Source of the DNA: Polyangium spumosum
GTDB taxonomy: Bacteria; Myxococcota_A; Polyangia; Polyangiales; Polyangiaceae
DNA: 64,000 nucleotides
Assembly (NCBI RefSeq): GCF_009649845.1
Contig: NZ_WJIE01000001.1
Coordinates: 62,001 to 126,000, forward strand
Direction of reading: 5' to 3'
The notes beneath the pieces were generated by a model. That model was not told where the DNA came from. It did not search any database and saw only the letters and a program-made list of their open reading frames with translations. This document shows positions 1-64,000 of this stretch, piece after piece (position 1 is the first letter of the stretch; each line of letters begins with the position of its first letter). The position numbers and the translations under genes were made by a program.

Positions 1-162
1 GTGCTGCGCGAAGAGGTGGAGCGGGCAGGCTTCAAGCTCGCAGGCGAGGCGAGCTTTCTGCGGAACGAGAAGGATACACGCGACTGGAATGCGTCGCCGA
101 TGAAGGCGGGGGAGATGCGCGGGACGAGCGACAGGTTCGTGCTGAAATTCGTGAAGCCCTGA
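1..162 (+). CDS. C-terminal end of a predicted SAM-dependent methyltransferase (5' end outside window)
   Basis: An open frame enters from the left edge and stops with TGA at 160-162, giving the last 53 residues of a protein. The tail contains FLRNEKDTRDWNASPM and ends RGTSDRFVLKFVKP. That combination is typical of the C-terminus of the COG4798 family of predicted methyltransferases, often exported in myxobacteria. The methyltransferase core lies outside the window, so the substrate cannot be judged. It converges on glnS with only 21 bases between the stop codons. The family call rests on a short tail and is tentative. Confidence 0.55.
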   Translation: MLREEVERAGFKLAGEASFLRNEKDTRDWNASPMKAGEMRGTSDRFVLKFVKP

Positions 163-183
163 CCGTCGCCCGCCCCGCCTCGA

Positions 184-2505
184 TCAGCCGAGCTTCTTCT
201 GCAGAAGCTCGTTCACGCGCTCGGCGTTCGCCTTGCCGCCGGACGCCTTCATCACCTTGCCGACGAAGAAGCCGAGGAGTTTTACGTTTCCCTCCTTGTA
301 ACGCTTCACCTCGTTCGGGCTCTCGGCGAGGACCTTGTCCACGATGGGCTCGAGCGCGGAGGCGTCCGAGACCTGGCGCATGCCCTTCTTCTCGACGATG
401 GCGCGCGGGCCCTCGCCGGTCGCGAGCATCTCGGAGAGGACCTCCTTCGCGATCGTGGGCGTGATCGTGCGGTCGTCGACGAGCGACGCGAGCTCGCCGA
501 GGGCCGCGCCGCCGAAGGGAAGGGCGCTCGGCTTCTTGCCGTCGAGCTTGCGGGCGAGCTCGTTCACGACGAGGCTCGCCACGGTCTTGGGGCCCGGGTG
601 CGCCGCGACGGCCTGCTCGTAGAAGGCGCGGAGATCGGCGTCCTCGGCGAGCACGATGGCGTCCTCGCGGCCGAGGCCGCGCGTCTCGAGCGATTCGGCG
701 ATGGCACGCGCCTCCGGCGAGAGTTTTGCCATTCGCTCCTCGGGGCTCGTCTTGACGGCGGGCTTGTCCTCGGCCTTCTTCGCCCGAGGCTCCTGCTTCG
801 GCTCGGCGATCTTCGCCCACGAGTCCTTGAGCGAGACCGTGCGATTGAAGACGGGCGCGCCGGGCTTCGAATCGATGGGGTCGACGAAAAAGAAGCCCTG
901 CCGCTCGAACTGGAAATGGGTGCCGCCTTCGGCCTTGGCGAGGCTCGGCTCGACGGCGGCGTCACCGATCACCACGAGTGACTCGGGGTTGAGGCCCGCC
1001 TTCCAGTCCTGGCCCTCCTCCACGAGGTCCGGCCGCTCATCGCGGAACAGCCGATCGTACAGGCGCACCTCGGTCCGGAGCGCATGCGCCGCGCTCACCC
1101 AGTGCAGCGTGCCCTTCACCTTCTTGCCAGCCTGCGCCGCGCCCTCGCGTGTCTCCGGATCGTAAGTGCACCGGAGCTCCGTCACTTCACCCGTCGCCGG
1201 ATCCCGCACGACGTCCTTGCACGTCACGATGTACGCATACCGCAGCCGCACCTCGCGGCCCGGCGCGAGGCGGAACCACTTGTCCGGCGGATCCTGCATG
1301 AAGTCGTCCCGCTCGATGTAGAGCTCGCGCGAGAACGGGATCTTCCGCGTGCCACCCTTGCCGGGCTCGTCCGGGAAGAGCGGGGCCTCGAAGTCCTCGA
1401 CCTTGCCCTCGGGGTAGTTCTCGATGACGACCTTGAGCGGGCGGAGCACGGCCATCACGCGGCCGGCGCGGCGGTCGAGATCGGCGCGGATGCAGGCCTC
1501 GAGGCGCTCGACCTCGATGGTGCTGTTCGTCTTAGCGACGCCGATCTCCTCGCAGAAGGCGCGGAGCGAGTCGGGCGTGACGCCGCGGCGACGAAGGCCC
1601 GCGAGCGTCGGCATGCGCGGATCGTCCCAGCCACGCACGAGGCCACCCTTCACGAGCTCGAGCAGCTTGCGCTTGCTCATCACGGTGAACGTCAGGTTCA
1701 GCCGCGCGAACTCGTATTGCCGCGGCCGCGCGGGGACGTCGACGTTCTCGACGAACCAGTCGTAGAGCTCGCGGTTGTTCTCGAACTCGAGCGTGCAGAT
1801 CGAGTGCGTGATGCCCTCGATCGCGTCCGAGAGGCTGTGGGCGAAGTCGTAGAGCGGGTAGATGTGCCACGCGTCGCCCGTGCGGTAGTGGTGCGCGTGC
1901 TTGATGCGGTACATCGGCCAGTCGCGCATCTTCATGTTGCTCGAGGCGAGATCACCCTTCATGCGCAGGACGTGCGCGCCCTCGGGGAACTCGCCTTTGC
2001 GCATGCGCTCGAAGAGGTCGAGGTTCTCCTCGATCGTGCGGTCGCGGTACGGGCTCGGCTTGCCCGGCTCGTTCACCGTGCCGCGATAGGCGCGGATCTC
2101 GGCCTCGTTCAGGCTGTCGACGTACGCCTTGCCCTTCTTGATGAGCTCCACCGCGAACGCGTGGAGGCGCTCGAAGTAGTCGGAGGCGTAAAACATCTTG
2201 TCGCCCCAGTCGAAGCCGAGCCAGCGGACGTCGCGCTGGATGTTCTCGACGTACTCGACGTCCTCCGTCGTGGGGTTCGTGTCGTCCATGCGGAGGTGGC
2301 AGACGCCGCCGAACTCGCGGGCGAGGCCGAAGTTCGTGCAGATGGCCTTCGCGTGGCCGATGTGGAGGTAGCCGTTCGGCTCGGGCGGGAAGCGGGTCAC
2401 CACCTTCGCGTGGCGGCCCTTCTCGAGGTCCTCGCTGATGATGGCCCGGATGAAGTTCTGGGCCGCGCTCTCTTCGCGCTCTTCCGGGCGCTTCGTCGTC
2501 GTCAC
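184..2505 (-). CDS. glnS: Glutaminyl-tRNA synthetase with C-terminal YqeY/GatB-like extension
   Basis: This cytoplasmic enzyme charges tRNA-Gln with glutamine. The 773-residue protein shows the class I signature [15 protein letters not shown] at residues 40-54 (HIGH at 48-51) and the KMSKS equivalent VMSKR at 275-279. The catalytic and anticodon-binding parts run to about residue 565. After a Lys/Glu/Pro linker, residues of about 590-773 form an extra domain resembling YqeY and the tail of GatB. This explains why it is some 200 residues longer than the E. coli enzyme. Deinococcus GlnRS carries the same kind of appendage, which helps tRNA-Gln recognition. The start follows directly after an upstream non-coding stretch and gives a complete N-terminus. 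Confidence 0.95.
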
Positions 2506-2558
2506 GGTACGCTCCTACGCTTTGAGCGCGGGAACCTACTCCAGGAGGCGCGAGGGGG

Positions 2559-3539
2559 CTAGCGCCGCGCGAGGCGATGGATGACGTCCTCGACCGCCGC
2601 CGCGATCTCCTCGGGGACCTCCTCCTGCAGAAAATGCCCCGCCTGGGTGGTCGTGACGCTCGCCCGCGGGAGCGCGCGCTGGTGGCGCGCGAGGGCCTTG
2701 CCCAGGATGGGATCCCGTTCGCCCCAGACGAGCGCGACAGGCCCGGAGAAGCCGAGGATCCACGCCTCGGCCCGCTGGAGCGCAGGCAAGCTCGGGTGAT
2801 CCGGCCCGTCCGGGACCATGCGGGCGAGGGCGAGGGGGCCGACGCGATCGGCGAGGCTGCGCAAGGGATAGGTGTACGCGCGGGCGGTGGCGCCGCGGAT
2901 GGAGCGGCGATCGCCCTGGGCGACGGCGAGCAGGTTCTGCGGGAAGCCGAGGCCGCGGAAGACGACGTCGCTCAGGACGGGCACGCGGGCGAAGCGGTGG
3001 AAGAGGGTGCCGCGAGGGCGCGCGGGGACGAGGACGGAGGTGTTGGCGAGGACGACGGCCGCGATCCGATCGGGCACGAGCGAGGCGGCGAGCACGCCGA
3101 CAGGGCCGCCCCAGTCCTGCCCGACGAGGACGAGATCGCGCAGATCGAGGGCCGTGACGAGCTCGGCGACGGCGGCGGCGTGACGATCGACGGAGTGGTC
3201 CTCGAGGCGCGCGAGCCGGTCGGAGAGGCCGAAGCCGAGCAGGTCGGGCGCGATGCAGCGCAGCTCGGGCAGCGCGGCGATGACCTTGCGCCAGAGGAAC
3301 GACCAGGTCGGGTTGCCGTGGACGAAGAGCGCCGGGCGGGCCCGCTCCGGGCCGTGGTCGACGAAATGCACGGTCTTGCCGGCGTCTTCTCCCTGTTCGA
3401 GCCGGTAGGCGCGGCGGCGCAGGGGCATTTCGGCGGCGAGGAAGCCAGGGAGCGGGGGCGGGGAGACGAAGGGCATGCGGAGGGCTCGGTCGATTCGTTG
3501 GTACTCGAAGCGATAGCCCGACAGATCCGCGAAAAGCAA
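2559..3539 (-). CDS. Haloalkane-dehalogenase-like alpha/beta hydrolase
   Basis: A 326-residue alpha/beta-hydrolase fold enzyme. HGNPTWS (74-80) supplies the oxyanion/halide-binding Asn. The nucleophile elbow GQDWGG (140-145) places Asp142 as nucleophile followed by the halide-binding Trp. The catalytic His is about residue 302 in QAGHFLQEE. The Asp nucleophile together with the HGNPTW and QDW signatures fits the haloalkane dehalogenase family (hydrolysis of carbon-halogen bonds) better than esterases. Substrate is unknown, and many family members act on unidentified compounds. It is transcribed away from the amidase gene with 42 bases between starts. Met22 is an alternative start. Confidence 0.8.
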   Translation of the reverse strand: MLFADLSGYRFEYQRIDRALRMPFVSPPPLPGFLAAEMPLRRRAYRLEQGEDAGKTVHFVDHGPERARPALFVHGNPTWSFLWRKVIAALPELRCIAPDLLGFGLSDRLARLEDHSVDRHAAAVAELVTALDLRDLVLVGQDWGGPVGVLAASLVPDRIAAVVLANTSVLVPARPRGTLFHRFARVPVLSDVVFRGLGFPQNLLAVAQGDRRSIRGATARAYTYPLRSLADRVGPLALARMVPDGPDHPSLPALQRAEAWILGFSGPVALVWGERDPILGKALARHQRALPRASVTTTQAGHFLQEEVPEEIAAAVEDVIHRLARR

Positions 3540-3581
3540 GGGGTTGTCGCGGAGGGGCCGGCTCGGCTACGAACGGGAGGC

Positions 3582-4409
3582 GTGATCTCGCGTCGATCCC
3601 TGCTCCTCGGCCTCGCAGGCGCGGGCGCCGCCGCCGCCGCCGCGGGCGTCGCCTCGCGACGCGGGGGGCGCGCCGCGCGGCTGCCCGATCCGTTCGGGCC
3701 GCTCGTGGCGCTGACGCCACGTTTCCCGGCGGGCTTCGGGGTGCGGCGGGTGTTCGTGGATCCCGGCCACGGCGCGGCCGGCAACCCGGGCAACAGCTCG
3801 TGTTTTTGCCGGGAAGAGCAGGACTTCACCCTGGCCGCGGCCCGCGCGCTCGGCGAGCACCTGCGCGCGACGGGGGCCTTCGACGTGCGCCTCGCCCGGG
3901 AAAACGCGGGCCCCGTCGCGTATCAGGCCCGCGTGGAGGACGCCGAGGCGTGGGGGGCCGAGGTGTTCCTGAGCCTGCACTCGGACGTTCGAGGTCAAAC
4001 GGGCGAGAAGTGGAACCCCGCGCCGGGCCGGGAGTGCGTGGTGAACCTCGCCGCGCCGGGCTTCTCGGTGCTCTGGTCGGACGAGGGGGAGCCGAAGCTC
4101 GCCGAGGCGCGCCACGCGCTGGCGCGGGCCGTGGCGCGCCGGATGCGGGACGTGGGGTTCTGGGCCTACGGGGGCGTGGAGTACGGGGACCTCTACGCGG
4201 TGGATCCCGAGCAGGCGGGGGTCTTCGTCGACAGGCACGCCCCGGCGCAGCGGATCTTCGTGCTCCGGCGGCCGAAGATGCCCTCGGTGCTGGTGGAGAC
4301 GCACCACGCGCTCGATCCTCGCGAGGCGAAGCTCTGGGACGAGCCGCAGACGCTCGCGGCGTTCGCCTCGGCCGTGGCGGCGGCGCTCGTGGACGTCCTC
4401 GGCTCCTGA
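3582..4409 (+). CDS. Tat-exported N-acetylmuramoyl-L-alanine amidase (Amidase_3 type)
   Basis: The predicted enzyme hydrolyses the amide bond between MurNAc and the stem peptide of peptidoglycan in the periplasm. The chosen GTG start (3582) gives an N-terminus with a twin-arginine pattern, SRRSLLLG, and an Ala-rich hydrophobic stretch to about residue 25. The open frame further upstream has no signal peptide and runs antisense to the dehalogenase gene. Zinc-amidase residues are visible: His63 in VDPGHG, Glu78/79 in CREEQDF, His133 in SLHSD, and the catalytic Glu239 in VLVETHH. At about 275 residues it has one catalytic domain and no obvious cell-wall-binding module. It may be transcribed with the secreted protein that follows. 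Confidence 0.83.
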   Translation: MISRRSLLLGLAGAGAAAAAAGVASRRGGRAARLPDPFGPLVALTPRFPAGFGVRRVFVDPGHGAAGNPGNSSCFCREEQDFTLAAARALGEHLRATGAFDVRLARENAGPVAYQARVEDAEAWGAEVFLSLHSDVRGQTGEKWNPAPGRECVVNLAAPGFSVLWSDEGEPKLAEARHALARAVARRMRDVGFWAYGGVEYGDLYAVDPEQAGVFVDRHAPAQRIFVLRRPKMPSVLVETHHALDPREAKLWDEPQTLAAFASAVAAALVDVLGS

Positions 4410-4420
4410 AACTCCAGGAA

Positions 4421-4449
4421 CGCCCGGCACACACGCCTGACGCCGGGCG
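4421..4449 (+). other. Inverted repeat after the amidase gene (possible weak terminator)
   Basis: CGCCCGGC at 4421-4428 and GCCGGGCG at 4442-4449 form a perfect 8-bp GC stem with a 13-base loop, 11 bases past the amidase stop. No run of T follows, so intrinsic termination is uncertain. Confidence 0.3.
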
Positions 4450-4490
4450 CTCGGTACGCGGGTTGCTGAGGAGCTCGCCGGCGCTCGGGT

Positions 4491-4506
4491 GTGTGCACGA
4501 GCACAC
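4491..4506 (+). promoter_or_regulatory. Small hairpin just upstream of the ribosome site of the 4526 gene
   Basis: GTGTGC (4491-4496), a 4-base loop and GCACAC (4501-4506) form a 6-bp hairpin. The Shine-Dalgarno AAGGA follows at 4515-4519, six bases before the GTG start at 4526. The hairpin could insulate the ribosome site or mark the 5' end of a transcript. No direct evidence separates these. Confidence 0.3.
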
Positions 4507-4525
4507 CACTGAAAAAGGACACGTT

Positions 4526-5062
4526 GTGGATCGGCGAACATCCCTCGGAGTGGTGGCGGCGGGGCTCGCTGGCGCGCTCGTGCTCGTGGGGGGAGAGGCG
4601 AGGGCCGCGCGGGGCGGCGTGGGCCCTGGTCTGAGCGCGCCGATCACGGGGTCGGTCGGGGACGCGTTCGGGGGCGTGGCCGGTCAGCTCGCGGGCACCG
4701 TGACGGTGGAGAGCTTCGCCGCGCAGGGCGGGCAGCTCGTCGCGAACGTGCGGATGACGGCGAGGCTGTCGGACCTCGCGGGGAACCTGACGGGGACCGT
4801 GACGAACCTCCCGCTCATGCTGCCGGCGTCGGTCACACACGCGGCGTGCGCGATCCTGGAGCTCGAGCTCGAGCCGCTCCGGGTGAACGTGCAGGGCGTG
4901 GAGATCGATCTCAGCCGGGTCGTGCTCAGCGTCACGGCGGCGGGCACGGGCGGGCGGCTGGGCCACCTCCTCTGCACGTTCGCCGATGTGCACGGAGGAG
5001 GCGGTCCGCCGGCGGGGGAGGCGGGGCTCTTGAACGAAGTCGCCGCGCTTTTTGCGGGCTAG
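4526..5062 (+). CDS. Secreted protein of unknown function
   Basis: The GTG at 4526 is chosen because AAGGA lies six bases upstream and because it opens on a signal peptide (RRTSLGVVAAGLAGALVLVG, cleavage near GEARA). The 178-residue precursor is rich in Gly, Val and Leu. It carries a central segment of the form ILELELEPLRVNVQGVEIDL followed by VVLSVTAA and GRLGHLLCTF. Small exported proteins with an L-x-L-x-PL-x-(V/L)-N-(V/L)-x-G-(V/L)-x-(V/I)-x-L pattern followed by LLC are scattered among actinobacteria and myxobacteria without known function. I cannot assign a role. The gene sits downstream of the cell-wall amidase and converges on fabG with a three-base gap. Confidence 0.7.
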   Translation: MDRRTSLGVVAAGLAGALVLVGGEARAARGGVGPGLSAPITGSVGDAFGGVAGQLAGTVTVESFAAQGGQLVANVRMTARLSDLAGNLTGTVTNLPLMLPASVTHAACAILELELEPLRVNVQGVEIDLSRVVLSVTAAGTGGRLGHLLCTFADVHGGGGPPAGEAGLLNEVAALFAG

Positions 5063-5065
5063 GGT

Positions 5066-5806
5066 TCAGGTCCCGAGGACGAGGCCGCCGTTCACGTCGA
5101 TGACGGCGCCGGTCATGTACGACGCGTCGTCGCTCGCGAGGAAGGCGTACACCGAGGCGATCTCGGCGGGGTCGCCGAGGCGCTTGAGGGGCGTCTGTCC
5201 CGCGATGGCGTCGAGGTTCTCCTTGGGGACCTTGCGGACCATGTCGGTGAGGATGAAGCCCGGGGCGACGGCGTTCACGCGGACGCCGGAGCGGCCGAGC
5301 TCGCGGGCGAGGGTCTTGGTCAAGCCGATCACGCCGGCCTTGGTGGCGACGTAGTTCGCCTGGCCGAAATTGCCGTAATGGGCGACGACGGAGGCGGCGT
5401 TCAGGATGACGCCGCTCTTCTGCTCTTTCATGAAGGCGGCGGCCATCTGGCAGAGCTTGAAGACGGCGGTGAGGTTGACGGCGATGACCTGGTCCCAGTC
5501 CTCGGGCGAGAGCTTGGCGAGGCTCTTGTCGCGGGTGATGCCGGCGTTGTTGACGAGGACGTCGAGGCCCTTCTTGTCACGCACGGCCTGCTCGAGGGCG
5601 GCGAGGCCCTCCGGGCGGGAGACGTCGGCCTGCACGTACGTCATGCGCTCGGGGAAGGCCGATGCGAGATCGGCGCGCTCGGCGGGCACGACGTCGTTCA
5701 GGAGGAGCACCGCGCCCTCTTCGTAAAAACGCGTCGCCGTGGCGCGACCGATGCCGCTCGCCGCCCCCGTGATGAGCACCCTCTTGCCGGACAATCCTCG
5801 CATCAC
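5066..5806 (-). CDS. fabG: 3-oxoacyl-ACP / acetoacetyl-CoA reductase (SDR family, FabG type)
   Basis: A short-chain dehydrogenase of 246 residues that should reduce a 3-oxoacyl thioester with NADPH. The cofactor site is TGAASGIG at 13-20 and NNAG is at 86-89. The catalytic residues are Ser139 (in LNAASVV), Tyr152 and Lys156 (YVATK). Length and motifs match FabG and the PhaB-type acetoacetyl-CoA reductases. Motifs alone do not separate fatty-acid synthesis from polyester or beta-oxidation roles. Two adjacent Met codons (5806, 5803) are possible starts. A palindromic TGTTGCGG-type site lies 15 bases upstream of the start, and an acyl-CoA synthetase gene precedes it on the same strand. Confidence 0.88.
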   Translation of the reverse strand: MMRGLSGKRVLITGAASGIGRATATRFYEEGAVLLLNDVVPAERADLASAFPERMTYVQADVSRPEGLAALEQAVRDKKGLDVLVNNAGITRDKSLAKLSPEDWDQVIAVNLTAVFKLCQMAAAFMKEQKSGVILNAASVVAHYGNFGQANYVATKAGVIGLTKTLARELGRSGVRVNAVAPGFILTDMVRKVPKENLDAIAGQTPLKRLGDPAEIASVYAFLASDDASYMTGAVIDVNGGLVLGT

Positions 5807-5821
5807 TCTCGTCCTCCGTCA

Positions 5822-5837
5822 TGTTGCGGCGCACAAC
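5822..5837. promoter_or_regulatory. Imperfect copy of the TGTTGCGGCGCAACA palindrome near the fabG start
   Basis: TGTTGCGGCGCACAAC at 5822-5837 repeats the perfect palindrome found at 5976-5990 with one inserted base in the right arm. It begins 15 bases upstream of the fabG ATG, a position suited to repression. The sequence resembles the TGC-rich operators of PhaR-type regulators, but no regulator gene is present in the window. Confidence 0.4.
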
Positions 5838-5854
5838 GGCCCGCGCAGATCAAG

Positions 5855-5885
5855 GCCCGGCCGCGGGAGAGCTCCCGGGCCGGGC
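5855..5885. other. GC-rich inverted repeat between acyl-CoA synthetase and fabG
   Basis: Arms at 5855-5869 and 5872-5885 are complementary over about 14 bp with one bulged base and almost no loop. It lies in the 214-base gap between two genes read on the minus strand. No T-run follows in either direction. It could be a Rho-independent-like pause site, a cruciform or a binding site. Confidence 0.35.
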
Positions 5886-5975
5886 GAAAACTGGGCTGAG
5901 CTGGTCGATCGAGGATCGAGCAGCCAGTCGCGAGGGAGCTTAGGGTTACGAGGGCAGCGCCGTCAAGGGACTTTT

Positions 5976-5990
5976 TGTTGCGGCGCAACA
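5976..5990. promoter_or_regulatory. Perfect 15-bp palindrome TGTTGCGGCGCAACA (operator-like)
   Basis: Two 7-base arms around a central G are perfectly complementary. The site sits 30 bases past the stop of the acyl-CoA synthetase gene and about 170 bases upstream of fabG, where a fabG promoter could lie. Together with the imperfect copy at 5822-5837 it looks like a two-site operator. Confidence 0.5.
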
Positions 5991-6020
5991 TGGGCGTGTC
6001 CCCCCGAGGGAAGGGGCCGC

Positions 6021-7970
6021 TCAGTGTTCGTCGATCGGAATGCCGAAGGCCGGGTCCTCGTAGAGCCGGTCGAAGATGGGGGCGAACTTCTTTTCGATGT
6101 TCTTTCGTTTCACCTTGAGCGTCGGCGTCACCTCGTCCTCCTCGAGGGAAAAATCCCGGTCGAGCAGGTGGACGCGCTTGATGCCCTCCACGCGCGCGAG
6201 CCTCGTATTCGCGCGACGCACGGCCGACGCCACGCGCTCTCGGATCTCGGGATCGGCCGTGGCCTTCTCCATCACCGCGGCGAGGGCCGGCGGGCGGGAG
6301 AGCGGGCTCGCGAGCAAGGCGAGGCGCAGCGCCTCGGCCTCCGGCTCCGGGAGCAGGCTCTTTGCTTTCGCCCATTCCACGGCCTCGAGCGGGTGGATCG
6401 TCACGATCGCGGTGCAATACGCCCGCCGGTCGCCGTGCGCGTGCACCTGGCTGATGAGCGTGCCCTGCGCCTTGATCTCGTTCTCCACGTTCGCGGGGCT
6501 GATGTTTTTCCCGCCCGACGTGATGATGAGGTGCTTCTTGCGATCGACGATGAAGACGAACCCGTCCGCGTCCTTCTTGCCGATGTCGCCCGTGTGCAGC
6601 CAGCCCTCCTCGTCGATCATCTCGCGCGTCGCCTCGGGGTTCTTGTAATACCCCTTGAACACGTTCGGGCCCCGCACGAGGATCTCGCCGTCGTCCGCGA
6701 TGTGATCCTCCACGAACGGGAGCGCGCGGCCGACGGAGCCGAGGCGGACCTGGCCAGGGCGATTGCCGTGCGTGACGACCGTGGCCTCGGTCATGCCGTA
6801 CATCTCGTAAATGGGCAGGCCCGCGGCCCAGAAGAAGGCGAGGATCGGGCGCGGGATCGGCGCCGCCCCCGTGACGAAGCGCTTGACGCGCCCCCCGAAG
6901 GCCTCGCGGACCCGGGAGAAGACGAGCTTGTCGGCCACGCGATGCGCGAGCCGGAGCGGCAGGGAAGGCTCTTCCCCGCGTTGCCAGGCCTCCACGACCG
7001 CGAGGCCCGTGGCCTCGGCCCACCGAAACACGCGCCTCCGCGCCGGCGGGGCCTTGTCGACCTCGGCCTGGATGCGGGCGTAGGCCTTCTCGAAGATACG
7101 CGGGACGCTGCCGAAGAGCGTCGGGCGCACCTCCTTGAGCTCCTCGAGCACCGCGGGCACGCTCGTCGCGAACGCGGTGGCGATGCCGTGGTCGATGCGG
7201 CCCCAGAACGCGAGGATCCGCTCGGCCGCGTGCGCCATCGGCAAAAACGAGAGCGCCATGTCCGAACGAGCGAACGAATTGAAATGGACGCCGGCGAGGG
7301 TCACGAGGATGTTCTCGTGCGAGATCATCGCGCCCTTGGGCGGGCCGGTCGTGCCGCTCGTGTAAATGAAGAGCGCCGTGTCGCCGGGGACGATGGCGGC
7401 GACGCGCTCCGCGACGAGGGGAGGGTCACCCGGCGCGTCGAGGGCCTCGTCCCAGCCGAGGAGCCAGGCGTGCTCGCGCAACGTATCTTCGAGGCCCCGC
7501 GTGTCCCATACGACGACGAGCTCGAGCTTGGGCATGTCGTTCTTGACGGCGAGGATCTTCTCGACCTCGTCCTTGCCCTCGACGAACGCGACACGCACGT
7601 CCGCGTGATCGAGGACGTACGCGAGTTGCCCCGGGGCGAGCGTGGGGTAGGCGCCGACCGTGACCAGCGCGGCGAGCTGTCCGCCGACGTCGCAGATGCA
7701 CCACTCGGGGCGGGTGCTGCCGATGATGCCGATCTTGTCGCCGGGCGCGAGGCCCCGCCTGGCGAGGAAGGTCGCGAGCGCCGTGGCGCGGGCCCGGAAC
7801 TCGGCCCAGGTCGTGGATCGCCATTCGCCGTTTTTCTTGGCCTTCCACGCGATGGCGGTCGGCGTCGCCTCGGCGCGGCGCAGGAAGAGGTCGGGCAAGG
7901 AGCGCGCCGCTTGGGCGAGCGGGACGGCGGGATCGGGCGGCGGGGTGGTTCCGTCCTTCCGGAGGAGCAT
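6021..7970 (-). CDS. Long-chain acyl-CoA synthetase (AMP-forming)
   Basis: The 649-residue enzyme should activate fatty acids to acyl-CoA through an acyl-adenylate in the cytoplasm or at the inner membrane. The AMP/phosphate-binding motif YTSGTTGPPKGAM lies near residue 205, and the adenylate-forming motif YEMYGMTEATVVTHG near 390. The GDIGKKDADGF and IVDRKKHLIITSGGKN motifs lie near 465-490. The long C-terminal part resembles FadD15/eukaryote-like ligases. Next downstream on the same strand is fabG, 214 bases away across palindromic sites, so the two may be co-regulated rather than strictly in one operon. The start lies about 75 bases from the divergent peroxidase gene. Chain-length preference cannot be read from sequence. 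Confidence 0.9.
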   Translation of the reverse strand: MLLRKDGTTPPPDPAVPLAQAARSLPDLFLRRAEATPTAIAWKAKKNGEWRSTTWAEFRARATALATFLARRGLAPGDKIGIIGSTRPEWCICDVGGQLAALVTVGAYPTLAPGQLAYVLDHADVRVAFVEGKDEVEKILAVKNDMPKLELVVVWDTRGLEDTLREHAWLLGWDEALDAPGDPPLVAERVAAIVPGDTALFIYTSGTTGPPKGAMISHENILVTLAGVHFNSFARSDMALSFLPMAHAAERILAFWGRIDHGIATAFATSVPAVLEELKEVRPTLFGSVPRIFEKAYARIQAEVDKAPPARRRVFRWAEATGLAVVEAWQRGEEPSLPLRLAHRVADKLVFSRVREAFGGRVKRFVTGAAPIPRPILAFFWAAGLPIYEMYGMTEATVVTHGNRPGQVRLGSVGRALPFVEDHIADDGEILVRGPNVFKGYYKNPEATREMIDEEGWLHTGDIGKKDADGFVFIVDRKKHLIITSGGKNISPANVENEIKAQGTLISQVHAHGDRRAYCTAIVTIHPLEAVEWAKAKSLLPEPEAEALRLALLASPLSRPPALAAVMEKATADPEIRERVASAVRRANTRLARVEGIKRVHLLDRDFSLEEDEVTPTLKVKRKNIEKKFAPIFDRLYEDPAFGIPIDEH

Positions 7971-8045
7971 GCGGCATCATCTTCGACCTCCGGCCGCTCG
8001 TCCATGCCTCTTGCGTACCCACCACGGGCCCCCTAAGCAGGCGGG

Positions 8046-8654
8046 ATGAAGCTCCTTCGGTTCGGGTGGGTCGTCTTCGCGGGGATCCTCGGTTGCGAGA
8101 GCGGCTCGTTGCCTTCGGCCTCTCCCAGGGGCGCGCCGGAGCCGGCCGGGGGCGCCGCGGTCCAGGAAGGGAAGAAGATGAGCCTGCATGAATTCACGGT
8201 GAAGACGATCCTCGGCGAGGAGCGCTCGCTCGGAGATTTCCGGGGCAAGGTCGTGCTCGTGGTCAACGTGGCCTCGGAGTGCGGCTACACGCCGCAATAC
8301 GCGGGCCTCGAGCGGCTGCACGAGCGCTTCGAGGGCAAAGGGTTCGCCGTGCTCGGCTTCCCCTCGAACGACTACGGCGCGCAGGAGCCGGGGACCGACC
8401 AGGAGATCGCCACGTTCTGCACGAGCAAGTACGGCGTGAAGTTCCCCATGTTCTCGAAGATCCCGGTGAAGGGCAGCGGCAAACATCCGCTGTATGCCTT
8501 CCTCACGCAGGCGGCGCCGGCGGGCGAGGTGAAGTGGAACTTCGAAAAATTCCTCGTCGGCAAGGACGGGACGGTGATCGGCCGGTTCCCGTCGTCCGTC
8601 GAGCCCGAGGACACGAAGCTCGTTCAGGCGATCGAAGAGGCGCTCGCTCGTTGA
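8046..8654 (+). CDS. Lipoprotein glutathione peroxidase (thioredoxin-type GPx)
   Basis: A 202-residue peroxidase that should reduce peroxides in the cell envelope. The N-terminus carries a lipobox ending ILGC (Cys17) and a Pro/Ala-rich linker before the GPx domain starts near residue 46. The peroxidatic Cys79 lies in NVASECGYT. Gln113 lies in YGAQEPG, and Trp164-Asn165 in KWNFEKF complete the catalytic set. Cys125 (TFCTSKY) is placed as the resolving Cys, which suggests thioredoxin rather than glutathione as reductant. The usual Cys of the FPCNQFG motif is Ser107 (FPSNDYG). Most bacterial GPx proteins are cytoplasmic, so the lipoprotein form is a variation. It converges on the next gene with a three-base gap. 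Confidence 0.88.
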   Translation: MKLLRFGWVVFAGILGCESGSLPSASPRGAPEPAGGAAVQEGKKMSLHEFTVKTILGEERSLGDFRGKVVLVVNVASECGYTPQYAGLERLHERFEGKGFAVLGFPSNDYGAQEPGTDQEIATFCTSKYGVKFPMFSKIPVKGSGKHPLYAFLTQAAPAGEVKWNFEKFLVGKDGTVIGRFPSSVEPEDTKLVQAIEEALAR

Positions 8655-8657
8655 CCT

Positions 8658-9689
8658 TCAGAACGTGAGCGCCAGCTTGCCGACCGTGCCGCCGCCTTCG
8701 AGCGCGCGGTGCGCGTCGGCCACGCGCTCGGCGGGGAACGTCGTCACGGGCGGCGGCGTGATCCGGCCCTCGTCGATCCACCCGAGCAGCTTCGTCATGT
8801 ATTCGCGGAGCAGATCCTCGCGGTGGAAGAGGTACGAGAGGTTGAACGCGAGCACGCTCTTGTTGTCGTTCGTCAGGTCGAGCGGGTTGTACCGGGGCGT
8901 GCGCAGCCAATCGACGGCGAGCTTGATCCAGTTCGGCCGTCCGCCCTTGCGCGGCATCATCGTGTGGAAGCCGTACACGACGAGTTTCCCCGACGGGGCG
9001 AGGTGGCGGTAGCTCTGGCCGAGCGTCTCCACGCCGTTCGCGTCGAGCGCGACGTCGTAGCCCTCGGGCGCGAGCCGCTCGGCCACGGCCCAGAGCGGCT
9101 CGACGCTCTTGTCGATGACCGCGTCGGCCCCGAGCTTGCGCGCGACGGCGACCTTGTGGCTCGCGCCGACGACGCCGATCACGCGGCACCCCGCGATCTT
9201 CCCGAGCTCGACGAGCGCGCTGCCCACGCCGCCGGCCGCCGAGTGGACGAGCACGTTCATGCCGGGCCGCACGTTCGCGAGGTCGAAGAGCGCGTGATAC
9301 GCGGTCAGGAACACCGCGGGGAAGCCGGCGGCCTCGGCCACGGAAAAACCCTTCGGGAGCGGGAAGACCTGATGCGCGGGGACGCAGACGCGGCTCCCGT
9401 AGCCGCCGAAGCGGGTGACGGCGAAGACGGGCGCGCCGGGCGCGGGGCCCTCCGTGTTTGGCCCGAGCGCCGCGACCTTGCCCGCGACCTCGAAGCCGGG
9501 CGTGATGGGCCAGCCGACGTATTTCTTCGCCGACTCGTAGAGGCCCATCCGCACGATACAATCGGCGTAGTTCACGCCCGCGGCCTCGACGTCGACGAGG
9601 ATCTCGCCGGGCCCGGGGCTGGGATCCGGATGCTCTTCGAGCTTCAGACGATCGTAGCTGCCGGGCCCGTGGATCACGACCTTCCGCAT
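8658..9689 (-). CDS. NADPH:quinone-oxidoreductase-like zinc-independent MDR protein
   Basis: A 343-residue medium-chain dehydrogenase/reductase. The N-terminal GroES-like part contains GVNYADCIVRMGLY. The Rossmann part has the cofactor motif VHSAAGGVGSALVELGK near residue 155. The Cys ligands of the structural zinc are absent, as in quinone oxidoreductases and the VAT-1 group, which it resembles around AEAAGFPAVFLTAYHALFDL. Likely reaction: NADPH-dependent reduction of a quinone or enone. The physiological substrate is unknown. It is transcribed alone, convergent with the peroxidase gene. Confidence 0.82.
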   Translation of the reverse strand: MRKVVIHGPGSYDRLKLEEHPDPSPGPGEILVDVEAAGVNYADCIVRMGLYESAKKYVGWPITPGFEVAGKVAALGPNTEGPAPGAPVFAVTRFGGYGSRVCVPAHQVFPLPKGFSVAEAAGFPAVFLTAYHALFDLANVRPGMNVLVHSAAGGVGSALVELGKIAGCRVIGVVGASHKVAVARKLGADAVIDKSVEPLWAVAERLAPEGYDVALDANGVETLGQSYRHLAPSGKLVVYGFHTMMPRKGGRPNWIKLAVDWLRTPRYNPLDLTNDNKSVLAFNLSYLFHREDLLREYMTKLLGWIDEGRITPPPVTTFPAERVADAHRALEGGGTVGKLALTF

Positions 9690-9718
9690 GACGAGCGGAG
9701 GTTATCCCGCGAGCGAGC

Positions 9719-11128
9719 TCAGGGCGAGGTCTTGCCGACGGGCAGCGCGACGATCGTCTTCACGCTCCGCGCGGCCGGGTCGAAGAACACGATGTCGTTC
9801 GAGTCCCCGTCGTCGAGCACGAGGCGGTCACGCGTGGGCAGGATGTTCACGTGCTCGGGGCTGAACGTCGTCGGGATCGCCTCGATCTCGCCCGCCGCGA
9901 GGTCGAGCCGGAAGAGCGACTGATCGTCGACGATCCACATCTCCTTGCGGCCGACGCGGCTGACGAACTCGTCGAGGCCGACGCCGGGGCCTTCCATCTG
10001 CGTGGATCTGTCCTGGTCCACGTCGTAGAGCACGAGCCGCTGATCGCCGTTCGAGGAGCCGACGACCACGAAGTTGCCGTCGCGGCTCACGAAGTACGAG
10101 ATGCCGCCCTCGAGGGTCACGGGCTCGGGATCGACCTCGAGCGTCGCGGCGTCGACGAGCCAGAGCTCCTGGTTGCCGTTCATGTCCTGATCGCCGTACG
10201 ACACGATCGTCGAGCCGTCGGGCGTGAAGCCCACGGGCCCACGCGCGCCGGGGACGGCGCGTATCTCCTGCGTCGTCGTGTCGAGCACGAGCAGCTCGTG
10301 CGTGTAGACGATCTCGTCGTTCGGCTGCACCTCGGCCTTGCGCACGGGGAAGACGACGTACTTGTCGTCCGGGCTCGTGCCGACCCACGTGAACGAGGCG
10401 CCGAGATCCCACGCGACGTTCGGCACCTCGATGTCGAACACGCGGTTCGGCCAGAACGCCGAGCCCGGCTCCTTCTCGAAGCCGAGGATGGTGAGCTCCT
10501 GCATCGACCACGCGAGGAGGCGCGCCCGCGGCGTGGGCGTGCCTTGGTCGTAAAAGACGATCGCCACGAGCGTGTCGCTCCCGTTCAGGAACATGGCCTC
10601 GAGCCACTCGCCGTCGTGCGGGATCACGTGCTTCGCGAGCGTCTCGGCCTCGAGGACGTGGATCGGGAACTGCTGCGAGGTGTTGTCGGCGACGCCGATG
10701 AACTTGCGGCTCGGGCTCATGCGAGTGCCGTGGTAGCGGACGTCGAGCTCCACGCTCTTCTTCAGCGTGAGCGTCTCGTGATCGAAGAGGTCGAGCCGAT
10801 CCTTGTTGTTCTCCTCGCTCATGACGAGCAGGCCCGACGCCGGGAAGAGCAGCCGCGGATCGTCGCGGCCCGTGAGATCCGCGGCCTCTCGCACGAGGCC
10901 CGTGTCGGGATCGATCGCGAAGAGGGTCTTCGCGGGGATCTGGCCGGGCGTGCTCGTGTCGTCCGTCTCGCTGGCGAGCACGAACGACGTCTCCGTGCGG
11001 TCGTCGACGGCGATGGCGCCGTTGCCGAGCCACGTGTCCTGGCCCGGGTTGTTCTCGCCGAACGAGAGGCCCGTACAGCCGGTGAGGGCGAGCGTCGAGA
11101 CGAGGGCGAGGTAGGGAAGTCGAAGCAT
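9719..11128 (-). CDS. Lipoprotein with beta-propeller-like repeats
   Basis: The 469-residue protein begins with a signal peptide and lipobox (TLALTGC, Cys17), so it should be anchored in the envelope. The rest is a series of TolB/WD-like blades, seen as recurring segments such as LFAIDPDTG, LVLDTTTQEI, LWLVDAATLEV and LVLYDVDQD, each followed by short strands. No catalytic residues are evident, and a scaffold or ligand-binding role is the usual inference. AGGAGG lies seven bases before the ATG, supporting the start. It follows the rtcB-prfH-164aa unit on the same strand after 124 bases, so read-through expression is possible but not implied by function. Confidence 0.7.
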   Translation of the reverse strand: MLRLPYLALVSTLALTGCTGLSFGENNPGQDTWLGNGAIAVDDRTETSFVLASETDDTSTPGQIPAKTLFAIDPDTGLVREAADLTGRDDPRLLFPASGLLVMSEENNKDRLDLFDHETLTLKKSVELDVRYHGTRMSPSRKFIGVADNTSQQFPIHVLEAETLAKHVIPHDGEWLEAMFLNGSDTLVAIVFYDQGTPTPRARLLAWSMQELTILGFEKEPGSAFWPNRVFDIEVPNVAWDLGASFTWVGTSPDDKYVVFPVRKAEVQPNDEIVYTHELLVLDTTTQEIRAVPGARGPVGFTPDGSTIVSYGDQDMNGNQELWLVDAATLEVDPEPVTLEGGISYFVSRDGNFVVVGSSNGDQRLVLYDVDQDRSTQMEGPGVGLDEFVSRVGRKEMWIVDDQSLFRLDLAAGEIEAIPTTFSPEHVNILPTRDRLVLDDGDSNDIVFFDPAARSVKTIVALPVGKTSP

Positions 11129-11252
11129 GACAAGTCCTCCTGAATGCGCGTCGCGCGGCCGCCGCGGTCTTCAAGAAGAATGCCATCCGGGCGCGTTTCG
11201 CGGATGTCCGCTCCGCGTCGAGGCGTCATCGCCGCGACGCCTGACAGCGACG

Positions 11253-11747
11253 TCATGCCCCGCGCGAACGCTTCTTCCTTCGCAGGTGCGCCTCGGCGAC
11301 GGAGCAGAGCAGGCCCGTCCGCGGGCAAACGTAAAAGGATTGCCAGGGGCCGTGGCTCCGGAGCGGGTAAAACACATCCCGCCGCGGGCCGTTGCCCTCG
11401 GGGCTGTGCGGGACGCCGTCGATCATGACGGGGTTGCGTTCGACGAACTGGAGCACGTGATCGAAGACGTGCTTCTGCACGGCGCTGCTCGGCGAGAGGT
11501 GGGCGCGGATCTCCGACCAGACGGCGTCCCACGGGCGGCCCACGCGGCGCGCGAGGAAGCGCCGCAGCGGGGCGAAGTTCTCGGAGAGCACGCGCGTCTG
11601 GCCGCGGTACTTCATGCCCTCCTTGAGCGGCGCGGCCTCGGGATCGGCCTTCATCCGCGTCGCATACCGCCCCTTGCCCGCGCCGCGCCCGCGGCCCCAG
11701 TCGTACCGCGGTCGCTCGATGATGAGCTCGAACATGTCCTTTCGCAT
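11253..11747 (-). CDS. Unnamed conserved protein, third gene of the rtcB-prfH unit
   Basis: The protein has 164 residues. The N-terminus is strongly basic (MRKDMFELIIERPRYDWGRG and a run of Arg/Lys/Gly to about 32). A middle segment NFAPLRRFLARRVGRPWDAV (about 56-75) is followed by a helical part and DGVPH. The C-terminus has FYVCPRTGLLC, a CX6C pair that could bind metal, and ends RRKKRSRGA. Proteins with the same RVGRPWD core occur in myxobacteria and planctomycetes to my recollection, but I know no function. It starts 19 bases after the prfH stop on the same strand, so it should be induced with rtcB and prfH. Basic termini and context suggest an RNA- or ribosome-binding partner (inference). 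Confidence 0.72.
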   Translation of the reverse strand: MRKDMFELIIERPRYDWGRGRGAGKGRYATRMKADPEAAPLKEGMKYRGQTRVLSENFAPLRRFLARRVGRPWDAVWSEIRAHLSPSSAVQKHVFDHVLQFVERNPVMIDGVPHSPEGNGPRRDVFYPLRSHGPWQSFYVCPRTGLLCSVAEAHLRRKKRSRGA

Positions 11748-11766
11748 CTCGTCTCCTCCCTGAACA

Positions 11767-12405
11767 TCAGCGCAACACGAGCGCGCCCTCGTGCGAGAGC
11801 ACGTACGAGCGCACGGGCGCGCCGCGCTCGAGCCGCGCGTGCGACGACCAGCGCTGCGCCTCCTTCGCGGCCGCCGCGGCCATCACCCGCTTCCGCAAGA
11901 GCGCCGCGATCCGCGCGAGCGCCCGTCGCAGGTTCGCCCGCTGCGATCGCTCGTCCGTGACGCGCACGACGATCCCCGAAGGCACGTGCCTCGCGCGGAC
12001 CGCCGTCTCCGTCTTGTTCACGTTTTGCCCGCCGGGGCCGCTCGCGCGCATGGTCGTGATCTCCACGTCACGCGGGTCGATCGTCGCCCCGTCGTCCACA
12101 CAGGCGCCCTCGTCCTCGTGCACCACGACGGACACGAACCAGCGCTTGCGCGAGGCCTTCCCGCGGTCGGGGCTACGCGCGACGAGCGCGTGTGTGCCCA
12201 CCTCGCTCGCGAGCAGCGCCGCGTCCCCGGCGACGACGAGCTCCACCGAACGTGGCGCGTCCTCGTCGCCGTGGCTCACGGTCTCCTCGACGACGAGGCC
12301 ACGCGCCTCGCAGAGCTCGGCCAGCCGGGCCGCGAGCAGCGCGACGAACCTGCGCACCTCGACAGGCCCGTAACCGGCCGTGATCTGCACGAGCGTCTTG
12401 CTCAC
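11767..12405 (-). CDS. prfH: Peptide chain release factor homologue PrfH (rescue of damaged ribosomes)
   Basis: A 212-residue release-factor-like protein with the GGQ motif at 125-127 in RASGPGGQNVNKTETAVRA and the downstream RVTDERSQRANLRRAL typical of PrfH. It lacks the codon-recognition domain of RF1/RF2. Known PrfH proteins act with RtcB2 on ribosomes whose 16S rRNA decoding centre has been cut: PrfH releases the stalled peptide and RtcB reseals the RNA. The GTG start overlaps the rtcB stop (GTGA), so translation is coupled and the two proteins are made together. The longer open frame upstream (to 12879) is antisense-type coding inside rtcB and is rejected. Confidence 0.92.
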   Translation of the reverse strand: MSKTLVQITAGYGPVEVRRFVALLAARLAELCEARGLVVEETVSHGDEDAPRSVELVVAGDAALLASEVGTHALVARSPDRGKASRKRWFVSVVVHEDEGACVDDGATIDPRDVEITTMRASGPGGQNVNKTETAVRARHVPSGIVVRVTDERSQRANLRRALARIAALLRKRVMAAAAAKEAQRWSSHARLERGAPVRSYVLSHEGALVLR

Positions 12406-13640
12406 TGCTTCACCGTCACGACCGGCACGAGCGAGGCGATCGGCGAGGCGAGGCCCTCGTCGCAGAGGCTCGCGACCACGGGCTCGATCGGCTTGTACGC
12501 GTCGGGGTGCTCCTCGTAGAGCAGGTCCGTGTCGTCGCAGACGATACGGCCGCCGAGCGCCGTGCGGCCGAGCTCGGCGCGTTTGTACCGCGCGGCGAGC
12601 TTCGACCGCGCCTCGGTGCGCGTCATGCGGCGGCCCGCGCCGTGCGCGACCGACGCGAGCGCGCCCTCGTGCCCGCTGCCGACGAGCACCCAGGAGGGCG
12701 CGCCGCGGCTGCCGAGCACGACCGTGGCCTCGCCGCGGCTCGCGGGCGCGGCGCCCTTGCGGTGGATCCACACGGGTCGCCCGCCGATCTCCTCGCGCCG
12801 GATCGTGTTGTGCACGATGTCGACCGCGCCGCGCACCTTGTCCCTCCGCAGGGCCGCGAGCGCGCGGAGCAGCCGGCAAGCCACGAGGAAGCGGTTCGCC
12901 TGCGCGAACCGCACCGCGCCCGCGAGGTCGCCGAGGTAGGCGTCGATCGCCTCGCCCATGAGGACCACGTCGCCCCAGCGCCGCCCGATCTGCGCGCCGA
13001 GCCCACGCGATCCCGTGTGCGCGAGCGCGACGAGGCTGCCTTTTTCGAGGCCCATCACGTCCGCGCGGGCCTCGTCGCGCACCTCGGCGACGCGCGTGAT
13101 CTCGGCGAAGTGGTTGCCGCTGCCGATGCTGCCGAGCGCGCGGCCGTGCGAGGGATCGCGGTAGGCGGAAGGATCACCGCTCGGGCCGAGATCGAGCTCG
13201 CGCTCGCGCTCGGCCATCGCGGCGATGTCGTCCGGCACGCCCGCGACCCCGGCGAGGCCCTTCGCGCCCTCGCGCCAGCAGGCGTCGAAGACCTCGAGCG
13301 GATCGCAGTCCTCGAGCGGCTCCTCGTCCATCGCGGCGCGGACGCGGCGCTCGAGTTTGTCCACGGCGCGCGGGGACGCGGTCGTGGCGAAGAGGAGCAC
13401 GCCGCAGCCGGCGTCGCCGCCGACGAGGTACGGCAAGACGCGCTCCTCGAAGGCGAACGCGGCGCCGATGGGGCCGCGCCCGGCGTGGAGATCGGGCATG
13501 CCCGCGGCGCGCACGCAGCCGGGCAGCTCGGCGACGCGCGTGAACTGCGTGATCGCGTCGCCCTCCATCCAGACGTCGGGGCGGGCGAAGATGCGGGCGT
13601 GCGGGGGGAGGGAAGGTTCGGGGAAAAAAGTAGTGCCCAT
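12402..13640 (-). CDS. rtcB: RNA-splicing ligase RtcB, PrfH-associated type
   Basis: A GTP- and Mn-dependent ligase that joins RNA 3'-phosphate or 2',3'-cyclic phosphate ends to 5'-OH ends. In the 412 residues, the metal-binding segments GMPDLHAGRGPIG (47-59) and GGDAGCG (74-80, Cys79) are present. SGNHFAE lies near 173, and the guanylylated His is His333 in AHGAGRR. It is shorter than RtcB1 enzymes and, with prfH directly downstream, fits the RtcB2 group that repairs cleaved 16S rRNA. A -24/-12 promoter at 13685-13701 should give a leader of roughly 35 bases. The ATG at 13640 opens on the conserved N-terminus. Confidence 0.94.
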   Translation of the reverse strand: MGTTFFPEPSLPPHARIFARPDVWMEGDAITQFTRVAELPGCVRAAGMPDLHAGRGPIGAAFAFEERVLPYLVGGDAGCGVLLFATTASPRAVDKLERRVRAAMDEEPLEDCDPLEVFDACWREGAKGLAGVAGVPDDIAAMAERERELDLGPSGDPSAYRDPSHGRALGSIGSGNHFAEITRVAEVRDEARADVMGLEKGSLVALAHTGSRGLGAQIGRRWGDVVLMGEAIDAYLGDLAGAVRFAQANRFLVACRLLRALAALRRDKVRGAVDIVHNTIRREEIGGRPVWIHRKGAAPASRGEATVVLGSRGAPSWVLVGSGHEGALASVAHGAGRRMTRTEARSKLAARYKRAELGRTALGGRIVCDDTDLLYEEHPDAYKPIEPVVASLCDEGLASPIASLVPVVTVKQ

Positions 13641-13684
13641 GGCAGGTATCTCGAATCGTCGTTGATTGACTTCGCCACCCCGTA

Positions 13685-13701
13685 TTGCGCGAACCGTGCC
13701 A
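13685..13701 (-). promoter_or_regulatory. Sigma-54 (-24/-12) promoter of rtcB-prfH
   Basis: Read on the minus strand the site is TGGCACGGTTCGCGCAA: a perfect TGGCACG -24 element, and a GC doublet exactly ten bases after the GG. The -12 element is GCGCA rather than TTGCA. Transcription would begin near 13675, about 35 bases before the rtcB ATG. The divergent gene encodes a sigma-54 activator with GAFTGA, so promoter and activator fit. Confidence 0.85.
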
Positions 13702-13742
13702 GCCCGATTTGCCCGGAAATTCGACCGTGGGCCCGGTCGGAT

Positions 13743-13801
13743 GGTGCATCGTGCATCAGAACGATGGTGCAGACCGCATCACCCGTGGTGTACGATGCAC
13801 C
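13743..13801. promoter_or_regulatory. Palindromic upstream activator sites between rtcB and the rtcR-like gene
   Basis: GGTGCATCGT (13743-13752) and its exact complement ACGATGCACC (13792-13801) form a 10-bp inverted repeat. GATGGTGCA also recurs at 13740-13748 and 13763-13771. The elements lie about 45-100 bases upstream of the -24 element, the usual place for sigma-54 activator binding. The right arm overlaps the ATG proposed for the activator gene, so bound activator could also control its own expression. Confidence 0.6.
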
Positions 13802-15336
13802 AGGTGAAGCGGGCGCTCATCACGTGGTCGGATGCGGGCGTGACGGGCCCCGTGCCCTCGCATCAGGTGGCGCGGCCGGCGAGTGATCGGGGGCCGGTGC
13901 TCCGGCTGCTCGACCACACGGAGGGCCGCTACGAGGCCGCGTGGGTGCTGACGATCCCGCAGGGCGAGACGCCCGCCCGCTCGCTCTGCCGATCCCTCGA
14001 GGCGCGCGCGCCGAAGGTCGAGCTCTGCGTGATCGACGCCGACGATCCGACCGACTACGGCAAGCTCTTTCGCCTGCTCGGCCCGGTCGTGGAGCGCGCG
14101 AAGGCGGAGCTCGTCGGCGCCGGCCTCGCGCTCGACGTCCTGCTCTCGGCGGGCACGCCGCAGGCGCAGACGCTCTGGGTGATCCTGGTGCAAGCGGGCC
14201 TCTTGCCCGCGCGGATGCTCCAGGTGATCCCGCCTGCGTTCGTGCCCGTGCCGCACCCGAAGGCGGTGCGGGAGGTGCGGCTCGACATCGAGGGCTTCCC
14301 CGAGATCCGCGCGATGCGCGACGAGCTCTTGCGCCTGCGGGCCGCCGCGCAGAAGGGCGCGTCGTCGTTGCTCGGCGAGAGCGCGCCGATGGTGGAGCTG
14401 CGGGCGAAGATCGAGCGGGTCGCGGCGAGCGACGCGCCGGTGCTCGTGCTGGGTGAGACGGGCACGGGCAAGGAGCTCTGCGCGCGGGAGATCCACGCGC
14501 TCTCGCCGCGCAAGGACGGGCCCTTCGTGGCGGAGAACTGCTCGGTGTTCGCGGAGGGCGTGCTGTCGAGCGAGCTCTTCGGGCACGAGGCGGGCGCGTT
14601 CACGGGCGCGGGCAAGCGGCGGCGGGGCGTGTTCGAGCAGGCGCACGGCGGCACGCTTTTCCTCGACGAGATCGGCGAGATGCAGCCGCGGGTGCAAGCG
14701 GCGCTCCTGCGCGTGCTGCAGGAGGGGACGTTGCGGCGCGTGGGCGGCGAGGCTCGGGTGGACGTCGACGTGCGGATCGTGGCCGCGACGCACCGGGATC
14801 TCGGGGCGCTGGTGAAGGCGGGCGCGTTCCGGGAGGATCTCTACTATCGATTGCGCGGGGCGACGCTCTTGGTGCCGCCGCTGCGGGCGCGGCCGGGGGA
14901 CGTGGAGCGGCTCGTGGAGTCGTTCCTGTCGGAGATCCGCGCGAAAAAAGGCGGGCGGCGGCTCCGCGTGACGCGCGAGGCCATGCGCGCGCTCGCGAGC
15001 CACGTATGGCCGGGCAACGTGCGCGAGCTGCGCGCCGAGGTGATGCGGTGGGTGGTGTTCTGCGATGACGTGGTGAACGTGTCGGATCTCGCCCCGGAGA
15101 TCCGGAGCGGAGGCGGCAGCGTCAGCACGAGCGGAGGCGGGACCGAGGGCGAGAGCGGCGGCGACGTGCGGCCTCTGCGGGACGTGGTCGAGGCCGCCGA
15201 GCGAGCGGCCCTCGCGAGCGCGCTCGTGGCGGAGGAGGGCAACCTGAGCCGCGCCGCGCGGGCCCTCGGGATCGACAGGAACACGCTGAAGCGGAAGATG
15301 CGGGCCTTCGGGATGGCCGGGGACGACGAAGGGTAG
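13795..15336 (+). CDS. rtcR: RtcR-like CARF-domain sigma-54-dependent transcription activator
   Basis: A 513-residue activator of sigma-54 RNA polymerase. Residues 1-185 form a CARF/Rossmann-like sensor with SAGTPQAQT (118-126), the ligand-loop position in nucleotide-sensing CARF domains. The AAA+ domain has Walker A GETGTGKE (220-227), GAFTGA (267-272) and Walker B LFLDEIGEM (288-296). A Fis-type helix-turn-helix (NLSRAARALGIDRNTLKRKM) ends the protein. By analogy with E. coli RtcR, RNA fragments with 2',3'-cyclic phosphate are the likely inducer. ATG 13795 opens MHQVKRALITW; GTG 13804 is an alternative that leaves the operator arm outside the gene. It is divergent from rtcB. Confidence 0.9.
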   Translation: MHQVKRALITWSDAGVTGPVPSHQVARPASDRGPVLRLLDHTEGRYEAAWVLTIPQGETPARSLCRSLEARAPKVELCVIDADDPTDYGKLFRLLGPVVERAKAELVGAGLALDVLLSAGTPQAQTLWVILVQAGLLPARMLQVIPPAFVPVPHPKAVREVRLDIEGFPEIRAMRDELLRLRAAAQKGASSLLGESAPMVELRAKIERVAASDAPVLVLGETGTGKELCAREIHALSPRKDGPFVAENCSVFAEGVLSSELFGHEAGAFTGAGKRRRGVFEQAHGGTLFLDEIGEMQPRVQAALLRVLQEGTLRRVGGEARVDVDVRIVAATHRDLGALVKAGAFREDLYYRLRGATLLVPPLRARPGDVERLVESFLSEIRAKKGGRRLRVTREAMRALASHVWPGNVRELRAEVMRWVVFCDDVVNVSDLAPEIRSGGGSVSTSGGGTEGESGGDVRPLRDVVEAAERAALASALVAEEGNLSRAARALGIDRNTLKRKMRAFGMAGDDEG

Positions 15337-15354
15337 GCGGGAAGAGCCGCTCGA

Positions 15355-15711
15355 TCAGAACCGGATGCCGTCGCGCGCCGAGGCCGCGTCGATGCACGAG
15401 AAGAGGGCTCCTCGTTCGTCGCCGCACCGATCGTTGTTGTTCTCGTCTTCGGTCGAGAAGCGGGCTTCACGCGCGTCGCACGTGCCCTGCTCCTCGACGC
15501 AGACCGTGTACGTCGTCCAGGCGTCGCCGCAGCCGTAGGCGTCTGCCACGTCCTCCTGCGTCGCGAGGTCGTTGCACGTCCGGATCTCGGTCTCGTCGCT
15601 GCAGTGCTCGCACTCGCAGATGACGCCGCAGACGACCTGCGCCCGGGAGCAGCCCACGGCGCCGGCCAGGCCCAGGAAGAGGAAGGTATTCAAGAGGATC
15701 GTTCGAATCAT
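15355..15711 (-). CDS. Small Cys-rich lipoprotein, second copy of type B
   Basis: The 118-residue precursor has lipobox AVGC (Cys21) and a Cys-rich mature part with the pattern RAQVVCGVICECEHCSD, a central YGCGDAWTTYTVC and a C-terminal ENNNDRCGDE...CIDAASARDG. It is a clear paralogue of the protein at 16194-16553: AQV-C, CEHCSD/CQHCSD, ADxYGC, DAW, GTCD, ENN-DRCG and AASA-DG all match. Even Cys spacing suggests disulphides in the envelope. It follows a type A lipoprotein by 13 bases, exactly as the other B copy does. No function is known. Confidence 0.75.
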   Translation of the reverse strand: MIRTILLNTFLFLGLAGAVGCSRAQVVCGVICECEHCSDETEIRTCNDLATQEDVADAYGCGDAWTTYTVCVEEQGTCDAREARFSTEDENNNDRCGDERGALFSCIDAASARDGIRF

Positions 15712-15724
15712 GGTCCTACCTCCT

Positions 15725-16123
15725 TCAGTTGCAGCGCGAATACGCGGCCTGCTCGGCCTCGCAGGTGTCCCGCTGCGCCTCGGGGATGGCGTAGGCCTTC
15801 AGGGAACACAGACCATTGCTGCAGACGGCCGGGCCGCCGCAGTCCCCGTCGTCCATGCACATCTGCCCCGAGTTCACGCTCGTGCACTCGAGCAGGGGCT
15901 CGGTGCAAGCGGCGAGCGTGTCGAACTCGTCGCCGCAGCCGATGTCGATCGCCGTCTCGCGCTGGCCCTCCGCGGCCACGATGCAGGCGTCGATGTCGGC
16001 CTCGTTGCCGCCCAGGCACGCCTCCTGCGCCTCGCAGACCCCCGCGATGTCGGGCCCGCAGCCCGCCGAGAACGCAAGGGCGACGAGCCCGAGCCCGGCG
16101 TAAAGCAAGTTCTTGGGTTTCAT
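15725..16123 (-). CDS. Small Cys-rich lipoprotein, second copy of type A
   Basis: The 132-residue precursor has lipobox FSAGC (Cys22), then GPDIAGVCEAQEACLGGNEAD and further Cys-containing segments (GCGDEFDTLAACTEPLLEC, MCMDDGDCGG, CSNGLC). It is a paralogue of the protein at 16568-16963, sharing GPDI-x-CEAQEACLGGNEAD, GCG-EFD-L-ACTEPLL and the DDxDC segment. The DxDC...CxxGxC part resembles short EGF-like or Cys-knot folds common in myxobacterial surface proteins. The ATG is preceded by AGGGAG, which can pair in a hairpin at 16127-16144. Function unknown. Confidence 0.75.
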   Translation of the reverse strand: MKPKNLLYAGLGLVALAFSAGCGPDIAGVCEAQEACLGGNEADIDACIVAAEGQRETAIDIGCGDEFDTLAACTEPLLECTSVNSGQMCMDDGDCGGPAVCSNGLCSLKAYAIPEAQRDTCEAEQAAYSRCN

Positions 16124-16126
16124 GGT

Positions 16127-16144
16127 CACTCCCTGGCCGGAGTG
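16127..16144 (-). promoter_or_regulatory. Hairpin overlapping the ribosome binding site of the 15725-16123 gene
   Basis: On the minus strand CACTCC, a six-base loop and GGAGTG end four bases before the ATG at 16123. The right arm contains the Shine-Dalgarno GGAG. Pairing would hide the ribosome site, so this copy of the lipoprotein pair may be translationally controlled. Confidence 0.35.
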
Positions 16145-16193
16145 TAGACGGATCGAGGATGGGGCGTCCATCGGATACAGCCCCGGGGATCCA

Positions 16194-16553
16194 TCAGAAC
16201 CAGTTGCCGTCGTGCGCCGAGGCCGCCTCGATGCAGTCGAGGAGGCCCCGCGCCTCCTTGCCGCACCGGTCCGCGTTGTTCTCTTCCCGCGTCGAGAACA
16301 GGTCGCTGGTCTCGTCGCACGTGCCCTTCTCCTCGTAGCAGACCGTGAAGGCCGTCCAGGCGTCACTGCAACCGTACACGTCCGCCACCTCCTCCCGCGC
16401 GGCGTGAGATTCGCAAACGCGAATCTCGTCATGGTCGCTGCAATGCTGGCACGCGCATTCGAGCTCGCAGATCACCTGCGCGCGGGAAGAGCAGCCAAGG
16501 GCCGCGGCCCCGAGGGAGAGGAGAAGGAGGGTATTCACCAGAAGTCGACGCAT
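16194..16553 (-). CDS. Small Cys-rich lipoprotein, first copy of type B
   Basis: The 119-residue precursor has lipobox AALGC (Cys21). The mature part contains RAQVICELECACQHCSD, ADVYGCSDAW and ENNADRCGKE...CIEAASAHDG, aligning throughout with 15355-15711. The start at 16553 gives a compact signal peptide (MRRLLVNTLLLLSLG) with GAGGAG ten bases upstream. An in-frame ATG at 16571 overlaps the stop of the preceding gene (ATGA) and could couple translation. It stands 14 bases from the type A gene upstream. Confidence 0.75.
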   Translation of the reverse strand: MRRLLVNTLLLLSLGAAALGCSSRAQVICELECACQHCSDHDEIRVCESHAAREEVADVYGCSDAWTAFTVCYEEKGTCDETSDLFSTREENNADRCGKEARGLLDCIEAASAHDGNWF

Positions 16554-16567
16554 GTCTCCGCGGCTCC

Positions 16568-16963
16568 TCATAAAATGCAACGGTGGTCCTCGTTCGCCTC
16601 GTCCGCGCAGACGGACTGGTGCTCGACGGGCACTTCGAAGGTCGTGCACGCCCCATCCCTGCATACGCCGTTGAAGTAGCAGTCGTCGTCCGACGTGCAC
16701 ATGTTCGACGAGGTCACCGTCGAGCACGCGAGCAGCGGCTCCGTGCACGCGAAGAGCGCGTCGAACTCCTCGCCGCACCCGACGCCGTACGCCGCGTCGC
16801 GGTACGCTTCGTGCTGCACGATGCAGGCCTCGAGGTCGGCCTCGTTGCCGCCAAGGCACGCCTCCTGCGCCTCGCACATCGCCTCGATGTCCGGCCCGCC
16901 GCACCCCGTCGCGAGGGCCACGACGAGGCCGAGCCCCGCAAAAAACAAGCTGGTTTCTTTCAT
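16568..16963 (-). CDS. Small Cys-rich lipoprotein, first copy of type A
   Basis: The 131-residue precursor has lipobox LATGC (Cys21), then GPDIEAMCEAQEACLGGNEAD, GCGEEFDALFACTEPLLAC, DDDCYFNGVC and RDGAC. It is the first member of an A-B-A-B arrangement of small lipoprotein genes read leftward. Its ATG lies 17 bases after the stop of the DUF3037 gene, so it may belong to the HipA-like/DUF3037 transcription unit. The conserved acidic and Cys residues suggest disulphide-bonded, possibly Ca-binding modules, but no function is known. Confidence 0.75.
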   Translation of the reverse strand: MKETSLFFAGLGLVVALATGCGGPDIEAMCEAQEACLGGNEADLEACIVQHEAYRDAAYGVGCGEEFDALFACTEPLLACSTVTSSNMCTSDDDCYFNGVCRDGACTTFEVPVEHQSVCADEANEDHRCIL

Positions 16964-16980
16964 GGTTGTTGAAACGTCCG

Positions 16981-17376
16981 TCACCGCGCACGCACGGGCC
17001 GCACGAGTTTGTCGAGCAATCGCTCGAGCGCCACGTCCGGATCGTCGCACAGGCCCACGTGCGTGTCCGAGGTCTGGATCATCGTGCTGCGCGTGGCGAC
17101 GAGCCAGGAGAAGCGCTCCTTGCGCGAGAGGAGCCCGATCGGCCCGGCCTCGGGCCCGCCCTCGCAGATACGCGGGATGGCCGCGAGGCTCCGGCGCACG
17201 GCCTCCAGGTCGACGTCGGGCGCGATCGCGCAGAGGCGCGCCTCGTCGAGCTCGATCCGCGCGCCGAGCCAGTCGCGCGCGGCGCAATGAAGGATGACGC
17301 CCGCGTTGATCTGCTCGCCGCGCTCGACGCGGGGCACGACGCGCACGATGGCATACTCAAAGCTCGGCTTGCGCAC
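16981..17376 (-). CDS. DUF3037 family protein, partner of the HipA-like kinase
   Basis: The 131-residue cytoplasmic protein begins VRKPSFEYAIVRVVPRVERGE and continues INAGVILHCAARDWLGARI, the hallmark of DUF3037. The GTG start at 17376 lies inside the 3' end of the kinase gene (20-base overlap) and is chosen because the family's N-terminus begins there. The longer frame to 17436 adds unlike Arg-rich sequence. DUF3037 genes commonly follow HipA-like (HipA_2) genes. The biochemical role is unknown, and a regulatory or substrate partner of the kinase is an inference from this pairing. Confidence 0.82.
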   Translation of the reverse strand: MRKPSFEYAIVRVVPRVERGEQINAGVILHCAARDWLGARIELDEARLCAIAPDVDLEAVRRSLAAIPRICEGGPEAGPIGLLSRKERFSWLVATRSTMIQTSDTHVGLCDDPDVALERLLDKLVRPVRAR

Positions 17377-18142
17377 GCTCGGCCTCCGCGAGGATCGAGG
17401 GCAGCGCGGCGAGCCGCGCCGAGAGCCACGCGCCATACGCCGCGCGGTGGGCGTCCGGGGAGGGGAAGCCCATGTCGTCCGTGAGGAACGCGTCGGGGAT
17501 CGCCCCCGCCACGCGGCGGACGAGCGCCTCCGACCACGCCGCCTGGAGGTGCGCGGCGGCCTCGGAGAGCGCGGTCGCGAAGGGCAAGAGCACGTGTTTT
17601 CGCACGAACGCGAAGGGATCGTCGCTCTCGGCGAGCGGGGCGTCCGGGCCCCAGCCGTGGTGGAAGTAGAGCGACGCGCCGTGATCGATGAGCCAGATCG
17701 CGTGGTGCCAGGTGAGGAGGTTCGGGTTCTTCGGGGTGCGATCGACGTTGGTCACGAAGGAGTCGAAGAGCACGACGCGGGAGGCGAGCGCGGGATCGGG
17801 CAGCGGGCCCGCGACCGGGTCGAAGGTGACGCTGCCGGGCAGGTAATCGAGCGCGAGGTTCAGGCCGGCGCTCGCGTCGAGCAGGTCGCTGATCTCGCGG
17901 TGCGGCTCGGCGCGGCCGAGCTCGGGGTCGAGGTGGATGAGCACGATCTCGGGGACGGCGAGGCCCGCGGCGCGGGCGAGCTCACCCGCGACGAGCTCGG
18001 CGATGAGCGCCTTCGCCCCCTGCGCCGCGCCGCGGAGCTTGACCACGTAGAGCCCGTCGTCGTCGGCCTCCACGAGCGCCGGCACCGACCCACCCTCGCG
18101 CAGCGGGGTGACGTACCGGACAGCGTTGACGGTTCTCAGCAT
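17357..18142 (-). CDS. HipA-like kinase family protein
   Basis: The 261-residue protein resembles the HipA_2 group of HipA-type Ser/Thr kinases. A Lys in VVKLRGAAQG (Lys35) fits the ATP-binding position. DSFVTNVDRTPKNPNLL gives the catalytic Asp134 with downstream Asn residues, and IDHGASLYFH (Asp153) is the metal-binding segment. It is about 180 residues shorter than E. coli HipA and has no HipB antitoxin gene next to it, so a toxin-antitoxin role should not be assumed. A -10-like TATACT (minus strand, 18152-18157) lies ten bases before the ATG, so the transcript could be nearly leaderless. The repeat array lies immediately upstream. Confidence 0.8.
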   Translation of the reverse strand: MLRTVNAVRYVTPLREGGSVPALVEADDDGLYVVKLRGAAQGAKALIAELVAGELARAAGLAVPEIVLIHLDPELGRAEPHREISDLLDASAGLNLALDYLPGSVTFDPVAGPLPDPALASRVVLFDSFVTNVDRTPKNPNLLTWHHAIWLIDHGASLYFHHGWGPDAPLAESDDPFAFVRKHVLLPFATALSEAAAHLQAAWSEALVRRVAGAIPDAFLTDDMGFPSPDAHRAAYGAWLSARLAALPSILAEAERAQAEL

Positions 18143-18170
18143 GCGGCGCGAAGTATACCCCGATACCGTC

Positions 18171-18562
18171 CGCAGGGTCGATCGATGGTGTCGACACCTT
18201 CCCCGATGGTGTCCGCAGGGTCGATCGATGGTGCCCGCAGGGTCGATCGATGGTGCCCGCAGGGTCGATCGATGGTGTCGACACCTTCCTCGATGCCGTC
18301 GACACCTTCCCTGATGCCGCCCGCAGGGTCGATCGATGGTGCCCGCAGGGTCGATCGATGGTGTCGACACCTTCCCTGATGCCGCCCGCAGGGTCGATCG
18401 ATGGTGCCCGCAGGGTCGATCGATGGTGTCGACACCTTCCTCGATGCCGCCCGCAGGGTCGATCGATGGTGCGCGCAGGGTCGATCGATGGTGTCGACAC
18501 CTTCCTCGATGCCGCCCGCAGGGTCGATCGATGCCGCCCGCACCTTCCTCGATGCCGCCCGC
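18171..18562. repeat. Compound tandem repeat array (22-bp and 43-bp units, 65-bp period) between divergent genes
   Basis: The core CGCAGGGTCGATCGATG occurs 11 times, beginning at 18171, 18214, 18236, 18258, 18322, 18344, 18387, 18409, 18452, 18474 and 18517. Steps are 22 or 43 bases. From 18322 on the 22+43 pattern gives an exact 65-base period. The longer steps include TGTCGACACCTTCCT. Each core contains the palindrome TCGATCGA, and each 43-base step the palindrome TGTCGACA. The array fills most of the 460 bases between the HipA-like gene and the P450 gene, which are divergent. Spacers are identical rather than unique, so this is not CRISPR. No gene is seen in the gap. Confidence 0.92.
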
Positions 18563-18602
18563 GGGGAACTTTACGTTGTTGTGCCGCTCTGTGCTCGGCA
18601 TC

Positions 18603-19919
18603 ATGGCTCCCATGGGAACCCTCCCGCCTGGCCCGCGCTCCAGCCTCCCGAGCCTCGTCCGATACCTCCGGGACCCCATCGGCTGCATGCAGCCGCTCAC
18701 GAAGGCCTACGGCGCGACCGTCACCTTTCCCGGCAAACCCGCGCTCGTCATGACCGGTGATCCCGCCGGCATCAAGGCCATCTACACGGCCGATCCCGAC
18801 ACCTTCGCGCCCCTCAACCAGGACCTCGGCGTCTTCATCGGGCCGCGCTCGCTCATCCTCGCCGGCGGCGCCGAGCACAAACGCGCCCGCAAACTCATGA
18901 TGCCGCCCTTCCACGGGGCCCGCATGCGCGCCTACGGCGAGCAGATGGTCCGCCTCGCCGCGCAACGCGCAGAGGCCTTCCAGGTCGGGCAGACCCTCAC
19001 GATGACCGAGCTCCTGCAGGAGCTCTCCCTCGACGTCATCCTCCAGGTCGTCTTCGGCGTCACCGAGCGCGCCGCCATGAAAACGCTCGGCGCGCTGCTG
19101 CTCGAGATCACGAATGGCATCTCGCCGCTGCTCGCCCTCGTCCCGGCCTTGCGCCACGAGTTCGGCGGCGTCGGCCCCTACGCCCGGTTCCTGGCGCGCC
19201 GCCGCCGCCTCCACGCCGCGCTCGACGACCTCATCCAGAAGGGCAGGGCCGCTCGTCCCCGCGAGGACGTCCTGAGCCTCCTGCTCGCGGCCCGCGCCGA
19301 GGACGGCTCGCCCATGGACGACGAGGAGATCCGCGATCAGCTCCTCCTCCTCGTCGTCGCCGGGCACGAGACCACCGCCATCGCCATGGCCTGGGCCCTC
19401 TATGCGCTGCACCGCCCCGAGAACGCCGCCGCGCTCGGGCGGCTCCGCGACGAGCTCGCGACGCTCGGCCCCGAACCCGCGCCCGAGGAGCTCGCGAAGC
19501 TCTCGTACCTCGAGGCCGTGTGCAACGAGACGCTCCGCCGTTACCCGCTCGCGCCCGCGCCCGCCCCCCGCAAGCTCCTGCGCCCGTTCGAGCTCCTGGG
19601 ATACGACCTCCCCGCGGGTGTCGGCGTCGTCCCGGCGATCTCCGTCGCGCATTTCCGTGAGGACGTCTACCCCGATCCGATGCGCTTTTCGCCCGAGCGT
19701 TTCCTCGACCGTACGTACTCGCCGTTCGAGTTCTTGCCGTACGGCGGCGGCGCGCGGCGCTGCCTGGGCGCGGCCATGGCGAGCCACGAGATGAAGCTCG
19801 TGCTCGGGACGTTGCTCCGGCGACACCACTTCCGGCTCGCCTCGCCGAAGCCCGACCCCGGCGCCGTGCGCGCGGCCAATGCGGGGCCGAGGTACGGCGT
19901 GAAGATGATCGTCGGATGA
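18603..19919 (+). CDS. Cytochrome P450 monooxygenase
   Basis: A 438-residue soluble P450. The proline-rich N-terminus PPGPR follows the ATG. The I-helix oxygen-activation motif is AGHETT, ExxR is in NETLRRYP, and the haem-binding loop FLPYGGGARRCLG places the Cys ligand at Cys387. It most resembles the CYP110-type bacterial enzymes that hydroxylate fatty acids or terpenes, but the substrate cannot be inferred. No ferredoxin or reductase gene adjoins. The start chosen is the ATG just past the repeat array. Met4 is an alternative, while the longer open frame would translate the repeats and is rejected. Confidence 0.9.
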   Translation: MAPMGTLPPGPRSSLPSLVRYLRDPIGCMQPLTKAYGATVTFPGKPALVMTGDPAGIKAIYTADPDTFAPLNQDLGVFIGPRSLILAGGAEHKRARKLMMPPFHGARMRAYGEQMVRLAAQRAEAFQVGQTLTMTELLQELSLDVILQVVFGVTERAAMKTLGALLLEITNGISPLLALVPALRHEFGGVGPYARFLARRRRLHAALDDLIQKGRAARPREDVLSLLLAARAEDGSPMDDEEIRDQLLLLVVAGHETTAIAMAWALYALHRPENAAALGRLRDELATLGPEPAPEELAKLSYLEAVCNETLRRYPLAPAPAPRKLLRPFELLGYDLPAGVGVVPAISVAHFREDVYPDPMRFSPERFLDRTYSPFEFLPYGGGARRCLGAAMASHEMKLVLGTLLRRHHFRLASPKPDPGAVRAANAGPRYGVKMIVG

Positions 19920-20000
19920 ACCCGGGGCTCGTGTCGATCTGGTTGCAACACGCGCCGGAGGGCGTGTAGGCTCGGCGCAGACCTGGGAGAAGCGGGGACG

Positions 20001-20915
20001 ATGTTGCAGCTAGGGTACGATTACGCGTCTTGTATTCGCGGCTCGGAGAAGGTGTCGTGGAAGATCGACAACGTGATGCCTTCGGACACGAAGCTCGACT
20101 TCAGTCGTGCGTTCTTGCCCGAGGGGCTCTTCGCGATCCAGCGCATCGAGTGCCTCTCGCCGCGCGAGCGGCTCACGTTGAACCATATCTCCGGCAACGC
20201 CTACCTCAACCTGTTCGCGTTCGTCGAGGAATACATCACGGCGATGGCGGTCAAGCACGCGCAGGCGGAGCTCTTCGGAGATCATGACGCGGTGCGCGCG
20301 CTCGTACGTTTCGCCGAGGAGGAGGCGAAGCACCAGCAGCTCTTCTGGCGCTATTGCAGGGCGTTCGAGCGGGACTTCGGCCACAAGTGTCACGTGCTCG
20401 AGGCCGCGGCGGAGGTGGCGGGCGTCATCCTCGGCAAGAGCCCGCTGGCCGTGACGACCGTGACGCTCCACCTCGAGCTGATGACGCAGGCGCATTACAC
20501 GGAGACCGTGCGCGGCAACCAGGACCTCGACCCGCTCTTCGTGAGTTTGCTGAGGCACCACTGGATGGAGGAGTCGCAACACGCGCGCATCGACGCGCTC
20601 GAGCTCGACAAGCTGCTCGAGGGGGCCGACGAAGAGGCGATCAAGACGTGCTTCGACGATTACCTCGAGCTCATCGACGCGTTCGACGGGCTGCTCGCGG
20701 CGCAGGCGAAGCTCGACGTCCAGACGCTCTCCGGGGCCCTCGAGCGGACGTTCTCGGACGCGGAGGCGGGCGCGATCGTCGCCTCGCAGCATCGGTCGTA
20801 CCGGTATACGTTCCTCGTCTCGGGGATGCTGAACAAGACGTTCCTCGAGCTCATGACCCTGATCTCTCCCAGCGCAGCCGCGCGAATCAAGCAAAAGGCA
20901 GAGCTCCTGAGTTGA
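20001..20915 (+). CDS. Ferritin-like diiron protein (AurF-type oxygenase candidate)
   Basis: The 304-residue, mostly helical protein has paired metal-binding motifs: FVEEYITAM, EEEAKHQ (ExxxH), a Glu/His region HLELMTQAHY and EESQHARID (ExxxH). Their spacing fits a four-helix diiron carboxylate site like AurF/CmlI N-oxygenases or other long-chain oxidases. A redox role on an organic substrate is inferred; iron storage is less likely for this length. It is followed after two bases by a 75-residue gene and then by a His-rich lipoprotein gene, suggesting an operon. The start could also be an internal Met near residue 26. Confidence 0.7.
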   Translation: MLQLGYDYASCIRGSEKVSWKIDNVMPSDTKLDFSRAFLPEGLFAIQRIECLSPRERLTLNHISGNAYLNLFAFVEEYITAMAVKHAQAELFGDHDAVRALVRFAEEEAKHQQLFWRYCRAFERDFGHKCHVLEAAAEVAGVILGKSPLAVTTVTLHLELMTQAHYTETVRGNQDLDPLFVSLLRHHWMEESQHARIDALELDKLLEGADEEAIKTCFDDYLELIDAFDGLLAAQAKLDVQTLSGALERTFSDAEAGAIVASQHRSYRYTFLVSGMLNKTFLELMTLISPSAAARIKQKAELLS

Positions 20916-20917
20916 TT

Positions 20918-21145
20918 ATGGCCGACGATCCTGCAGTCATGAAGCTCCGGCACATGCTCGGCCCAGAGCGTGCACGCTTGCTCCTGGCCGAGGTCCTGCC
21001 CACCCTCGACATCAAGGAGGTGAAGACGCCCCGTGACAGGTTGAAGCTCGGAAAAGCATTGATGTCGCGAGGAGGGCTCCTCGAAGCCCTCGGCACCGCC
21101 ATCAAGACGCAGGCGATGTTGCACGGGGCGAGGGACGACGGATAG
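20918..21145 (+). CDS. Small protein of unknown function
   Basis: The 75-residue protein begins MADDPAVMKLRHMLGPERARLLL and is predicted to be helical and soluble, with alternating charged and hydrophobic residues and no Cys, signal peptide or membrane segment. It starts two bases after the diiron protein stop and ends five bases before the His-rich lipoprotein gene. It is probably translated from the same transcript. I do not recognise a family. A small partner of the diiron enzyme is a guess from position only. Confidence 0.6.
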   Translation: MADDPAVMKLRHMLGPERARLLLAEVLPTLDIKEVKTPRDRLKLGKALMSRGGLLEALGTAIKTQAMLHGARDDG

Positions 21146-21150
21146 GCCCG

Positions 21151-21903
21151 ATGCGTCGCCGACAGGCCCTCCAGATCACCGCAGCCGCCGCGGCGCTCCC
21201 GTGGACGGGCTGCGGCGGCGCTCCTCCCGAGCCTCGGGTGGAGCCCACCACGCAGCCCTTGCCCTCCGCCGCCGCCCCCCCGGAGCCGGCCGCGCCGCCG
21301 AGCGCGACCACGCCCGCCACCGCCGAGGCCCCGCCGGAGCCGGCGCCGGAGCCGCCGCCGGAGCCGGAGAAGCCGCCCGAGCCCTCCTATTCGAGGGTCC
21401 TTTGCAGGGTGGGGAAGAACCACGGGCACGTCTTCGAGGTGACGCTCGCCGACGTGCTGGCCGGGGCGGCGAGGACGTATCAAATCGCGGGCTCGTCGAA
21501 GCACAAACACGAGGTGACGCTCACGGCGGAGGACATGAAGACCCTGCTCCGGGGGGAGCTCTTGCGGGCCAAGAGCACCCAGGGGTTGACGCATACCCAC
21601 CGGGTGCACGTGCGGTGCGCGCCGGCCGAGGATCCGCCGGAATGGGTGACCGTCTGCTCGGCGGAGTTCACCGGGCAAGACGAGCACGAGCTCATCATCA
21701 CGGCCGCCGACATGGACGCGGGGGCGGACAGGACGTACGACGTGCAAGGCCTCGCCGGGCACGCGCACGCGCTGACCATCACCGCGGCGGACTTCCAGAA
21801 ATTGAAGAAGGAGGGGGCCGTGTCGATCCACACCTCCAGGCTGGAGGAGGATTCCCACAAGCACGTGGTGATCATCCGCTATCGTCGGCCCAAGAAGGGA
21901 TAG
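21151..21903 (+). CDS. His-rich two-repeat lipoprotein with Pro-rich linker
   Basis: The 250-residue precursor has an RRRQALQ start, an Ala-rich core and a lipobox ending WTGC (Cys21). A Pro/Ala/Glu linker runs to about residue 80. The mature part has two related units of about 80 residues. Each has an H-x-H/E pair at the start of a strand (GHVFEVTLADV, EHELIITAADM), an AA/GA-DRTY-(Q/V) segment and a second pair (HKHEVTLTAEDM, HAHALTITAADF). Each then ends in a conserved HTHRVHV or HKHVVII strand. Regular His pairs suggest metal binding (Cu, Zn or Fe) in the envelope. No named family is recognised. It is the last gene of the diiron gene set. Confidence 0.68.
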   Translation: MRRRQALQITAAAAALPWTGCGGAPPEPRVEPTTQPLPSAAAPPEPAAPPSATTPATAEAPPEPAPEPPPEPEKPPEPSYSRVLCRVGKNHGHVFEVTLADVLAGAARTYQIAGSSKHKHEVTLTAEDMKTLLRGELLRAKSTQGLTHTHRVHVRCAPAEDPPEWVTVCSAEFTGQDEHELIITAADMDAGADRTYDVQGLAGHAHALTITAADFQKLKKEGAVSIHTSRLEEDSHKHVVIIRYRRPKKG

Positions 21904-21910
21904 GGCGACT

Positions 21911-23986
21911 TCAGCGACGGCGCCTGCGGAAGGTGAGCGCTCCGAGCATCACGAGCGCCGCGATCCATCGCCCCGTCGTGCCCTCGGCGGGTTCGGTGGT
22001 GCAGGCGCAGCCACCCGTCAGCTCGACAGACTCCTGCGGCGCGACGAGATCCCTGCACGCGCCCTCGGCGCAGACCTGACCGGTCGGGCAATCCGCGTCG
22101 ACGGAGCACGCGGCGGTCGAGATCACGTCGTCGCTCGGGTCGAGAGGATCCCGCTCGCCCGCGTCCACCACGCCGTCCTTGTTCGTGTCCTCGTCGCCGT
22201 CGGACACGCTGCCGTCGTCGGTGTCCCAGTCGAGCGGGTTCGTCGTCGTCGTCCCGCTGTCGGCGTCGGCGATACAATGGCCCGCCTCGGGGTCCGTGCC
22301 GGGGCCGGTGCAATCGAAGCCGAGCTCCGTGCCGTCGAAGAGGCCGTCGTCGTCGCTGTCGGGGTCGAGCACGTTCACGGTCCCGTCGCCGTCCGTGTCC
22401 TTGTCGTAATCAGGCTCGAGTCCGTCGCGCACGCCGTCGTCGTCGGTGTCCGGATCCTCCGGGTCGGAGCCGATCACCTCCTCCTCGTGATCCTCGAGCC
22501 CGTCGTCGTCCTTGTCGGGGCAGTCATTGTCGGGGTTGCCGTCGCAATCGCTGTCCACGGCGTCCCCGCAGGCCTCGACGCCCGGCGCGCCGGCCGTCGC
22601 GCTGCACGAGGCGGCGCCCGCTGCGTCGCATTCGAACACGCCCTCGGCAAGGCACGCGCCGACGCCCACGGAGCAGGCCTCGCCCAGGGCGAAGCCCTCG
22701 TCGGCCTCGCCGTCGCAATCGTCGTCCACGCCATTGCAGGTCTCGACCGCCGCGCCGGGCTCGGCGACCGGGGCGCAGGCGGTGACGCCGCCTCCGCACG
22801 TGGTGAAGCCCGTCGCGCAGGCGCCCATGAGGCCCGTCGCGCAAGGCTCCCCGGCGCCGGCGGGGCCGTCGTCGGGGATTCCATTGCAGTCATCGTCGAT
22901 CCCGTTGCACGTCTCGGGGAACTCTCCCTTGCCGATCGTGGGGATACACGAGAGGGCGCCCCCCACGCAGGCCGTGAGGCCGGCCGCGCAGAGCCCGGGG
23001 TCGGAGGACGTGCAATCCACCCCGGCGCCGGGGTTGTCCTCGTCGATCGCGCCGTCGCAATCGTTGTCGACGTCGTCGCAGACCTCGGCCGAGGACGCGC
23101 CGGGGACGGCATTGCAGGAGGGCTGCCCCGACGCGTCACACACGATCGTGCCCGTCGTCGCGCAGCCGCCGACGCCCGCCTCGCAGATATCGCCGGCTCC
23201 GGGGCAACTCTGCTCGATGCACCCTTCGTCGCCGCAAAGGACGGGATCTCCGAACAGGGGCGGCAGGGAAGGCGGCCCCGCGAGGTCGGTCCCGAGGACC
23301 TTGCCCATCGCAGACGTGCCGCAGGCGAAACGCAGCGGCGTGAGGGGTGTGACGCCGGCGAGCGCGAGCGCGCTGCGCTCGACGGCCCAGTCGACGAAAA
23401 AATCGGGATCGGGGTTCTCGGCGGGGAAATCTTCCCCCGCCGGCGCCTCGCGCGCATACCCATGGCCGGGCTTGCCAGCGACGAGCGGATCCAGGTATGC
23501 GCGGAGGAGCACCTCGGCGTCGTCCGAGGGATCGTTCGGGATCACCTGGTTCGTGTTGTGCCAGAGGTTCACCGAGTCCGGGTTGGAGACGCCGTCCACG
23601 ATGGCGATGAGCTCGTAATCGGACGAGTCGCCGTCCGTGTCGATGAGGCAGCCCCAGCCGTAAGGCCAGAACGAGGACGCATTCTGGCGAGCATTCTGGT
23701 TGATACGGAGGCGAAAATAAAGATGGTCGGCGTCGCTCTGGACGTAGGCGACGGGGGACATTTCATTGCCGACGATGTCCCGCGGCCCGGGCGCGTCCCC
23801 GGCGGGATCGCCGAGCGGCGAGGTCACGTTGGTGACGGGATCCGTGCGCACGAGCGGGACCCAAGCCGCGTCACTCGAAGGATACGCCTGCGCCCAGGCC
23901 GCCGCCGGCAAGGCGAGCCCGGCGAGGCTCGACAACCAGAAGACGCCGACCCTCTTGCGGGCCGTCCACGATCGATCTCCAGCCAT
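21911..23986 (-). CDS. MopE-like surface protein with MYXO-CTERM-type anchor
   Basis: A 691-residue exported protein. The N-terminal signal peptide is followed by a roughly 230-residue domain. Cys-rich MopE-like repeats follow, with CDDVDNDCDG, CNGIDDDCNG, CNGVDDDCDG and a fourth weaker copy. Next is an Asp-rich stretch of thrombospondin type-3-like Ca-binding repeats (about 490-610), then a Cys-rich segment. The end is a tripartite tail: a Cys motif (GGCACT), a hydrophobic segment (WIAALVMLGALTF) and RRRRR, typical of myxobacterial MYXO-CTERM sorting signals. Such proteins are processed and retained at the cell surface. The ATG is preceded by GGGAGGG. It converges on the His-rich lipoprotein gene. 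Confidence 0.85.
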   Translation of the reverse strand: MAGDRSWTARKRVGVFWLSSLAGLALPAAAWAQAYPSSDAAWVPLVRTDPVTNVTSPLGDPAGDAPGPRDIVGNEMSPVAYVQSDADHLYFRLRINQNARQNASSFWPYGWGCLIDTDGDSSDYELIAIVDGVSNPDSVNLWHNTNQVIPNDPSDDAEVLLRAYLDPLVAGKPGHGYAREAPAGEDFPAENPDPDFFVDWAVERSALALAGVTPLTPLRFACGTSAMGKVLGTDLAGPPSLPPLFGDPVLCGDEGCIEQSCPGAGDICEAGVGGCATTGTIVCDASGQPSCNAVPGASSAEVCDDVDNDCDGAIDEDNPGAGVDCTSSDPGLCAAGLTACVGGALSCIPTIGKGEFPETCNGIDDDCNGIPDDGPAGAGEPCATGLMGACATGFTTCGGGVTACAPVAEPGAAVETCNGVDDDCDGEADEGFALGEACSVGVGACLAEGVFECDAAGAASCSATAGAPGVEACGDAVDSDCDGNPDNDCPDKDDDGLEDHEEEVIGSDPEDPDTDDDGVRDGLEPDYDKDTDGDGTVNVLDPDSDDDGLFDGTELGFDCTGPGTDPEAGHCIADADSGTTTTNPLDWDTDDGSVSDGDEDTNKDGVVDAGERDPLDPSDDVISTAACSVDADCPTGQVCAEGACRDLVAPQESVELTGGCACTTEPAEGTTGRWIAALVMLGALTFRRRRR

Positions 23987-24152
23987 TGCACCCTCCCCAG
24001 CGATTGGGGATGCGTATGAATGGCAGAGGTCGGCTGCGCAACAGACAACCGCGGGAGGACCGGAGAATCCGGAGTTTCCTGGAGTCGATTCCGTCGCGGG
24101 TCGTGGGTTCGTGTCGAGGACGGCGCGGCGTATTCGGTGACGCCGGCGCCTG

Positions 24153-24542
24153 TCAGGTCAGCAGGAGGACCTTGAGCTGGCTCGGGACGAGCCGCACGCC
24201 GGGGCAGTTCGTCGAGTTCTGGATGTTCATGCTCGTGAGCCGCGTGGCGGGCATTCCGCCGACGAGCGTCTTCAGCGCCGGGAGCACCGGGCGGGACGGG
24301 CCCATGACCATGCCCGACGCGACGCCCATGTTCACGCCGGTGTTGTCCCCGTTCGTCATCGGAATGGTCGTGCTCATGTTATGCGCAGGGGTGCACATGA
24401 ACAGCACGTTGTAGGCGGCGGGCACGCCCATCGGGCCCGCCGCGATGTTCGGATAAGGAATCGGCACCGGCGCGGGCGTCGGCGTCAGGCAGACGTCCGG
24501 GAACCCCATGTCGACGCCCATCATCTGCGAATTCGCGAACAT
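24153..24542 (-). CDS. PAAR-like DUF4150 protein (type VI secretion tip)
   Basis: A 129-residue protein with the DUF4150 features: a start MFANSQMMGVDMGFPDVCLTP, PVPIPYPN, and later STNCPG. PAAR-like proteins cap the VgrG trimer and sharpen the type VI spike. The Pro/Gly-rich sequence fits the short beta-strand cone fold. It is the last gene of a leftward unit after DUF3540. No effector domain is fused to it. Confidence 0.83.
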   Translation of the reverse strand: MFANSQMMGVDMGFPDVCLTPTPAPVPIPYPNIAAGPMGVPAAYNVLFMCTPAHNMSTTIPMTNGDNTGVNMGVASGMVMGPSRPVLPALKTLVGGMPATRLTSMNIQNSTNCPGVRLVPSQLKVLLLT

Positions 24543-24553
24543 CGTCGCCCCTT

Positions 24554-25204
24554 TCAGCCGAGGTGGATCTGCTCGCCGTCGACCTTCACGAGCTGCTCCG
24601 CGGTGATCAACGTGTTGTCCCCGCGCAAGCTCATGTTCTTCTGCGCCGCATAATCGATCCGCTCCGCTCGGACCTGATCGACCTCCTCGACCGTGCGGTA
24701 CGATCGCTTCACCTTCTGCGAGAGCCGCTCGAGCGCCGAATCGACCACGCCCGCGAAGAGCTTCACCTTGCCGAGCTCGGCCGACACGAGCGTGCCGAGC
24801 AAAGAGAGCCGCTCGAGCACCACGTTCCCGGACACGCTGCGGATCTCGACCGAGCCGGAGACCACGCTGACCTCCTTGCCCGACACGAGGCCGATCCCCT
24901 CCTGCGCCGCCATTCCAATGCGGCCGCTCGGGGCCTTCAGCTCGACGTCGCCGTCGAGCACGATACGCGAGGTGGCGCCGTCCTCCCGCTCGAGCACCGC
25001 GAGCACGTACGCCGCCTGGCCCTCGATCACCACGAGCAACACGGTGTCGTCCACCTCGGGCGCGAGCAGGCAGCTCTTCGCGCGGCGCGCCCGGTAATTC
25101 CCCCCGTCCGTCCGGACGACGAAGACATCCCCCTCGACGCGCACGACCTCGCCGACGTCCTGACTCACCTGCCTGTGCTCGAGCTTCCTCGCGAGATTAT
25201 CCAT
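24554..25204 (-). CDS. DUF3540 protein of the type VI cargo module
   Basis: The 216-residue protein begins MDNLARKLEHRQ and carries VGEVVRVEGDVFVVRTDGGNYRARRAKSCLLAPEVDD, then a long run of short beta repeats (VELKAPSGRIGMAA, EVSVVSGSVEIRSVSGNVVLE). It ends LITAEQLVKVDGEQIHLG, matching DUF3540. Such proteins occur next to VgrG, DUF2169 and DUF4150 genes and resemble VgrG/PAAR stalk parts. The ATG at 25204 with GAGGA upstream is preferred to the TTG at 25219. It is 11 bases from the PAAR-like gene, consistent with co-translation. Confidence 0.83.
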   Translation of the reverse strand: MDNLARKLEHRQVSQDVGEVVRVEGDVFVVRTDGGNYRARRAKSCLLAPEVDDTVLLVVIEGQAAYVLAVLEREDGATSRIVLDGDVELKAPSGRIGMAAQEGIGLVSGKEVSVVSGSVEIRSVSGNVVLERLSLLGTLVSAELGKVKLFAGVVDSALERLSQKVKRSYRTVEEVDQVRAERIDYAAQKNMSLRGDNTLITAEQLVKVDGEQIHLG

Positions 25205-25235
25205 GTCGTCCTCACGCAACGCGCGTCCGCGCGGT

Positions 25236-26285
25236 TCATGCCGTCGGTGTGAAATCTTCCGCCTCGGCGAGGCGCTCGTCGTCGCCGAGCGCCGTCACGC
25301 GGCTCGTGAACACGGCCCCCTCCTCCTTCGTGCGATGAAACCTCGCGCGAAAGAGCGTCGCCCTCGAGAAATCGGCCGCCGTGGCGTCGGCGTGCGTGAA
25401 ATCGGCGTACGTCAGGTCCGCGCCCACGAAGCGCGCCCCCGCGCATTTCGCGCCCTTGAGGATGCATTGCTGCATGTCCGCGCCGGACGCGTCCGCGCCG
25501 GAGAGGTCGGCGTCCACCAGGATCGATTGCCCGAGCTTCGCGCCGCGCAGGTCGACCCGCGCGAGTTTTGCCTGCACGAACAACGCGCGGCCCACGGCGG
25601 CCTTGTTCAGGTTCGCGCCCTCCAGGTTCGCGTCCTTGAAGTTGCATTGCACGAGCGACGCGCCCGAGAGATCCGCCCCCGAGAGGTCGGCGCGCATGAG
25701 CTGGGTGAGGTCGAACTTCATCCCCCGCAGATCCATGCCCGCGAGCTTGCAGCCGATCAGCACCGCGATCTCGAAGATGGCGCCCGTCAGCTCGGCGCTC
25801 GTCAGGTCCGCGTCGAGCAGCACCGTCTGCTTGAGCGAGGCGCCCGCGAAGCTCGCCTTCGCCACGACAGAATCGAGGAACGAGGTCCGCTCGAGGTTCG
25901 CCTTCACGAGCCGCGCGCCCGTGAGGTTCGATTGCAGCACCGCGCCCATCTTCAGGCTGGCGCCGGACAGGTCCGCCGACGAGAGGTCCGCCTGGATGAA
26001 GCGGAGCGCGCCCATGTCGGCCCCCACGAACGTCGCCTCCGTGAAGAGGCTCCGCTCGAGGACGGCGTGGCGCATCCGCGCCCCGTCGAATTTCGCGCCC
26101 GCGAAATGGCACCGCGTGAAGACCGACTCCGTGAGGTCCGCCCCGGCGAGGTTTGCCCCGGCAAAAGAGACGTTCTCCAGGATGCCCCCGGAGAGCTTCG
26201 CCCCCGAGAGGTCTCTCCCGGAGAGATCCTCGCCGGAGACGACCTCGCCGCCCGCGATCTGGCGAATGAGCTCATCCCGGATCAT
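25236..26285 (-). CDS. Pentapeptide-repeat protein
   Basis: The 349-residue protein consists almost entirely of A(D/N)LSG-like pentapeptides (for example LSGADLSGAS, FAGANLAGADL), which fold as a right-handed quadrilateral beta-helix. There is no signal peptide. It starts 14 bases inside the end of the DUF2169-pentapeptide gene, so translation is coupled. Pentapeptide proteins in VgrG islands may be adaptors or cargo. DNA mimicry of the MfpA/Qnr kind is another family role. The present sequence does not decide. Confidence 0.83.
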   Translation of the reverse strand: MIRDELIRQIAGGEVVSGEDLSGRDLSGAKLSGGILENVSFAGANLAGADLTESVFTRCHFAGAKFDGARMRHAVLERSLFTEATFVGADMGALRFIQADLSSADLSGASLKMGAVLQSNLTGARLVKANLERTSFLDSVVAKASFAGASLKQTVLLDADLTSAELTGAIFEIAVLIGCKLAGMDLRGMKFDLTQLMRADLSGADLSGASLVQCNFKDANLEGANLNKAAVGRALFVQAKLARVDLRGAKLGQSILVDADLSGADASGADMQQCILKGAKCAGARFVGADLTYADFTHADATAADFSRATLFRARFHRTKEEGAVFTSRVTALGDDERLAEAEDFTPTA

Positions 26286-28923
26286 CGGTCGCCCTGTTCT
26301 TCACGACGCGCGCCTCGACGACGTGCGCGCCCTTGACGTTCGTGGCCCCGTCGAGGTGGACCTTGGCCATGTCGGAGCGGAAGAGGTTCGCCCCGCGGAG
26401 GTCGGCGCCGGCGATACGCGCCTTCTGCAGGACCGCGAACATGAAATTGCCCCGGCGGAGGTCCGCGCCCGTGAGATCCGTGCGGATCCACATCGACTCC
26501 TTGGCGAGGACCCGCTCGAGCCTGCCGCCCCGGAGGTCCGCCCCGCTGAAATCGGCGCCCGTGAGGTCCGCCTCCGTGAAATCGGCGCCCTCGAGGAGCG
26601 CCCCGCGAAAATTCGCCCGCGGGAGCGACGCGCCACGAAAATCGGCCCCGACGAACGAGGAGTCCTTCACCACCCGGAGGTTCTCGAGGTTCGCCCCGCG
26701 GAGCACGGCGCCCTCGCCCTTGGCCTCGACGAACACCGCCGACACGAGCTTCGCCCCGCTGAAATCGACGCCCGACACGTTCGACTCGATGAAGACGCAG
26801 CGCTCGAGCACGGCGCCCGCGAACCCGGCGCCGCGGAGGTCCGACTTGATGAAATTCGTGCCCGCCGCCTGGATCTCGCGCGTATCCGTGTCGCCGTAGA
26901 TCGCCTCGGAGAGGTCCGCCTTCGTGAGGTTCGCCCCCCGCAATCGCGCGCCTCGCAGGTCGGCGCAAGCGAGCACCGCCCCCGTGAAATCCACGCCGCT
27001 CGCCTCGACGCGCGTGAGGTTTGCCCCGCCAAGGTTCGTCCCGACGAGCTTCGCGCCGCCGAGGCGCGCGTCCGTGAGGTTGGCCCGGGCGAGCACGGCC
27101 CCCGAGAGGTCGGCGCCTTCGAGCCGCGAGCCCGAGAGGTTGGCGCATTCGAGCATCGCGCCGCGGAAATCGAGCCCGGCGAGGTCGAGGCCCGAGAGGT
27201 CGGCCCCCGTCAGGTCGCGGCCCGCGAAGCCCTCGCCCTTCGCTCGCCCCTCGCGAAGGGCCTCCCGCGCCGCCGCGGATCCGTCCCCCGGCATCGCCGC
27301 GGCCGCGGGCATGTGATGGGCGAACTTCCGGTAATTGTCGCGCAGGTTCTCCTCTGCCGCGAGGAGCTTCTTCTCGAGCTCCGGATCGGCGATCTTCTGC
27401 TCGAGCCCCACGTCGGGCATCCCCGCGTTCCGGTAGAGCTGGGCGAGGTCCTGGAGGCGCGCGAGCTCCCGCTTCGCCGAGAACTTCGGCGGCCCGGCGG
27501 CGTCCGCCTGCGCCTTCTTCAGCATCGCCTCGTAATCGACGCCGGCCTCCTCGCACGCCTTCCTCGCCTCGGCCTCGGCCGCGGCCCGCCGCTCCTTTTC
27601 GGCGGCCATTTGTTTCTCGGCGATCTCCATCGCCGCCTCGATCACCTCGGGCAGCTCCTCCGGCTTCGGCGGCGGCGTCGCGGGCGGTATCGCGGGCAGC
27701 CTGCCCTCCGGATCGATGCCGGCCGCGCGCATCTGCTCCTTGGCCTTCTCGAGCTCCGCCTCGGCCTTCTTGCGCAGGTTCGCGAGCAGGAGCCCCTCGC
27801 CCCCCGTGAGCTCGTCGTCGTCGCTCGGCTCGGCCTTCGGCGCGCCCTCGTCCGGGCCGGGCTCGGGCATCAGATCAGCGTCGCGCAGGGCGAAGAGGTG
27901 GCCCTTCTTCTTGTCGCTCCGCTTCGCGATGACGGCCTCGTAATACGAGACGGGCTTCGGCGCGCCCATGGCCTCGAGCGCGCAGCAGATCTGCTTGACG
28001 TCCGCGGCGTCATCCTCGCGGACCCGCGTGATGCCCCGGAACACGACCACCCCGCGCTCGGCGTGCGGGAAGAGGCGGACGGTGTCGATGCGCATTGGTA
28101 TTTCGCGAAAAACCTCGCCGCTCGGCGTCTCGCGCCGGACGAAGCAGCGGGCCGCGACGCCCGGCAGGGCCGATTCGATGCGCGGCTTCGAGGGGTGCAT
28201 GTTCTCGATGACGAACGCCTCGTCGCCGCGGAAGAACCCCTCGATTTGCTGATCGGCCGGCGCGGTGCTGAAGAAGCCCGGCTCGAGGTCCTCCGCGAAC
28301 CCCGGGAACAACTCCTTCAGCCACGCCTCGTCGTACGTCCCCACCTTGGAGAATCGCTGCGGCCAGGTGAGGTCGATGGGCCCGAAGCTGGCCGGCGCGG
28401 GCCTCTCCCGCGGCGATTGGAGGAGCTTGCCCGGGTACTCGACGTTTGGCATCGGGTGCACCTCGCCGGCCTCGGTGCGCACGGGCGACGCGCCCTTGCC
28501 AAGCGGGTTGTCGGGAAAATCGGGGCCGCCGAAGGCCGTCTCCCAGGTGATGGGCATCTCCGTGAACGGCTGCGGCTCGGAGGGCACGCCGCGCTTCCAT
28601 ACCCGATCGCCGACCACGTAGAGCGTCTTGTCGACGGCGCCGAGCTTCACGCGCACGGAGCTCGCCGCGCGCGGGACCCCGCCGGGCGCGAAGCAGCGCC
28701 CGTTCACGACGATCTCGCCGTTCGGCTTGGGCATGCACTCGTCGAGGATCCCGTCCTTGCCGAGCTCGGCCGCGACGAACTTCCAGAGATCGACCTCGGA
28801 AAGGATACGCCGGGGTGATTCGAACGGGAAGAAGACGAGCAGCGCGATGGAGAAATGGCAGACGTTCTCGTTCTCGAACGCCCTCGTGAGGAGCCCGATC
28901 CTCTGCGGCTTGATCGTGTTCAC
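26272..28923 (-). CDS. DUF2169 domain fused to pentapeptide repeats (type VI secretion adaptor)
   Basis: An 883-residue fusion. Residues 1-310 form a DUF2169 domain (RVWKRG, TWETAFGGPDFPDNPLGKG, PNVEYPG, FGPIDLTWPQR). Residues of about 345-530 are a charged helical linker rich in Glu, Lys and Ala. From about 545 to 880 the chain is pentapeptide repeats. DUF2169 proteins are adaptors for loading cargo on VgrG. The GTG start at 28923 lies 11 bases after the vgrG stop and opens on the family N-terminus VNTIKPQRIG, so the longer frame to 29577 is rejected. It overlaps the second pentapeptide gene at its 3' end. Confidence 0.85.
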   Translation of the reverse strand: MNTIKPQRIGLLTRAFENENVCHFSIALLVFFPFESPRRILSEVDLWKFVAAELGKDGILDECMPKPNGEIVVNGRCFAPGGVPRAASSVRVKLGAVDKTLYVVGDRVWKRGVPSEPQPFTEMPITWETAFGGPDFPDNPLGKGASPVRTEAGEVHPMPNVEYPGKLLQSPRERPAPASFGPIDLTWPQRFSKVGTYDEAWLKELFPGFAEDLEPGFFSTAPADQQIEGFFRGDEAFVIENMHPSKPRIESALPGVAARCFVRRETPSGEVFREIPMRIDTVRLFPHAERGVVVFRGITRVREDDAADVKQICCALEAMGAPKPVSYYEAVIAKRSDKKKGHLFALRDADLMPEPGPDEGAPKAEPSDDDELTGGEGLLLANLRKKAEAELEKAKEQMRAAGIDPEGRLPAIPPATPPPKPEELPEVIEAAMEIAEKQMAAEKERRAAAEAEARKACEEAGVDYEAMLKKAQADAAGPPKFSAKRELARLQDLAQLYRNAGMPDVGLEQKIADPELEKKLLAAEENLRDNYRKFAHHMPAAAAMPGDGSAAAREALREGRAKGEGFAGRDLTGADLSGLDLAGLDFRGAMLECANLSGSRLEGADLSGAVLARANLTDARLGGAKLVGTNLGGANLTRVEASGVDFTGAVLACADLRGARLRGANLTKADLSEAIYGDTDTREIQAAGTNFIKSDLRGAGFAGAVLERCVFIESNVSGVDFSGAKLVSAVFVEAKGEGAVLRGANLENLRVVKDSSFVGADFRGASLPRANFRGALLEGADFTEADLTGADFSGADLRGGRLERVLAKESMWIRTDLTGADLRRGNFMFAVLQKARIAGADLRGANLFRSDMAKVHLDGATNVKGAHVVEARVVKNRATDDPG

Positions 28924-28934
28924 GAAAGGACGTC

Positions 28935-31247
28935 CTAGCCGATCAGCTTGAGGCCGCCGACCTCGATGTCGATGCCCCGATTGATGAGCTTGTACGGCAG
29001 CATCTCGATCTTCCCCGCGAGGTTCTCGAACCACGTCGGCGCGAATTTCAGGGCGATGGCCGCGTTCGCCTCGATCGCGACGCCGATGTGAGAGTCGACC
29101 TTGATGCCGAGCACCGTCTCCATCTTGAACGGGCCGAGGATCTCGAGCTTGCCGCCGATCAGGTTCTCGTTCTTGAGGCCGATCAGCGTCTCGGACGTGG
29201 CGCCGATGGTGAGCGAGACCTTGTCGCCGAGGCAGCTCCATTTCCATTCGCCGCGGCTCTTCGTGTCGACCGCGTTCGCCTCGATCGACCAGTCGCCCGT
29301 CGCGGTCTCCTTCGCGTCGCCCGTGACCTCGACCGTGTAGCCCGATTTCGCCTTCACGTTGAGCAGCCCCGTGACCTCCTGCGTGCGGCCGCCCGCGGAG
29401 ACGACGGTATAATGCATGTCGTCGAAGAGCTCCTGCTGGCCCGCCTTCGCGTACACCTGCATGAGGCCCTGGACCTCGGTGTTCTGCGACTGGTAGAGCT
29501 CCTGCACGTGGCCGGACTCGACCTTCTCGGTCCGGTTCGCCTTGTACGTCAGGGTCACGTCCTTCTCGACCTCGCACGTGTACGGCCCCTTGTACACGTG
29601 GTCGACGTAATTGCCCACGCTCTCCGTCTTGAAGTCCACCACCTCGATGTCGAAATGCGTGCCGGTGTAGATGAGCGCGCTGCCGTCGGTGCGGCCGATG
29701 AAGTTGTGCTCGTCGTTCAGCGAGCCCATGCGCAGGTACGTGTTCTCCGTGGGCGTCGACATCGTGATCCGCTGCTGGCCCGCCTTGTCCTCGAGCTCCA
29801 GGCGATTGCGGCCGCCCGTCTGGATCACGTTCTTCGTGTTGTTGCCCTGCGTGACCGGGCTCGGCGTGTGCGCGTTCGGGACGACGCCCATGATCACGGG
29901 CCTGTCAGGGTCGCCGCCCATGAAGCTGATCACGACCTCCGTGCCCTTGCGCAGCGGGAAATGCCACCCCTCGATCGAGCCGCCGTGCGGCTGCGCCATG
30001 CGCACCCACGTCGACGCATTGCTGCCCTTCAGGCTGGTCTCGTCGAACATGAACTTGACGTTGTAGCGGCCGTGCTCGTCGATCTGCGCGTATTCGCTCT
30101 CCGCGTCCCCGTCGATCACCGCATTCTCGTAGCCATAAATGCGAGGCCACGGCGTCCTGCGCTCGGCGCGGAACTGGACCGACGCGGGGATGCCCGCGAC
30201 CTCCACGCGGTACACGTCGTTCGCCTCCGCCCCGAGGAGCTTCTTGATCTGCGGCGCGGACACGGCGTGGCAGCAGATGTGCACGAGCTCCGTGGTGAGG
30301 TATTCGCCGTTGAACGCCGTGCGCGGGTGCTCCTCGAGCTCGAAGAGGTACCCCGGCCGGAGGTGATACGCCGTGCCCGTCGCGTGGAACAGGACCTTGC
30401 GCGCGAGCAGCTCCTCGGCGCGGATGCCCGCGAGCCGCTTGCCCTGCGTCGGGTTGAAGAAACGCGCGCCGTGCATCGTGATCTCCCCGAAGCCCGACTG
30501 GGAGACCGACGCATGGCCTGAGACGTCGAGCGTGGGGTTGGTGTAATCGTAATCGTGCAGCTTCACCGCGGACGGGAGGTGCTGGTGCCGGCGCGTGAAG
30601 CTGTCGAACGCCTCGCCCTGGTTCATGTCGCCGCCGGCCTGGGGATGGTAGGGGACCGGGGCCTTCCGCAGCGGCTCGTGGAACGATTTGTTGTCGGTGA
30701 TGACGAGCTTCTCGGCGTCCTCGCCTTGCTCGAAGTAATAGTAGAGGCCCTCGCGCTCCATCCAGCGGGAGATGAAGTCGAGGTTGCTCTCCTGGTACTG
30801 GCAGACGTGCTCTTCCGGCTCGTAATCGCCGTAGAGCTTGAACTCGTAGTCGTCGCCGCTGAAGCCGCTGTCGTCGAGGATGAACTCGATGATCTCGCGG
30901 ACGCTCTTCTTCGTGAACATGCGGCTGTGGAGCGTCTGCGTGAGCTCCCAGAGCCGCGGCACGAGCGTCGCGCGGAACAAGGCGGCGCTGCCCGCCTGCT
31001 GGACCAGCTCGATGCCGGAGAGCAGGCCGTGGATCACGTACTGCTCGCCGTCGTCCTCGCGCTGCGCGCGCAGCGTCCCCTTCGCGCCGACGGCGTCGTC
31101 GAGGTCGACGTCCCCGCTCTCTTCGCTGGGGATCGAGAGGTAAATCTCGAACACGTAGGGGCGAGAGAGCGCCTCGGTCCCCCGGAATCCGAGGACCCGC
31201 GTGGTATCGGGAAGGACGCTCGAGCTGAACGTAAAAAAGTCACGCAA
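28935..31247 (-). CDS. vgrG: Type VI secretion system spike protein VgrG
   Basis: The 770-residue protein has Gp27-like and Gp5-like parts. The N-terminal half is typical (RVLGFRGTEALSRPYVFEIYL, VHG/VIHGLLSGIE, RPGYLFELEEHPR), and the middle OB-fold section has DEHGRYNVKFMFDE and WVRMAQPHGG. The C-terminal beta-helix has repeated strands. No extra C-terminal effector domain is seen. A TTG start with GGAGG six bases upstream gives the family N-terminus LRDFFTFSSS. It leads a leftward unit of VgrG, DUF2169-pentapeptide, pentapeptide, DUF3540 and DUF4150. The sheath, baseplate and membrane genes of the secretion system are not in the window. Confidence 0.92.
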   Translation of the reverse strand: MRDFFTFSSSVLPDTTRVLGFRGTEALSRPYVFEIYLSIPSEESGDVDLDDAVGAKGTLRAQREDDGEQYVIHGLLSGIELVQQAGSAALFRATLVPRLWELTQTLHSRMFTKKSVREIIEFILDDSGFSGDDYEFKLYGDYEPEEHVCQYQESNLDFISRWMEREGLYYYFEQGEDAEKLVITDNKSFHEPLRKAPVPYHPQAGGDMNQGEAFDSFTRRHQHLPSAVKLHDYDYTNPTLDVSGHASVSQSGFGEITMHGARFFNPTQGKRLAGIRAEELLARKVLFHATGTAYHLRPGYLFELEEHPRTAFNGEYLTTELVHICCHAVSAPQIKKLLGAEANDVYRVEVAGIPASVQFRAERRTPWPRIYGYENAVIDGDAESEYAQIDEHGRYNVKFMFDETSLKGSNASTWVRMAQPHGGSIEGWHFPLRKGTEVVISFMGGDPDRPVIMGVVPNAHTPSPVTQGNNTKNVIQTGGRNRLELEDKAGQQRITMSTPTENTYLRMGSLNDEHNFIGRTDGSALIYTGTHFDIEVVDFKTESVGNYVDHVYKGPYTCEVEKDVTLTYKANRTEKVESGHVQELYQSQNTEVQGLMQVYAKAGQQELFDDMHYTVVSAGGRTQEVTGLLNVKAKSGYTVEVTGDAKETATGDWSIEANAVDTKSRGEWKWSCLGDKVSLTIGATSETLIGLKNENLIGGKLEILGPFKMETVLGIKVDSHIGVAIEANAAIALKFAPTWFENLAGKIEMLPYKLINRGIDIEVGGLKLIG

Positions 31248-31340
31248 GGAAGGCCTCCATGGGCGAGGGCGCGATCCTATCCGGGCGCCGAGACGGCGGC
31301 AAGACGTAAGTCAGGAGGTGGGGCCCCGTCGCCCCCATTG

Positions 31341-31874
31341 CTAGTGGAACGTCGGCAGGGCCTGCGTGCACGAGGTCCAGCCCGCGGGCTTCTCCCCGGG
31401 CATGAACGAGAAGTCCATGACGCCGCGGCTGGGGTCGCTGCGATCGACGGCGACGAAGACCGTCTTGCGCTCGCGCAGGTGCCACGAAGGATCGCGGCGG
31501 ATGGAGGGACCGACGAAATATTGCAGCTCGCCTGTGACGGGGTTCTTGCCTTGCGCGATGATCCGGTACAGGGCGGCTCTGTTCGAGGTGCTGTTGCGCA
31601 CGTCGACGATCTGTGCCTCGACGCGGGCGCCCGACGCGGCGACCGCGGCAATGGCGTCCTCGTCGGCCTTGCCTTGCCGCACGGCCACGCTGACGGGGAT
31701 GGCGATGGCGAGGATCACGCACGCGGCGGCGCCGCCCAGGAACGCCGCGCTTCCGCCGCGGTTGACGCCCATGATGAAGAGCGCGATTGCAGCCCCGAGA
31801 AAAATGAGACCGAGCAGCACGCCTGCCCCGCACCCGATTCCGCCGCCCGCCGTCGTGCTCGAAGACCCATCCAT
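31341..31874 (-). CDS. Small membrane-anchored protein
   Basis: The 177-residue protein has two hydrophobic segments near the N-terminus (about 18-40 and 44-66), separated by a short NRGG turn. A soluble part of about 110 residues follows. The soluble part contains VEAQIVDVRNSTSNRA, YFVGPSIRRDPSWHLRERKTVFVAVD and a C-terminal Cys. The ATG at 31874 is chosen because it gives a clean start before the Gly-rich GGGIGCG; the longer frame to 32000 runs into the kup promoter region. I do not recognise a family. It lies between vgrG and kup and is divergent from kup. Confidence 0.6.
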   Translation of the reverse strand: MDGSSSTTAGGGIGCGAGVLLGLIFLGAAIALFIMGVNRGGSAAFLGGAAACVILAIAIPVSVAVRQGKADEDAIAAVAASGARVEAQIVDVRNSTSNRAALYRIIAQGKNPVTGELQYFVGPSIRRDPSWHLRERKTVFVAVDRSDPSRGVMDFSFMPGEKPAGWTSCTQALPTFH

Positions 31875-31966
31875 GCGCCGCAGTATCACCCACCCCACGG
31901 CCGCTTGCCAAGGCGCGCGCCGCCGCTTCCGCATCCGCCCCGATCGGTGTAGCGTCGCGCTCCGCG

Positions 31967-34057
31967 ATGAACGACGACCAGCACCCGGGCGCTGAACCAT
32001 CCGCGCCGCGCCCTCCTCAGCCGTCCCACGCCATCGCCGACGAGCCGAGCATCGTGGGCGCCTTCCAGGTCCAGGCCGCCGCGGCCGCCGCAGCCGCCGA
32101 AGCTGCCGCCGCCGACGCCGCGGCCGACGCGGCAGCCGCCGCCGCTCCCGCTCCCGCTCCCCACGGCCACGGTCACGGCCACGCCCCCGGCGCCCTGCCG
32201 CCCCTCGTCCTCGCGGCCCTCGGCGTCGTCTTCGGCGACATCGGCACGAGCCCCCTCTACGCCGTCAAGGAGTGCGTGTCCTCGCCCCACGGCGTCAAGC
32301 CCACGCCCGAGAACATCCTGGGGCTCCTGTCCCTCATGTTCTGGTCTCTCACCATGGTCGTCGCCGTGAAGTATCTCACGTTCGTCCTCAAAGCGGACAA
32401 CGAGGGGGAGGGCGGCACCATGGCGCTGCTGGCGCTCGTGCCCGAGAGCCTGCGGCCCAAAAACAAGACGCGTATCGGCTGGATCGCGGCCCTCGTCCTC
32501 TTTGGCGCCTCCCTCCTTTATGGGGACGGCGTCATCACCCCTGCCATCAGCGTCCTCAGCGCCGTGGAGGGCCTCGCCGTCGGCGCCGAATCCATGAAGC
32601 CCGCCATCCTCCCGATCACCTGCCTCATTCTGATCGGCCTCTTCTGGATCCAGAAGCGCGGCACGGCCGGCATTGGCAAGGTCTTCGGCCCCATCATGAT
32701 CCTCTGGTTCCTCACGCTCGGAGGGCTCGGGGCCTATTTCATCGTCCAGCACCCCGCCGTCCTCGCGGCGGTCGACCCCAGGCTCGCGGTCACGTTTTTC
32801 CTGACCAACAAGTGGCACGCGTTCGTCCTCCTCGGCTCCGTCGTCCTCTGCGTGACCGGCGGCGAGGCCCTTTATGCCGACATGGGGCATTTCGGCCGCC
32901 GCCCGATCGCCCTCGCCTGGTACGGGATGGTCATGCCCTCCTTGGCCCTCAATTACTTCGGCCAGGGCGCCCTCCTCCTCCAGCACCCCGAGGCCGCGGC
33001 GAACCCCTTCTTCTCGCTCGTCCCCAAGGGGCCGGCCACCTACGCCCTCGTCGCGCTCGCCACCGCGGCGGCCGTCATCGCCTCGCAGGCCATGATCTCC
33101 GGCGCTTATTCGCTCACGCGCCAGGGCGTCCAGCTCGGCTTCTTGCCGCGCGTCCAGGTCAAGCACACCTCCTCGGAGACCGAAGGACAGATCTACATCC
33201 CCGAGGTCAACTGGGCCCTCTTCGCCGCTTGTATGGTGCTCGTGTTCGCCTTCCGCGAGTCGTCGAAGCTCGCCTCGGCGTACGGCCTCGCCGTCACGGG
33301 CTCGATGACCATCACCTCGATCGTCTTCTTCGTCGTCGTGCGCGAGCGCTGGGGCTGGTCCCTCGCGAAGGCCTTGCCCCTGCTCCTGCTCTTCCTCACG
33401 TTCGACCTCGCGTTCCTCGGCGCGAACCTGCTCAAGTTCTTCGACGGCGGCTACGTGCCCTTCCTGATCGCCGCGACGATCTTCGTCTCCATGGCCATCT
33501 GGCGGAAGGGGCGAACCTTGCTCGGCCAGGAGTTCAAGAAGCGCACGCGGCCGCTCGCCGAGGTCCTCACGGAGCTGCGCGACGGAAAAACCGCCGCGCG
33601 CGTGGACGGCGCCGCCGTCTTCCTCACGTCGAGCGCCGAGGAGGCGCCGCCCGTCCTCTTGCACCACGTCAGCCGCAGCAAGGCCCTGCAAAAGGTCGTG
33701 CTGCTCGTGACCGTCATTCCCGAGCGGATCCCGCGCGTGCCGCCGGAGAAGCGGGTCGAGGCCTCGCTCATCGCGGACGATTTCTACCGCATCATCTTCC
33801 GCTCGGGCTTCATGGAGGACACCAACGTCCCCGTGCTGCTCGCCGTGGCCAAGGCCAAGCTCGGCCTGCGCATCGAGCCCGACGAGACCACGTATTACCT
33901 CGGCCGCGAGACGATCCTCGCCACGGGCAAGGGCAAGATGGACAAGGTGTCCGAGACCCTCTTCGGCTTCCTGTCGCGAAATGCGACGGGGGCCACGGCC
34001 TTCTTCAACTTGCCGCCGGAGCGCGTCGTCGAGCTCGGGATGCAGCTCGATCTTTGA
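31967..34057 (+). CDS. kup: Potassium uptake protein Kup/Trk-H type
   Basis: A 696-residue inner-membrane transporter that imports K+ with H+. Residues of about 84-105 carry the family signature LGVVFGDIGTSPLYAVKEC. Twelve hydrophobic segments follow to about residue 510, and the last 180 residues are a cytoplasmic domain. The first 80 residues are unusual, being rich in Ala and Pro with a PHGHGHGHAPG His cluster, and are probably disordered. The ATG is 92 bases from the divergent small-membrane-protein gene. No DNA-level regulation is evident. Confidence 0.93.
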   Translation: MNDDQHPGAEPSAPRPPQPSHAIADEPSIVGAFQVQAAAAAAAAEAAAADAAADAAAAAAPAPAPHGHGHGHAPGALPPLVLAALGVVFGDIGTSPLYAVKECVSSPHGVKPTPENILGLLSLMFWSLTMVVAVKYLTFVLKADNEGEGGTMALLALVPESLRPKNKTRIGWIAALVLFGASLLYGDGVITPAISVLSAVEGLAVGAESMKPAILPITCLILIGLFWIQKRGTAGIGKVFGPIMILWFLTLGGLGAYFIVQHPAVLAAVDPRLAVTFFLTNKWHAFVLLGSVVLCVTGGEALYADMGHFGRRPIALAWYGMVMPSLALNYFGQGALLLQHPEAAANPFFSLVPKGPATYALVALATAAAVIASQAMISGAYSLTRQGVQLGFLPRVQVKHTSSETEGQIYIPEVNWALFAACMVLVFAFRESSKLASAYGLAVTGSMTITSIVFFVVVRERWGWSLAKALPLLLLFLTFDLAFLGANLLKFFDGGYVPFLIAATIFVSMAIWRKGRTLLGQEFKKRTRPLAEVLTELRDGKTAARVDGAAVFLTSSAEEAPPVLLHHVSRSKALQKVVLLVTVIPERIPRVPPEKRVEASLIADDFYRIIFRSGFMEDTNVPVLLAVAKAKLGLRIEPDETTYYLGRETILATGKGKMDKVSETLFGFLSRNATGATAFFNLPPERVVELGMQLDL

Positions 34058-34091
34058 TACACGCGCCGTCGATGGGGTACGCTCGGGGCCC

Positions 34092-34838
34092 ATGAGCCCG
34101 AACGAGCACCTCGCCGAGCGGATCCAGGCGCATCCGCGGCGCTCCATCCACGACGTCCTCGCCGTGATGGACCTCATCGACGGCGCCCTGCCGAGCGCCG
34201 ACGGCGTGCACGCCTTCAACCAGCTCTACACCTTCGTCACCGACAACATCCGCCGCGAGATCGACCGCGGGCGCTTCGGCGCGCCGGTGCTGCTCGAGGA
34301 GCTCGACGTGGTCTTCGCGGGCCTCTACTTCGACGCGTTCGTCGCCGAGATCCGCGAAGAGGGCTCGGCCCCGCGCGCGTGGCAGCCGCTCTTCGAGACG
34401 CGGAGCGACAGGACCATTTCGCGGCTCCAGCACGCGCTCTCGGGCATGAACGCGCACATCAACCACGATCTCGCCATCGCCGTGGTCGAGACGTGCGTCA
34501 AGAAGGGCATCGAGCCGCGGCGGGGGACGGCGTTTTACGACGATTACTTGATCATCAACGAGATCCTGGAGGAGGCGGAGAAGACCGCGACGAAGCGGCT
34601 CGTGACGGGCGTGCTGCGCGAGGTCGAGGAGGCGCTCGGCCGCGTGGACAACGTGATGGCCGTGTGGAGCGTGAAGCGCGCGCGGGACGCCGCGTGGGCG
34701 AACGCCGAGGTGCTCTGGGCCCTCCGAGGCAATGATCTGCTATACGAGACGTTCCTCGGGACGATCGACCGTATGGCCGGGTTCGCCGGCCGCGGGTTGC
34801 TCTTGCCGAGGGGTTTCGGGGGGGAGCCGAGGACGTGA
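34092..34838 (+). CDS. DUF5995 family protein
   Basis: The 248-residue soluble protein has FNQLYTFVTDNIRREIDRGRF, LYFDAFVAEI and RLQHALSGMNAHINHDLAIAV, the signatures of DUF5995. The conserved INHDL segment in a helical bundle suggests a metal-dependent or scaffold fold, but no function has been assigned. The ATG at 34092 follows kup by 34 bases. Its stop overlaps the GTG start of the next gene (GTGA), implying translational coupling. Confidence 0.72.
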   Translation: MSPNEHLAERIQAHPRRSIHDVLAVMDLIDGALPSADGVHAFNQLYTFVTDNIRREIDRGRFGAPVLLEELDVVFAGLYFDAFVAEIREEGSAPRAWQPLFETRSDRTISRLQHALSGMNAHINHDLAIAVVETCVKKGIEPRRGTAFYDDYLIINEILEEAEKTATKRLVTGVLREVEEALGRVDNVMAVWSVKRARDAAWANAEVLWALRGNDLLYETFLGTIDRMAGFAGRGLLLPRGFGGEPRT

Positions 34839-35530
34839 ACACCGAAAAAACGGGCTCGCGTGGGGCGGACAAGGGCCGCGGGAGCAAGCGGGAGGCCGCC
34901 GAGACCACCTGGTCGCATCCGTTGAACCCCGAGGCCGGGATGACGCCGATGCCGAGCGACCCGCGCGAGGTCGAGGCAGCCATGCGCGCCGGGCGGATCT
35001 CGCTGCGGCTGACGCCATATTACGGCTTCCGGTACGGCGAGCGGGGCGCGCGGTTCACGCAGAGCGACAGCGCGTTTTTGGCGACGCTGCCCGATCATGC
35101 AGAGGCCACGATCAAGCGGCAGATCGAGTGGCTCGCCGGGGTGCTCGCGAACCGCGGGATGCCGAGCCTCCTGCTCGAACAACACCTGCGGGTGCTCGGG
35201 CGCGAGCTCTCGCGCGCCGTGCCGGAGAAGCGCGCGTTTTACCGGGCGCTCTTCGTGGCGTCGGACGGCCTGCGGGCGCGGCGGACGGGGCTCCTGCCGG
35301 AGAGCGCGGGGCGGCCCATCGGCGAGGCCTTCCCGGAGGCCGCGGGTCTGCCGAGCACGCGGCTCGCCCGCGGGACGGGGCACCTCCTCGTCGCGGCGGT
35401 GGCCGACGAGCGCGCGGGGATGCCGAATGCGGTGCCGAGCCTCGAGGCATTTTTCCTCGATCGGAGCGTCTTTCCGGAGCGGTTCGTCGCGGCCGCTCGG
35501 CAGACGATCGAGCGGGCGCGGCGGGCCTGA
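34835..35530 (+). CDS. Protein of unknown function coupled to DUF5995
   Basis: The 231-residue protein starts at a GTG overlapping the previous stop. A polar Lys/Arg/Gly-rich first 30 residues precede a helical body with ISLRLTPYYGFRYGERGARF and WLAGVLANRGMPSLLLEQHLRVLGREL. No Cys-rich, membrane or signal segments are visible. I do not recognise a family. The overlap suggests that the product acts together with the DUF5995 protein. Confidence 0.62.
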   Translation: MNTEKTGSRGADKGRGSKREAAETTWSHPLNPEAGMTPMPSDPREVEAAMRAGRISLRLTPYYGFRYGERGARFTQSDSAFLATLPDHAEATIKRQIEWLAGVLANRGMPSLLLEQHLRVLGRELSRAVPEKRAFYRALFVASDGLRARRTGLLPESAGRPIGEAFPEAAGLPSTRLARGTGHLLVAAVADERAGMPNAVPSLEAFFLDRSVFPERFVAAARQTIERARRA

Positions 35531-35590
35531 TCGATTTCGTCCCCTTTCGATCTTCACCTCGGCGCGCCACGTTCCCGGGTGAGGACCCCC

Positions 35591-36010
35591 ATGGCCAGGA
35601 CGAATCTCCGCGCATCGCTCGACCTCTCGTACGACGAGGCGCTGGGGAAGATCCCCCAGCTCCTCCGCGACAACGGCTTCGGCGTGCTCACGCGTATCGA
35701 CGTCGACGAGACCTTGCGGGCGCGGCTCGGCGTGGCGTTCCGGCGTTACACGATCCTCGGGGCCTGCAACCCCGTCCTCGCGCACCGGGCGCTCTCGGCC
35801 GATCCGGACGTCGGCATTCTCCTGCCTTGTAACGTCGCCGTGTACGAGGACGATGGCGCCGGGCGCACGGTCGTGGCCATCATGGATCCGCTCGAAACCC
35901 TCGCCGACGCCGAGGACGCGGCGCTCCGGGAGGTCGCGGCCGAGGCGCGGACGAAGCTCCAGCACTTCCTCTATTGCCTGTCGACGAGCGCGGCGAAACA
36001 CGCGGCTTGA
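35591..36010 (+). CDS. DUF302 family protein
   Basis: The 139-residue protein matches DUF302: LSYDEALGKIPQLLRDNGFGVLT, VDVDETL-type segments, ILGACNPVLAHRAL and the core VGILLPCNVAVYED. The family has a small alpha/beta fold. Its function is uncertain, with proposed metal or small-molecule binding. ATG 35591 is used; GTG 35579 adds four residues. It lies 60 bases after the preceding gene. Confidence 0.85.
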   Translation: MARTNLRASLDLSYDEALGKIPQLLRDNGFGVLTRIDVDETLRARLGVAFRRYTILGACNPVLAHRALSADPDVGILLPCNVAVYEDDGAGRTVVAIMDPLETLADAEDAALREVAAEARTKLQHFLYCLSTSAAKHAA

Positions 36011-36061
36011 CGCTCGCTCCCTCGTGGCCGTAGTCTCGGCCGCGAAAGGAGCTTCCTTGCC

Positions 36062-37102
36062 ATGAAAAGCAACGCCTGGACCGAGGCCGCTCTCCGGGAT
36101 CACCTCCAGAAGGCCGTCTACCTGGAGATCTGGACCATACCCATCTACCTGACCGCAGCGTATTCGCTGCAGGTGCCGGGCAGCTCCGCGGTGAATCCGC
36201 CGACGCTCACGCCCGTGCGCAGCCCGAAGAACCCGAACCGCAGCCGCGAGCAGCTCGCGTTCAACAACATCTATTCGGTCGTGGTGCAGGAGATGTTGCA
36301 CCTCGAGATCGCCTGCAACCTCTACAATGCCCTGTTCGCCAAGGGCTCTTCGCCGAAGTTCACGGGCCCGTGGGCGCCGCGGTACGACAAGGGGTTCCCG
36401 CCCTGGATCGGCGCGAAGGTGCCGGTCGAGCTCGGGCCGGTGAACGAGGCGCAGCTCCTGCTCATGTCGACCATCGAGACCCCCGAGCCGAAATCGGATC
36501 CGCCCCCGGACGGCCCGCAGGAGGTCTACGATTCGATCGGGCAATTCTACAAGGCCATCGAGCAGGGCGTGGATCAGCTCTGGGAGAGCCTCTACGACCC
36601 GAGCGTGGATCACAGGCAGGCGAGCGCATTCGCCAATCCGCAGTACCCGACCGACGACTACACGGGCTTCTCGGCGACGATCGGCGGCGACAGCCAGACG
36701 GCGCGGGCCCAGGCGGACAAGGCGATCCGGGCCATCGTCGACCAGGGCGAGGGGAGCCGCGGGCCCTTCATCAACAAGGACGAGCGGCCGGCGGACGACG
36801 CGGACCTCGAGGACCGGTTCAGCCATTACGCTCGTTTTCGCGCGGTGCAGGCGATGCTGAAGCTCGGCGGGCCGCTCCTCACCTACCCGCAGAGCGGGAG
36901 CGCGGGGCTCGATGACGCGCAACGATCGCTGAACGTCACCTACACGAGGCTGCTCTCCATGCTCGAGAAGAGCTTCGCCGGCGAGATGTCCATCGACGAC
37001 GGCCTCGGCCCGATGTGGGCTCTGCCCGGCAAGATCGTCTCCGTCTGGGCCGCCGGGGGCGTCCCTGCCTTCCAGGCGCTCGACGCCTCCAGCGCTCTCT
37101 GA
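36062..37102 (+). CDS. Ferritin-like protein (VioB/iminophenyl-pyruvate dimer synthase-type domain)
   Basis: The 346-residue protein has an N-terminal metal-binding helix pair, LRDHLQKAVYLEIWTIPIYL, and NNIYSVVVQEMLHLEIACNLYNAL. The Glu/His pattern (E-x-x-x-x-x-x, EMLHLE) is that of the Ferritin-like domain found at the C-terminus of VioB and RebD. A later helical region (RFSHYARFRAVQAML) completes the bundle. A stand-alone copy in this context could be an oxidase or storage protein. The substrate is unknown, and no indole-pathway genes adjoin. AAAGGAG lies 12 bases upstream of the ATG. Confidence 0.72.
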   Translation: MKSNAWTEAALRDHLQKAVYLEIWTIPIYLTAAYSLQVPGSSAVNPPTLTPVRSPKNPNRSREQLAFNNIYSVVVQEMLHLEIACNLYNALFAKGSSPKFTGPWAPRYDKGFPPWIGAKVPVELGPVNEAQLLLMSTIETPEPKSDPPPDGPQEVYDSIGQFYKAIEQGVDQLWESLYDPSVDHRQASAFANPQYPTDDYTGFSATIGGDSQTARAQADKAIRAIVDQGEGSRGPFINKDERPADDADLEDRFSHYARFRAVQAMLKLGGPLLTYPQSGSAGLDDAQRSLNVTYTRLLSMLEKSFAGEMSIDDGLGPMWALPGKIVSVWAAGGVPAFQALDASSAL

Positions 37103-37160
37103 CCGAGCGCTCCCGTCCCCGCCACCAAAGCCTCCAGCACGTTCCTCTCCACGCGAATCA

Positions 37161-37189
37161 TTGACGCCGCGCGCAGAGTGGGATACTTC
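37161..37189 (+). promoter_or_regulatory. Sigma-70-type promoter for the multifunctional beta-oxidation gene
   Basis: TTGACG at 37161-37166 and TACTTC at 37184-37189 are separated by 17 bases and lie about 35 bases upstream of the ATG at 37225. The -35 is strong and the -10 modest. Expected transcription start is near 37196. Confidence 0.45.
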
Positions 37190-37224
37190 GCACGCGAAAC
37201 TTTACCGCGCGAGGGATCCAGCTC

Positions 37225-40200
37225 ATGGCGAACGAGCTTCGTTTTGATGGAAGAGTGGCGATCGTCACCGGTGCGGGCAACGGGCTCGGGCGTGCGCATG
37301 CGCTCCTGCTCGCGAGCCGCGGGGCCAAGGTCGTGGTCAACGATCTCGGCGGCGGCCGGCACGGCGGGGGCACGAGCTCCGAGGCGGCGGACAAGGTCGT
37401 CGCCGAGATCAAGGCGGCCGGCGGCGAGGCCGTCGCGAACTACGATTCGGTCGAGCAGGGCAGCCGCATCGTGCAGAGCGCGCTCGACGCGTTCGGCCGC
37501 ATCGACATCGTGGTGAACAACGCCGGCATCCTGCGGGACGTGACGTTCCACAAGATGACCGAGGAGGACTGGGAGCTCATCTACCGCGTGCACGTGCTCG
37601 GCAGCTTCCGCGTCACGCACGCGGCGTGGCCGCACATGCGCGACCAGGGCTACGGCCGCATCATCTTCACGTCGTCGGCGGCGGGCATCTACGGCAATTT
37701 CGGCCAGGCGAACTATTCGATGGCCAAGCTCGGCATCGTCGGGCTTTCGAACACGCTCGCGCTCGAGGGCAAGAAGAAAAACGTCCTCGTGAACACGATC
37801 GCGCCGCTCGCGGGCTCGCGCCTGACGGAGACGGTGCTGCCGAAGGAGCTCATCGACGCGCTCAAGCCCGAGTACGTGAGCCCGCTCGTGGCGTACCTCT
37901 GCCACGAGAGCTCGAGCGAGACCGGCGGGCTCTTCGAGGTGGGCGGCGGCTTCTTCGCGAAGCTGCGCTGGGAGCGGGCCGAGGGCAAGACGGTCCGGCT
38001 CGGGCGCGGGATCAAGGTCGAGGACCTCCAGAAGGACTGGAACAAGGTCGCCGGCTTCGACACGACCACGCATCCGGCCGAGATCAACCAGTCGATGGGC
38101 CCGGTCATGGCCAACGTGCAGGCAGGGCCGGCGAAGGGCGGCAACGAGTTCATCGACGTGGATCAGGCGCTCGGGTACGAGTATCCGCCGGTGCATTCGA
38201 GCTACGACGAGCGGGATCTGTCGATCTACGCGCTCGGCGTGGGCGCCGCGGAGAACCCGCTCGACGACAAGGAGCTGCGTTACGTCTACGAGATGCACGG
38301 GCAGGGCTTCGTCCCGCTGCCGACGTACGGCGTCGTGCCGGCGCTCTCGGCGCTGATGGATCTCGCGAAGGCCGGCAAGACCGCGCCGGGCATGAACTAC
38401 GGGCTCGATCGGCTGCTACATGGCGAGCAATACCTGGAGCTTTCGCGTCCGCTGCCGCCCAAGGCGAAGCTCACGCACAAGGCCAAGGTCAAGGAGATCT
38501 GGGACAAGGGCAAGAACGCGCTGATCGTCACGGAGATCCGCAGCGTGGACGAGTCGGGCGAGGAGCTCATCCGCAACGAGAGCACGGCCCTCATCCGCGG
38601 CGCGGGCGGCTGGGGCGGCGATCGTGGGCCTTCGGCGGACGTGAACGTGCCGCCCGAGCGCGCGCCCGACGCCACGATCGAGCAGAAGATCCCCGAGAAC
38701 CAGGCGCTTTTGTATCGCCTCTCCGGCGACTGGAACCCGCTGCACGCCGACCCGAGCTTCGCCACGGCGTTTGGCTTCTCGAAGCCGATCCTGCACGGGC
38801 TCTGCACCTTCGGTTATGCCGCGCGGCACGTGATCCACGCGTTCGCGGGCGGCGACGCGCGCAAGTTCAAGAGCATCAAGGTGCGCTTCGCGGACAGCGT
38901 GTTCCCGGGCGAGACCGTGGTGACCGAGATGTGGAAGGAGAGCGACGAGCGCGTCGTGTTCCGCTGCAAGGTCAAGGAGCGTGACAAGGTCGTCATCTCA
39001 AACGCGGCGATCGGCCTCTGGAAGGAGATCCCGGTCGCGAAGGCGAAAGCCCCGGCGGCGGCTCCTGCGGCGGCGCCCGCGAAGGCGGCCGAAAACCCGG
39101 CCGGCGACGTGTTCATCGGGATCCGCGATTACGTCGAGAAGAACCCGGCGCTCGTGGAGAAGGTGAAGACGGTCTTCCAGTTCGATCTGAAGGGCCCGGA
39201 CGCGACGTGGACGATCGATCTGAAAAACGGCAAGGGCTCGGTCTTCGAGGGCAAGGGCGCGGAGAAGGCCGATACGGCGCTGGAGATCGCGTCGAGTGAC
39301 TGGCTCGCGATGGCCACGGGCCAGGCCGATCCGCAGAAGCTCTACTTCGAGGGCAAGCTCAAGATCTCGGGCAACGTGATGGCCTCGCAGAAGCTCGGGT
39401 TCATGAAGAAGATCGATCCCGAGCAAGCCAAGGCGGCCATCGCGGCGCACAAGGCGAAGCAGGGCGGCGGCGCGGCGGCCCCGGCGGCGGCGGCGGCGCC
39501 CGCGAAGGCGGCCGAGGATCCGAGCGGCGACGTGTTCATCGGGATCCGCGATTACGTCGAGAAAAACCCGGCGCTCGTGGAGAAGATCAAGACGATCTTC
39601 CAGTTCGACCTGAAGGGGCCGGACGCGACGTGGACGGTTGATCTGAAGAACGGCAAGGGCGCGGTCTTCCAGGGCACGGGCGCGGACAAGGCCGATACCG
39701 TGCTGGAGATCTCGGCCGCGGATTGGCTCGCGATGGCCACGGGTCAGGCCGATCCGCAGCAGCTCTACTTCGGCGGGAAGCTCAAGATCACGGGCAACGT
39801 GATGGCCTCGCAGAAGCTCTCGTTCATGAAGAAGATCGATCCCGAGCAGGCCAAGGCGGCCATCGCGGCGCACAAGGCGAAGGCCGCGAGCGGCGAGGTG
39901 AAGGCCGAGGCGGCTCCGCAGGTGGCAGCGAAGCAGGAGGGTCCGGGCGCGGCGGCCATTTTCGAGGCGCTCAAGGAGCGGCTGAACAAGACGCCCGAGA
40001 TCGCGAAGGAGGTCGACGCGGTGGTCGAGTTCCACCTCACGGGGCCGGAGAGCGACTGGCACGTGGACCTCGTGGGTGGCAAGACGACCGTCTCGGCGGG
40101 CCGGACGATGGAAGCGACGACGGTCATCACGATGTCGACGGAGGACCTCGTGGCGCTCGTGAAGGGCGCGGAGCACGAGGCGCGGCTCTTCCAGACGGGC

Positions 40201-40272
40201 CGGATGCGGGTCGACGGCGACGTGCGGATCGCCTCGAACCGGCTGCATTTCTTGAAGGGGCTCTTGGGTTAA
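37225..40272 (+). CDS. Multifunctional beta-oxidation enzyme: SDR dehydrogenase, MaoC hydratase and three SCP2 domains
   Basis: A 1015-residue chain like peroxisomal MFE-2. Residues 1-300 are a 3-hydroxyacyl-CoA dehydrogenase (TGAGNGLGRAHA, NNAG, catalytic YSMAK). Residues of about 320-600 are a double-hotdog enoyl-CoA hydratase 2, with the active-site segment GDWNPLHADPSFATAFG...ILHG. Then come three SCP2 lipid-carrier domains at 627-745, 768-886 and about 906-1015, joined by Ala/Pro/Lys linkers. The first two are near-identical duplicates (15 substitutions in 119 residues); the third is divergent. A typical MFE-2 has at most one SCP2. The thiolase gene follows 30 bases later, completing a beta-oxidation set for bulky or branched acyl-CoA. 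Confidence 0.9.
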   Translation: MANELRFDGRVAIVTGAGNGLGRAHALLLASRGAKVVVNDLGGGRHGGGTSSEAADKVVAEIKAAGGEAVANYDSVEQGSRIVQSALDAFGRIDIVVNNAGILRDVTFHKMTEEDWELIYRVHVLGSFRVTHAAWPHMRDQGYGRIIFTSSAAGIYGNFGQANYSMAKLGIVGLSNTLALEGKKKNVLVNTIAPLAGSRLTETVLPKELIDALKPEYVSPLVAYLCHESSSETGGLFEVGGGFFAKLRWERAEGKTVRLGRGIKVEDLQKDWNKVAGFDTTTHPAEINQSMGPVMANVQAGPAKGGNEFIDVDQALGYEYPPVHSSYDERDLSIYALGVGAAENPLDDKELRYVYEMHGQGFVPLPTYGVVPALSALMDLAKAGKTAPGMNYGLDRLLHGEQYLELSRPLPPKAKLTHKAKVKEIWDKGKNALIVTEIRSVDESGEELIRNESTALIRGAGGWGGDRGPSADVNVPPERAPDATIEQKIPENQALLYRLSGDWNPLHADPSFATAFGFSKPILHGLCTFGYAARHVIHAFAGGDARKFKSIKVRFADSVFPGETVVTEMWKESDERVVFRCKVKERDKVVISNAAIGLWKEIPVAKAKAPAAAPAAAPAKAAENPAGDVFIGIRDYVEKNPALVEKVKTVFQFDLKGPDATWTIDLKNGKGSVFEGKGAEKADTALEIASSDWLAMATGQADPQKLYFEGKLKISGNVMASQKLGFMKKIDPEQAKAAIAAHKAKQGGGAAAPAAAAAPAKAAEDPSGDVFIGIRDYVEKNPALVEKIKTIFQFDLKGPDATWTVDLKNGKGAVFQGTGADKADTVLEISAADWLAMATGQADPQQLYFGGKLKITGNVMASQKLSFMKKIDPEQAKAAIAAHKAKAASGEVKAEAAPQVAAKQEGPGAAAIFEALKERLNKTPEIAKEVDAVVEFHLTGPESDWHVDLVGGKTTVSAGRTMEATTVITMSTEDLVALVKGAEHEARLFQTGRMRVDGDVRIASNRLHFLKGLLG
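39103..39882 (+). repeat. Internal tandem duplication of 423 bp encoding two SCP2 domains
   Basis: 39103-39459 and 39526-39882 are close copies with an exact offset of 423 bases (141 codons), including the Ala/Pro-rich linker. The sequences share long uninterrupted stretches at DNA level, which indicates a recent in-frame duplication rather than an old domain array. Confidence 0.88.
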
Positions 40273-40302
40273 ACGCGACGCGTTCGCAGAAGGAGGCTCA
40301 AC

Positions 40303-41481
40303 ATGGGCAGGCGAGTCAACGTCATCGGCGTCGGGATGGTGAAGTTCCAGAAGCCCGGCGCCAGTGAAGAGTACAACGTGATGGCCGCGAAGGCGGCGCG
40401 CACGGCCCTCGCGGACGCGGGCGTCGATTACAACGATGTCGAGCAGGCGTACGCGGGGTACGTCTTCGGCGACAGCACGTGCGGGCAGCGGGCCGTCTAC
40501 GAGGTCGGCCTGACGGGCATCCCCGTCATCAACGTGAACAACAACTGCTCGACGGGCTCGACGGCGCTTTACCTCGCCCGGCAGGCCATCGAGGGCGGCC
40601 TCGCCGAGTGCGTGCTCGCGGTCGGGTTCGAGCAGATGGAGAAGGGCGCGCTCGGCTCGAAATGGAGCGACCGGACGAGCCCGATCGACAAACACGCGGA
40701 CGTGATGAACCGCGTGCAGGGCTTCAACCAGGCGCCGCCGACGGCGCAGATGTTCGGCGGCGCGGGGCGCGAGTATCGCTGGAAGTACGGGGCGAAGCGC
40801 GAGATGTTCGGCAAGGTCGCGGAGAAGGCGCGCAAGCACGCGAGCAAGAACCCGTACGCGCTCTTCAACGAGGTCCTGTCCCTCGAGCAGATCATGGCCT
40901 CGCCCGAGGTCTTCGACCCGCTCACGCGTTTCCAGTGCTGCCCGCCGACCTGCGGCGCGGCGGCGGCGATCCTCTGCTCGGACGATTTCGCCCGGAAGAA
41001 GGGGATTTCCGGCTCGGTCTACATCGCTGCGCAGTCGATGACGACCGATTATGCGTCGAGCTTCGGCGACAGCATGATCAAGATGATCGGCTACGACATG
41101 GCGAAGGCCGCCGCGGACCAGGTCTACACGAAATCGGGGCTCGGGCCCGAGGACGTGCAGGTGGTGGAGCTGCACGATTGCTTCACGGCGAACGAGGTCG
41201 TGACGTACGAGGCGCTCGGTCTCTGCAAGGAGGGCGAGGCCGAGAAGTTCATCGAGGAAGGGAACAACACGTACGGCGGCAAGTACGTGACGAACCCGTC
41301 GGGCGGCCTGCTCTCGAAGGGTCATCCGCTCGGGGCGACGGGCCTCGCGCAATGCACCGAGCTCGTCTGGCAGCTCCGCGGCGCGGCCGAGGCGCGCCAG
41401 GTCCCGGGGGCGAAGGTCGCCCTGCAGCACAACCTCGGCCTCGGCGGGGCGTGCGTCGTGACGATGTACCGCAAGGACTGA
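40303..41481 (+). CDS. SCP-x-type thiolase (lipid-transfer-protein thiolase family)
   Basis: The 392-residue thiolase should cleave 3-oxoacyl-CoA. Visible active-site features are [10 protein letters not shown] (nucleophile Cys), [12 protein letters not shown], and [14 protein letters not shown] with the His of GHP; the C-terminal active-site Cys is in LGGACVV. It matches the SCP-x/thiolase-like lipid-transfer group rather than FadA. In eukaryotes this thiolase is fused to SCP2. Here the SCP2 domains sit on the preceding multifunctional protein, 30 bases upstream. AGAAGGAGG precedes the ATG. Confidence 0.9.
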
Positions 41482-41716
41482 CGCGCCGAGGCACAGCCGG
41501 GACGCTCAGGAGGCCGCGCTCGAGAGGGCGCGGCCTTCGTCGTTTCGAAGCCCGTTGTGGCAAAGCGACGACACCCGGACACGAGCGCCCGTGTAGAGAA
41601 ACGACGACACCACGACAGACGCGCCGTGGCGCGCCCGCGACACCCGAGCGGGACCCGGCCTGCGCGCCGGGGCGACGAGCCCCTCGATTCGCGCATTTTT
41701 GCGCAATTTCATCGCT

Positions 41717-41732
41717 CGGCATTCGTCTTGCT
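41717..41732 (+). promoter_or_regulatory. Candidate sigma-54 promoter of the 41758 gene
   Basis: CGGCATTCGTCTTGCT has GG and GC doublets exactly ten bases apart (41718-41719, 41730-41731) and a consensus TTGCT -12 element; the -24 element differs at two places. An AT-rich inverted repeat GCGCATTTTTGCGC lies 13 bases upstream (41691-41704). Transcription would start about 15 bases before the ATG. The rest of 41482-41757 shows only two copies of CGACGACACC and no gene. Confidence 0.45.
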
Positions 41733-41757
41733 CAGGAAGCCTCGCACGGAGGCAACC

Positions 41758-42354
41758 ATGAAGCGGAGCCGCGTGCTCGTGATCATCCTCGCGCTCGGGA
41801 CCCTGACGAATGCAGCGAGCGCGAAGGATCCCACGGATCCGTACGCGCCGGACGACCCCGAACCGGAGCCGCCGCCGCGGCCCTATCAGATCAATGGCTT
41901 CTTCGAGTATCGCTTCAGCCTCATCAGGGCCGAGAGCGCCGTTCACGGCATCGAATACTCCTACCTGGCGAACACACACGTGAGGCTCGGCGCGGCGCTG
42001 AGCCTGCCGTTCGGCGCGTCGTCGCGCGAGTATTGCTGGGAGACGGACGTGGGGCTGTCGCCCGATTGCGCCTTCAACTACGTCGCCCCGCTCGGATTCG
42101 TGGAGGCGCACGCCCTCCCCAATTCGATCTTCGATCCCTGGGCGCGCGTCGGGTTCGGCCTCGCCTTCATGGGCTCGCAATACGATCAGCTCGATTTCGA
42201 TCCCCTGACCGTCGAGGGCATGCTCGTCGGCTCCCTCGGCTTCGACATTCACGCGGGGCCCGTCGTCGTCGGCGCGTACGGGACGACCAACCTGTTCATG
42301 GGCAGGCACGCGCCGGTCTTTGGCCCGGGCGTGCGCCTCGGCGGACGATTTTGA
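41758..42354 (+). CDS. Predicted outer-membrane beta-barrel protein
   Basis: The 198-residue precursor has a signal peptide cleaved near ASAKD and then a short Pro/Asp/Glu-rich segment. A series of amphipathic strands with aromatic residues follows (YQINGFFEYRFSLI, LGFVEAHALP, DPWARVGFGLAFMGS, GVRLGGRF). The C-terminal Phe is typical of outer-membrane barrels. Two Cys in YCWETDVGLSPDC may form a loop disulphide. No family is recognised. GGAGG lies six bases before the ATG. It precedes a methyltransferase gene by 13 bases and may share its transcript. Confidence 0.65.
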   Translation: MKRSRVLVIILALGTLTNAASAKDPTDPYAPDDPEPEPPPRPYQINGFFEYRFSLIRAESAVHGIEYSYLANTHVRLGAALSLPFGASSREYCWETDVGLSPDCAFNYVAPLGFVEAHALPNSIFDPWARVGFGLAFMGSQYDQLDFDPLTVEGMLVGSLGFDIHAGPVVVGAYGTTNLFMGRHAPVFGPGVRLGGRF

Positions 42355-42367
42355 AAGGAGCTTCGAG

Positions 42368-43126
42368 ATGAACACAAGTGGCACGACGAACACCCCGGTC
42401 TCGATGATGGAGACGCTCGCCCACTGGCATTTCCGCCGCATCGAGGAGTGCTCGACGCTCCTGCAATGGCTCGACCCGCGGCCCGGGGAGCGCATCCTCG
42501 ACATCGGCTGCGGCGACGGTTATTACGACGCGCGCATCGCGTCGCGGGGCGCGCACGTCGTCGGCGTGGACATCCACGAGAAGCGCCTGGCCAAGGCGCA
42601 ACGCAAGCACCGGAGCGAGCGGACGGACTACCATTACATGGACGCGGAGGAGCTCGGCTTCGAGCCCGCCACGTTCGACAAGGTGATCTCGTTCTGCGTG
42701 ATCGAGCATTTCCAGAACGAGGACCGCGTCCTCGAGCACGTGAACCGCGTGCTCCGGCCCGGCGGCCGGATCTTCCTCTCGGCCGACAGCCTGTCGAACC
42801 CCGAGGTCACGCACGAGGAGCGCGAGGCGCATCGGAAGAGGTACGCGGTGAACAACTTTTACACCGTGGACCACCTGCGCGAGAAGCTCGCGCGGGCGGG
42901 GCTCGAGCTCGAGCGGTACCATTACATCTTGACGACGCCGATCACGCTCGCGCTGGCGCGGCTCTCGTGGAAGCTCGACGATCTGCCGCCGCTCCTCGCG
43001 CCGCTCCACGGGCTCGGGTATGCGGTGCTGGGGACGGTGGGCAAGGTGATCGCCGATTTCGCCGAGGATCACGCCCGGCGGCCGGACAGCGGGCTGACGC
43101 TGCTGGCGGAGGCGCGCAAGATCTGA
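42368..43126 (+). CDS. SAM-dependent methyltransferase (class I)
   Basis: The 252-residue enzyme has a SAM-binding loop ILDIGCGDGYYDARIA near residue 43, then GVDIHEKRL, DKVISFCVIEHFQNED and LRPGGRIFLSAD, all typical of Methyltransf_11. Its C-terminal part is helical and not diagnostic of substrate. AAAGGAG precedes the ATG. Neighbouring glycosyltransferases, a deacetylase and another methyltransferase suggest glycan or lipid methylation, but this is inference. It converges on 43136-43861. Confidence 0.83.
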   Translation: MNTSGTTNTPVSMMETLAHWHFRRIEECSTLLQWLDPRPGERILDIGCGDGYYDARIASRGAHVVGVDIHEKRLAKAQRKHRSERTDYHYMDAEELGFEPATFDKVISFCVIEHFQNEDRVLEHVNRVLRPGGRIFLSADSLSNPEVTHEEREAHRKRYAVNNFYTVDHLREKLARAGLELERYHYILTTPITLALARLSWKLDDLPPLLAPLHGLGYAVLGTVGKVIADFAEDHARRPDSGLTLLAEARKI

Positions 43127-43135
43127 GGGAGAGGC

Positions 43136-43861
43136 TCAACCCGCCCGCTTGATCCCGTCGACGATGAGCGATTTCGGGCGGCGCAGGAAGGAGAGGTCGC
43201 GCCAGAGCTCGGGCTCGGGCGTGCCGGCGTACGTGTCGCGCAGCGAAGACGGCTCCTTTTCCGTGAGCCGTCCGGCGCTGTCCCAGTAACGGAGCGGCAC
43301 GGGCTCGAAGCCGGCGAGGCGTAATGCTTCGCAGAGCAGGTACACGGACCACCGCGTCTTGTGTTTGGCCGGGTGATCCCAGGGCAAGAGCCGGCTCGGG
43401 AAGCCGAGCGGCTCCGGGTCCTCGTCCCTTCGTAGATCCGCGTCGGGCACCACGGTGCGGATCACCCCGCCCGGCGCGAGCACCCGGTGGCACTCGCTGA
43501 AGAGCGCCATGGCCTCGTCGAAGAAGAGGTGCTCGAAGAAGTGCTCGGAGAAGATGAAGTGGAGCGCCCCGTCCTCGAATCCGAGGCGGCTCGCCTTGTC
43601 GAAGTTCCAGGGCACGAAGTTCGTCCGCTCGTAGAGCGCGGACGCGGGCTCGCCCGGCCTCGTCACGCGGCGCCAGAGCTTGCGATAGTTCCTCAGCACG
43701 ATCTGCCGCGGGGTGTTCTCGAGCAGATACTCGACGACCGGCGTGGGGCGCGTGGACGGGGCCTCGCCGTAATGCATCCACGACTTGTCGAGGAACCGCT
43801 CGAGCACGTGCGGCTCGAAGTACTCGAACCGCGACGTACCGAGCTGAAGGCGGGTGATCAT
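43136..43861 (-). CDS. Methyltransferase-like protein of the glycan gene group
   Basis: The 241-residue protein contains the core LHFIFSEHFFEHLFFDEAM followed by CHRVLAPGGVIRTVVPDADL and KTRWSVYLLCEALRLAGF. These match the late motifs of class I methyltransferases that act in polysaccharide loci. The glycine-rich SAM loop is not well formed, and the N-terminal part (residues 1-90) is unusual, so activity is less certain. It is separated by only 38 bases from the glycosyltransferase gene upstream on the same strand. Confidence 0.7.
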   Translation of the reverse strand: MITRLQLGTSRFEYFEPHVLERFLDKSWMHYGEAPSTRPTPVVEYLLENTPRQIVLRNYRKLWRRVTRPGEPASALYERTNFVPWNFDKASRLGFEDGALHFIFSEHFFEHLFFDEAMALFSECHRVLAPGGVIRTVVPDADLRRDEDPEPLGFPSRLLPWDHPAKHKTRWSVYLLCEALRLAGFEPVPLRYWDSAGRLTEKEPSSLRDTYAGTPEPELWRDLSFLRRPKSLIVDGIKRAG

Positions 43862-43899
43862 CGATCCTTCCTACAAGCGCGCGCCCTGGCTGACAAGCA

Positions 43900-45198
43900 T
43901 CAACCACGCATCACGCGGCCGAGGATGTCGGCGAAGCGCGACGCGGCGGTCTCGGAGGAGAACTCGGCCGGCGCGGTCGCGGGCGCGGGCAAGGCGCGCG
44001 TCGCGCGGAACCGCTCGAGGTGCGAGGAGAGCGACGCGGCGAGGGCGGCGACGTCGCCGGGGCGGACGCGCGTGTTATCGGGCCTGTGCGCGAGCAGCTC
44101 GTCGACCTCGGGGTTCTCCGTGATCGAGACGATCGGCATGCCGGAGGCGATGTAATCGTAGGTCTTGGCGGCGATCCGCAAGACGACGCGTGGATCGAAC
44201 ATCGACAGCAGGACGTGCGCGCGGCGGAGCTCGCCGAGCAGGGCGCGCTGGGGGATCGGGGGGACGAATTCGACGAAACCCGAGAGCCCGAGCGCCTCGA
44301 CCTCGGCGCGCTCGTAGTCCGTGGCGCGGCCGATCTGGCGGAGGACGAGGTCCCGAGGCGTGAGGTGTTCCCGATCGATGAGCAGGCGCAGCGCCCGGCC
44401 GATGTCGTCTATGCGGGTCTCGGCGCGCAAGGTACCCGTGTGCAGGAGGGTGAAGCGCGAGGGCGGCTCGGGCGACGCGGGGGCGGGGTCGTAGAGGGAG
44501 GCGTCGAAATGGTTACGAATGAAGGACGATTTGCCGTCGAGGAAGGGATAACGCTCGTGGTACGCGGCGAGGGCGCGGCGGGTATTGAGGACGACGTGGG
44601 CGGCGCGGGTGAGGGCGTGGCGCTCGAGGACGGGGAGGAGGTGGTGTCGGGCGCGCTCGGCGGCGTCGCGGGGCGGCTCGGCGCCGGTCTCGTGCAGGCC
44701 CCAGGGGTCGCGGAAATCGAGGACGAGCGGCACATCGAGGGCGCGGGCCGCGTGGAGCGCGACGGGGAGCGCGGAGAAGGGCCCGACGCTGGCGACGACG
44801 GCGCGCGCGCCCTCGCGCCGGCCGAGCCGGACGGCCTCGCGGGCGGCGTGGGGGCCGTGGATCAAGCAACGATCGCCGAGGCTACGGAAGGGGCTCAGGC
44901 CCTCGATGGGGCGGCTGGGGCGCGCAGGCGGGGCGGGGCGGCGGAGGCGCGTGGAGAGGGCGGTGAGGGCGCCCTGCGCGGCGAGGATGCGGGGGTCGAG
45001 GTAGGCGTCGTGGGGGACGACCGCGGGGGGCAGGGCGCGGAGGAGCTCGGGATCACGGGCGTCCTGGGGGAAGGTCGCGCAGAGGACGGCGGGGCGGAAG
45101 CCGAGCGGGACGAGGTGCCGGGCGAGCTTGACCCAGCGGTAGGCGCCGACGGCCGCCTGGGGCGCGAAGTAGGGGGCGATGAGGAGGAAGGTGTGCAA
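43900..45198 (-). CDS. Glycosyltransferase family 4-like protein
   Basis: The 432-residue GT-B-fold protein has an N-terminal IAPYFAPQAAVGAYRWVKLARHL, a LVLDFRDPWGLHE acceptor-side motif, RFTLLHTGTL and YDYIASGMPIVSI, all typical of polysaccharide GT4 enzymes. It should transfer a sugar in cell-envelope or capsule synthesis. The only in-frame start candidate is TTG at 45198 without a good ribosome site, so the N-terminus is uncertain. A phased palindrome array begins about 73 bases upstream of the start. Confidence 0.82.
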   Translation of the reverse strand: MHTFLLIAPYFAPQAAVGAYRWVKLARHLVPLGFRPAVLCATFPQDARDPELLRALPPAVVPHDAYLDPRILAAQGALTALSTRLRRPAPPARPSRPIEGLSPFRSLGDRCLIHGPHAAREAVRLGRREGARAVVASVGPFSALPVALHAARALDVPLVLDFRDPWGLHETGAEPPRDAAERARHHLLPVLERHALTRAAHVVLNTRRALAAYHERYPFLDGKSSFIRNHFDASLYDPAPASPEPPSRFTLLHTGTLRAETRIDDIGRALRLLIDREHLTPRDLVLRQIGRATDYERAEVEALGLSGFVEFVPPIPQRALLGELRRAHVLLSMFDPRVVLRIAAKTYDYIASGMPIVSITENPEVDELLAHRPDNTRVRPGDVAALAASLSSHLERFRATRALPAPATAPAEFSSETAASRFADILGRVMRG

Positions 45199-45270
45199 GG
45201 AGGTGGGGACGGTAGCCGGGGGGCCGGGGCGAAGACAAGAGGGTGGTCGGTGGCGAGAAATGTGTCACTG

Positions 45271-45507
45271 CCCACCTGTCAGAGCTGACGACGCGCCGAT
45301 CGACGGTTGATGACCCACCCGTCAGAGCTGACGGACGCCTCGTCGCTCGTCGATCGCCCACCCGTCAGAGCTGACGGACGCCTCGTCGCTCGTCGATCGC
45401 CCACCCGTCAGAGCTGACGGACGACTCGTCGCTCGTCGATCGGCGCGTCGTCAGAGCTGACGGACGACTCGTCGCTCGTCGATCGGCGCGTTGGAAGATC
45501 TGACGGG
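45271..45507. repeat. 43-bp tandem repeat array carrying CCGTCAGAGCTGACGG palindromes
   Basis: The palindrome core GTCAGAGCTGAC begins at 45278, 45321, 45364, 45407 and 45450, with a decayed copy at 45493, exactly 43 bases apart. Flanking bases extend the inverted repeat to CCGTCAGAGCTGACGG in the inner copies. The linker ACG(C/A)CTCGTCGCTCGTCGATCG is nearly constant and drifts gradually along the array. A 43-base step is close to four helical turns, so sites would fall on the same face of the DNA. The 396-base gap between the glycosyltransferase start and the 45595 lipoprotein gene holds this array and no gene. The nearest gene start is that of the glycosyltransferase. Confidence 0.92.
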
Positions 45508-45594
45508 TGGAGATGGGAGCTGCGCGCGGGGCGGAGGTCGGGGGAGAGCGTCGGATCATCGCGTCCGGTCCACCCCCGCGGGGCCTGCCGGCGC

Positions 45595-46128
45595 TCACGG
45601 CCCGACGGCCGGCGCTTCGAGCGCTCGCACGTCATATCCCCTGCCGAGCAGAAACCCTCGGACGGCCGACCCATACTCCGGGCTCGTCGAACGAACGACC
45701 CTCGTATCGTGTTCGAATCCCCCCTCCTTCGTCGCCCTCTCGGCGGGGACGGCCACCGATTCGCTGCACTTTTCCTTGTTCCACAGCGCCTCCAACGCCT
45801 TGGCCGCGTCGGAGTCATTGCTGAGCTCGAGCTTGCCGGGTGCGCCCGGGGTGACGCGCACGAATCCGAGGACGTCGCCGCCTTTTTTCACCTCGATTCG
45901 CACCGCCTTTGCGCCCTCGGCTGGCGCAGGGGCAGGCGCGGAGCCCGCCGTGGAGGTCGGCTCCCCGGCCGTAACGCCCGTCGCGCCGGTGGTGCTGACC
46001 TCGAGCCGGCCCGGTTTGGCCTCGTGCACAGGCGCAGGGGTCTCCTTCGCGGGGCATGCCGTGAGGACGGTGCCCGCCGCGAGCAAGACCAGGGAGAAGG
46101 CGGCGGCACCCAGGCGAGACGTTCTCAT
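45595..46128 (-). CDS. Small lipoprotein (paralogue of the 46272 product)
   Basis: The 177-residue precursor has lipobox VLTAC (Cys25) and a Pro/Ala/Thr-rich linker. A C-terminal domain from about residue 80 has GGDVLGFVRVTPGAPGKLEL, DAAKALEALWNKEK and PEYGSAVRGFLLGRGY. The domain aligns with the divergent gene product at 46272-46670, which shares GG-x-LG, GAP, the ALWDK/ALWNK segment, (P/G)EPGYG/PEYG and HGY/RGY. Anchored in the envelope, its role is unknown. AGGAG precedes the ATG. Confidence 0.7.
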   Translation of the reverse strand: MRTSRLGAAAFSLVLLAAGTVLTACPAKETPAPVHEAKPGRLEVSTTGATGVTAGEPTSTAGSAPAPAPAEGAKAVRIEVKKGGDVLGFVRVTPGAPGKLELSNDSDAAKALEALWNKEKCSESVAVPAERATKEGGFEHDTRVVRSTSPEYGSAVRGFLLGRGYDVRALEAPAVGP

Positions 46129-46271
46129 GTCGGCTCCTGTTGGAATCGTGTCGTGACGGCGACCAAAAAGGCCGCCGGCCGGCGCCCATGGTATCGCGGT
46201 TCGATGACGCGGGGCCGGAAAAGCGGGCCGCCTGCTCGCCTTCGAAAAGAGCCCCGTGTTACCCTGCCTCC

Positions 46272-46670
46272 ATGCGTCTCTGTGCGCCGCTGATGCTCCT
46301 CCTCCTTGCCTGCGACTCCACGCCGAGCGCCACGGTCTCCCCGGAAGACACGAACGATCGTCCCGTGGAGGCGCTCGCGTGCTCGAAGGGGGGCAAACGC
46401 CTGGGGACGCTGCGATTCCCCAAGGGCGGCGCTCCGGCGCTCGCGCTCGAAGTGCAAGGGGCCGACGCGGACGCATTCAAGGCCCTCTGGGACAAGCTGC
46501 TCGCGCAGGGGGAGATCGACGTGAAGGTCCACGAGAACCGGGACGACGAGCAGCCGCTCGTCGGCATCCGGGCGCGCCCCGGCGAGCCGGGTTATGGGCG
46601 CGTCGTCGATCACAAGCTGGCGGATCACGGCTACCATTGCGAAGACGTGCCCCCAGGCGCAGCGCGCTGA
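46272..46670 (+). CDS. Small lipoprotein (paralogue of the 45595 product)
   Basis: The 132-residue precursor has a short signal and lipobox LLLLAC (Cys14). The mature part has GGKRLGTLRFPKGGAPAL, DAFKALWDKLLAQ and RARPGEPGYGRVVDHKLADHGY. This resembles the C-terminal domain of the divergently transcribed 45595-46128 product, so the two are an inverted duplicate pair with 143 bases between starts. No function is known. Confidence 0.68.
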   Translation: MRLCAPLMLLLLACDSTPSATVSPEDTNDRPVEALACSKGGKRLGTLRFPKGGAPALALEVQGADADAFKALWDKLLAQGEIDVKVHENRDDEQPLVGIRARPGEPGYGRVVDHKLADHGYHCEDVPPGAAR

Positions 46671-46676
46671 CGGGAA

Positions 46677-46728
46677 GCGTGAGGTCCATGTGGACGCCGA
46701 GCGGGCTCGTGATGCCGAGCTTGCCCTG
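46677..46728 (-). pseudogene. Remnant of a DUF3943 gene
   Basis: These 52 bases match 48696-48747 inside the intact DUF3943 gene at all but five positions (about 90% identity) with no gap. In the same strand and frame they would encode KLGITSPLGVHMDLTL against KLGIASPLGVHLDLTL. No surrounding frame continues the homology, so this is a fragment rather than a gene. It lies just downstream of the RCC1 gene. Confidence 0.62.
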
Positions 46729-46760
46729 CTCCGCGGGGGCAGGAGAGGGGGGCGTCCTCA

Positions 46761-48191
46761 TCACCACAACACGACGACCGGGAGATTGTCCCCCATCGTG
46801 CCAGGCTCCGCCCCGCGCGCCGAGGTGTCGCCGAGCCCGAGCTCCCCGCTCGTGTTGAGCCCCCAGCATTTCACCTCGCGCGTGTCGAGGATGGCGCAGG
46901 TAAAAAAGCCGCCGGCCTCGACGGCGAGCGCCGAGCGCCCTGTCCCGAGATCGACGGTCGCCAAGGCGTCTCCCATTTCACCCGGCTCGTCCCCACGATT
47001 GTTCGTGTCTCCTTGCCCGAGCTGCCCCTCCGGGTTGTATCCCCAGCACTTGATCTGACGGTCCTCGAGGAGCGCGCACGCCCTGCGCGCGCCCGCGGAC
47101 AAGGAGAGCGCGGCGCGCCCCGGCCCGAGGTCGACGGCGGGGAGATTCACGCCCATCGTGCCGGGTTTGTCGCCTCGGTTCTCCTCGCCGCCGAGGCCGA
47201 GATCGACGCCGTTGCCCCAGCACCGCACGGAGGCATCGTCGAGCAGAGCGCAGGAGCTGGACGACGACGGCGCCATCTGGATGACCACCCGAGGCGCGCC
47301 GAAGTCGATCGCGGGTAACGCGTCGCCCATGGTCTCCGGCGAGTCGCCGCGGGGCTCCAGATCCCCCAATCCGAGATTTCCACTGGAGTTGACCCCCCAG
47401 CATTTCGTGGATTGATCGTCGAGGAGCGCGCACGACGTGTTGAAGCCCGCCGCTATCTCGCGCGCCGTCTTCCCGGCGCCGAGCCGCACGGCGGGCAGGG
47501 CGTCTCCCATCGTGCCCGGCTCCGCGCCGTGGCTCGCCGAGACGCCCGACGCCGTCGCGTCACCCCAGCAACGGACCGATCCGTCCTGCAAGAGCGCGCA
47601 TGCGTGGTAATTGCCGACGGCGACCGCGCCCACCCGGGCCCCCGCGCCGAGATCAACGACGGCGAGCGCGTCCCCCATCGTCCCGCTTTTGTCCCCTCGG
47701 TTCGTGGTGTCGCCTTGTCCGAGCTTCCCCTGGAAATTGGCCCCCCAGCATTTCAGCTCGTCGGTATCGAGGATCGCGCATGTGCTATGGGAGCCGGCGG
47801 CGATCGCGACTGCGGTCCGTCCCTGCCCCAGATCCACCGTGGGCAGCGCCGCGCCCATCGTCCCCGGCGCCGCGCCGCGATCGAGCGTGTCCTCGAGCCC
47901 GAGCTGCCCGCGATCGTTCTTGCCCCAGCATTTGACCGTTCCATTTCCGAAGAGCGCGCAGCCGTGGTTGTGGCCCAGCGCGAGCTGGGCGGGCTCGAGG
48001 GGGCCCACCGGCGGCGGCGCGTCGCCTCCCGCGCCGGAGGACGCGCTCACGCTCCCGCTCGACGCCGCCGCGGATCCTCCTGCCCCGCTGGAGCCGTCGA
48101 GGTCGGCGAGCGTGCTCCGCGCCCCGCACGCCGCGAGGCCGAGGAGAAGTGAAGACGTCGCGATCACCCGCGCGAGATTTCCGTTCATCAT
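46761..48191 (-). CDS. RCC1-repeat lipoprotein
   Basis: The 476-residue precursor has lipobox LAAC (Cys22) and a Ser/Gly linker. Seven RCC1-like blades follow, each with a CWG motif (CWGKNDRGQLG, CWGANFQGKLG, CWGVNSSGNLG and so on), GTMGDALP and CALL. This should fold as a seven-bladed beta-propeller at the cell surface. Bacterial RCC1 lipoproteins are common in myxobacteria and their ligands are unknown. The last blade ends abruptly at VVVLW. It lies between the DUF3943 gene (46 bases upstream) and the DUF3943 remnant. Two adjacent ATG codons (48191, 48188) could start it. Confidence 0.85.
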   Translation of the reverse strand: MMNGNLARVIATSSLLLGLAACGARSTLADLDGSSGAGGSAAASSGSVSASSGAGGDAPPPVGPLEPAQLALGHNHGCALFGNGTVKCWGKNDRGQLGLEDTLDRGAAPGTMGAALPTVDLGQGRTAVAIAAGSHSTCAILDTDELKCWGANFQGKLGQGDTTNRGDKSGTMGDALAVVDLGAGARVGAVAVGNYHACALLQDGSVRCWGDATASGVSASHGAEPGTMGDALPAVRLGAGKTAREIAAGFNTSCALLDDQSTKCWGVNSSGNLGLGDLEPRGDSPETMGDALPAIDFGAPRVVIQMAPSSSSSCALLDDASVRCWGNGVDLGLGGEENRGDKPGTMGVNLPAVDLGPGRAALSLSAGARRACALLEDRQIKCWGYNPEGQLGQGDTNNRGDEPGEMGDALATVDLGTGRSALAVEAGGFFTCAILDTREVKCWGLNTSGELGLGDTSARGAEPGTMGDNLPVVVLW

Positions 48192-48237
48192 GGTCGCCGG
48201 TATATCGTGTTCCCGGCGGGTCGTCGCACAAATCCCT

Positions 48238-49953
48238 TCAAAACCGAAACGTGATCCCCGCCCGCACGTCCGTGCTCTCGTGCCGCGCGGACGTCCGCCC
48301 GATGTTGCCCACCCGTTCGAGGTGCTCCACCTCGATCCACGCGAGCCGCGGCTCCGCCATGGGCAACCTGTACGACAACCACGCCCGCTTTCCCGAGCGC
48401 CGATCCGCGAGGTGAATGTCGTTCGTGAGCCGCTCCTGGAAACGATCGAGCCCCTCGATGGACTCGAACACGTCGTACGTCAGTTGCCCGCCGAGCTCCA
48501 CGGGGCCGTAGGACAGGTTCAACGTCGGCCGCGCCGTGGCACCGAGCCCGAAATAGTACCCTTTTTCGGCGAGGACGAGCCGCATGCCCTCCTTGCCGTG
48601 TTTCGCCGTGTACTCGTCGAGCGCCATCGACTGCACGGCCGCGAAATCGCCATACAGCTCGAGCCCGGCGCGGGCCCGTGCCTTTCCGTGGTGGAGCGTC
48701 AAGTCCAGGTGGACGCCGAGCGGGCTCGCGATGCCGAGCTTGTCCTGGCGTTTGCCCGATTGGAGGTGCTTGGCATAGTTGAACGCCGTCGAGGGGCCCA
48801 CGAAAAACGAATACCCGTAACGCCCGCCGCGCCGATCCGAGACGATGTTCTGGTCGTAGACGCCGCCGAGGAGGACACGCGTCACGAAATCGACCTGCTC
48901 CAGGCCACCCTGCCCGAACGAGCCGACGAGCCGGATGCCCGTGACCGCGCCCGTGTCGAGCGAGCGCGTGATTTCGCCGGGCCGGTCGTACGTGGGGACG
49001 TTGATGATCTCGGTCGTGACGCCGATGCGGCGCTCCGCGGGGCCGAGGCCGCGGGAGGACGCCTCCGCGGCCGCGCCGACGGAGACGTCGAAGCGATGCC
49101 AGACGTCCGCAGGGAAGCCGAGGTCGTCGACGACCGGGGCGCGCGGGACATGGGTGCCCTCGAGCTTGTGGTGCAGGAAGCGGAAGGGCGAGAAGGCGAG
49201 CGAGAGGAGGTCCGTCGTGGTGCTGTCCTCGCCACGCTCGAAGAAGAGGCCGAGCTGGTGCAGGGCCTCGCCGAAGGCGAAGCCACCCTGCGGCGTGAAG
49301 ACGAGGTCGTTCAAGCTGACCTTCTCGCGGTATTCGCCGACGAACTCCCACAAGACCGAGCCCGCGGCCGTGAACAGGAACGCCTCGCCGGCGCTGAGCC
49401 CGCTGCCACGCGCGCCGAGGTAGGTGACGGTGCCGGCGGCGGGGTGCGAATAGGTGTTCGTCTCGAAATGGTTCGCGTCGAGCCGCACGGCCTCGAAGGT
49501 CCAGAGCTTGCGGTAGAAGCTCGGCGTCGACCAGGAGAGCTCCCAGTCGGTGCGGTTGTCGTCGACGTGGATCCAGTAATCGACGAAGCCGGAGCTCATC
49601 AGGGCGAGGATCGTGGCGCCGGCCGTGAGGCGATGACGATAACGAGGCTCGCGGAGCGCCCGCCACGGACGAGGGCCGAGGTCCCAGGAAAAACCCGCGC
49701 CGGCGAGGACGAGCGGCGGGAAGTTCGAGGGGCCCGGAAAGACGCGGGGGCCAAAGGGAGCGTCGAAGGGATCGAGCACGGGATCCGGGATCGGATCAAA
49801 AAGGACGGGCGGCGGAGGCTCGGGGTCGGCCGCCTGCGCAGCCGGGGCGAGGCCGAGCAACACCAGGGAAGCAAGCCCGTGCGCGAAGAGGCGGCGGGCG
49901 CGACCGGCGCTTGTTTGCTTGCTCGTCTGGTCCCGCGGCGCGTCGGTCGGCAA
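48238..49953 (-). CDS. DUF3943 protein, predicted outer-membrane or envelope protein
   Basis: The protein is about 571 residues from the TTG at 49953, which has AGAGGGG upstream and opens on a signal peptide (RLFAHGLASLVLLGLAPAAQA). A Pro-rich stretch follows, then DUF3943 elements such as NHFETNTYSHPAAGTVTYLGARGSGLS, EFVGEYREKVSLNDL, TPQGGFAFGEALHQLG and SPFRFLHHK. The second half has many alternating strands (GVHLDLTLHHGKARARAGLELYGD, RLVLAEKGYYFGLG) consistent with a beta-barrel, ending AGITFRF. The family is envelope-associated with unknown function. Upstream TTG codons (49983) and a longer frame to 50178 exist but overlap the glycosyltransferase gene. Confidence 0.75.
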   Translation of the reverse strand: MPTDAPRDQTSKQTSAGRARRLFAHGLASLVLLGLAPAAQAADPEPPPPVLFDPIPDPVLDPFDAPFGPRVFPGPSNFPPLVLAGAGFSWDLGPRPWRALREPRYRHRLTAGATILALMSSGFVDYWIHVDDNRTDWELSWSTPSFYRKLWTFEAVRLDANHFETNTYSHPAAGTVTYLGARGSGLSAGEAFLFTAAGSVLWEFVGEYREKVSLNDLVFTPQGGFAFGEALHQLGLFFERGEDSTTTDLLSLAFSPFRFLHHKLEGTHVPRAPVVDDLGFPADVWHRFDVSVGAAAEASSRGLGPAERRIGVTTEIINVPTYDRPGEITRSLDTGAVTGIRLVGSFGQGGLEQVDFVTRVLLGGVYDQNIVSDRRGGRYGYSFFVGPSTAFNYAKHLQSGKRQDKLGIASPLGVHLDLTLHHGKARARAGLELYGDFAAVQSMALDEYTAKHGKEGMRLVLAEKGYYFGLGATARPTLNLSYGPVELGGQLTYDVFESIEGLDRFQERLTNDIHLADRRSGKRAWLSYRLPMAEPRLAWIEVEHLERVGNIGRTSARHESTDVRAGITFRF

Positions 49954-50011
49954 GGAACCCCTCTCGCTGGAGGGGGTTTGCAAGAGGCGGGCCGGTGGAG
50001 GAGCCCGCTCG

Positions 50012-51169
50012 TCAGGGGATCCAGGGCGCGAGCTCGCGATAAGCGTCGATCGTCCGCCGGGCCGTGTCCTCCCAGCGGAAGCGGGCGGCGCGGGCGAGGC
50101 CGCGGGCGCGGAGATCGCGGCGGAGGGCCTCGTCACGCGCCACGGCGCGCAGCGCGCCGGCGAGCGCGTCGGTATCACGCGGATCGCGGATCAGCGCGGC
50201 GTCGCCGGCGACCTCGGGTACGGACGTGAGGCTGGAGCAGACGACGGGGCAACCACAAGCCATGGCCTCGAGCACGGGCAGACCAAACCCCTCGTAAAGC
50301 GAAGGGAAGATCAGCGCCTCGGCGCGCGCGTACAGGCCGACGAGCGCGGGCAAACCGACGCGGCTCTGGACGTGGACGCGGGAGAGGAGGCCGGTCGCCT
50401 GGAGGGCGCGGGCGAGCTCTTCGGGGAAGGTGCGCTCGCGCTGGATGATGACGAGGTGGAGGTCGTCAGCCGCGGTGAAGGCGCGGGCAAAGGCGCGGAC
50501 GGCGGCGGCGTGGTTCTTGTTGGGGTAACCGCCGCCGAGGACCAGGAAAAACCGGCGCCCGTCGGGAACGAGATCGTTCGTCCGCGCGAGGGCCTCGGCT
50601 TCGGGCAAGGTCGTGAAGACGGGGTCGACGCCGAGGGGCGTGACGCGGACGCGCGGCGCGGAGGTGGGGTCGACGCGGATCGTGTCGTCGGCGCTGTGCT
50701 GGCTGACGGCGAGGATGCGGCCGGCGCGGCGGATCGAGGAGCGGATGGCCGCGCCCCAGTACGGCGCGAGGAGCACGCGGAGCAGCGGGTTCGGGAAGAC
50801 GAGCTCGGGGCAGGCGATCTGCATGACGTCGTGCATGGTGAGCACGCTCTTCGCGGGCGCCCCGAGCGGCAGGACGCGGTAGGGGGCGTGGAAGAGGTCG
50901 TCGGGGCCGAGGCGCCCGCCGAGCCAGGCGCCGAGGCGGAGGAGGGAGTCGGGGTGGTTCGGGTCGCCGGAGACGAGCCACTCGGTGACGTTGGGGGCAC
51001 GCGAGAGCGGTCCGCGGGCGTCGGGGTGGCGGAGGAAGACAAACGGGACGTCGGGCGCGACGGCGGGGAGGTGGTCGACGAGCGCGGCGACGACGGTGGC
51101 GACGCCGCCGGGCGCGCCGCGCAGGACGCGGGCGTCGAGGACGACGCGAGGAGGCACCTTTCGGGTCAT
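50012..51169 (-). CDS. Glycosyltransferase family 4 protein
   Basis: The 385-residue enzyme has LGGGYPNKNHAAAVRAFA at the start of its C-terminal domain and the GT4 EX7E-type segment ALIFPSLYEGFGLPVLEAMACGCPVVCS, which binds the sugar nucleotide. It should add a hexose in surface glycan assembly. The ATG at 51169 overlaps the stop of the polysaccharide deacetylase gene (ATGA), so the two are translationally coupled. The longer frame to 51409 would run inside that gene and is rejected. Confidence 0.87.
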   Translation of the reverse strand: MTRKVPPRVVLDARVLRGAPGGVATVVAALVDHLPAVAPDVPFVFLRHPDARGPLSRAPNVTEWLVSGDPNHPDSLLRLGAWLGGRLGPDDLFHAPYRVLPLGAPAKSVLTMHDVMQIACPELVFPNPLLRVLLAPYWGAAIRSSIRRAGRILAVSQHSADDTIRVDPTSAPRVRVTPLGVDPVFTTLPEAEALARTNDLVPDGRRFFLVLGGGYPNKNHAAAVRAFARAFTAADDLHLVIIQRERTFPEELARALQATGLLSRVHVQSRVGLPALVGLYARAEALIFPSLYEGFGLPVLEAMACGCPVVCSSLTSVPEVAGDAALIRDPRDTDALAGALRAVARDEALRRDLRARGLARAARFRWEDTARRTIDAYRELAPWIP

Positions 51170-51867
51170 GAGGATCCAGCGAGGAGCTCGGCGAGGGTGA
51201 CGGTGCGGAGGCCGCGGGCTTCGATGGCGTCGAGCACGCCGGGCAAGGCGCGGACGGTGGGGTCGCGGGAGCCGGGGTAGACGGAGCCGGGCGCGCAGCC
51301 GTCGTGGAGGAGGAGGATGGCGCCGGGCTCGAGCGCGTCTTCGATGTGCCGGACGATGGCGGGGGCGTCGGAGCGATCGTCGTAGCCGCCGCCGGACCAG
51401 TGGACACACGTCATGCCGAAGAGGCGCTCGACGTCACGCGGGGTGATGCGGCCGGGGTTTCCCCAGGGAAAACGGTAATGGCGAGGGCGGGCGCCGAGAG
51501 CGCGATCGAAGAGGTCGAGGGCGCGCTCGGTGTCGGCGCGGAAGGCCTGGAGGTCGTTCACGGTCGAACGATCATGGGCATAGGAGTGGCAGCCGATCTC
51601 CTGCTCGGCGGCGACGCGGCGGGCGAGATCGGGGAACCGCTCGACGGCGCTGCCGAGCAGGAAAAACGTGGCGCGGGCGCGGCGCGCGGCGAGCAGGTCG
51701 AGGATCGCGGGCGTGTGCTCGGGGTCGGGGCCGTCGTCGAAGGTGAGGGCGACCTCGGGGCGCAAGGGGCCGTGCATGACGAGGCCGCCGCGGAGGAGAC
51801 CACGCGCGGCGCGGAGGGCGCGGCGGAGGGCGCGGAAGGGGCGGGGCGAGCGGGACGAGAGGCGCAT
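51166..51867 (-). CDS. Polysaccharide deacetylase (NodB homology domain)
   Basis: The 233-residue protein has the NodB motifs: TFDDGPD (metal and base Asp), HSYAHD (HxxxH ligands), RFPWG and a C-terminal LLLHDG. It should remove N-acetyl groups from a glycan precursor or surface polysaccharide. The N-terminus carries an Arg-rich hydrophobic stretch but no clear signal peptide. It starts two bases after the methyltransferase stop and overlaps the glycosyltransferase downstream, forming a tight three-gene unit. Confidence 0.88.
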   Translation of the reverse strand: MRLSSRSPRPFRALRRALRAARGLLRGGLVMHGPLRPEVALTFDDGPDPEHTPAILDLLAARRARATFFLLGSAVERFPDLARRVAAEQEIGCHSYAHDRSTVNDLQAFRADTERALDLFDRALGARPRHYRFPWGNPGRITPRDVERLFGMTCVHWSGGGYDDRSDAPAIVRHIEDALEPGAILLLHDGCAPGSVYPGSRDPTVRALPGVLDAIEARGLRTVTLAELLAGSS

Positions 51868-51868
51868 G

Positions 51869-52819
51869 TCAGCGGGCGCGGGCGACGACGACGAGCGTGG
51901 CGCGGCGGCCCTCCTTGGGCGCGACGGCGCCGAGGTCGTAGGTGATGTACCCGTCGACGAGGACCTCGAGGCTGTGGAGGAGCCGCGCGCGCGGGACGTC
52001 GTTCGGCACGACGAAGGGCGCGGGCTTGTTTTTTTGCTCCTTCGCGGGGGCGCCGTTCTTGTGGTTCTTGCGGAAGAGCGACTGGAGGTGGAGGAGGGCG
52101 GCGCGCGGGGCGGGCTCGTGGAGGAGGAGGGCGTAGCGGCGGACGTCGAGGGTCTCGAAGCCGGTGCGCTCGGCGAGCATGCGGAGCTGCCTCTCGCCGA
52201 AATGGTAGAGGTGGTCGGGCAGGTCGAGCTCGTTCGTGCCGGCCCAGCGCTCACCGGGCAGCTCGGCGACGTTGCCGGTCTGGTAGACCATCAAGCCGCC
52301 GGGGCGCAGGAGCGAGCGCATCTGGCGGAAGGCGTCGAGCGGGTAGGCGAGGTGGGAGAGGACGTTGCGGTGGTAGACGACGTCGAAGCTCGCAGGCGGG
52401 AGCTCGACGGAGGCGAGGGTGCCCTCGCGGGCGTCGACGCCGAGGACGTCGGTGGCGTACCGGACGAAGGGGCCGGTGATGTCGATCCCGGTGGGATCGT
52501 AGCCGCGGCGGAGGGCCTCGCGCAGGAAGTAGCCAGCGGCGCAGCCGATCTCGAGGAGGCGGCCCGAAGGTTGGTAGCGGCCGACGAGGTCGAGGGCGCG
52601 GCGCGCCTCGTAGGTGGCGCGCTCGACGTTGCGGATCTGGAGGCCGAGGTCGACCTTGGTCTCCTGGCCCTCGTAGAGGCGCTTCATCTCGGCCTCGCTG
52701 GGCCGCGGCGTGACGAAGACGAGGCCACAACCGTCGCAGGAGACGGCCTGGTAGCCGTTCTCCTCGTGGTAGGGGCGCGTCCCTCGGTCACCACAGAAAA
52801 TGCAGGAAACGGCCTCCAT
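51869..52819 (-). CDS. Zinc-ribbon methyltransferase of the sugar-modifying type
   Basis: The 316-residue protein has an N-terminal zinc ribbon, CIFCGD with CDGCG about 20 residues later. A class I methyltransferase core follows (RLLEIGCAAGYFLREALRRG, FDVVYHRNVLSHLAYP, LLRPGGLMVYQTGN). Zinc-ribbon methyltransferases act on deoxysugars or polyketide-like substrates, which fits the neighbouring deacetylase and glycosyltransferase. ATG 52819 is used; GTG 52831 adds four residues. It heads the unit with 50 bases to the divergent M20 gene. Confidence 0.82.
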   Translation of the reverse strand: MEAVSCIFCGDRGTRPYHEENGYQAVSCDGCGLVFVTPRPSEAEMKRLYEGQETKVDLGLQIRNVERATYEARRALDLVGRYQPSGRLLEIGCAAGYFLREALRRGYDPTGIDITGPFVRYATDVLGVDAREGTLASVELPPASFDVVYHRNVLSHLAYPLDAFRQMRSLLRPGGLMVYQTGNVAELPGERWAGTNELDLPDHLYHFGERQLRMLAERTGFETLDVRRYALLLHEPAPRAALLHLQSLFRKNHKNGAPAKEQKNKPAPFVVPNDVPRARLLHSLEVLVDGYITYDLGAVAPKEGRRATLVVVARAR

Positions 52820-52869
52820 CTGCGCGGGCACGTATCAGCAACGGGCGAGCGCGTCAAAGGAGAGGTAGG

Positions 52870-53970
52870 ATGGGCGCCATGGATCCCGCCGCCCTGCTCG
52901 CCGAGCTCATCCGACACCGCACCGACAACCCCGGGGGCGACGAGCCGTCGATCTGCCGCATGCTCTCGCGCTCGCTCGCCGCGCTCGGTGCCGACGAGGT
53001 CGCCGTCGTGGAGGTGCCGCGCGACGAAGGGACGGGCGCGTACGTGGTCGCGCGCTGGGGCGAGCCGCACACCATCATCAACGCGCACGTCGACACGGTG
53101 CCCGCGAACAGCGGGTGGACCGTGCCGCCGTGGGAAGGCGTGATCACCGAGGATCGCGTGATCGGCCTCGGCGCGGCGGACACGAAGGGCGCGATCGCCG
53201 CGACGCTCGTCGCGCTCGAAGGCCAGAAGCCGCGCAACGTGGGCGTGGTCTTCTCCGGCGACGAGGAGCGCACGGGCACGTGCATCAAGCATTTCCTGTC
53301 GAGCTCCTGGGCGCAGGTGATCAAGCGCGCCGTGGTCTGCGAGCCGACGGGGCGCGCCGTGGGCGTGCGGCACCGCGGCTGCGTGGCGATGTCGGCCGAG
53401 GTGAAAGGCCGCGGCGGGCATTCATCGGGCGCCGACCAGATGCCGAAGCCGATCGTCACCATGGCCCGGCTCGCGCTGGGGCTCGACGAGATCGGGCGAC
53501 GCTGGCTCGATCGCGGGCCCGCGGACATGAAAGGGCTCTGCTTGAACGTGGCGTCGATCGAGGGCGGCGTCGCCTTCAACGTGGTGCCGAACCGGGCCGC
53601 GCTCACGTTCTCGGTGCGGCCGCCGCCCGGGTTCGACGTGGCCACCTTCGAGGCCGAGCTCGAGGCGAGCGCGCGGGCCGCGGGCGAGGGCATCGAGACG
53701 CAGACCGTGCTGTCGATGTCGCCCTTCGAGACGCGCGACGTCGCTCCCTTCCGCGCGCTCCTCGGCTCCCTGCCGCGCGCCGAGGCGACGCTGCCGTTCT
53801 GGACCGAGGCCGCGCTGTTCTCCGCCGCGGGCATCGACGCCGTGGTGATCGGCCCGGGCGACATCACGCAGGCGCATGCCCCGGACGAATACGTGACGAA
53901 GAGCGACCTGCAATGGGCCGTGGAGGTCTTCCGCCAGGTGATCACGCGGGCCTCCGGTTCAGCGGGCTGA
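52870..53970 (+). CDS. M20 family metallopeptidase (ArgE/DapE-like deacylase)
   Basis: A 366-residue two-zinc hydrolase. Visible features are INAHVDTVP (His and Asp ligands), GLGAADTKGAIAA, SGDEERTG (catalytic Glu), CEPTGR and a dimerisation segment GRGGHSS. The C-terminal HAPDEYV supplies a ligand His. It should cleave an N-acyl or peptide amide bond. The family cannot be resolved to ArgE, DapE or an aminoacylase from sequence, and no arginine or lysine genes adjoin. Met 52870 or 52879 may start it; AGGAGAGG precedes the first. Confidence 0.87.
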   Translation: MGAMDPAALLAELIRHRTDNPGGDEPSICRMLSRSLAALGADEVAVVEVPRDEGTGAYVVARWGEPHTIINAHVDTVPANSGWTVPPWEGVITEDRVIGLGAADTKGAIAATLVALEGQKPRNVGVVFSGDEERTGTCIKHFLSSSWAQVIKRAVVCEPTGRAVGVRHRGCVAMSAEVKGRGGHSSGADQMPKPIVTMARLALGLDEIGRRWLDRGPADMKGLCLNVASIEGGVAFNVVPNRAALTFSVRPPPGFDVATFEAELEASARAAGEGIETQTVLSMSPFETRDVAPFRALLGSLPRAEATLPFWTEAALFSAAGIDAVVIGPGDITQAHAPDEYVTKSDLQWAVEVFRQVITRASGSAG

Positions 53971-53977
53971 CGCCCTG

Positions 53978-54241
53978 TCAGCCGCCTTTACGAAAATCGA
54001 CGCGCCGCACACGCGCGCCCCTCTTGACACGAACCCCGCTCTCCGGGACGGGCTCCTCGACGTCTTCGCCGCGGCCGTGCGCCTCCGCCAGAGGAGCCGC
54101 GCCGGCGCTCCGGCGCGCGCGACGCAAGCCCACCTCGGCCGCCTCTCGGCCGCCTGCGCGACCCGCGAGCCACAACCTCCCCACGATACCCGCGAGGACC
54201 ACGGTGCCGAGGACAACGAGTTCGCCGTGCGGAAAGCCCAT
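53978..54241 (-). CDS. Small membrane-anchored protein
   Basis: The 87-residue protein begins MGFPHGELVVLGTVVLAGIVGRLWL, one hydrophobic helix, followed by an Arg/Ala/Gly/Glu-rich tail. GGGAGGAG lies eight bases upstream of the ATG at 54241, so a real gene is likely even though it is short; the longer frame to 54274 lacks such a site. No family is recognised. It converges on the M20 peptidase gene with a seven-base gap. Confidence 0.58.
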   Translation of the reverse strand: MGFPHGELVVLGTVVLAGIVGRLWLAGRAGGREAAEVGLRRARRSAGAAPLAEAHGRGEDVEEPVPESGVRVKRGARVRRVDFRKGG

Positions 54242-54421
54242 GGATACACTCCTCCCGTCGCGCGGGGAGAGCACACGCGCGAAAGCGAATGAACGCGCCG
54301 CCGAACCCGATCGCGACGGATCGGGGCCATTGTGCGGGGAACCTTTACTCTACGGGGTTCCGCCGCGTTTTGCTAGACATTTCTCGACGGGGGAGAAAAA
54401 GGGTCAGGGGACGCGGGGGCG

Positions 54422-54727
54422 TCAGAGGATGCGGCTGACCTGGAAGGTCGGCTTCATGTCGGTGTAGCTGGGCAGGTCCTCGTTGATCTGCCGGCCGTGC
54501 TGCGCCATTCCGCGCTGGAAATCCTCGAGGGAGTCGAAGGTCATGCTCGCGATGACGACGAAGGGAGGGGGCGCCCCATTACGAGGCAGCCCCTCGGCGA
54601 CCTCCGCGCTCCTCAAGCCGAACGGGCCGAGCAGGGCTCTGACCATTGGGACGTGCTTCTGCACGTAATAGTCGAGGTCGAAGCGCTTGCCCTCTGCGTG
54701 CGGGTACAGGATGGTGACGCGGTACAT
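54422..54727 (-). CDS. EthD family protein
   Basis: The 101-residue protein has MYRVTILYPHAEGKRFDLDYYVQKHVPMV, then FVVIASMTFDSLEDFQRGMA. This is the dimeric alpha/beta-barrel EthD pattern with conserved Tyr, Asp-Tyr and His. EthD proteins occur in ether or quinone degradation and as small accessory proteins; the substrate is unknown. It stands alone, divergent from the lipoprotein at 54884. Confidence 0.85.
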   Translation of the reverse strand: MYRVTILYPHAEGKRFDLDYYVQKHVPMVRALLGPFGLRSAEVAEGLPRNGAPPPFVVIASMTFDSLEDFQRGMAQHGRQINEDLPSYTDMKPTFQVSRIL

Positions 54728-54808
54728 GCGAGTGGCCTCCTCGGGTGCTCGCTGTTCTTACCACGGACGCGGGCGGCGCGCGGCAGGCGAGCGAGCCGCC
54801 TCCTCCGG

Positions 54809-54838
54809 TTGACACGCGTCCGTCCAGCCGGATACGTT
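54809..54838 (+). promoter_or_regulatory. Sigma-70-type promoter of the 54884 lipoprotein gene
   Basis: TTGACA at 54809-54814 and TACGTT at 54833-54838 are spaced by 18 bases. The predicted transcript starts near 54845, just before the hairpin at 54848-54869. Confidence 0.55.
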
Positions 54839-54847
54839 CCCCTCCGC

Positions 54848-54869
54848 CCGGTGAGTTCACTCTCACCGG
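54848..54869 (+). promoter_or_regulatory. Perfect hairpin at the 5' end of the 54884 transcript
   Basis: CCGGTGAG, a six-base loop TTCACT and CTCACCGG form an 8-bp stem. It begins about where transcription should start and ends at the Shine-Dalgarno (GGAAGGAG, 54868-54875). It could be an operator palindrome or an RNA element that limits ribosome access or protects the 5' end. Confidence 0.5.
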
Positions 54870-54883
54870 AAGGAGCGATTAGA

Positions 54884-55690
54884 ATGAACCTTTACGTGCG
54901 ACGAATCTCGATGGTGGCCCCGATGCTCGTGATGCTCGCTTGCTTCGCGGGATGCGGGGACGACGGCCCGACCGGCACGGGCGGCAACGGCGGCACGGGC
55001 GGCAGCGGCGCGGCCGGCGGCATGGGCGGCACGGGCGGCACGGGCGGCATGGGCGGCACGGGCGGCACGGGTGGCATGGGCGGCGCCGGTGGCATGGGCG
55101 GTACCGGTGGCATGGGCGGCGCCGGTGGCATGGGCGGCGGCCCCATGGCGCTCTGCGACGACGGGATGGTCGTCGACGAGGTCGACGATACGAAGCGCTG
55201 CGTCAACGTGACCAATCTCGTGAACGAGATCCAGGCCCCGGCCAGCATGAAGTGGGCCGACACGGAGATCGCCGTCTCCTCCGAATACTCCGCCGCGGGC
55301 AGTTATTCAGCGACCCAGGCCCTCGGCGCGCCGAATGTGTATCCCACCGCCGGGGACGAGGCCAACGCCTGGGCCACGGCGACCGAGGACGCCGCCGACG
55401 AGTACTTGACCGTCGGGTTCTCGACGCCCGTGACCGGCGAAGCGGTCTGGATCTACGAGACGTACAACCCGGGCGCCGTGAAGAAGGTGACGATCAAGAC
55501 CGCCGACGGCGACAAGGTGATTTACGACAACCCGATGCCCAAGGCGATCGGAGGCTGCGCGCACGTCCTCTCCGTGCCGACCATGACCTGCTCGCCCATC
55601 TCCGAGGTGCGTATCGACCTCGACTCCGAGGCCGTGACGGGCTTCAACGAGATCGACGCGGTCGGCATCCTGCCCCCCACGATGCCCTGA
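54884..55690 (+). CDS. Lipoprotein with Gly-rich linker and discoidin-like C-terminal domain
   Basis: The 268-residue precursor has lipobox CFAGC (Cys24). A low-complexity linker of GGTGG/GGMGG units runs from about residue 30 to 85. The mature domain has VNEIQAPASMKWADTEIAVSSEYSAAGS, ATQALGAPNVYP, LTVGFSTPVTGEAVWIYETYNPGAVKKV and FNEIDAVGI. This beta-sandwich pattern resembles F5/8-type (discoidin) carbohydrate-binding domains. GGAAGGAG precedes the ATG. A surface-binding role is inferred. Confidence 0.73.
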   Translation: MNLYVRRISMVAPMLVMLACFAGCGDDGPTGTGGNGGTGGSGAAGGMGGTGGTGGMGGTGGTGGMGGAGGMGGTGGMGGAGGMGGGPMALCDDGMVVDEVDDTKRCVNVTNLVNEIQAPASMKWADTEIAVSSEYSAAGSYSATQALGAPNVYPTAGDEANAWATATEDAADEYLTVGFSTPVTGEAVWIYETYNPGAVKKVTIKTADGDKVIYDNPMPKAIGGCAHVLSVPTMTCSPISEVRIDLDSEAVTGFNEIDAVGILPPTMP

Positions 55691-55699
55691 CCCAGGCCG

Positions 55700-57910
55700 C
55701 TACGGCTTCCCCCCGAGGGCCTTCTCCGCCGCGCGGAGCAGGGGCCCCGCGCTGATCGGCTCCCCGGTCGCGTGCTTCATCCACAGATCCGGCAACACCG
55801 ATCCGTACTTCGCCATGCGCTCGAACTCCGGGCCGAGCTTGCCTTGCTTTCGCACGTGCTCCTCGATCTGGAACGCGATCAGGTGCCCGAGCGGATAATC
55901 CGGCAGGTAGAGCGGCGTCGAGATCGCGTGTGAATAAATCGCGAGCAGCGCCGAATCCGGGGAGCCGAGGAGCGGCGCATAATACTGGTTCCAGTACCTC
56001 TTCGCGATCGTGACGGCGGCCTTGCCGAGCTCCTCGGCCGTCGCCTCCGGGTGCTCGTAGAGCCAATGCCACACGTCCGTCTCGACGAGCGCGACGCCCG
56101 CGATCTCCCAGGCCGACCAGAGCTCGCCGAGCACGCGATCCCGCTCGGATTCGGCCGTGGGCTTGGACAGACCGAGCAGCTCGAGGTCCCGCGCCTGGAA
56201 CGTGAAGGCGAGCGCCTCGGTGAAGGCGTTGTTCGGCACGCCCGCGAGAAGCGTGTGGTCGACGTCGTACAAGGAGAGGACCTGCTCGACGTTGTGCCCG
56301 AGCTCGTGGACGGCGATGTTGTACCCCTTGTAGTTCATGCCGTCCTTCTCGATACGCGTCCGCAGGCGCGCCTTGTCCCCGCGGCGCCGCGGCTCCATCG
56401 CGTGCCCGGCGCCGCGCGAGGGGTCGACCGCGATCTTGTCGGCGATCGTCCGGGCGTGATCCTTCGGGAAACCAAGCTCCACGAGGATCCGCGGGATGTC
56501 CGCGGAGAACGCCTTCGCGTCGGGATAACGCTTCCGCGTGATCGCGTCGAGCTCGGCCTCGGTCTTGCCGCCGCGGGGCTTGAAGCCGGCATACCAGAGA
56601 TCCTGCGGCCCGAGCTTGCGGCCGAGCCGGCGCTCGATCTCGGCGGCCACCTTGGGGATCGTCTTCGAGCCCAGGATCGAGAGGAAGAGCCCGCGCACGC
56701 GGTCCTCGCCGATCTCGCGGGTGAGCTCGAATCGGCGCTTCATGGCGGAGTTCGCGATCGGCGAGAAGGGATCGGCCCGCCGGGAGGCGCGGAACGAGGC
56801 GAGCAGCTTCTCGTAACGGACGAAGGGCTCGGGGCGCGCGGAGGCGGTCGTGAGGGGCGCGCGGTTCGGCGCGGAGGGCTCGATCTCCGCGGCCGGCGCG
56901 GGGCGGACCTCGTTCGTGAACGGGTTCCAGTCGACCCGCGGATCGTCGATGACCGCGGCCGGGATCGTCTGCGTGACGATACGCTCCATCACCTGCACGA
57001 TCATCCGCTGCTTCTCGAGGCCCCTGGGATCGCCGTAATTGGCCTTGAGCTCGTCGCGCAGGTTCCAGTGGCTGATGAGCCGGAGCCCGGAGGGGAAGGG
57101 ACGTTCACCCGATTCGACGCTCGGGGCTCCGGGTCGCCCTTCGGCGCCCTGCGCCCCGAACCCCTTCTCACTCACGAGGTGATGCATCCAGACGTTGTAA
57201 TCGGAGATGTAGAGATCCCCCTCGGCGCCCGCGCGCGCGATGTCCTGGGCGACCGCGCCGGGGATACGAAGGGCGAAGCGCCCCGTGAGCCGGTCCTCGG
57301 CCCAGCGTCGCCGGCTCCAGCGCTCGCCCTCGGCGCTCTTCGTCGCGAGGTCCGAGAGCGGGAAATTCAGCAATGCGACGAAGGCGATCTTCGACTGGAA
57401 GAGATCCTCGTAGAGGTGCGCCGCAGGCTCGTAACCCGCGAGCAGCGGATCGAGCGGGAAGAGCGGCCCGGTGTCGGTGTCCGTGGGAAAACGCAGCGCG
57501 CGCCCCATCTCGTGCAGGTGCCCCTCGAGCTGTTCGAGCAGCCCCTCGAGCCGGGCGAACGTGGCGTCGATCGCCGCGGGCTCCGCGAGGAACTGCGCGC
57601 GCACGAATGCGCCGAGATCCCCGTCCTCCGCGCGCCAGAGGGACGCGACCTGCGCGAGCCCCCGCTTGATCCGGGGTCGCGCGGCTTCACCGTGCTTGCC
57701 GACGAGCTCCGCTTCGAGGGCGCCGAGATCGACGCCGACGGGCCCAGGCGCGTGCGGGAGGGCGACGGCCGGGCACGCGGGCGCAGGGCACGGCGCGCAC
57801 GTCCGCGCCTCGGGCGGGCAGGGGGACGGGGCCTCGGCGGGCGGCGGAGGTTCTCCGGCGCAACCGGCGAGGAAGACGAGCGGCACGAGGTGGACGAGAG
57901 CGGAGCGCAT
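55700..57910 (-). CDS. Lipoprotein zinc metallopeptidase (gluzincin-like)
   Basis: The 736-residue precursor has lipobox FLAGC (Cys16) and a Pro/Cys-rich start. A mostly helical chain follows, carrying HELGH at residues 535-539 (IAVHELGHNVEQVL), an HExxH-type zinc site (HELGH) with a likely Glu ligand further on. Helical length and a late HELGH suit an M3/M2-like peptidase domain, but I cannot name the family. It should act in the envelope. The ATG at 57910 opens on the signal peptide; the longer frame lacks one. It converges on the 54884 lipoprotein gene with a nine-base gap. Confidence 0.72.
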   Translation of the reverse strand: MRSALVHLVPLVFLAGCAGEPPPPAEAPSPCPPEARTCAPCPAPACPAVALPHAPGPVGVDLGALEAELVGKHGEAARPRIKRGLAQVASLWRAEDGDLGAFVRAQFLAEPAAIDATFARLEGLLEQLEGHLHEMGRALRFPTDTDTGPLFPLDPLLAGYEPAAHLYEDLFQSKIAFVALLNFPLSDLATKSAEGERWSRRRWAEDRLTGRFALRIPGAVAQDIARAGAEGDLYISDYNVWMHHLVSEKGFGAQGAEGRPGAPSVESGERPFPSGLRLISHWNLRDELKANYGDPRGLEKQRMIVQVMERIVTQTIPAAVIDDPRVDWNPFTNEVRPAPAAEIEPSAPNRAPLTTASARPEPFVRYEKLLASFRASRRADPFSPIANSAMKRRFELTREIGEDRVRGLFLSILGSKTIPKVAAEIERRLGRKLGPQDLWYAGFKPRGGKTEAELDAITRKRYPDAKAFSADIPRILVELGFPKDHARTIADKIAVDPSRGAGHAMEPRRRGDKARLRTRIEKDGMNYKGYNIAVHELGHNVEQVLSLYDVDHTLLAGVPNNAFTEALAFTFQARDLELLGLSKPTAESERDRVLGELWSAWEIAGVALVETDVWHWLYEHPEATAEELGKAAVTIAKRYWNQYYAPLLGSPDSALLAIYSHAISTPLYLPDYPLGHLIAFQIEEHVRKQGKLGPEFERMAKYGSVLPDLWMKHATGEPISAGPLLRAAEKALGGKP

Positions 57911-57971
57911 GGAGACGCCAAAGCAGCGCTCTCGGGCGGCGTCAACCGGCGTTCGTCGCCGATCGTGTCGC

Positions 57972-58601
57972 TCAGGGGATGCAGGCCGAGCTGCCGCCCT
58001 CCTCGAAGACGGGACAGTAGGTATCCGCCGTTTCGCAGAGCCCCGCGCACGTCTTGCAATGGATGCAGTCATCGAGGGCGCGGAAACGCTTGATCCCCTC
58101 CATGTCGAAGTTCATCGTCTCCTGGCAAAACCAGGTGCAACAGGCGCCGGCCTGGGTGCTGTCGCAAGGGCCAGGGCCGTTCGGCATGCCGTTCTTCGTG
58201 CAGTTGTAGATGCTGACGCACGTCTTCCATTCCATGCAGGCATCGAACGCGGCCAGGCACTCCGTCGCGGCCGCGCCCGCGGCGTCCGTGCACGCCTCGC
58301 AGCTCGCGTAATTGCTGCCGCCCGAGCCGCCCGCGCCGCCCATGCCCCCGCCCGCGCCGCCCGAGCCGGCCATCACGCCACCCGCGCCACCCGCGCCACC
58401 CGCGCCGCCCGAGCCGGCCATCGCGCCTCCCGTCCCACCACCCGCGCCGCCCGTGCCCCCGGATCCGCCGCTCGACGCGGTGCTGCCCGCGCCCGAGCCG
58501 CCGCTGCCGCCGCCGCCTTCGTTCACCTCGCTGCCGCAGCCGGCGACGCCGAGCGACATACTCGCCAGGACGAACCCCCAGAAAGACCAAGACAATTTCA
58601 T
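57972..58601 (-). CDS. Cys-rich lipoprotein with Gly-rich linker
   Basis: The 209-residue precursor has lipobox VAGC (Cys22). A long GGSGG/GGAGG linker is followed by a Cys-rich domain (NYASCEACTDAAGAAATECLAAFDAC, CVSIYNC, GACCTWFCQET, CIHCKTCAGLCETADTYC). The regular Cys pairs suggest several disulphides. AAGGGAG lies eight bases before the ATG. The Gly-rich linker resembles that of the 54884 product, although the mature domains are unrelated. No function is known. Confidence 0.72.
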   Translation of the reverse strand: MKLSWSFWGFVLASMSLGVAGCGSEVNEGGGGSGGSGAGSTASSGGSGGTGGAGGGTGGAMAGSGGAGGAGGAGGVMAGSGGAGGGMGGAGGSGGSNYASCEACTDAAGAAATECLAAFDACMEWKTCVSIYNCTKNGMPNGPGPCDSTQAGACCTWFCQETMNFDMEGIKRFRALDDCIHCKTCAGLCETADTYCPVFEEGGSSACIP

Positions 58602-58692
58602 GGAACGACTCCCTTCTTTCGCCTGATTTTTGCCCAGACGAAATCCGCGGGGAGGATCGTACACGGTTTCCGTCGCGCCGTCCGCGATGAGC

Positions 58693-59652
58693 TCAGCCGC
58701 CGAGCGGGGCCCGCGCGGCCTCGCCGGGCTCGCCTGCGCGGAGGAAAGGCAGGATGGTGTCGACCAGACGATCCGGCGAGTCGACGTGGGAGAAATGCGA
58801 CGTGCCGTCGAGGTAACGCAGCTCGGAGCCCCGCGCGAGGCGGTGGAGGGCCTCGCCCACGCGGGGCGGCACCACCGGGTCCTTCCGCGCGTACACGAAG
58901 AGCAGCGGCACGGGGAAAGGCGCGCGGCCGAGCGCGTCGACGAAGGCGCGGAAGCCCGCGGGCGCCAGCGTCTCGTGCAGCGATTTCGTGAAGCAGGTGA
59001 TCCCGTCGTCCGTGGCGAGCGGGGCGCCGTACTCGTCGAGCTCCTCGCGCGATTTGAGCCGTTCGTCGTGGTAATGGACGTTCCGGTACACCCAGCGGCG
59101 CGGATCACGTTGCACGAGGTGGCGCAGGAGCGCGCGCCCGGCGCCGGTCGAGAGCAGGGCCCGGAGCGCGAAATACCGCGGATCCGGCGTGCCCGGCGCG
59201 TGGTTCACGACGAGGCGCGACGCGGCGGCCGGATCCTGCAGGGCGAGGTGCATGGCCACGTATCCGCCGAGCGAGTTGCCCGCGATGACGCAGCCGCGGA
59301 TGCCGAGCGCCTCCTGGAGCTCGGCGAGGAAGGCGCCGAAGCTCCGGGCCGAAAAGTCCGCGCCCGTGGGCTTGTCCGAGCGGCCCGATCCGGGCATGTC
59401 GGGGGCGTAGACGCGGAAATGCCGGCCGAGGGGCTCGAGCACGTACCGGAACGAATAACTCGACGTCATGAGCCCGTGCACGAGCAGGAGCGGCGGGCCG
59501 GATCCCGTGACGCGGACGTGCACGCGGACGTCGCCGAAGATGCGGGAAGGCACGCGCACGGTGCGCGCCTCGGCGCGGTGGTAGCCGTGGGGGATGCGGG
59601 GCAGGGCGGGCAGCGCGTCGTACGGGAGCCGCTCGAAGGGACGGAGCGCCAT
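58693..59652 (-). CDS. Alpha/beta hydrolase
   Basis: A 319-residue hydrolase with HGLMTSS (oxyanion region), nucleophile elbow AGNSLGG (Ser), a later Asp in YARKDPVVP and His in GTSHFSHVD. The likely substrate class is an ester or amide; no more can be said. The ATG overlaps the stop of the upstream isomerase gene (ATGA), so the two are coupled, hinting at steps in one degradation pathway. Confidence 0.83.
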   Translation of the reverse strand: MALRPFERLPYDALPALPRIPHGYHRAEARTVRVPSRIFGDVRVHVRVTGSGPPLLLVHGLMTSSYSFRYVLEPLGRHFRVYAPDMPGSGRSDKPTGADFSARSFGAFLAELQEALGIRGCVIAGNSLGGYVAMHLALQDPAAASRLVVNHAPGTPDPRYFALRALLSTGAGRALLRHLVQRDPRRWVYRNVHYHDERLKSREELDEYGAPLATDDGITCFTKSLHETLAPAGFRAFVDALGRAPFPVPLLFVYARKDPVVPPRVGEALHRLARGSELRYLDGTSHFSHVDSPDRLVDTILPFLRAGEPGEAARAPLGG

Positions 59653-60236
59653 CAGCCTTTCAGCGCTTCCTCGACGAAGTGGAGCCGGTCGTTGCCCCAG
59701 AAGAGCTCGTCCCCGACGTAGATCGCGGGCGCCCCGAACATGCCCCGCGTGACGGCGGCGTCCGTATCGGCGCGTAGCCGATCCTTGATCGGCTGCGTCT
59801 CGATCGCGGCGAGCGCGGCCTCGGGATCGAGGCCCACGCCACGCGCGAGATCGGCGAGCGTGTCGGGGCGCGCGAGGTCCCGATCCTCCGCCCACATCGC
59901 GCGGAAGGCCGCCTGCGTGAACGCCTCGGCCTTGCCCTGATCGGCGGCGACGTGGACGAGGCGCATGGCCTTGAGGGTGTTCGAGGGGAAGTGGCTCGAG
60001 AAGCGGAAGGGCACGCCGTAGTGCCGCGCCCAGCGCTCGAGGTCCTTCAGCATGTACGCGCCCTTCGTGGGGACCTTGGCGGGCATGTCGTTGCCCGCGG
60101 CCTTGAAGACGGCGAAGAGCACGACGGGGCGGTAGTGGACCGTCGCGCCCGCGCGCGCCGCGAGGGCCGGGAGCTGCGTGGCGGCGAGGTAGCTGTAGGG
60201 GGACGAGAAGTCGAAGTAGAAATCGAGGGTCTTCAA
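59652..60236 (-). CDS. DsbA-family isomerase (2-hydroxychromene-2-carboxylate isomerase-like)
   Basis: The 194-residue thioredoxin-fold protein begins MKTLDFYFDFSSPYSYLAA, the FDFxSPYxY signature of HCCA isomerases and kappa glutathione transferases, with Ser in place of a redox Cys. FSSHFPSNTLKAMRLV and FGAPAIYVGDELFWGNDRL complete the match. It probably acts on a glutathione-linked aromatic intermediate. It precedes and overlaps the hydrolase gene. Confidence 0.85.
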   Translation of the reverse strand: MKTLDFYFDFSSPYSYLAATQLPALAARAGATVHYRPVVLFAVFKAAGNDMPAKVPTKGAYMLKDLERWARHYGVPFRFSSHFPSNTLKAMRLVHVAADQGKAEAFTQAAFRAMWAEDRDLARPDTLADLARGVGLDPEAALAAIETQPIKDRLRADTDAAVTRGMFGAPAIYVGDELFWGNDRLHFVEEALKG

Positions 60237-60296
60237 CGGGCGCGTGCCTCCGGGAGGACGAGTGTAGGGGCGACCGTGCCGAAGGAGAAGGCTTTC

Positions 60297-61331
60297 TCAG
60301 GGCGCGGCGTCGCTCTCGGGCTCGACGTCGCCACCTTCGGGCGGCGCCGCGAGATCATCACCCTGCGCACCACCACCACCACCACCACCACCCCGCGCGC
60401 GCAGGCGCATGGCCTCGTCGAGCGTGCGCTTGAGCCCCTCGTCCTCGGGCGCGAGCGCGACGGCCTGGGTATACGCGCGCGTGGCCTCGTCGAGCTCCCC
60501 CTTTCGCGCGTGGGCGAGGCCGAGGTTGTACCAGACGATCGCGCGCTTCGGGTTCACCGCGAGCGCCTGGTGGTAGCGCCGGATCGCCTCGTCGTAGTTC
60601 TCCGCCTCGAACGCCTCGTTGCCGAGCCGCGTGCTGTCCGCGCCTGCGCCCTTCGCGAGGTTCACGCGCGGCCGAAGCACCGTCGCGCCCGCGCCGGAGG
60701 CCCCGAGCACGCCGAGGGCGAAGAGCCCCGCGAAGGCACGCACCACGGCGCGCCGCTGCGCGATCCGAACGCCCCCCGTGATCACGAGCCCGCCGAGCAC
60801 GCCGAGCAACGCGCCCACGCCGTGCGCCACGTTCGCCACGGGCAGGATGTCCTCGACGGTCAGCCAGATGCAGAGGAAAAACCAGCCGACGAAGAGCCAC
60901 GTCGACGTCGGATCGACCGCGCCGCGCAGCCGCGCGTCCGCGCGCGAGAGCACCCACGCGAGGCCGAAGAGGCCGTACACCACGCCGGACAGGCCGATGC
61001 CGCCGAGGAAGATCGCGTACTCGGCCGCCGCCGATCCCGCGGCGAACAGCAGCACGAGGCCGAGCAGGCGGAACGAGCCGAAGCGCTCTTCCAGCATCGT
61101 CCCGAGCGTCCAGAGCCAGGCGACGTTGAAGATCAGGTGAAGCGCGTTCGCGTGTGGCAGGGCGCTCGTCACGAGGCGCCACGGCTCGCGCTCGAAGGCG
61201 CGCACGTTCATCACGAGCTCGTGGATGGATCGCCCCGACGCGTCGAGGGCCGTGACGAAGATGGCGAGCATCGCCACGCCCGCCGTGATGGGGAACCGAT
61301 AGAACTCGGCGACGGGCGGCGGCTTCTTCAC
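60297..61331 (-). CDS. Rhomboid-type intramembrane protease with TPR domain
   Basis: A 344-residue membrane protein. Rhomboid features are HxxxN in HLIFN (65-69), the catalytic GLSG (113-116, Ser115) and His170 in NVAHGVG, in six hydrophobic segments to about residue 205. The last 100 residues contain two or more TPR units (DEAIRRYHQALAVNPK, DEATRAYTQAVALAPE), followed by a low-complexity Gly run encoded by a CACC-repeat tract (about 60366-60395). Fusion of a rhomboid to TPRs suggests a protein-recruiting domain on the cytoplasmic side. Confidence 0.85.
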   Translation of the reverse strand: MKKPPPVAEFYRFPITAGVAMLAIFVTALDASGRSIHELVMNVRAFEREPWRLVTSALPHANALHLIFNVAWLWTLGTMLEERFGSFRLLGLVLLFAAGSAAAEYAIFLGGIGLSGVVYGLFGLAWVLSRADARLRGAVDPTSTWLFVGWFFLCIWLTVEDILPVANVAHGVGALLGVLGGLVITGGVRIAQRRAVVRAFAGLFALGVLGASGAGATVLRPRVNLAKGAGADSTRLGNEAFEAENYDEAIRRYHQALAVNPKRAIVWYNLGLAHARKGELDEATRAYTQAVALAPEDEGLKRTLDEAMRLRARGGGGGGGGAQGDDLAAPPEGGDVEPESDAAP

Positions 61332-61346
61332 GGCGCGGGCGTGGGC

Positions 61347-62915
61347 TCAGGGTTCGAGCTTGTGCTTGACCGCGTGGATCAGGGCCTCGAGGTCGTCGAG
61401 CGAGAGCAGCGACGCGAGATCGAGCGTGATCGTGAGCGAACCTTGGCCACGCTCGACGTGCACGTCCCCTTCACCCGCGCCGGGCGCGATCTCCGCGGCC
61501 CACTCGCGATCGGCCGCGGCGACCCTGCGCGCCTCGGCGCTCAGCCGATCGCGGATCCAGCGCGAGAGCCGCACCAGGCTCGACGAGGGCGGCGGATCGT
61601 GATCGGGCTCGTCCGCGGTCACCGTCACGAGGATCCGGAAGCGCTCCCCGCGGGGCCGGATCTGCACGTACGTGTACCCGCCGAGCAGCGGCAGGCGCAC
61701 GCCGAGCCCGTCGGCGTCGCGGGCGAGCAGGTGCGCGGCCGTGCGGTAGCTCGACTCGGCCCAGCCCGTCGACAGCCGCGCGAGCAGCGCCGCGGATGCG
61801 GCCTGCGCCTCGGCCTCCGCGACGGCGTGGGACGCGCCCACGACCCGGATCGTCTGCGGCGGCGGCGGGATCGGCCCCTCGAGCTCGCGGCTCCGCAGCG
61901 TCACCGTGCGGCTCACGGGCCCGCCCACGGGCCCCTCGTCGCTCGTGTCGTCGGCCGTCGAGACCCGCAGATCGCCGCTCTCCGCGTCCCGGAGCCACAC
62001 GGCGCCGCACCACCACGCCGCGAGCGTCTTGCCGTCGGGCAAAAACGCCATCGGCCCCGGGCTCGCCGTCCAGAGAGGGCGCGCGAGCGACACGCTGAAG
62101 AGCTGCGTCGCGCGTGTCCGGCCGAGCGCCACGACGAGCTCCCCGTCCGGCGAGAAATCGAGCGCCGCCACGCCGCGCAGGAGCTTCTGGCCGTTCATCA
62201 CCGAGAGCACCGCGCGTGGCTCGCCCTCTCGATCCCGCTCGAACAGGCGGATGCGCGAGTCCGGCCCGGCCGCCGCGACGAGCTCGCCGTCGGGGGAAAA
62301 CGCGACGGCCGCGTCGTGCTCCCGCACGCCCTTCGGCCGCACCTCCTGAAAATCGTCCGTCGACCAGTGCACCACCGGCGTCGCGCCCGTCGCGGCCGTG
62401 AGCAGGCGACCGTCGGGGCTCCACGCGAGGCTACGCAGCCTGCGCCGGTGCGGGTACACGAGCACGTGCACCAGCGCTTCCCCCGCGAGGTCGTAGACGA
62501 GCACCGCGCTCGTCAGGCGATCGGCCGTCACCGCGAGCAACTTGCCGTCCGGCGAGAGCGCGATCGGCGCCTCGCCGCGCCACGGCTCGGGCGTCAGGCA
62601 TTTGCCCGAGACGAGCTCGAAGACCCGCACCGTGTACGCCGCCTCGTCGGCCTCCACGCGCGCGTCGACGGCGAACCTGGCTGCGCTCGGCGGCGCGCGT
62701 GTGTCGTCCGACCACGCCGTCACCAGGCGCGCGCCGTCGGGCGAGAGCGCGAGCCCCGTCGCGCCCACGCCGAACCGGAAGAGCGCTCGGCCGACGCGCA
62801 GATCGTAGACGACCGTGCGTCCGTTGCCGATCGCCGAAGCCGCGAGCCGCTTGCCGTCGGCGGAGACGGCGAGGGCCGTGGCCTCGTGCGAGAGGGGGAG
62901 TTGACTGGCGTGCAC
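61347..62915 (-). CDS. WD40-repeat protein
   Basis: The 522-residue protein has WD-like blades, each with a DG or LSPDGKLLA motif (ALSPDGARLVTAW, LSPDGKLLAVTAD, FSPDGELVAAAG, DFSPDGELVVALG). Together they form at least seven, covering residues 1-300. The remaining 200 residues include GGYTYVQIRPRGERFRILVTV and an acidic C-terminus. There is no signal peptide. A binding or scaffold role is inferred. It begins 15 bases from the rhomboid gene stop, so the two may be co-transcribed. Confidence 0.78.
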   Translation of the reverse strand: MHASQLPLSHEATALAVSADGKRLAASAIGNGRTVVYDLRVGRALFRFGVGATGLALSPDGARLVTAWSDDTRAPPSAARFAVDARVEADEAAYTVRVFELVSGKCLTPEPWRGEAPIALSPDGKLLAVTADRLTSAVLVYDLAGEALVHVLVYPHRRRLRSLAWSPDGRLLTAATGATPVVHWSTDDFQEVRPKGVREHDAAVAFSPDGELVAAAGPDSRIRLFERDREGEPRAVLSVMNGQKLLRGVAALDFSPDGELVVALGRTRATQLFSVSLARPLWTASPGPMAFLPDGKTLAAWWCGAVWLRDAESGDLRVSTADDTSDEGPVGGPVSRTVTLRSRELEGPIPPPPQTIRVVGASHAVAEAEAQAASAALLARLSTGWAESSYRTAAHLLARDADGLGVRLPLLGGYTYVQIRPRGERFRILVTVTADEPDHDPPPSSSLVRLSRWIRDRLSAEARRVAAADREWAAEIAPGAGEGDVHVERGQGSLTITLDLASLLSLDDLEALIHAVKHKLEP

Positions 62916-62997
62916 GCGGCACGAGTCTAGCGCCCTCGCGCCCGCGAGACGATGCCCCGCGGCGCCCGAAATTCTTTTTGATCGTTCGTTTGCCCGA

Positions 62998-64000
62998 TTA
63001 CCGCGCGTGCGGTTCGTCGCGGCCGCCGGCGAAGTAGGCCTCGAGCAGCTCGCGGCCGACGATGTTCGCCTTGGTGCGCCAGGTAAGGTCGTTCGCCAGC
63101 ATGACGGCGACGGCGATCTCCGGTTTGTCGGCGGGCGCGAACGAGGTGAACCACGAGAACATACGCGCGGGCTTCTTGCCGACCAGCGTGCCGGTCTTCG
63201 CGGCCACGGCCATGCCCGGCAAGGCGCGTGTCCCGTCGGCGTGACGGAAGGCCTTCACGCACGTCCCTCGTTTCGTCGTCACCTGGAGCATGCGGTTCAG
63301 CGTGCGCGCGACGCGCGGATCGAGGGCGCGGCGCTCGACGACGCGGGCGACGGGGACGCCGGGATCCTTCAGCACGAGCCGCACGCGCTCGCCGCCGTTG
63401 GCGATCGTCTGCATCGCGAAGAGGGCGCCGAGCGGCGAGAGTTTTCCGTTCCAGAACCCCGCCGCCGCGCGGGCCATGCCGAAGGGATCGTCGGGGATGT
63501 CGACGCGGCCCGAGCTCGCGGGCACGTCGATCGGCAGCTCGCCCGTGAAGCCGAGCGTGCCTGCCATGCGCCGGAGATCACCGGCGTCGAGGTGCTTCTT
63601 CGCCATCTTCGCGAAGACGACGTTGATGCTCTTGCCGAGCGCCTCGCCGAACGTCGTGCAGGCGGAGCCGCGGCTCTCCAGATCGGCCGGCTTGATGCTG
63701 CTGAAGCCGCCCGAATAACACGTCTCCGTGCTGGCGTTCGCGTACCCGCCTTCGAGCAGGGCCGCGGCCGTGACGATCTTGAACAGGCTCGCGCTCGGGG
63801 CGTGGGGTTCGGCCACGTAGTCGCGGCCGCCGCGGCTCGCCCAGACGAGGATCCGCCCGGTCCGCACGTCCGACGCGACGATCGCGGCCTCGGGTGCGTC
63901 CGAGCGCGCGAGCAGCCGCTCGGCCTTCTGTTGCAGGCGCGGATCGAGCGTCAGGCGCACGGGCTTTTCCTTGCCGCCGACGGCGCCGTACACCGCGCCG
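62998..64000 (-). CDS. Penicillin-binding protein transpeptidase domain (5' end outside window)
   Basis: The reading frame runs off the right edge; about 334 C-terminal residues are present. The penicillin-binding motifs are clear: SLFK (SxxK) in APSASLFKIVTAAALLEGG, SIN (SxN) in GKSINVVFAKM, and KTG in AVAAKTGTLVGK. A preceding TLDPRLQQKAERLL segment is typical of PBP2/FtsI-type transpeptidases. An in-frame GTG at 63993 is unlikely to be the start, because the domain's upstream part is missing and coding continues to the edge. It should cross-link peptidoglycan, anchored in the inner membrane. Confidence 0.88.
   Translation of the reverse strand, partial: GAVYGAVGGKEKPVRLTLDPRLQQKAERLLARSDAPEAAIVASDVRTGRILVWASRGGRDYVAEPHAPSASLFKIVTAAALLEGGYANASTETCYSGGFSSIKPADLESRGSACTTFGEALGKSINVVFAKMAKKHLDAGDLRRMAGTLGFTGELPIDVPASSGRVDIPDDPFGMARAAAGFWNGKLSPLGALFAMQTIANGGERVRLVLKDPGVPVARVVERRALDPRVARTLNRMLQVTTKRGTCVKAFRHADGTRALPGMAVAAKTGTLVGKKPARMFSWFTSFAPADKPEIAVAVMLANDLTWRTKANIVGRELLEAYFAGGRDEPHAR

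Follow-up and report, generated by a model that had tools for sequence, protein, structure and literature searches.

For RtcB to mend a ribosome it must locate a break within the assembled particle and seal it, and which factors take part in this beside the release factor PrfH is a question touched by a locus of Polyangium spumosum in which rtcB and prfH are followed by a third, small gene, here called X. In Escherichia coli, RtcB2-PrfH shields the cell from colicin E3 as a two-gene module (PMC9223846), in which, according to in vitro work cited there, PrfH frees the peptide from cleaved ribosomes and RtcB2 reseals the 16S rRNA; a two-gene operon is also described by Baranov 2006 (PMC1586002). 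That two genes suffice against colicin E3 in E. coli counts against a need for X. The window (the whole stretch of DNA that was analysed, 64,000 nucleotides) comes from a genome of 10.76 Mb in 61 contigs, and carries the operon as follows:

12402..13640, minus strand: rtcB, release-factor-linked type, 412 aa (TIGR03073, 290.8 bits against a cut-off of 271.8).
11767..12405, minus strand: prfH, peptide chain release factor H, 212 aa, with a GTG start that overlaps the rtcB stop and with matches to TIGR03072 and the RF-1 domain.
11753..11760, minus strand: ribosome-binding site GGGAGGAG of X, called from the sequence.
11253..11747, minus strand: gene X, 164 aa, ATG start, encoding a basic, putatively accessory protein (called from its open reading frame, purifying selection, homologues and conserved linkage).

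Judged by sequence, the rtcB-prfH-X operon looks intact. RtcB aligns with solved RtcB at the motifs GSGNHF, HTGSRG, HN and HGAGR and at the cysteine of D-x-x-C, which we take to be active-site residues. PrfH scores 162.3 bits with TIGR03072, 4 bits short of the cut-off of 166.65, and 93.2 bits with the RF-1 domain. Its best match in the PDB is release factor H (9mor), aligned from residue 2, and it is a class I release factor that has GGQ and is without the N-terminal domain of RF1 and RF2. The RtcB2-PrfH operon of E. coli ATCC25922 (PMC9223846) likewise combines a TIGR03073-type RtcB with an overlapping short GGQ release factor, whereas the operon of the window has X as a third gene and, in addition, a sigma-54-like promoter faced by a divergently transcribed activator of the RtcR type. 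No sigma-70 promoter or intrinsic terminator was found in scans of positions 11000-13900. The host genome holds four RtcB genes (on contigs C8, C5, C18 and C1), and an archease gene lies beside the canonical RtcB of C8.

The original prediction had read X from the DNA as an ATG-started frame of 164 residues at 11253-11747 of the minus strand, with a N-terminus rich in Arg, Lys and Gly, the sequences RVGRPWD (aa 68-74) and CPRTGLLC (aa 141-148), a basic tail, and a spacing of 19 bases from prfH; all of these are borne out, the gap being 11748-11766, and GGGAGGAG sits 5 nt upstream of the X ATG. An orthologue with 81-86% identity is present in all five other genomes of the genus that were found by search, and dN/dS lies between 0.12 and 0.38 in 15 pairwise comparisons of six orthologues. 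The homologues and these ratios rule out a spurious open reading frame.

Searching with the single X sequence by tblastn gave matches in 12 of 59 related genomes, and a 14-row profile was positive in 27 of 377 Myxococcota genomes. Profile searches, which covered Myxococcota genomes and viral contigs, also yielded 24, 16 and 14 X loci in three scans of viral contigs, some contigs being shared between scans. Homologues are carried by Myxococcus phage Mx1 and by plasmid records, one of Novosphingobium and three of Variovorax. The family falls into two subfamilies, A starting with MRxDMxKVxVERPR and B with MSTKxLARTVIEGGR, and the homology of A and B is strongly indicated (hhalign probability 99.1, E 8e-19, 158 columns). 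Many members are about 220-330 aa long, and the short forms, which are those of Polyangium and some others, mostly end in a basic tail. Conservation is described here from alignment A3, which has 36 rows of subfamily A only and omits near-copies (L008, L018, L019, L023, L061, L067, L071) as well as L029, L076-L080, L091, L094 and L101.

X has no match in four family libraries (Pfam, NCBIfam, PHROGs and PADLOC), which agrees with the earlier statement that no role could be named for its family. In Pfam no family appears up to an E value of 1; with the 36 members of A3 as queries, any Pfam family that appeared did so for one member alone (best E 0.031), and the best PHROGs match, at E 0.0013, involved a single member. 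No match was obtained with X in a sequence search of the PDB, and profile searches of PDB sequences returned chance-level matches only; ribosomal protein bS20, the best PDB profile match of subfamily B (E 0.13), was not counted as evidence.

Gene neighbourhoods were read by searching them for X, RtcB and PrfH with sequences and HMMs, and X adjoins rtcB and/or prfH in 22 genomes: six of the genus, 15 other Myxococcota (L024, L026, L027, L081, L082, L083, L085, L086, L087, L088, L089, L090, L091, L094 and L099) and one Novosphingobium plasmid (L021). The order is rtcB-prfH-X in the window and all five other genomes of the genus, rtcB-X-prfH in L082, L083, L086, L090 and L094, and X-rtcB-prfH in L085 and L021; X-rtcB without prfH in the flanks read is found in L026, L027 and L081, and X-prfH without rtcB in the 16-kb stretch of L091 (genome G376, 7312-10512), which has the same activator and promoter signature. 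In many lineages X is on the same strand as, and closely packed with, rtcB and/or prfH, and subfamily B is linked too (L099 and L027). L029 was not counted as linked, its X match being weak (E 1.7e-4) and its release-factor-type match lying about 6 kb away. In the X-rtcB locus L026 a DUF1272 gene directly follows rtcB (6927-7214).

The association can also be counted across genomes. The TIGR03072 search matched 374 of the 377 Myxococcota genomes, RF1 and RF2 included, and for this reason release-factor-type RtcB was taken as the denominator; at E 1e-50 or better it is found in 28 of the 377, and in the control for this search E. coli was the sole match among 14 control genomes. X is present in 13 of these 28 genomes versus 14 of the 349 others (Fisher p = 1.1e-9, odds ratio 21, uncorrected for kinship and with four of the 13 belonging to the window's genus), and it adjoins the release-factor-type RtcB in 12 of the 13 genomes that have both. 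Some of the 14, for example G115 and G154, do have a linked rtcB-prfH that fell short of the threshold, and they lower the contrast that the test measures. The absence of X from 15 of the 28 genomes indicates that it is optional, and nine of the 30 loci of the TIGR03072 search, which have rtcB and prfH and no X in 1.5-kb flanks (L105, L107-L110, L114, L121, L122 and L125), are in line with this. The original prediction had proposed a partnership with RtcB and PrfH from a single linkage. Linkage now extends to 22 genomes and both subfamilies, in several gene orders and on a Novosphingobium plasmid, and the control region has a shared architecture, which makes the case far stronger: linkage across families leads us to reject X as a chance neighbour, and its link to the RtcB-PrfH pathway is well supported. 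We therefore regard X as an accessory dedicated to the RtcB-PrfH module of ribosome rescue and repair, though an optional part of it, a reading to which we give a probability of roughly 0.55.

Not all copies of X are linked, however. Of the 27 genomes found by profile, 17 have a linked X and 10 an X that is unlinked in the flanks read, and among 45 X-bearing viral records (several of them fragments and some near-copies) an RtcB match occurs in five and an RF-1 domain in eight, so that X must be able to function in the absence of RtcB and PrfH as well. In a 46-row tree, linked copies occur in both subfamilies among phage and lone copies, requiring nine label changes by parsimony, of which at least three are forced by well supported branches, the bootstrap being not fully settled. 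This tree omits near-copies (L019, L023, L061, L067, L071, L079, L080), divergent or partial sequences (L029, L101, L076, L077, L078), the orthologues L007-L011, for which the window and L018 stand in as representatives of the genus, and, among viral loci, the later ones (L132-L160). On two viral contigs, L065 and L070, a VWA gene and RtcB lie downstream of X, with another VWA gene on the other side of X in L065; EF-Ts-like (L065) and GroEL-like (L070) proteins were seen by eye near X, and because of these the viral nature of the two contigs is uncertain. Macro-domain genes lie near the subfamily-B X and RtcB of L027 (9732-10199) and near X in phage Mx1 (L020, 2193-2690).

Such a distribution would also fit an X that is a phage-derived nucleic-acid-binding or counter-defence protein with a target of its own, tied to the operon by shared use in conflicts and not by a shared mechanism. 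The occurrence of X in phage Mx1 and in numerous viral contigs, most of which are without RtcB, the intermixing of linked, phage and lone copies on the tree, and the macro-domain neighbours all fit this idea, which we nevertheless consider distinctly unlikely: chance or loose co-travel hardly explains same-strand packing in 22 genomes, nor the placing of X between rtcB and prfH in the five loci of that gene order.

If X is an accessory of the module, the question arises of how its operon is controlled. The region upstream of rtcB holds the following:

13686..13701, minus strand: sigma-54-like promoter TGGCACG-N4-GCGCA, 45 nt upstream of the rtcB ATG.
13742..13758, minus strand: dyad TGATGCACGATGCACCA, probable activator site.
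13765..13781, minus strand: dyad TGATGCGGTCTGCACCA, probable activator site.
13795..15336, plus strand: divergent RtcR-type activator (CARF-AAA-HTH; PADLOC RtcR_PspF2 478.6 bits, Sigma54_activat 223.1 bits).

The activator was searched as 13789-15336 and as 13798-15336, and its matches to PADLOC RtcR_PspF2--CARF_AAA_HTH, Sigma54_activat and HTH_8 correspond to a CARF domain, a sigma-54 AAA+ domain and a Fis-type HTH. It is called RtcR-type, and not RtcR in the strict sense, because Pfam RtcR gives 15.9 bits, under the cut-off of 23.1. The RtcR-rtcBA operon of E. coli and Salmonella (PMC9650030, PMC7790460) likewise has a CARF-AAA-HTH sigma-54 activator over an rtcB operon, whereas here prfH and X replace rtcA and the activator is of the RtcR_PspF2 type. 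Relatives of the activator adjoin 16 of 28 release-factor-type RtcB loci (1.5-kb flanks), with and without X, and face 12 X operons, that of the window and 11 others.

The 12 gaps between activator and operon (window, L018, L019, L024, L082, L083, L086, L087, L088, L091, L094 and L099) were picked for having the activator beside them. Each of the 12 has paired dyads and a best sigma-54-like site that scores 12-15 of 15, a score reached by at most 3.4% of shuffles, and the 17-bp dyad TGRTGC-N5-GCAYCA occurs 32 times with up to two mismatches against 0.35 expected, the shuffles in both cases keeping base composition only. Over the whole window the sigma-54 pattern has 10 matches against 13.7 expected, which is not above chance, so the case for the promoter rests on place and conservation. 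The exact dyad is found in five places in the genome, versus four for a reversed control pattern, and as a tandem pair here only. The dyad also occurs at five of seven rtcB-prfH loci without X (L186, L187, L189, L190, L195, L199 and L201). Seven activator-less X-rtcB or X-rtcB-prfH loci (L021, L026, L027, L081, L085, L089 and L090) are without the dyad, and the control region is thus not common to all X operons. Around lone X, no dyad with up to one mismatch was found in L025, L028, L084, L092, L095-L097, L100 and L101, and L093 and L098 have single imperfect matches far from X; the dyad scans do not support a place for lone X in a putative dyad control system. Judging from these sequence features, we take an RtcR-like circuit to serve the rtcB-prfH-X operon.

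Within X itself, three parts can be told apart:

11706..11747, minus strand: aa 1-14, the MRxDMxKVxVERPR motif, strongly conserved and of low pLDDT.
11301..11588, minus strand: core, aa 54-149, predicted to have a winged-helix-like order of elements and holding P60, G70, W73, V76, E79, H93, H97 and V102 (from AlphaFold2, conservation and weak fold matches of a longer relative).
11304..11327, minus strand: CPRTGLLC (aa 141-148), part of a FYVxPxxGxL strand-turn motif, its Cys pair not conserved.

X has a pI of 10.9, a net charge of +16 and 24 Arg, and this basic make-up, which had been noticed in the single sequence, holds across subfamily A, where 34 of 36 rows have a pI above 9 and 33 a positively charged linker beyond residue 14. 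Conservation of the N-terminal motif is high (R2 and D4 in 35 of 36 rows, M5 in 33, E11 in 34 and R14 in all 36), and the invariant or near-invariant residues of these rows are M1, R2, D4, M5, E11, R14, P60, L61, L65, G70, W73, V76, S78, E79, H93, H97, V102 and L147. The suggestion that CPRTGLLC forms a metal-like pair did not survive the alignment: Cys is found at position 141 in 12 of 36 rows and at 148 in 10, and even inside the genus the second Cys gives way to Arg in three of the five other X proteins. A zinc-binding CX6C pair is therefore rejected, and the alignment, being without conserved Cys pairs, gives no zinc ribbon in X.

In the AlphaFold2 model of X (mean pLDDT 72.9, 33 rows) most of aa 11-52 is of low confidence and the core is mostly confident. 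The predicted elements are helices at 54-67, 73-83 and 89-101, one bridge residue at 72, and strands at 107-109 and 112-116, giving aa 54-116 the alpha-beta-alpha-alpha-beta-wing-beta order of a winged helix. The model of a longer relative, L082 (mean pLDDT 81.3), has a similar order of elements and an extra confident C-terminal beta domain. Searches of the PDB with these two models, by Foldseek and VIA, found no convincing fold relative of X. For L082, Foldseek gave weak matches (best E 0.5) and VIA a best Z of 3.3 (5msm, 56 residues, rmsd 3.4), with PadR at 2.3, 5nbc at 2.2 and CggR at 2.0; for X, the sole VIA match was eglin C at Z 2.1. The weak VIA matches over the core (Z 2-3.3) include proteins that we take to be winged helices (Dcc1, cullin WHB, PadR and CggR), and that several of them are of this kind is suggestive only. 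Kinase, RNase H2C and eglin folds were set aside as short or of low Z. In BFVD, the long model matched an uncharacterised phage protein (E 8e-4) and a protein of Acinetobacter phage ME3 (E 0.026). The original prediction had proposed rRNA binding; structure prediction and fold comparison turned up no known enzyme fold unrelated to RNA, and the fold searches were uninformative on the proposal itself.

The winged-helix-like order of elements in both models, with DNA-binding winged helices such as PadR and CggR among the weak fold matches, raises the alternative that X is a regulator, tuning the sigma-54 promoter or touching the CARF sensor of the activator as RtcA/RtcB do with RtcR in E. coli, where RtcAB bind the CARF domain of RtcR (PMC9650030). 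We consider this unlikely. The operon already has an activator, which also faces rtcB-prfH operons without X; X occurs without the activator in L026, L027, L081, L085 and L089 (flanks fetched) and in phages; and a regulator of this kind would have no need of strongly basic termini or of a conserved N-terminal peptide.

To return to X as an accessory of rescue and repair, its basic composition suggests that it binds RNA or the ribosome. No RNA-binding domain was recognised in X by sequence, and a winged helix may instead bind DNA or protein. A peptide that is strongly conserved yet predicted to be flexible often folds upon a partner, and the N-terminal peptide, together with linker and core, would be what X uses to bind RNA, the likeliest target being the cleaved ribosome or its 30S subunit. 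In this way X could help to bring PrfH or RtcB to the site of damage or to keep them there, or could aid separation of the subunits ahead of ligation. Because X occurs with prfH alone in one lineage and with rtcB alone in three (in the flanks read), it probably acts on the shared substrate, the damaged ribosome, and would not be a fixed subunit of either enzyme. In large phages, X may serve by itself or together with further enzymes of repair, its substrates being ribosomes or tRNAs that host defence has cleaved.

Rescue factors offer a partial parallel. In ArfB, ArfA and SmpB, a basic flexible terminus recognises the stalled ribosome. X resembles them in its basic, low-confidence terminus, but it lacks GGQ, does not match the models of these factors, and has its conserved peptide at the N-terminus. 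Recognition of the stalled ribosome by the basic terminus of rescue factors is also found in Burroughs and Aravind 2019 (PMC6514570), where accessory genes of RFH-RtcB operons are described, namely a TPR protein, a pol-beta NTase, a zinc-ribbon protein with a basic helix and a charged helical orphan ('RFR'), and rRNA binding through zinc fingers or charged regions is proposed for such accessories. Accessory genes of these operons are thus already known, and X is a further such gene, likewise an extra gene in an RFH-RtcB neighbourhood. It differs from these accessories in having no zinc ribbon and in having phage homologues and a folded core; it was compared with the charged helical orphan (the fourth of them) by description only, and the two may be the same protein.

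The conserved polar residues of X (R2, D4, E11, R14, E79, H93 and H97) invite the further suggestion that it is an RNA end-processing enzyme or an RtcB cofactor, such as an end-healing enzyme or a functional stand-in for archease. Archease is a cofactor of RtcB, and like X it is a small protein encoded beside an RtcB, in this genome the canonical one; the X operon has no archease, and X could thus be the operon RtcB's own cofactor. However, no sequence relation of X to archease was found, and X is strongly basic. Neither archease (PF01951) nor any enzyme in Pfam or NCBIfam matches X, the fold searches gave no enzyme match of note, and in subfamily B E79 is missing from two of 10 rows and the His spacing differs. 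RtcB, moreover, requires no end healing after RNases that leave cyclic phosphate ends. We regard such a role as very improbable.

Its recurrence in the repair operon and its occurrence in large phages make X a promising candidate for a new repair helper. This third gene recurs, has a defined conserved peptide and belongs to operons with a readable control region (CARF activator, sigma-54-like promoter and dyads), so that what ribosome repair needs beyond PrfH can be tested directly, and the presence of X in large phages would tie bacterial ribosome repair to phage counter-defence. A bolder form of this reading, which we offer only tentatively and think rather doubtful, is that X founds an undescribed family found both in bacterial RtcB-PrfH operons and in large phages, that its conserved N-terminal peptide goes into damaged ribosomes to guide their rescue and religation, and that phages use X alone as a ribosome guard against RNase-based abortive infection. 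In the titles and abstract openings of the literature on PrfH/RtcB and RtcR operons we found no description of the family, priority not being established thereby. The parts of a jumbo-phage survey available to us (PMC7824862) discuss phage RtcB and ribosome rescue and make no mention of an X-like protein.

Two further features of the window lie beyond the activator. A run of small, Cys-rich, secreted or lipoprotein-like paralogues, recognised by eye in the list of open reading frames, occupies 15355-17287 of the minus strand, and at 18158-18542 there is a minisatellite with a 65-bp unit in 5.2 copies (86% matches), several of whose frames are open and would give IDRPCGRHRGRCRH-like repeats in translation.
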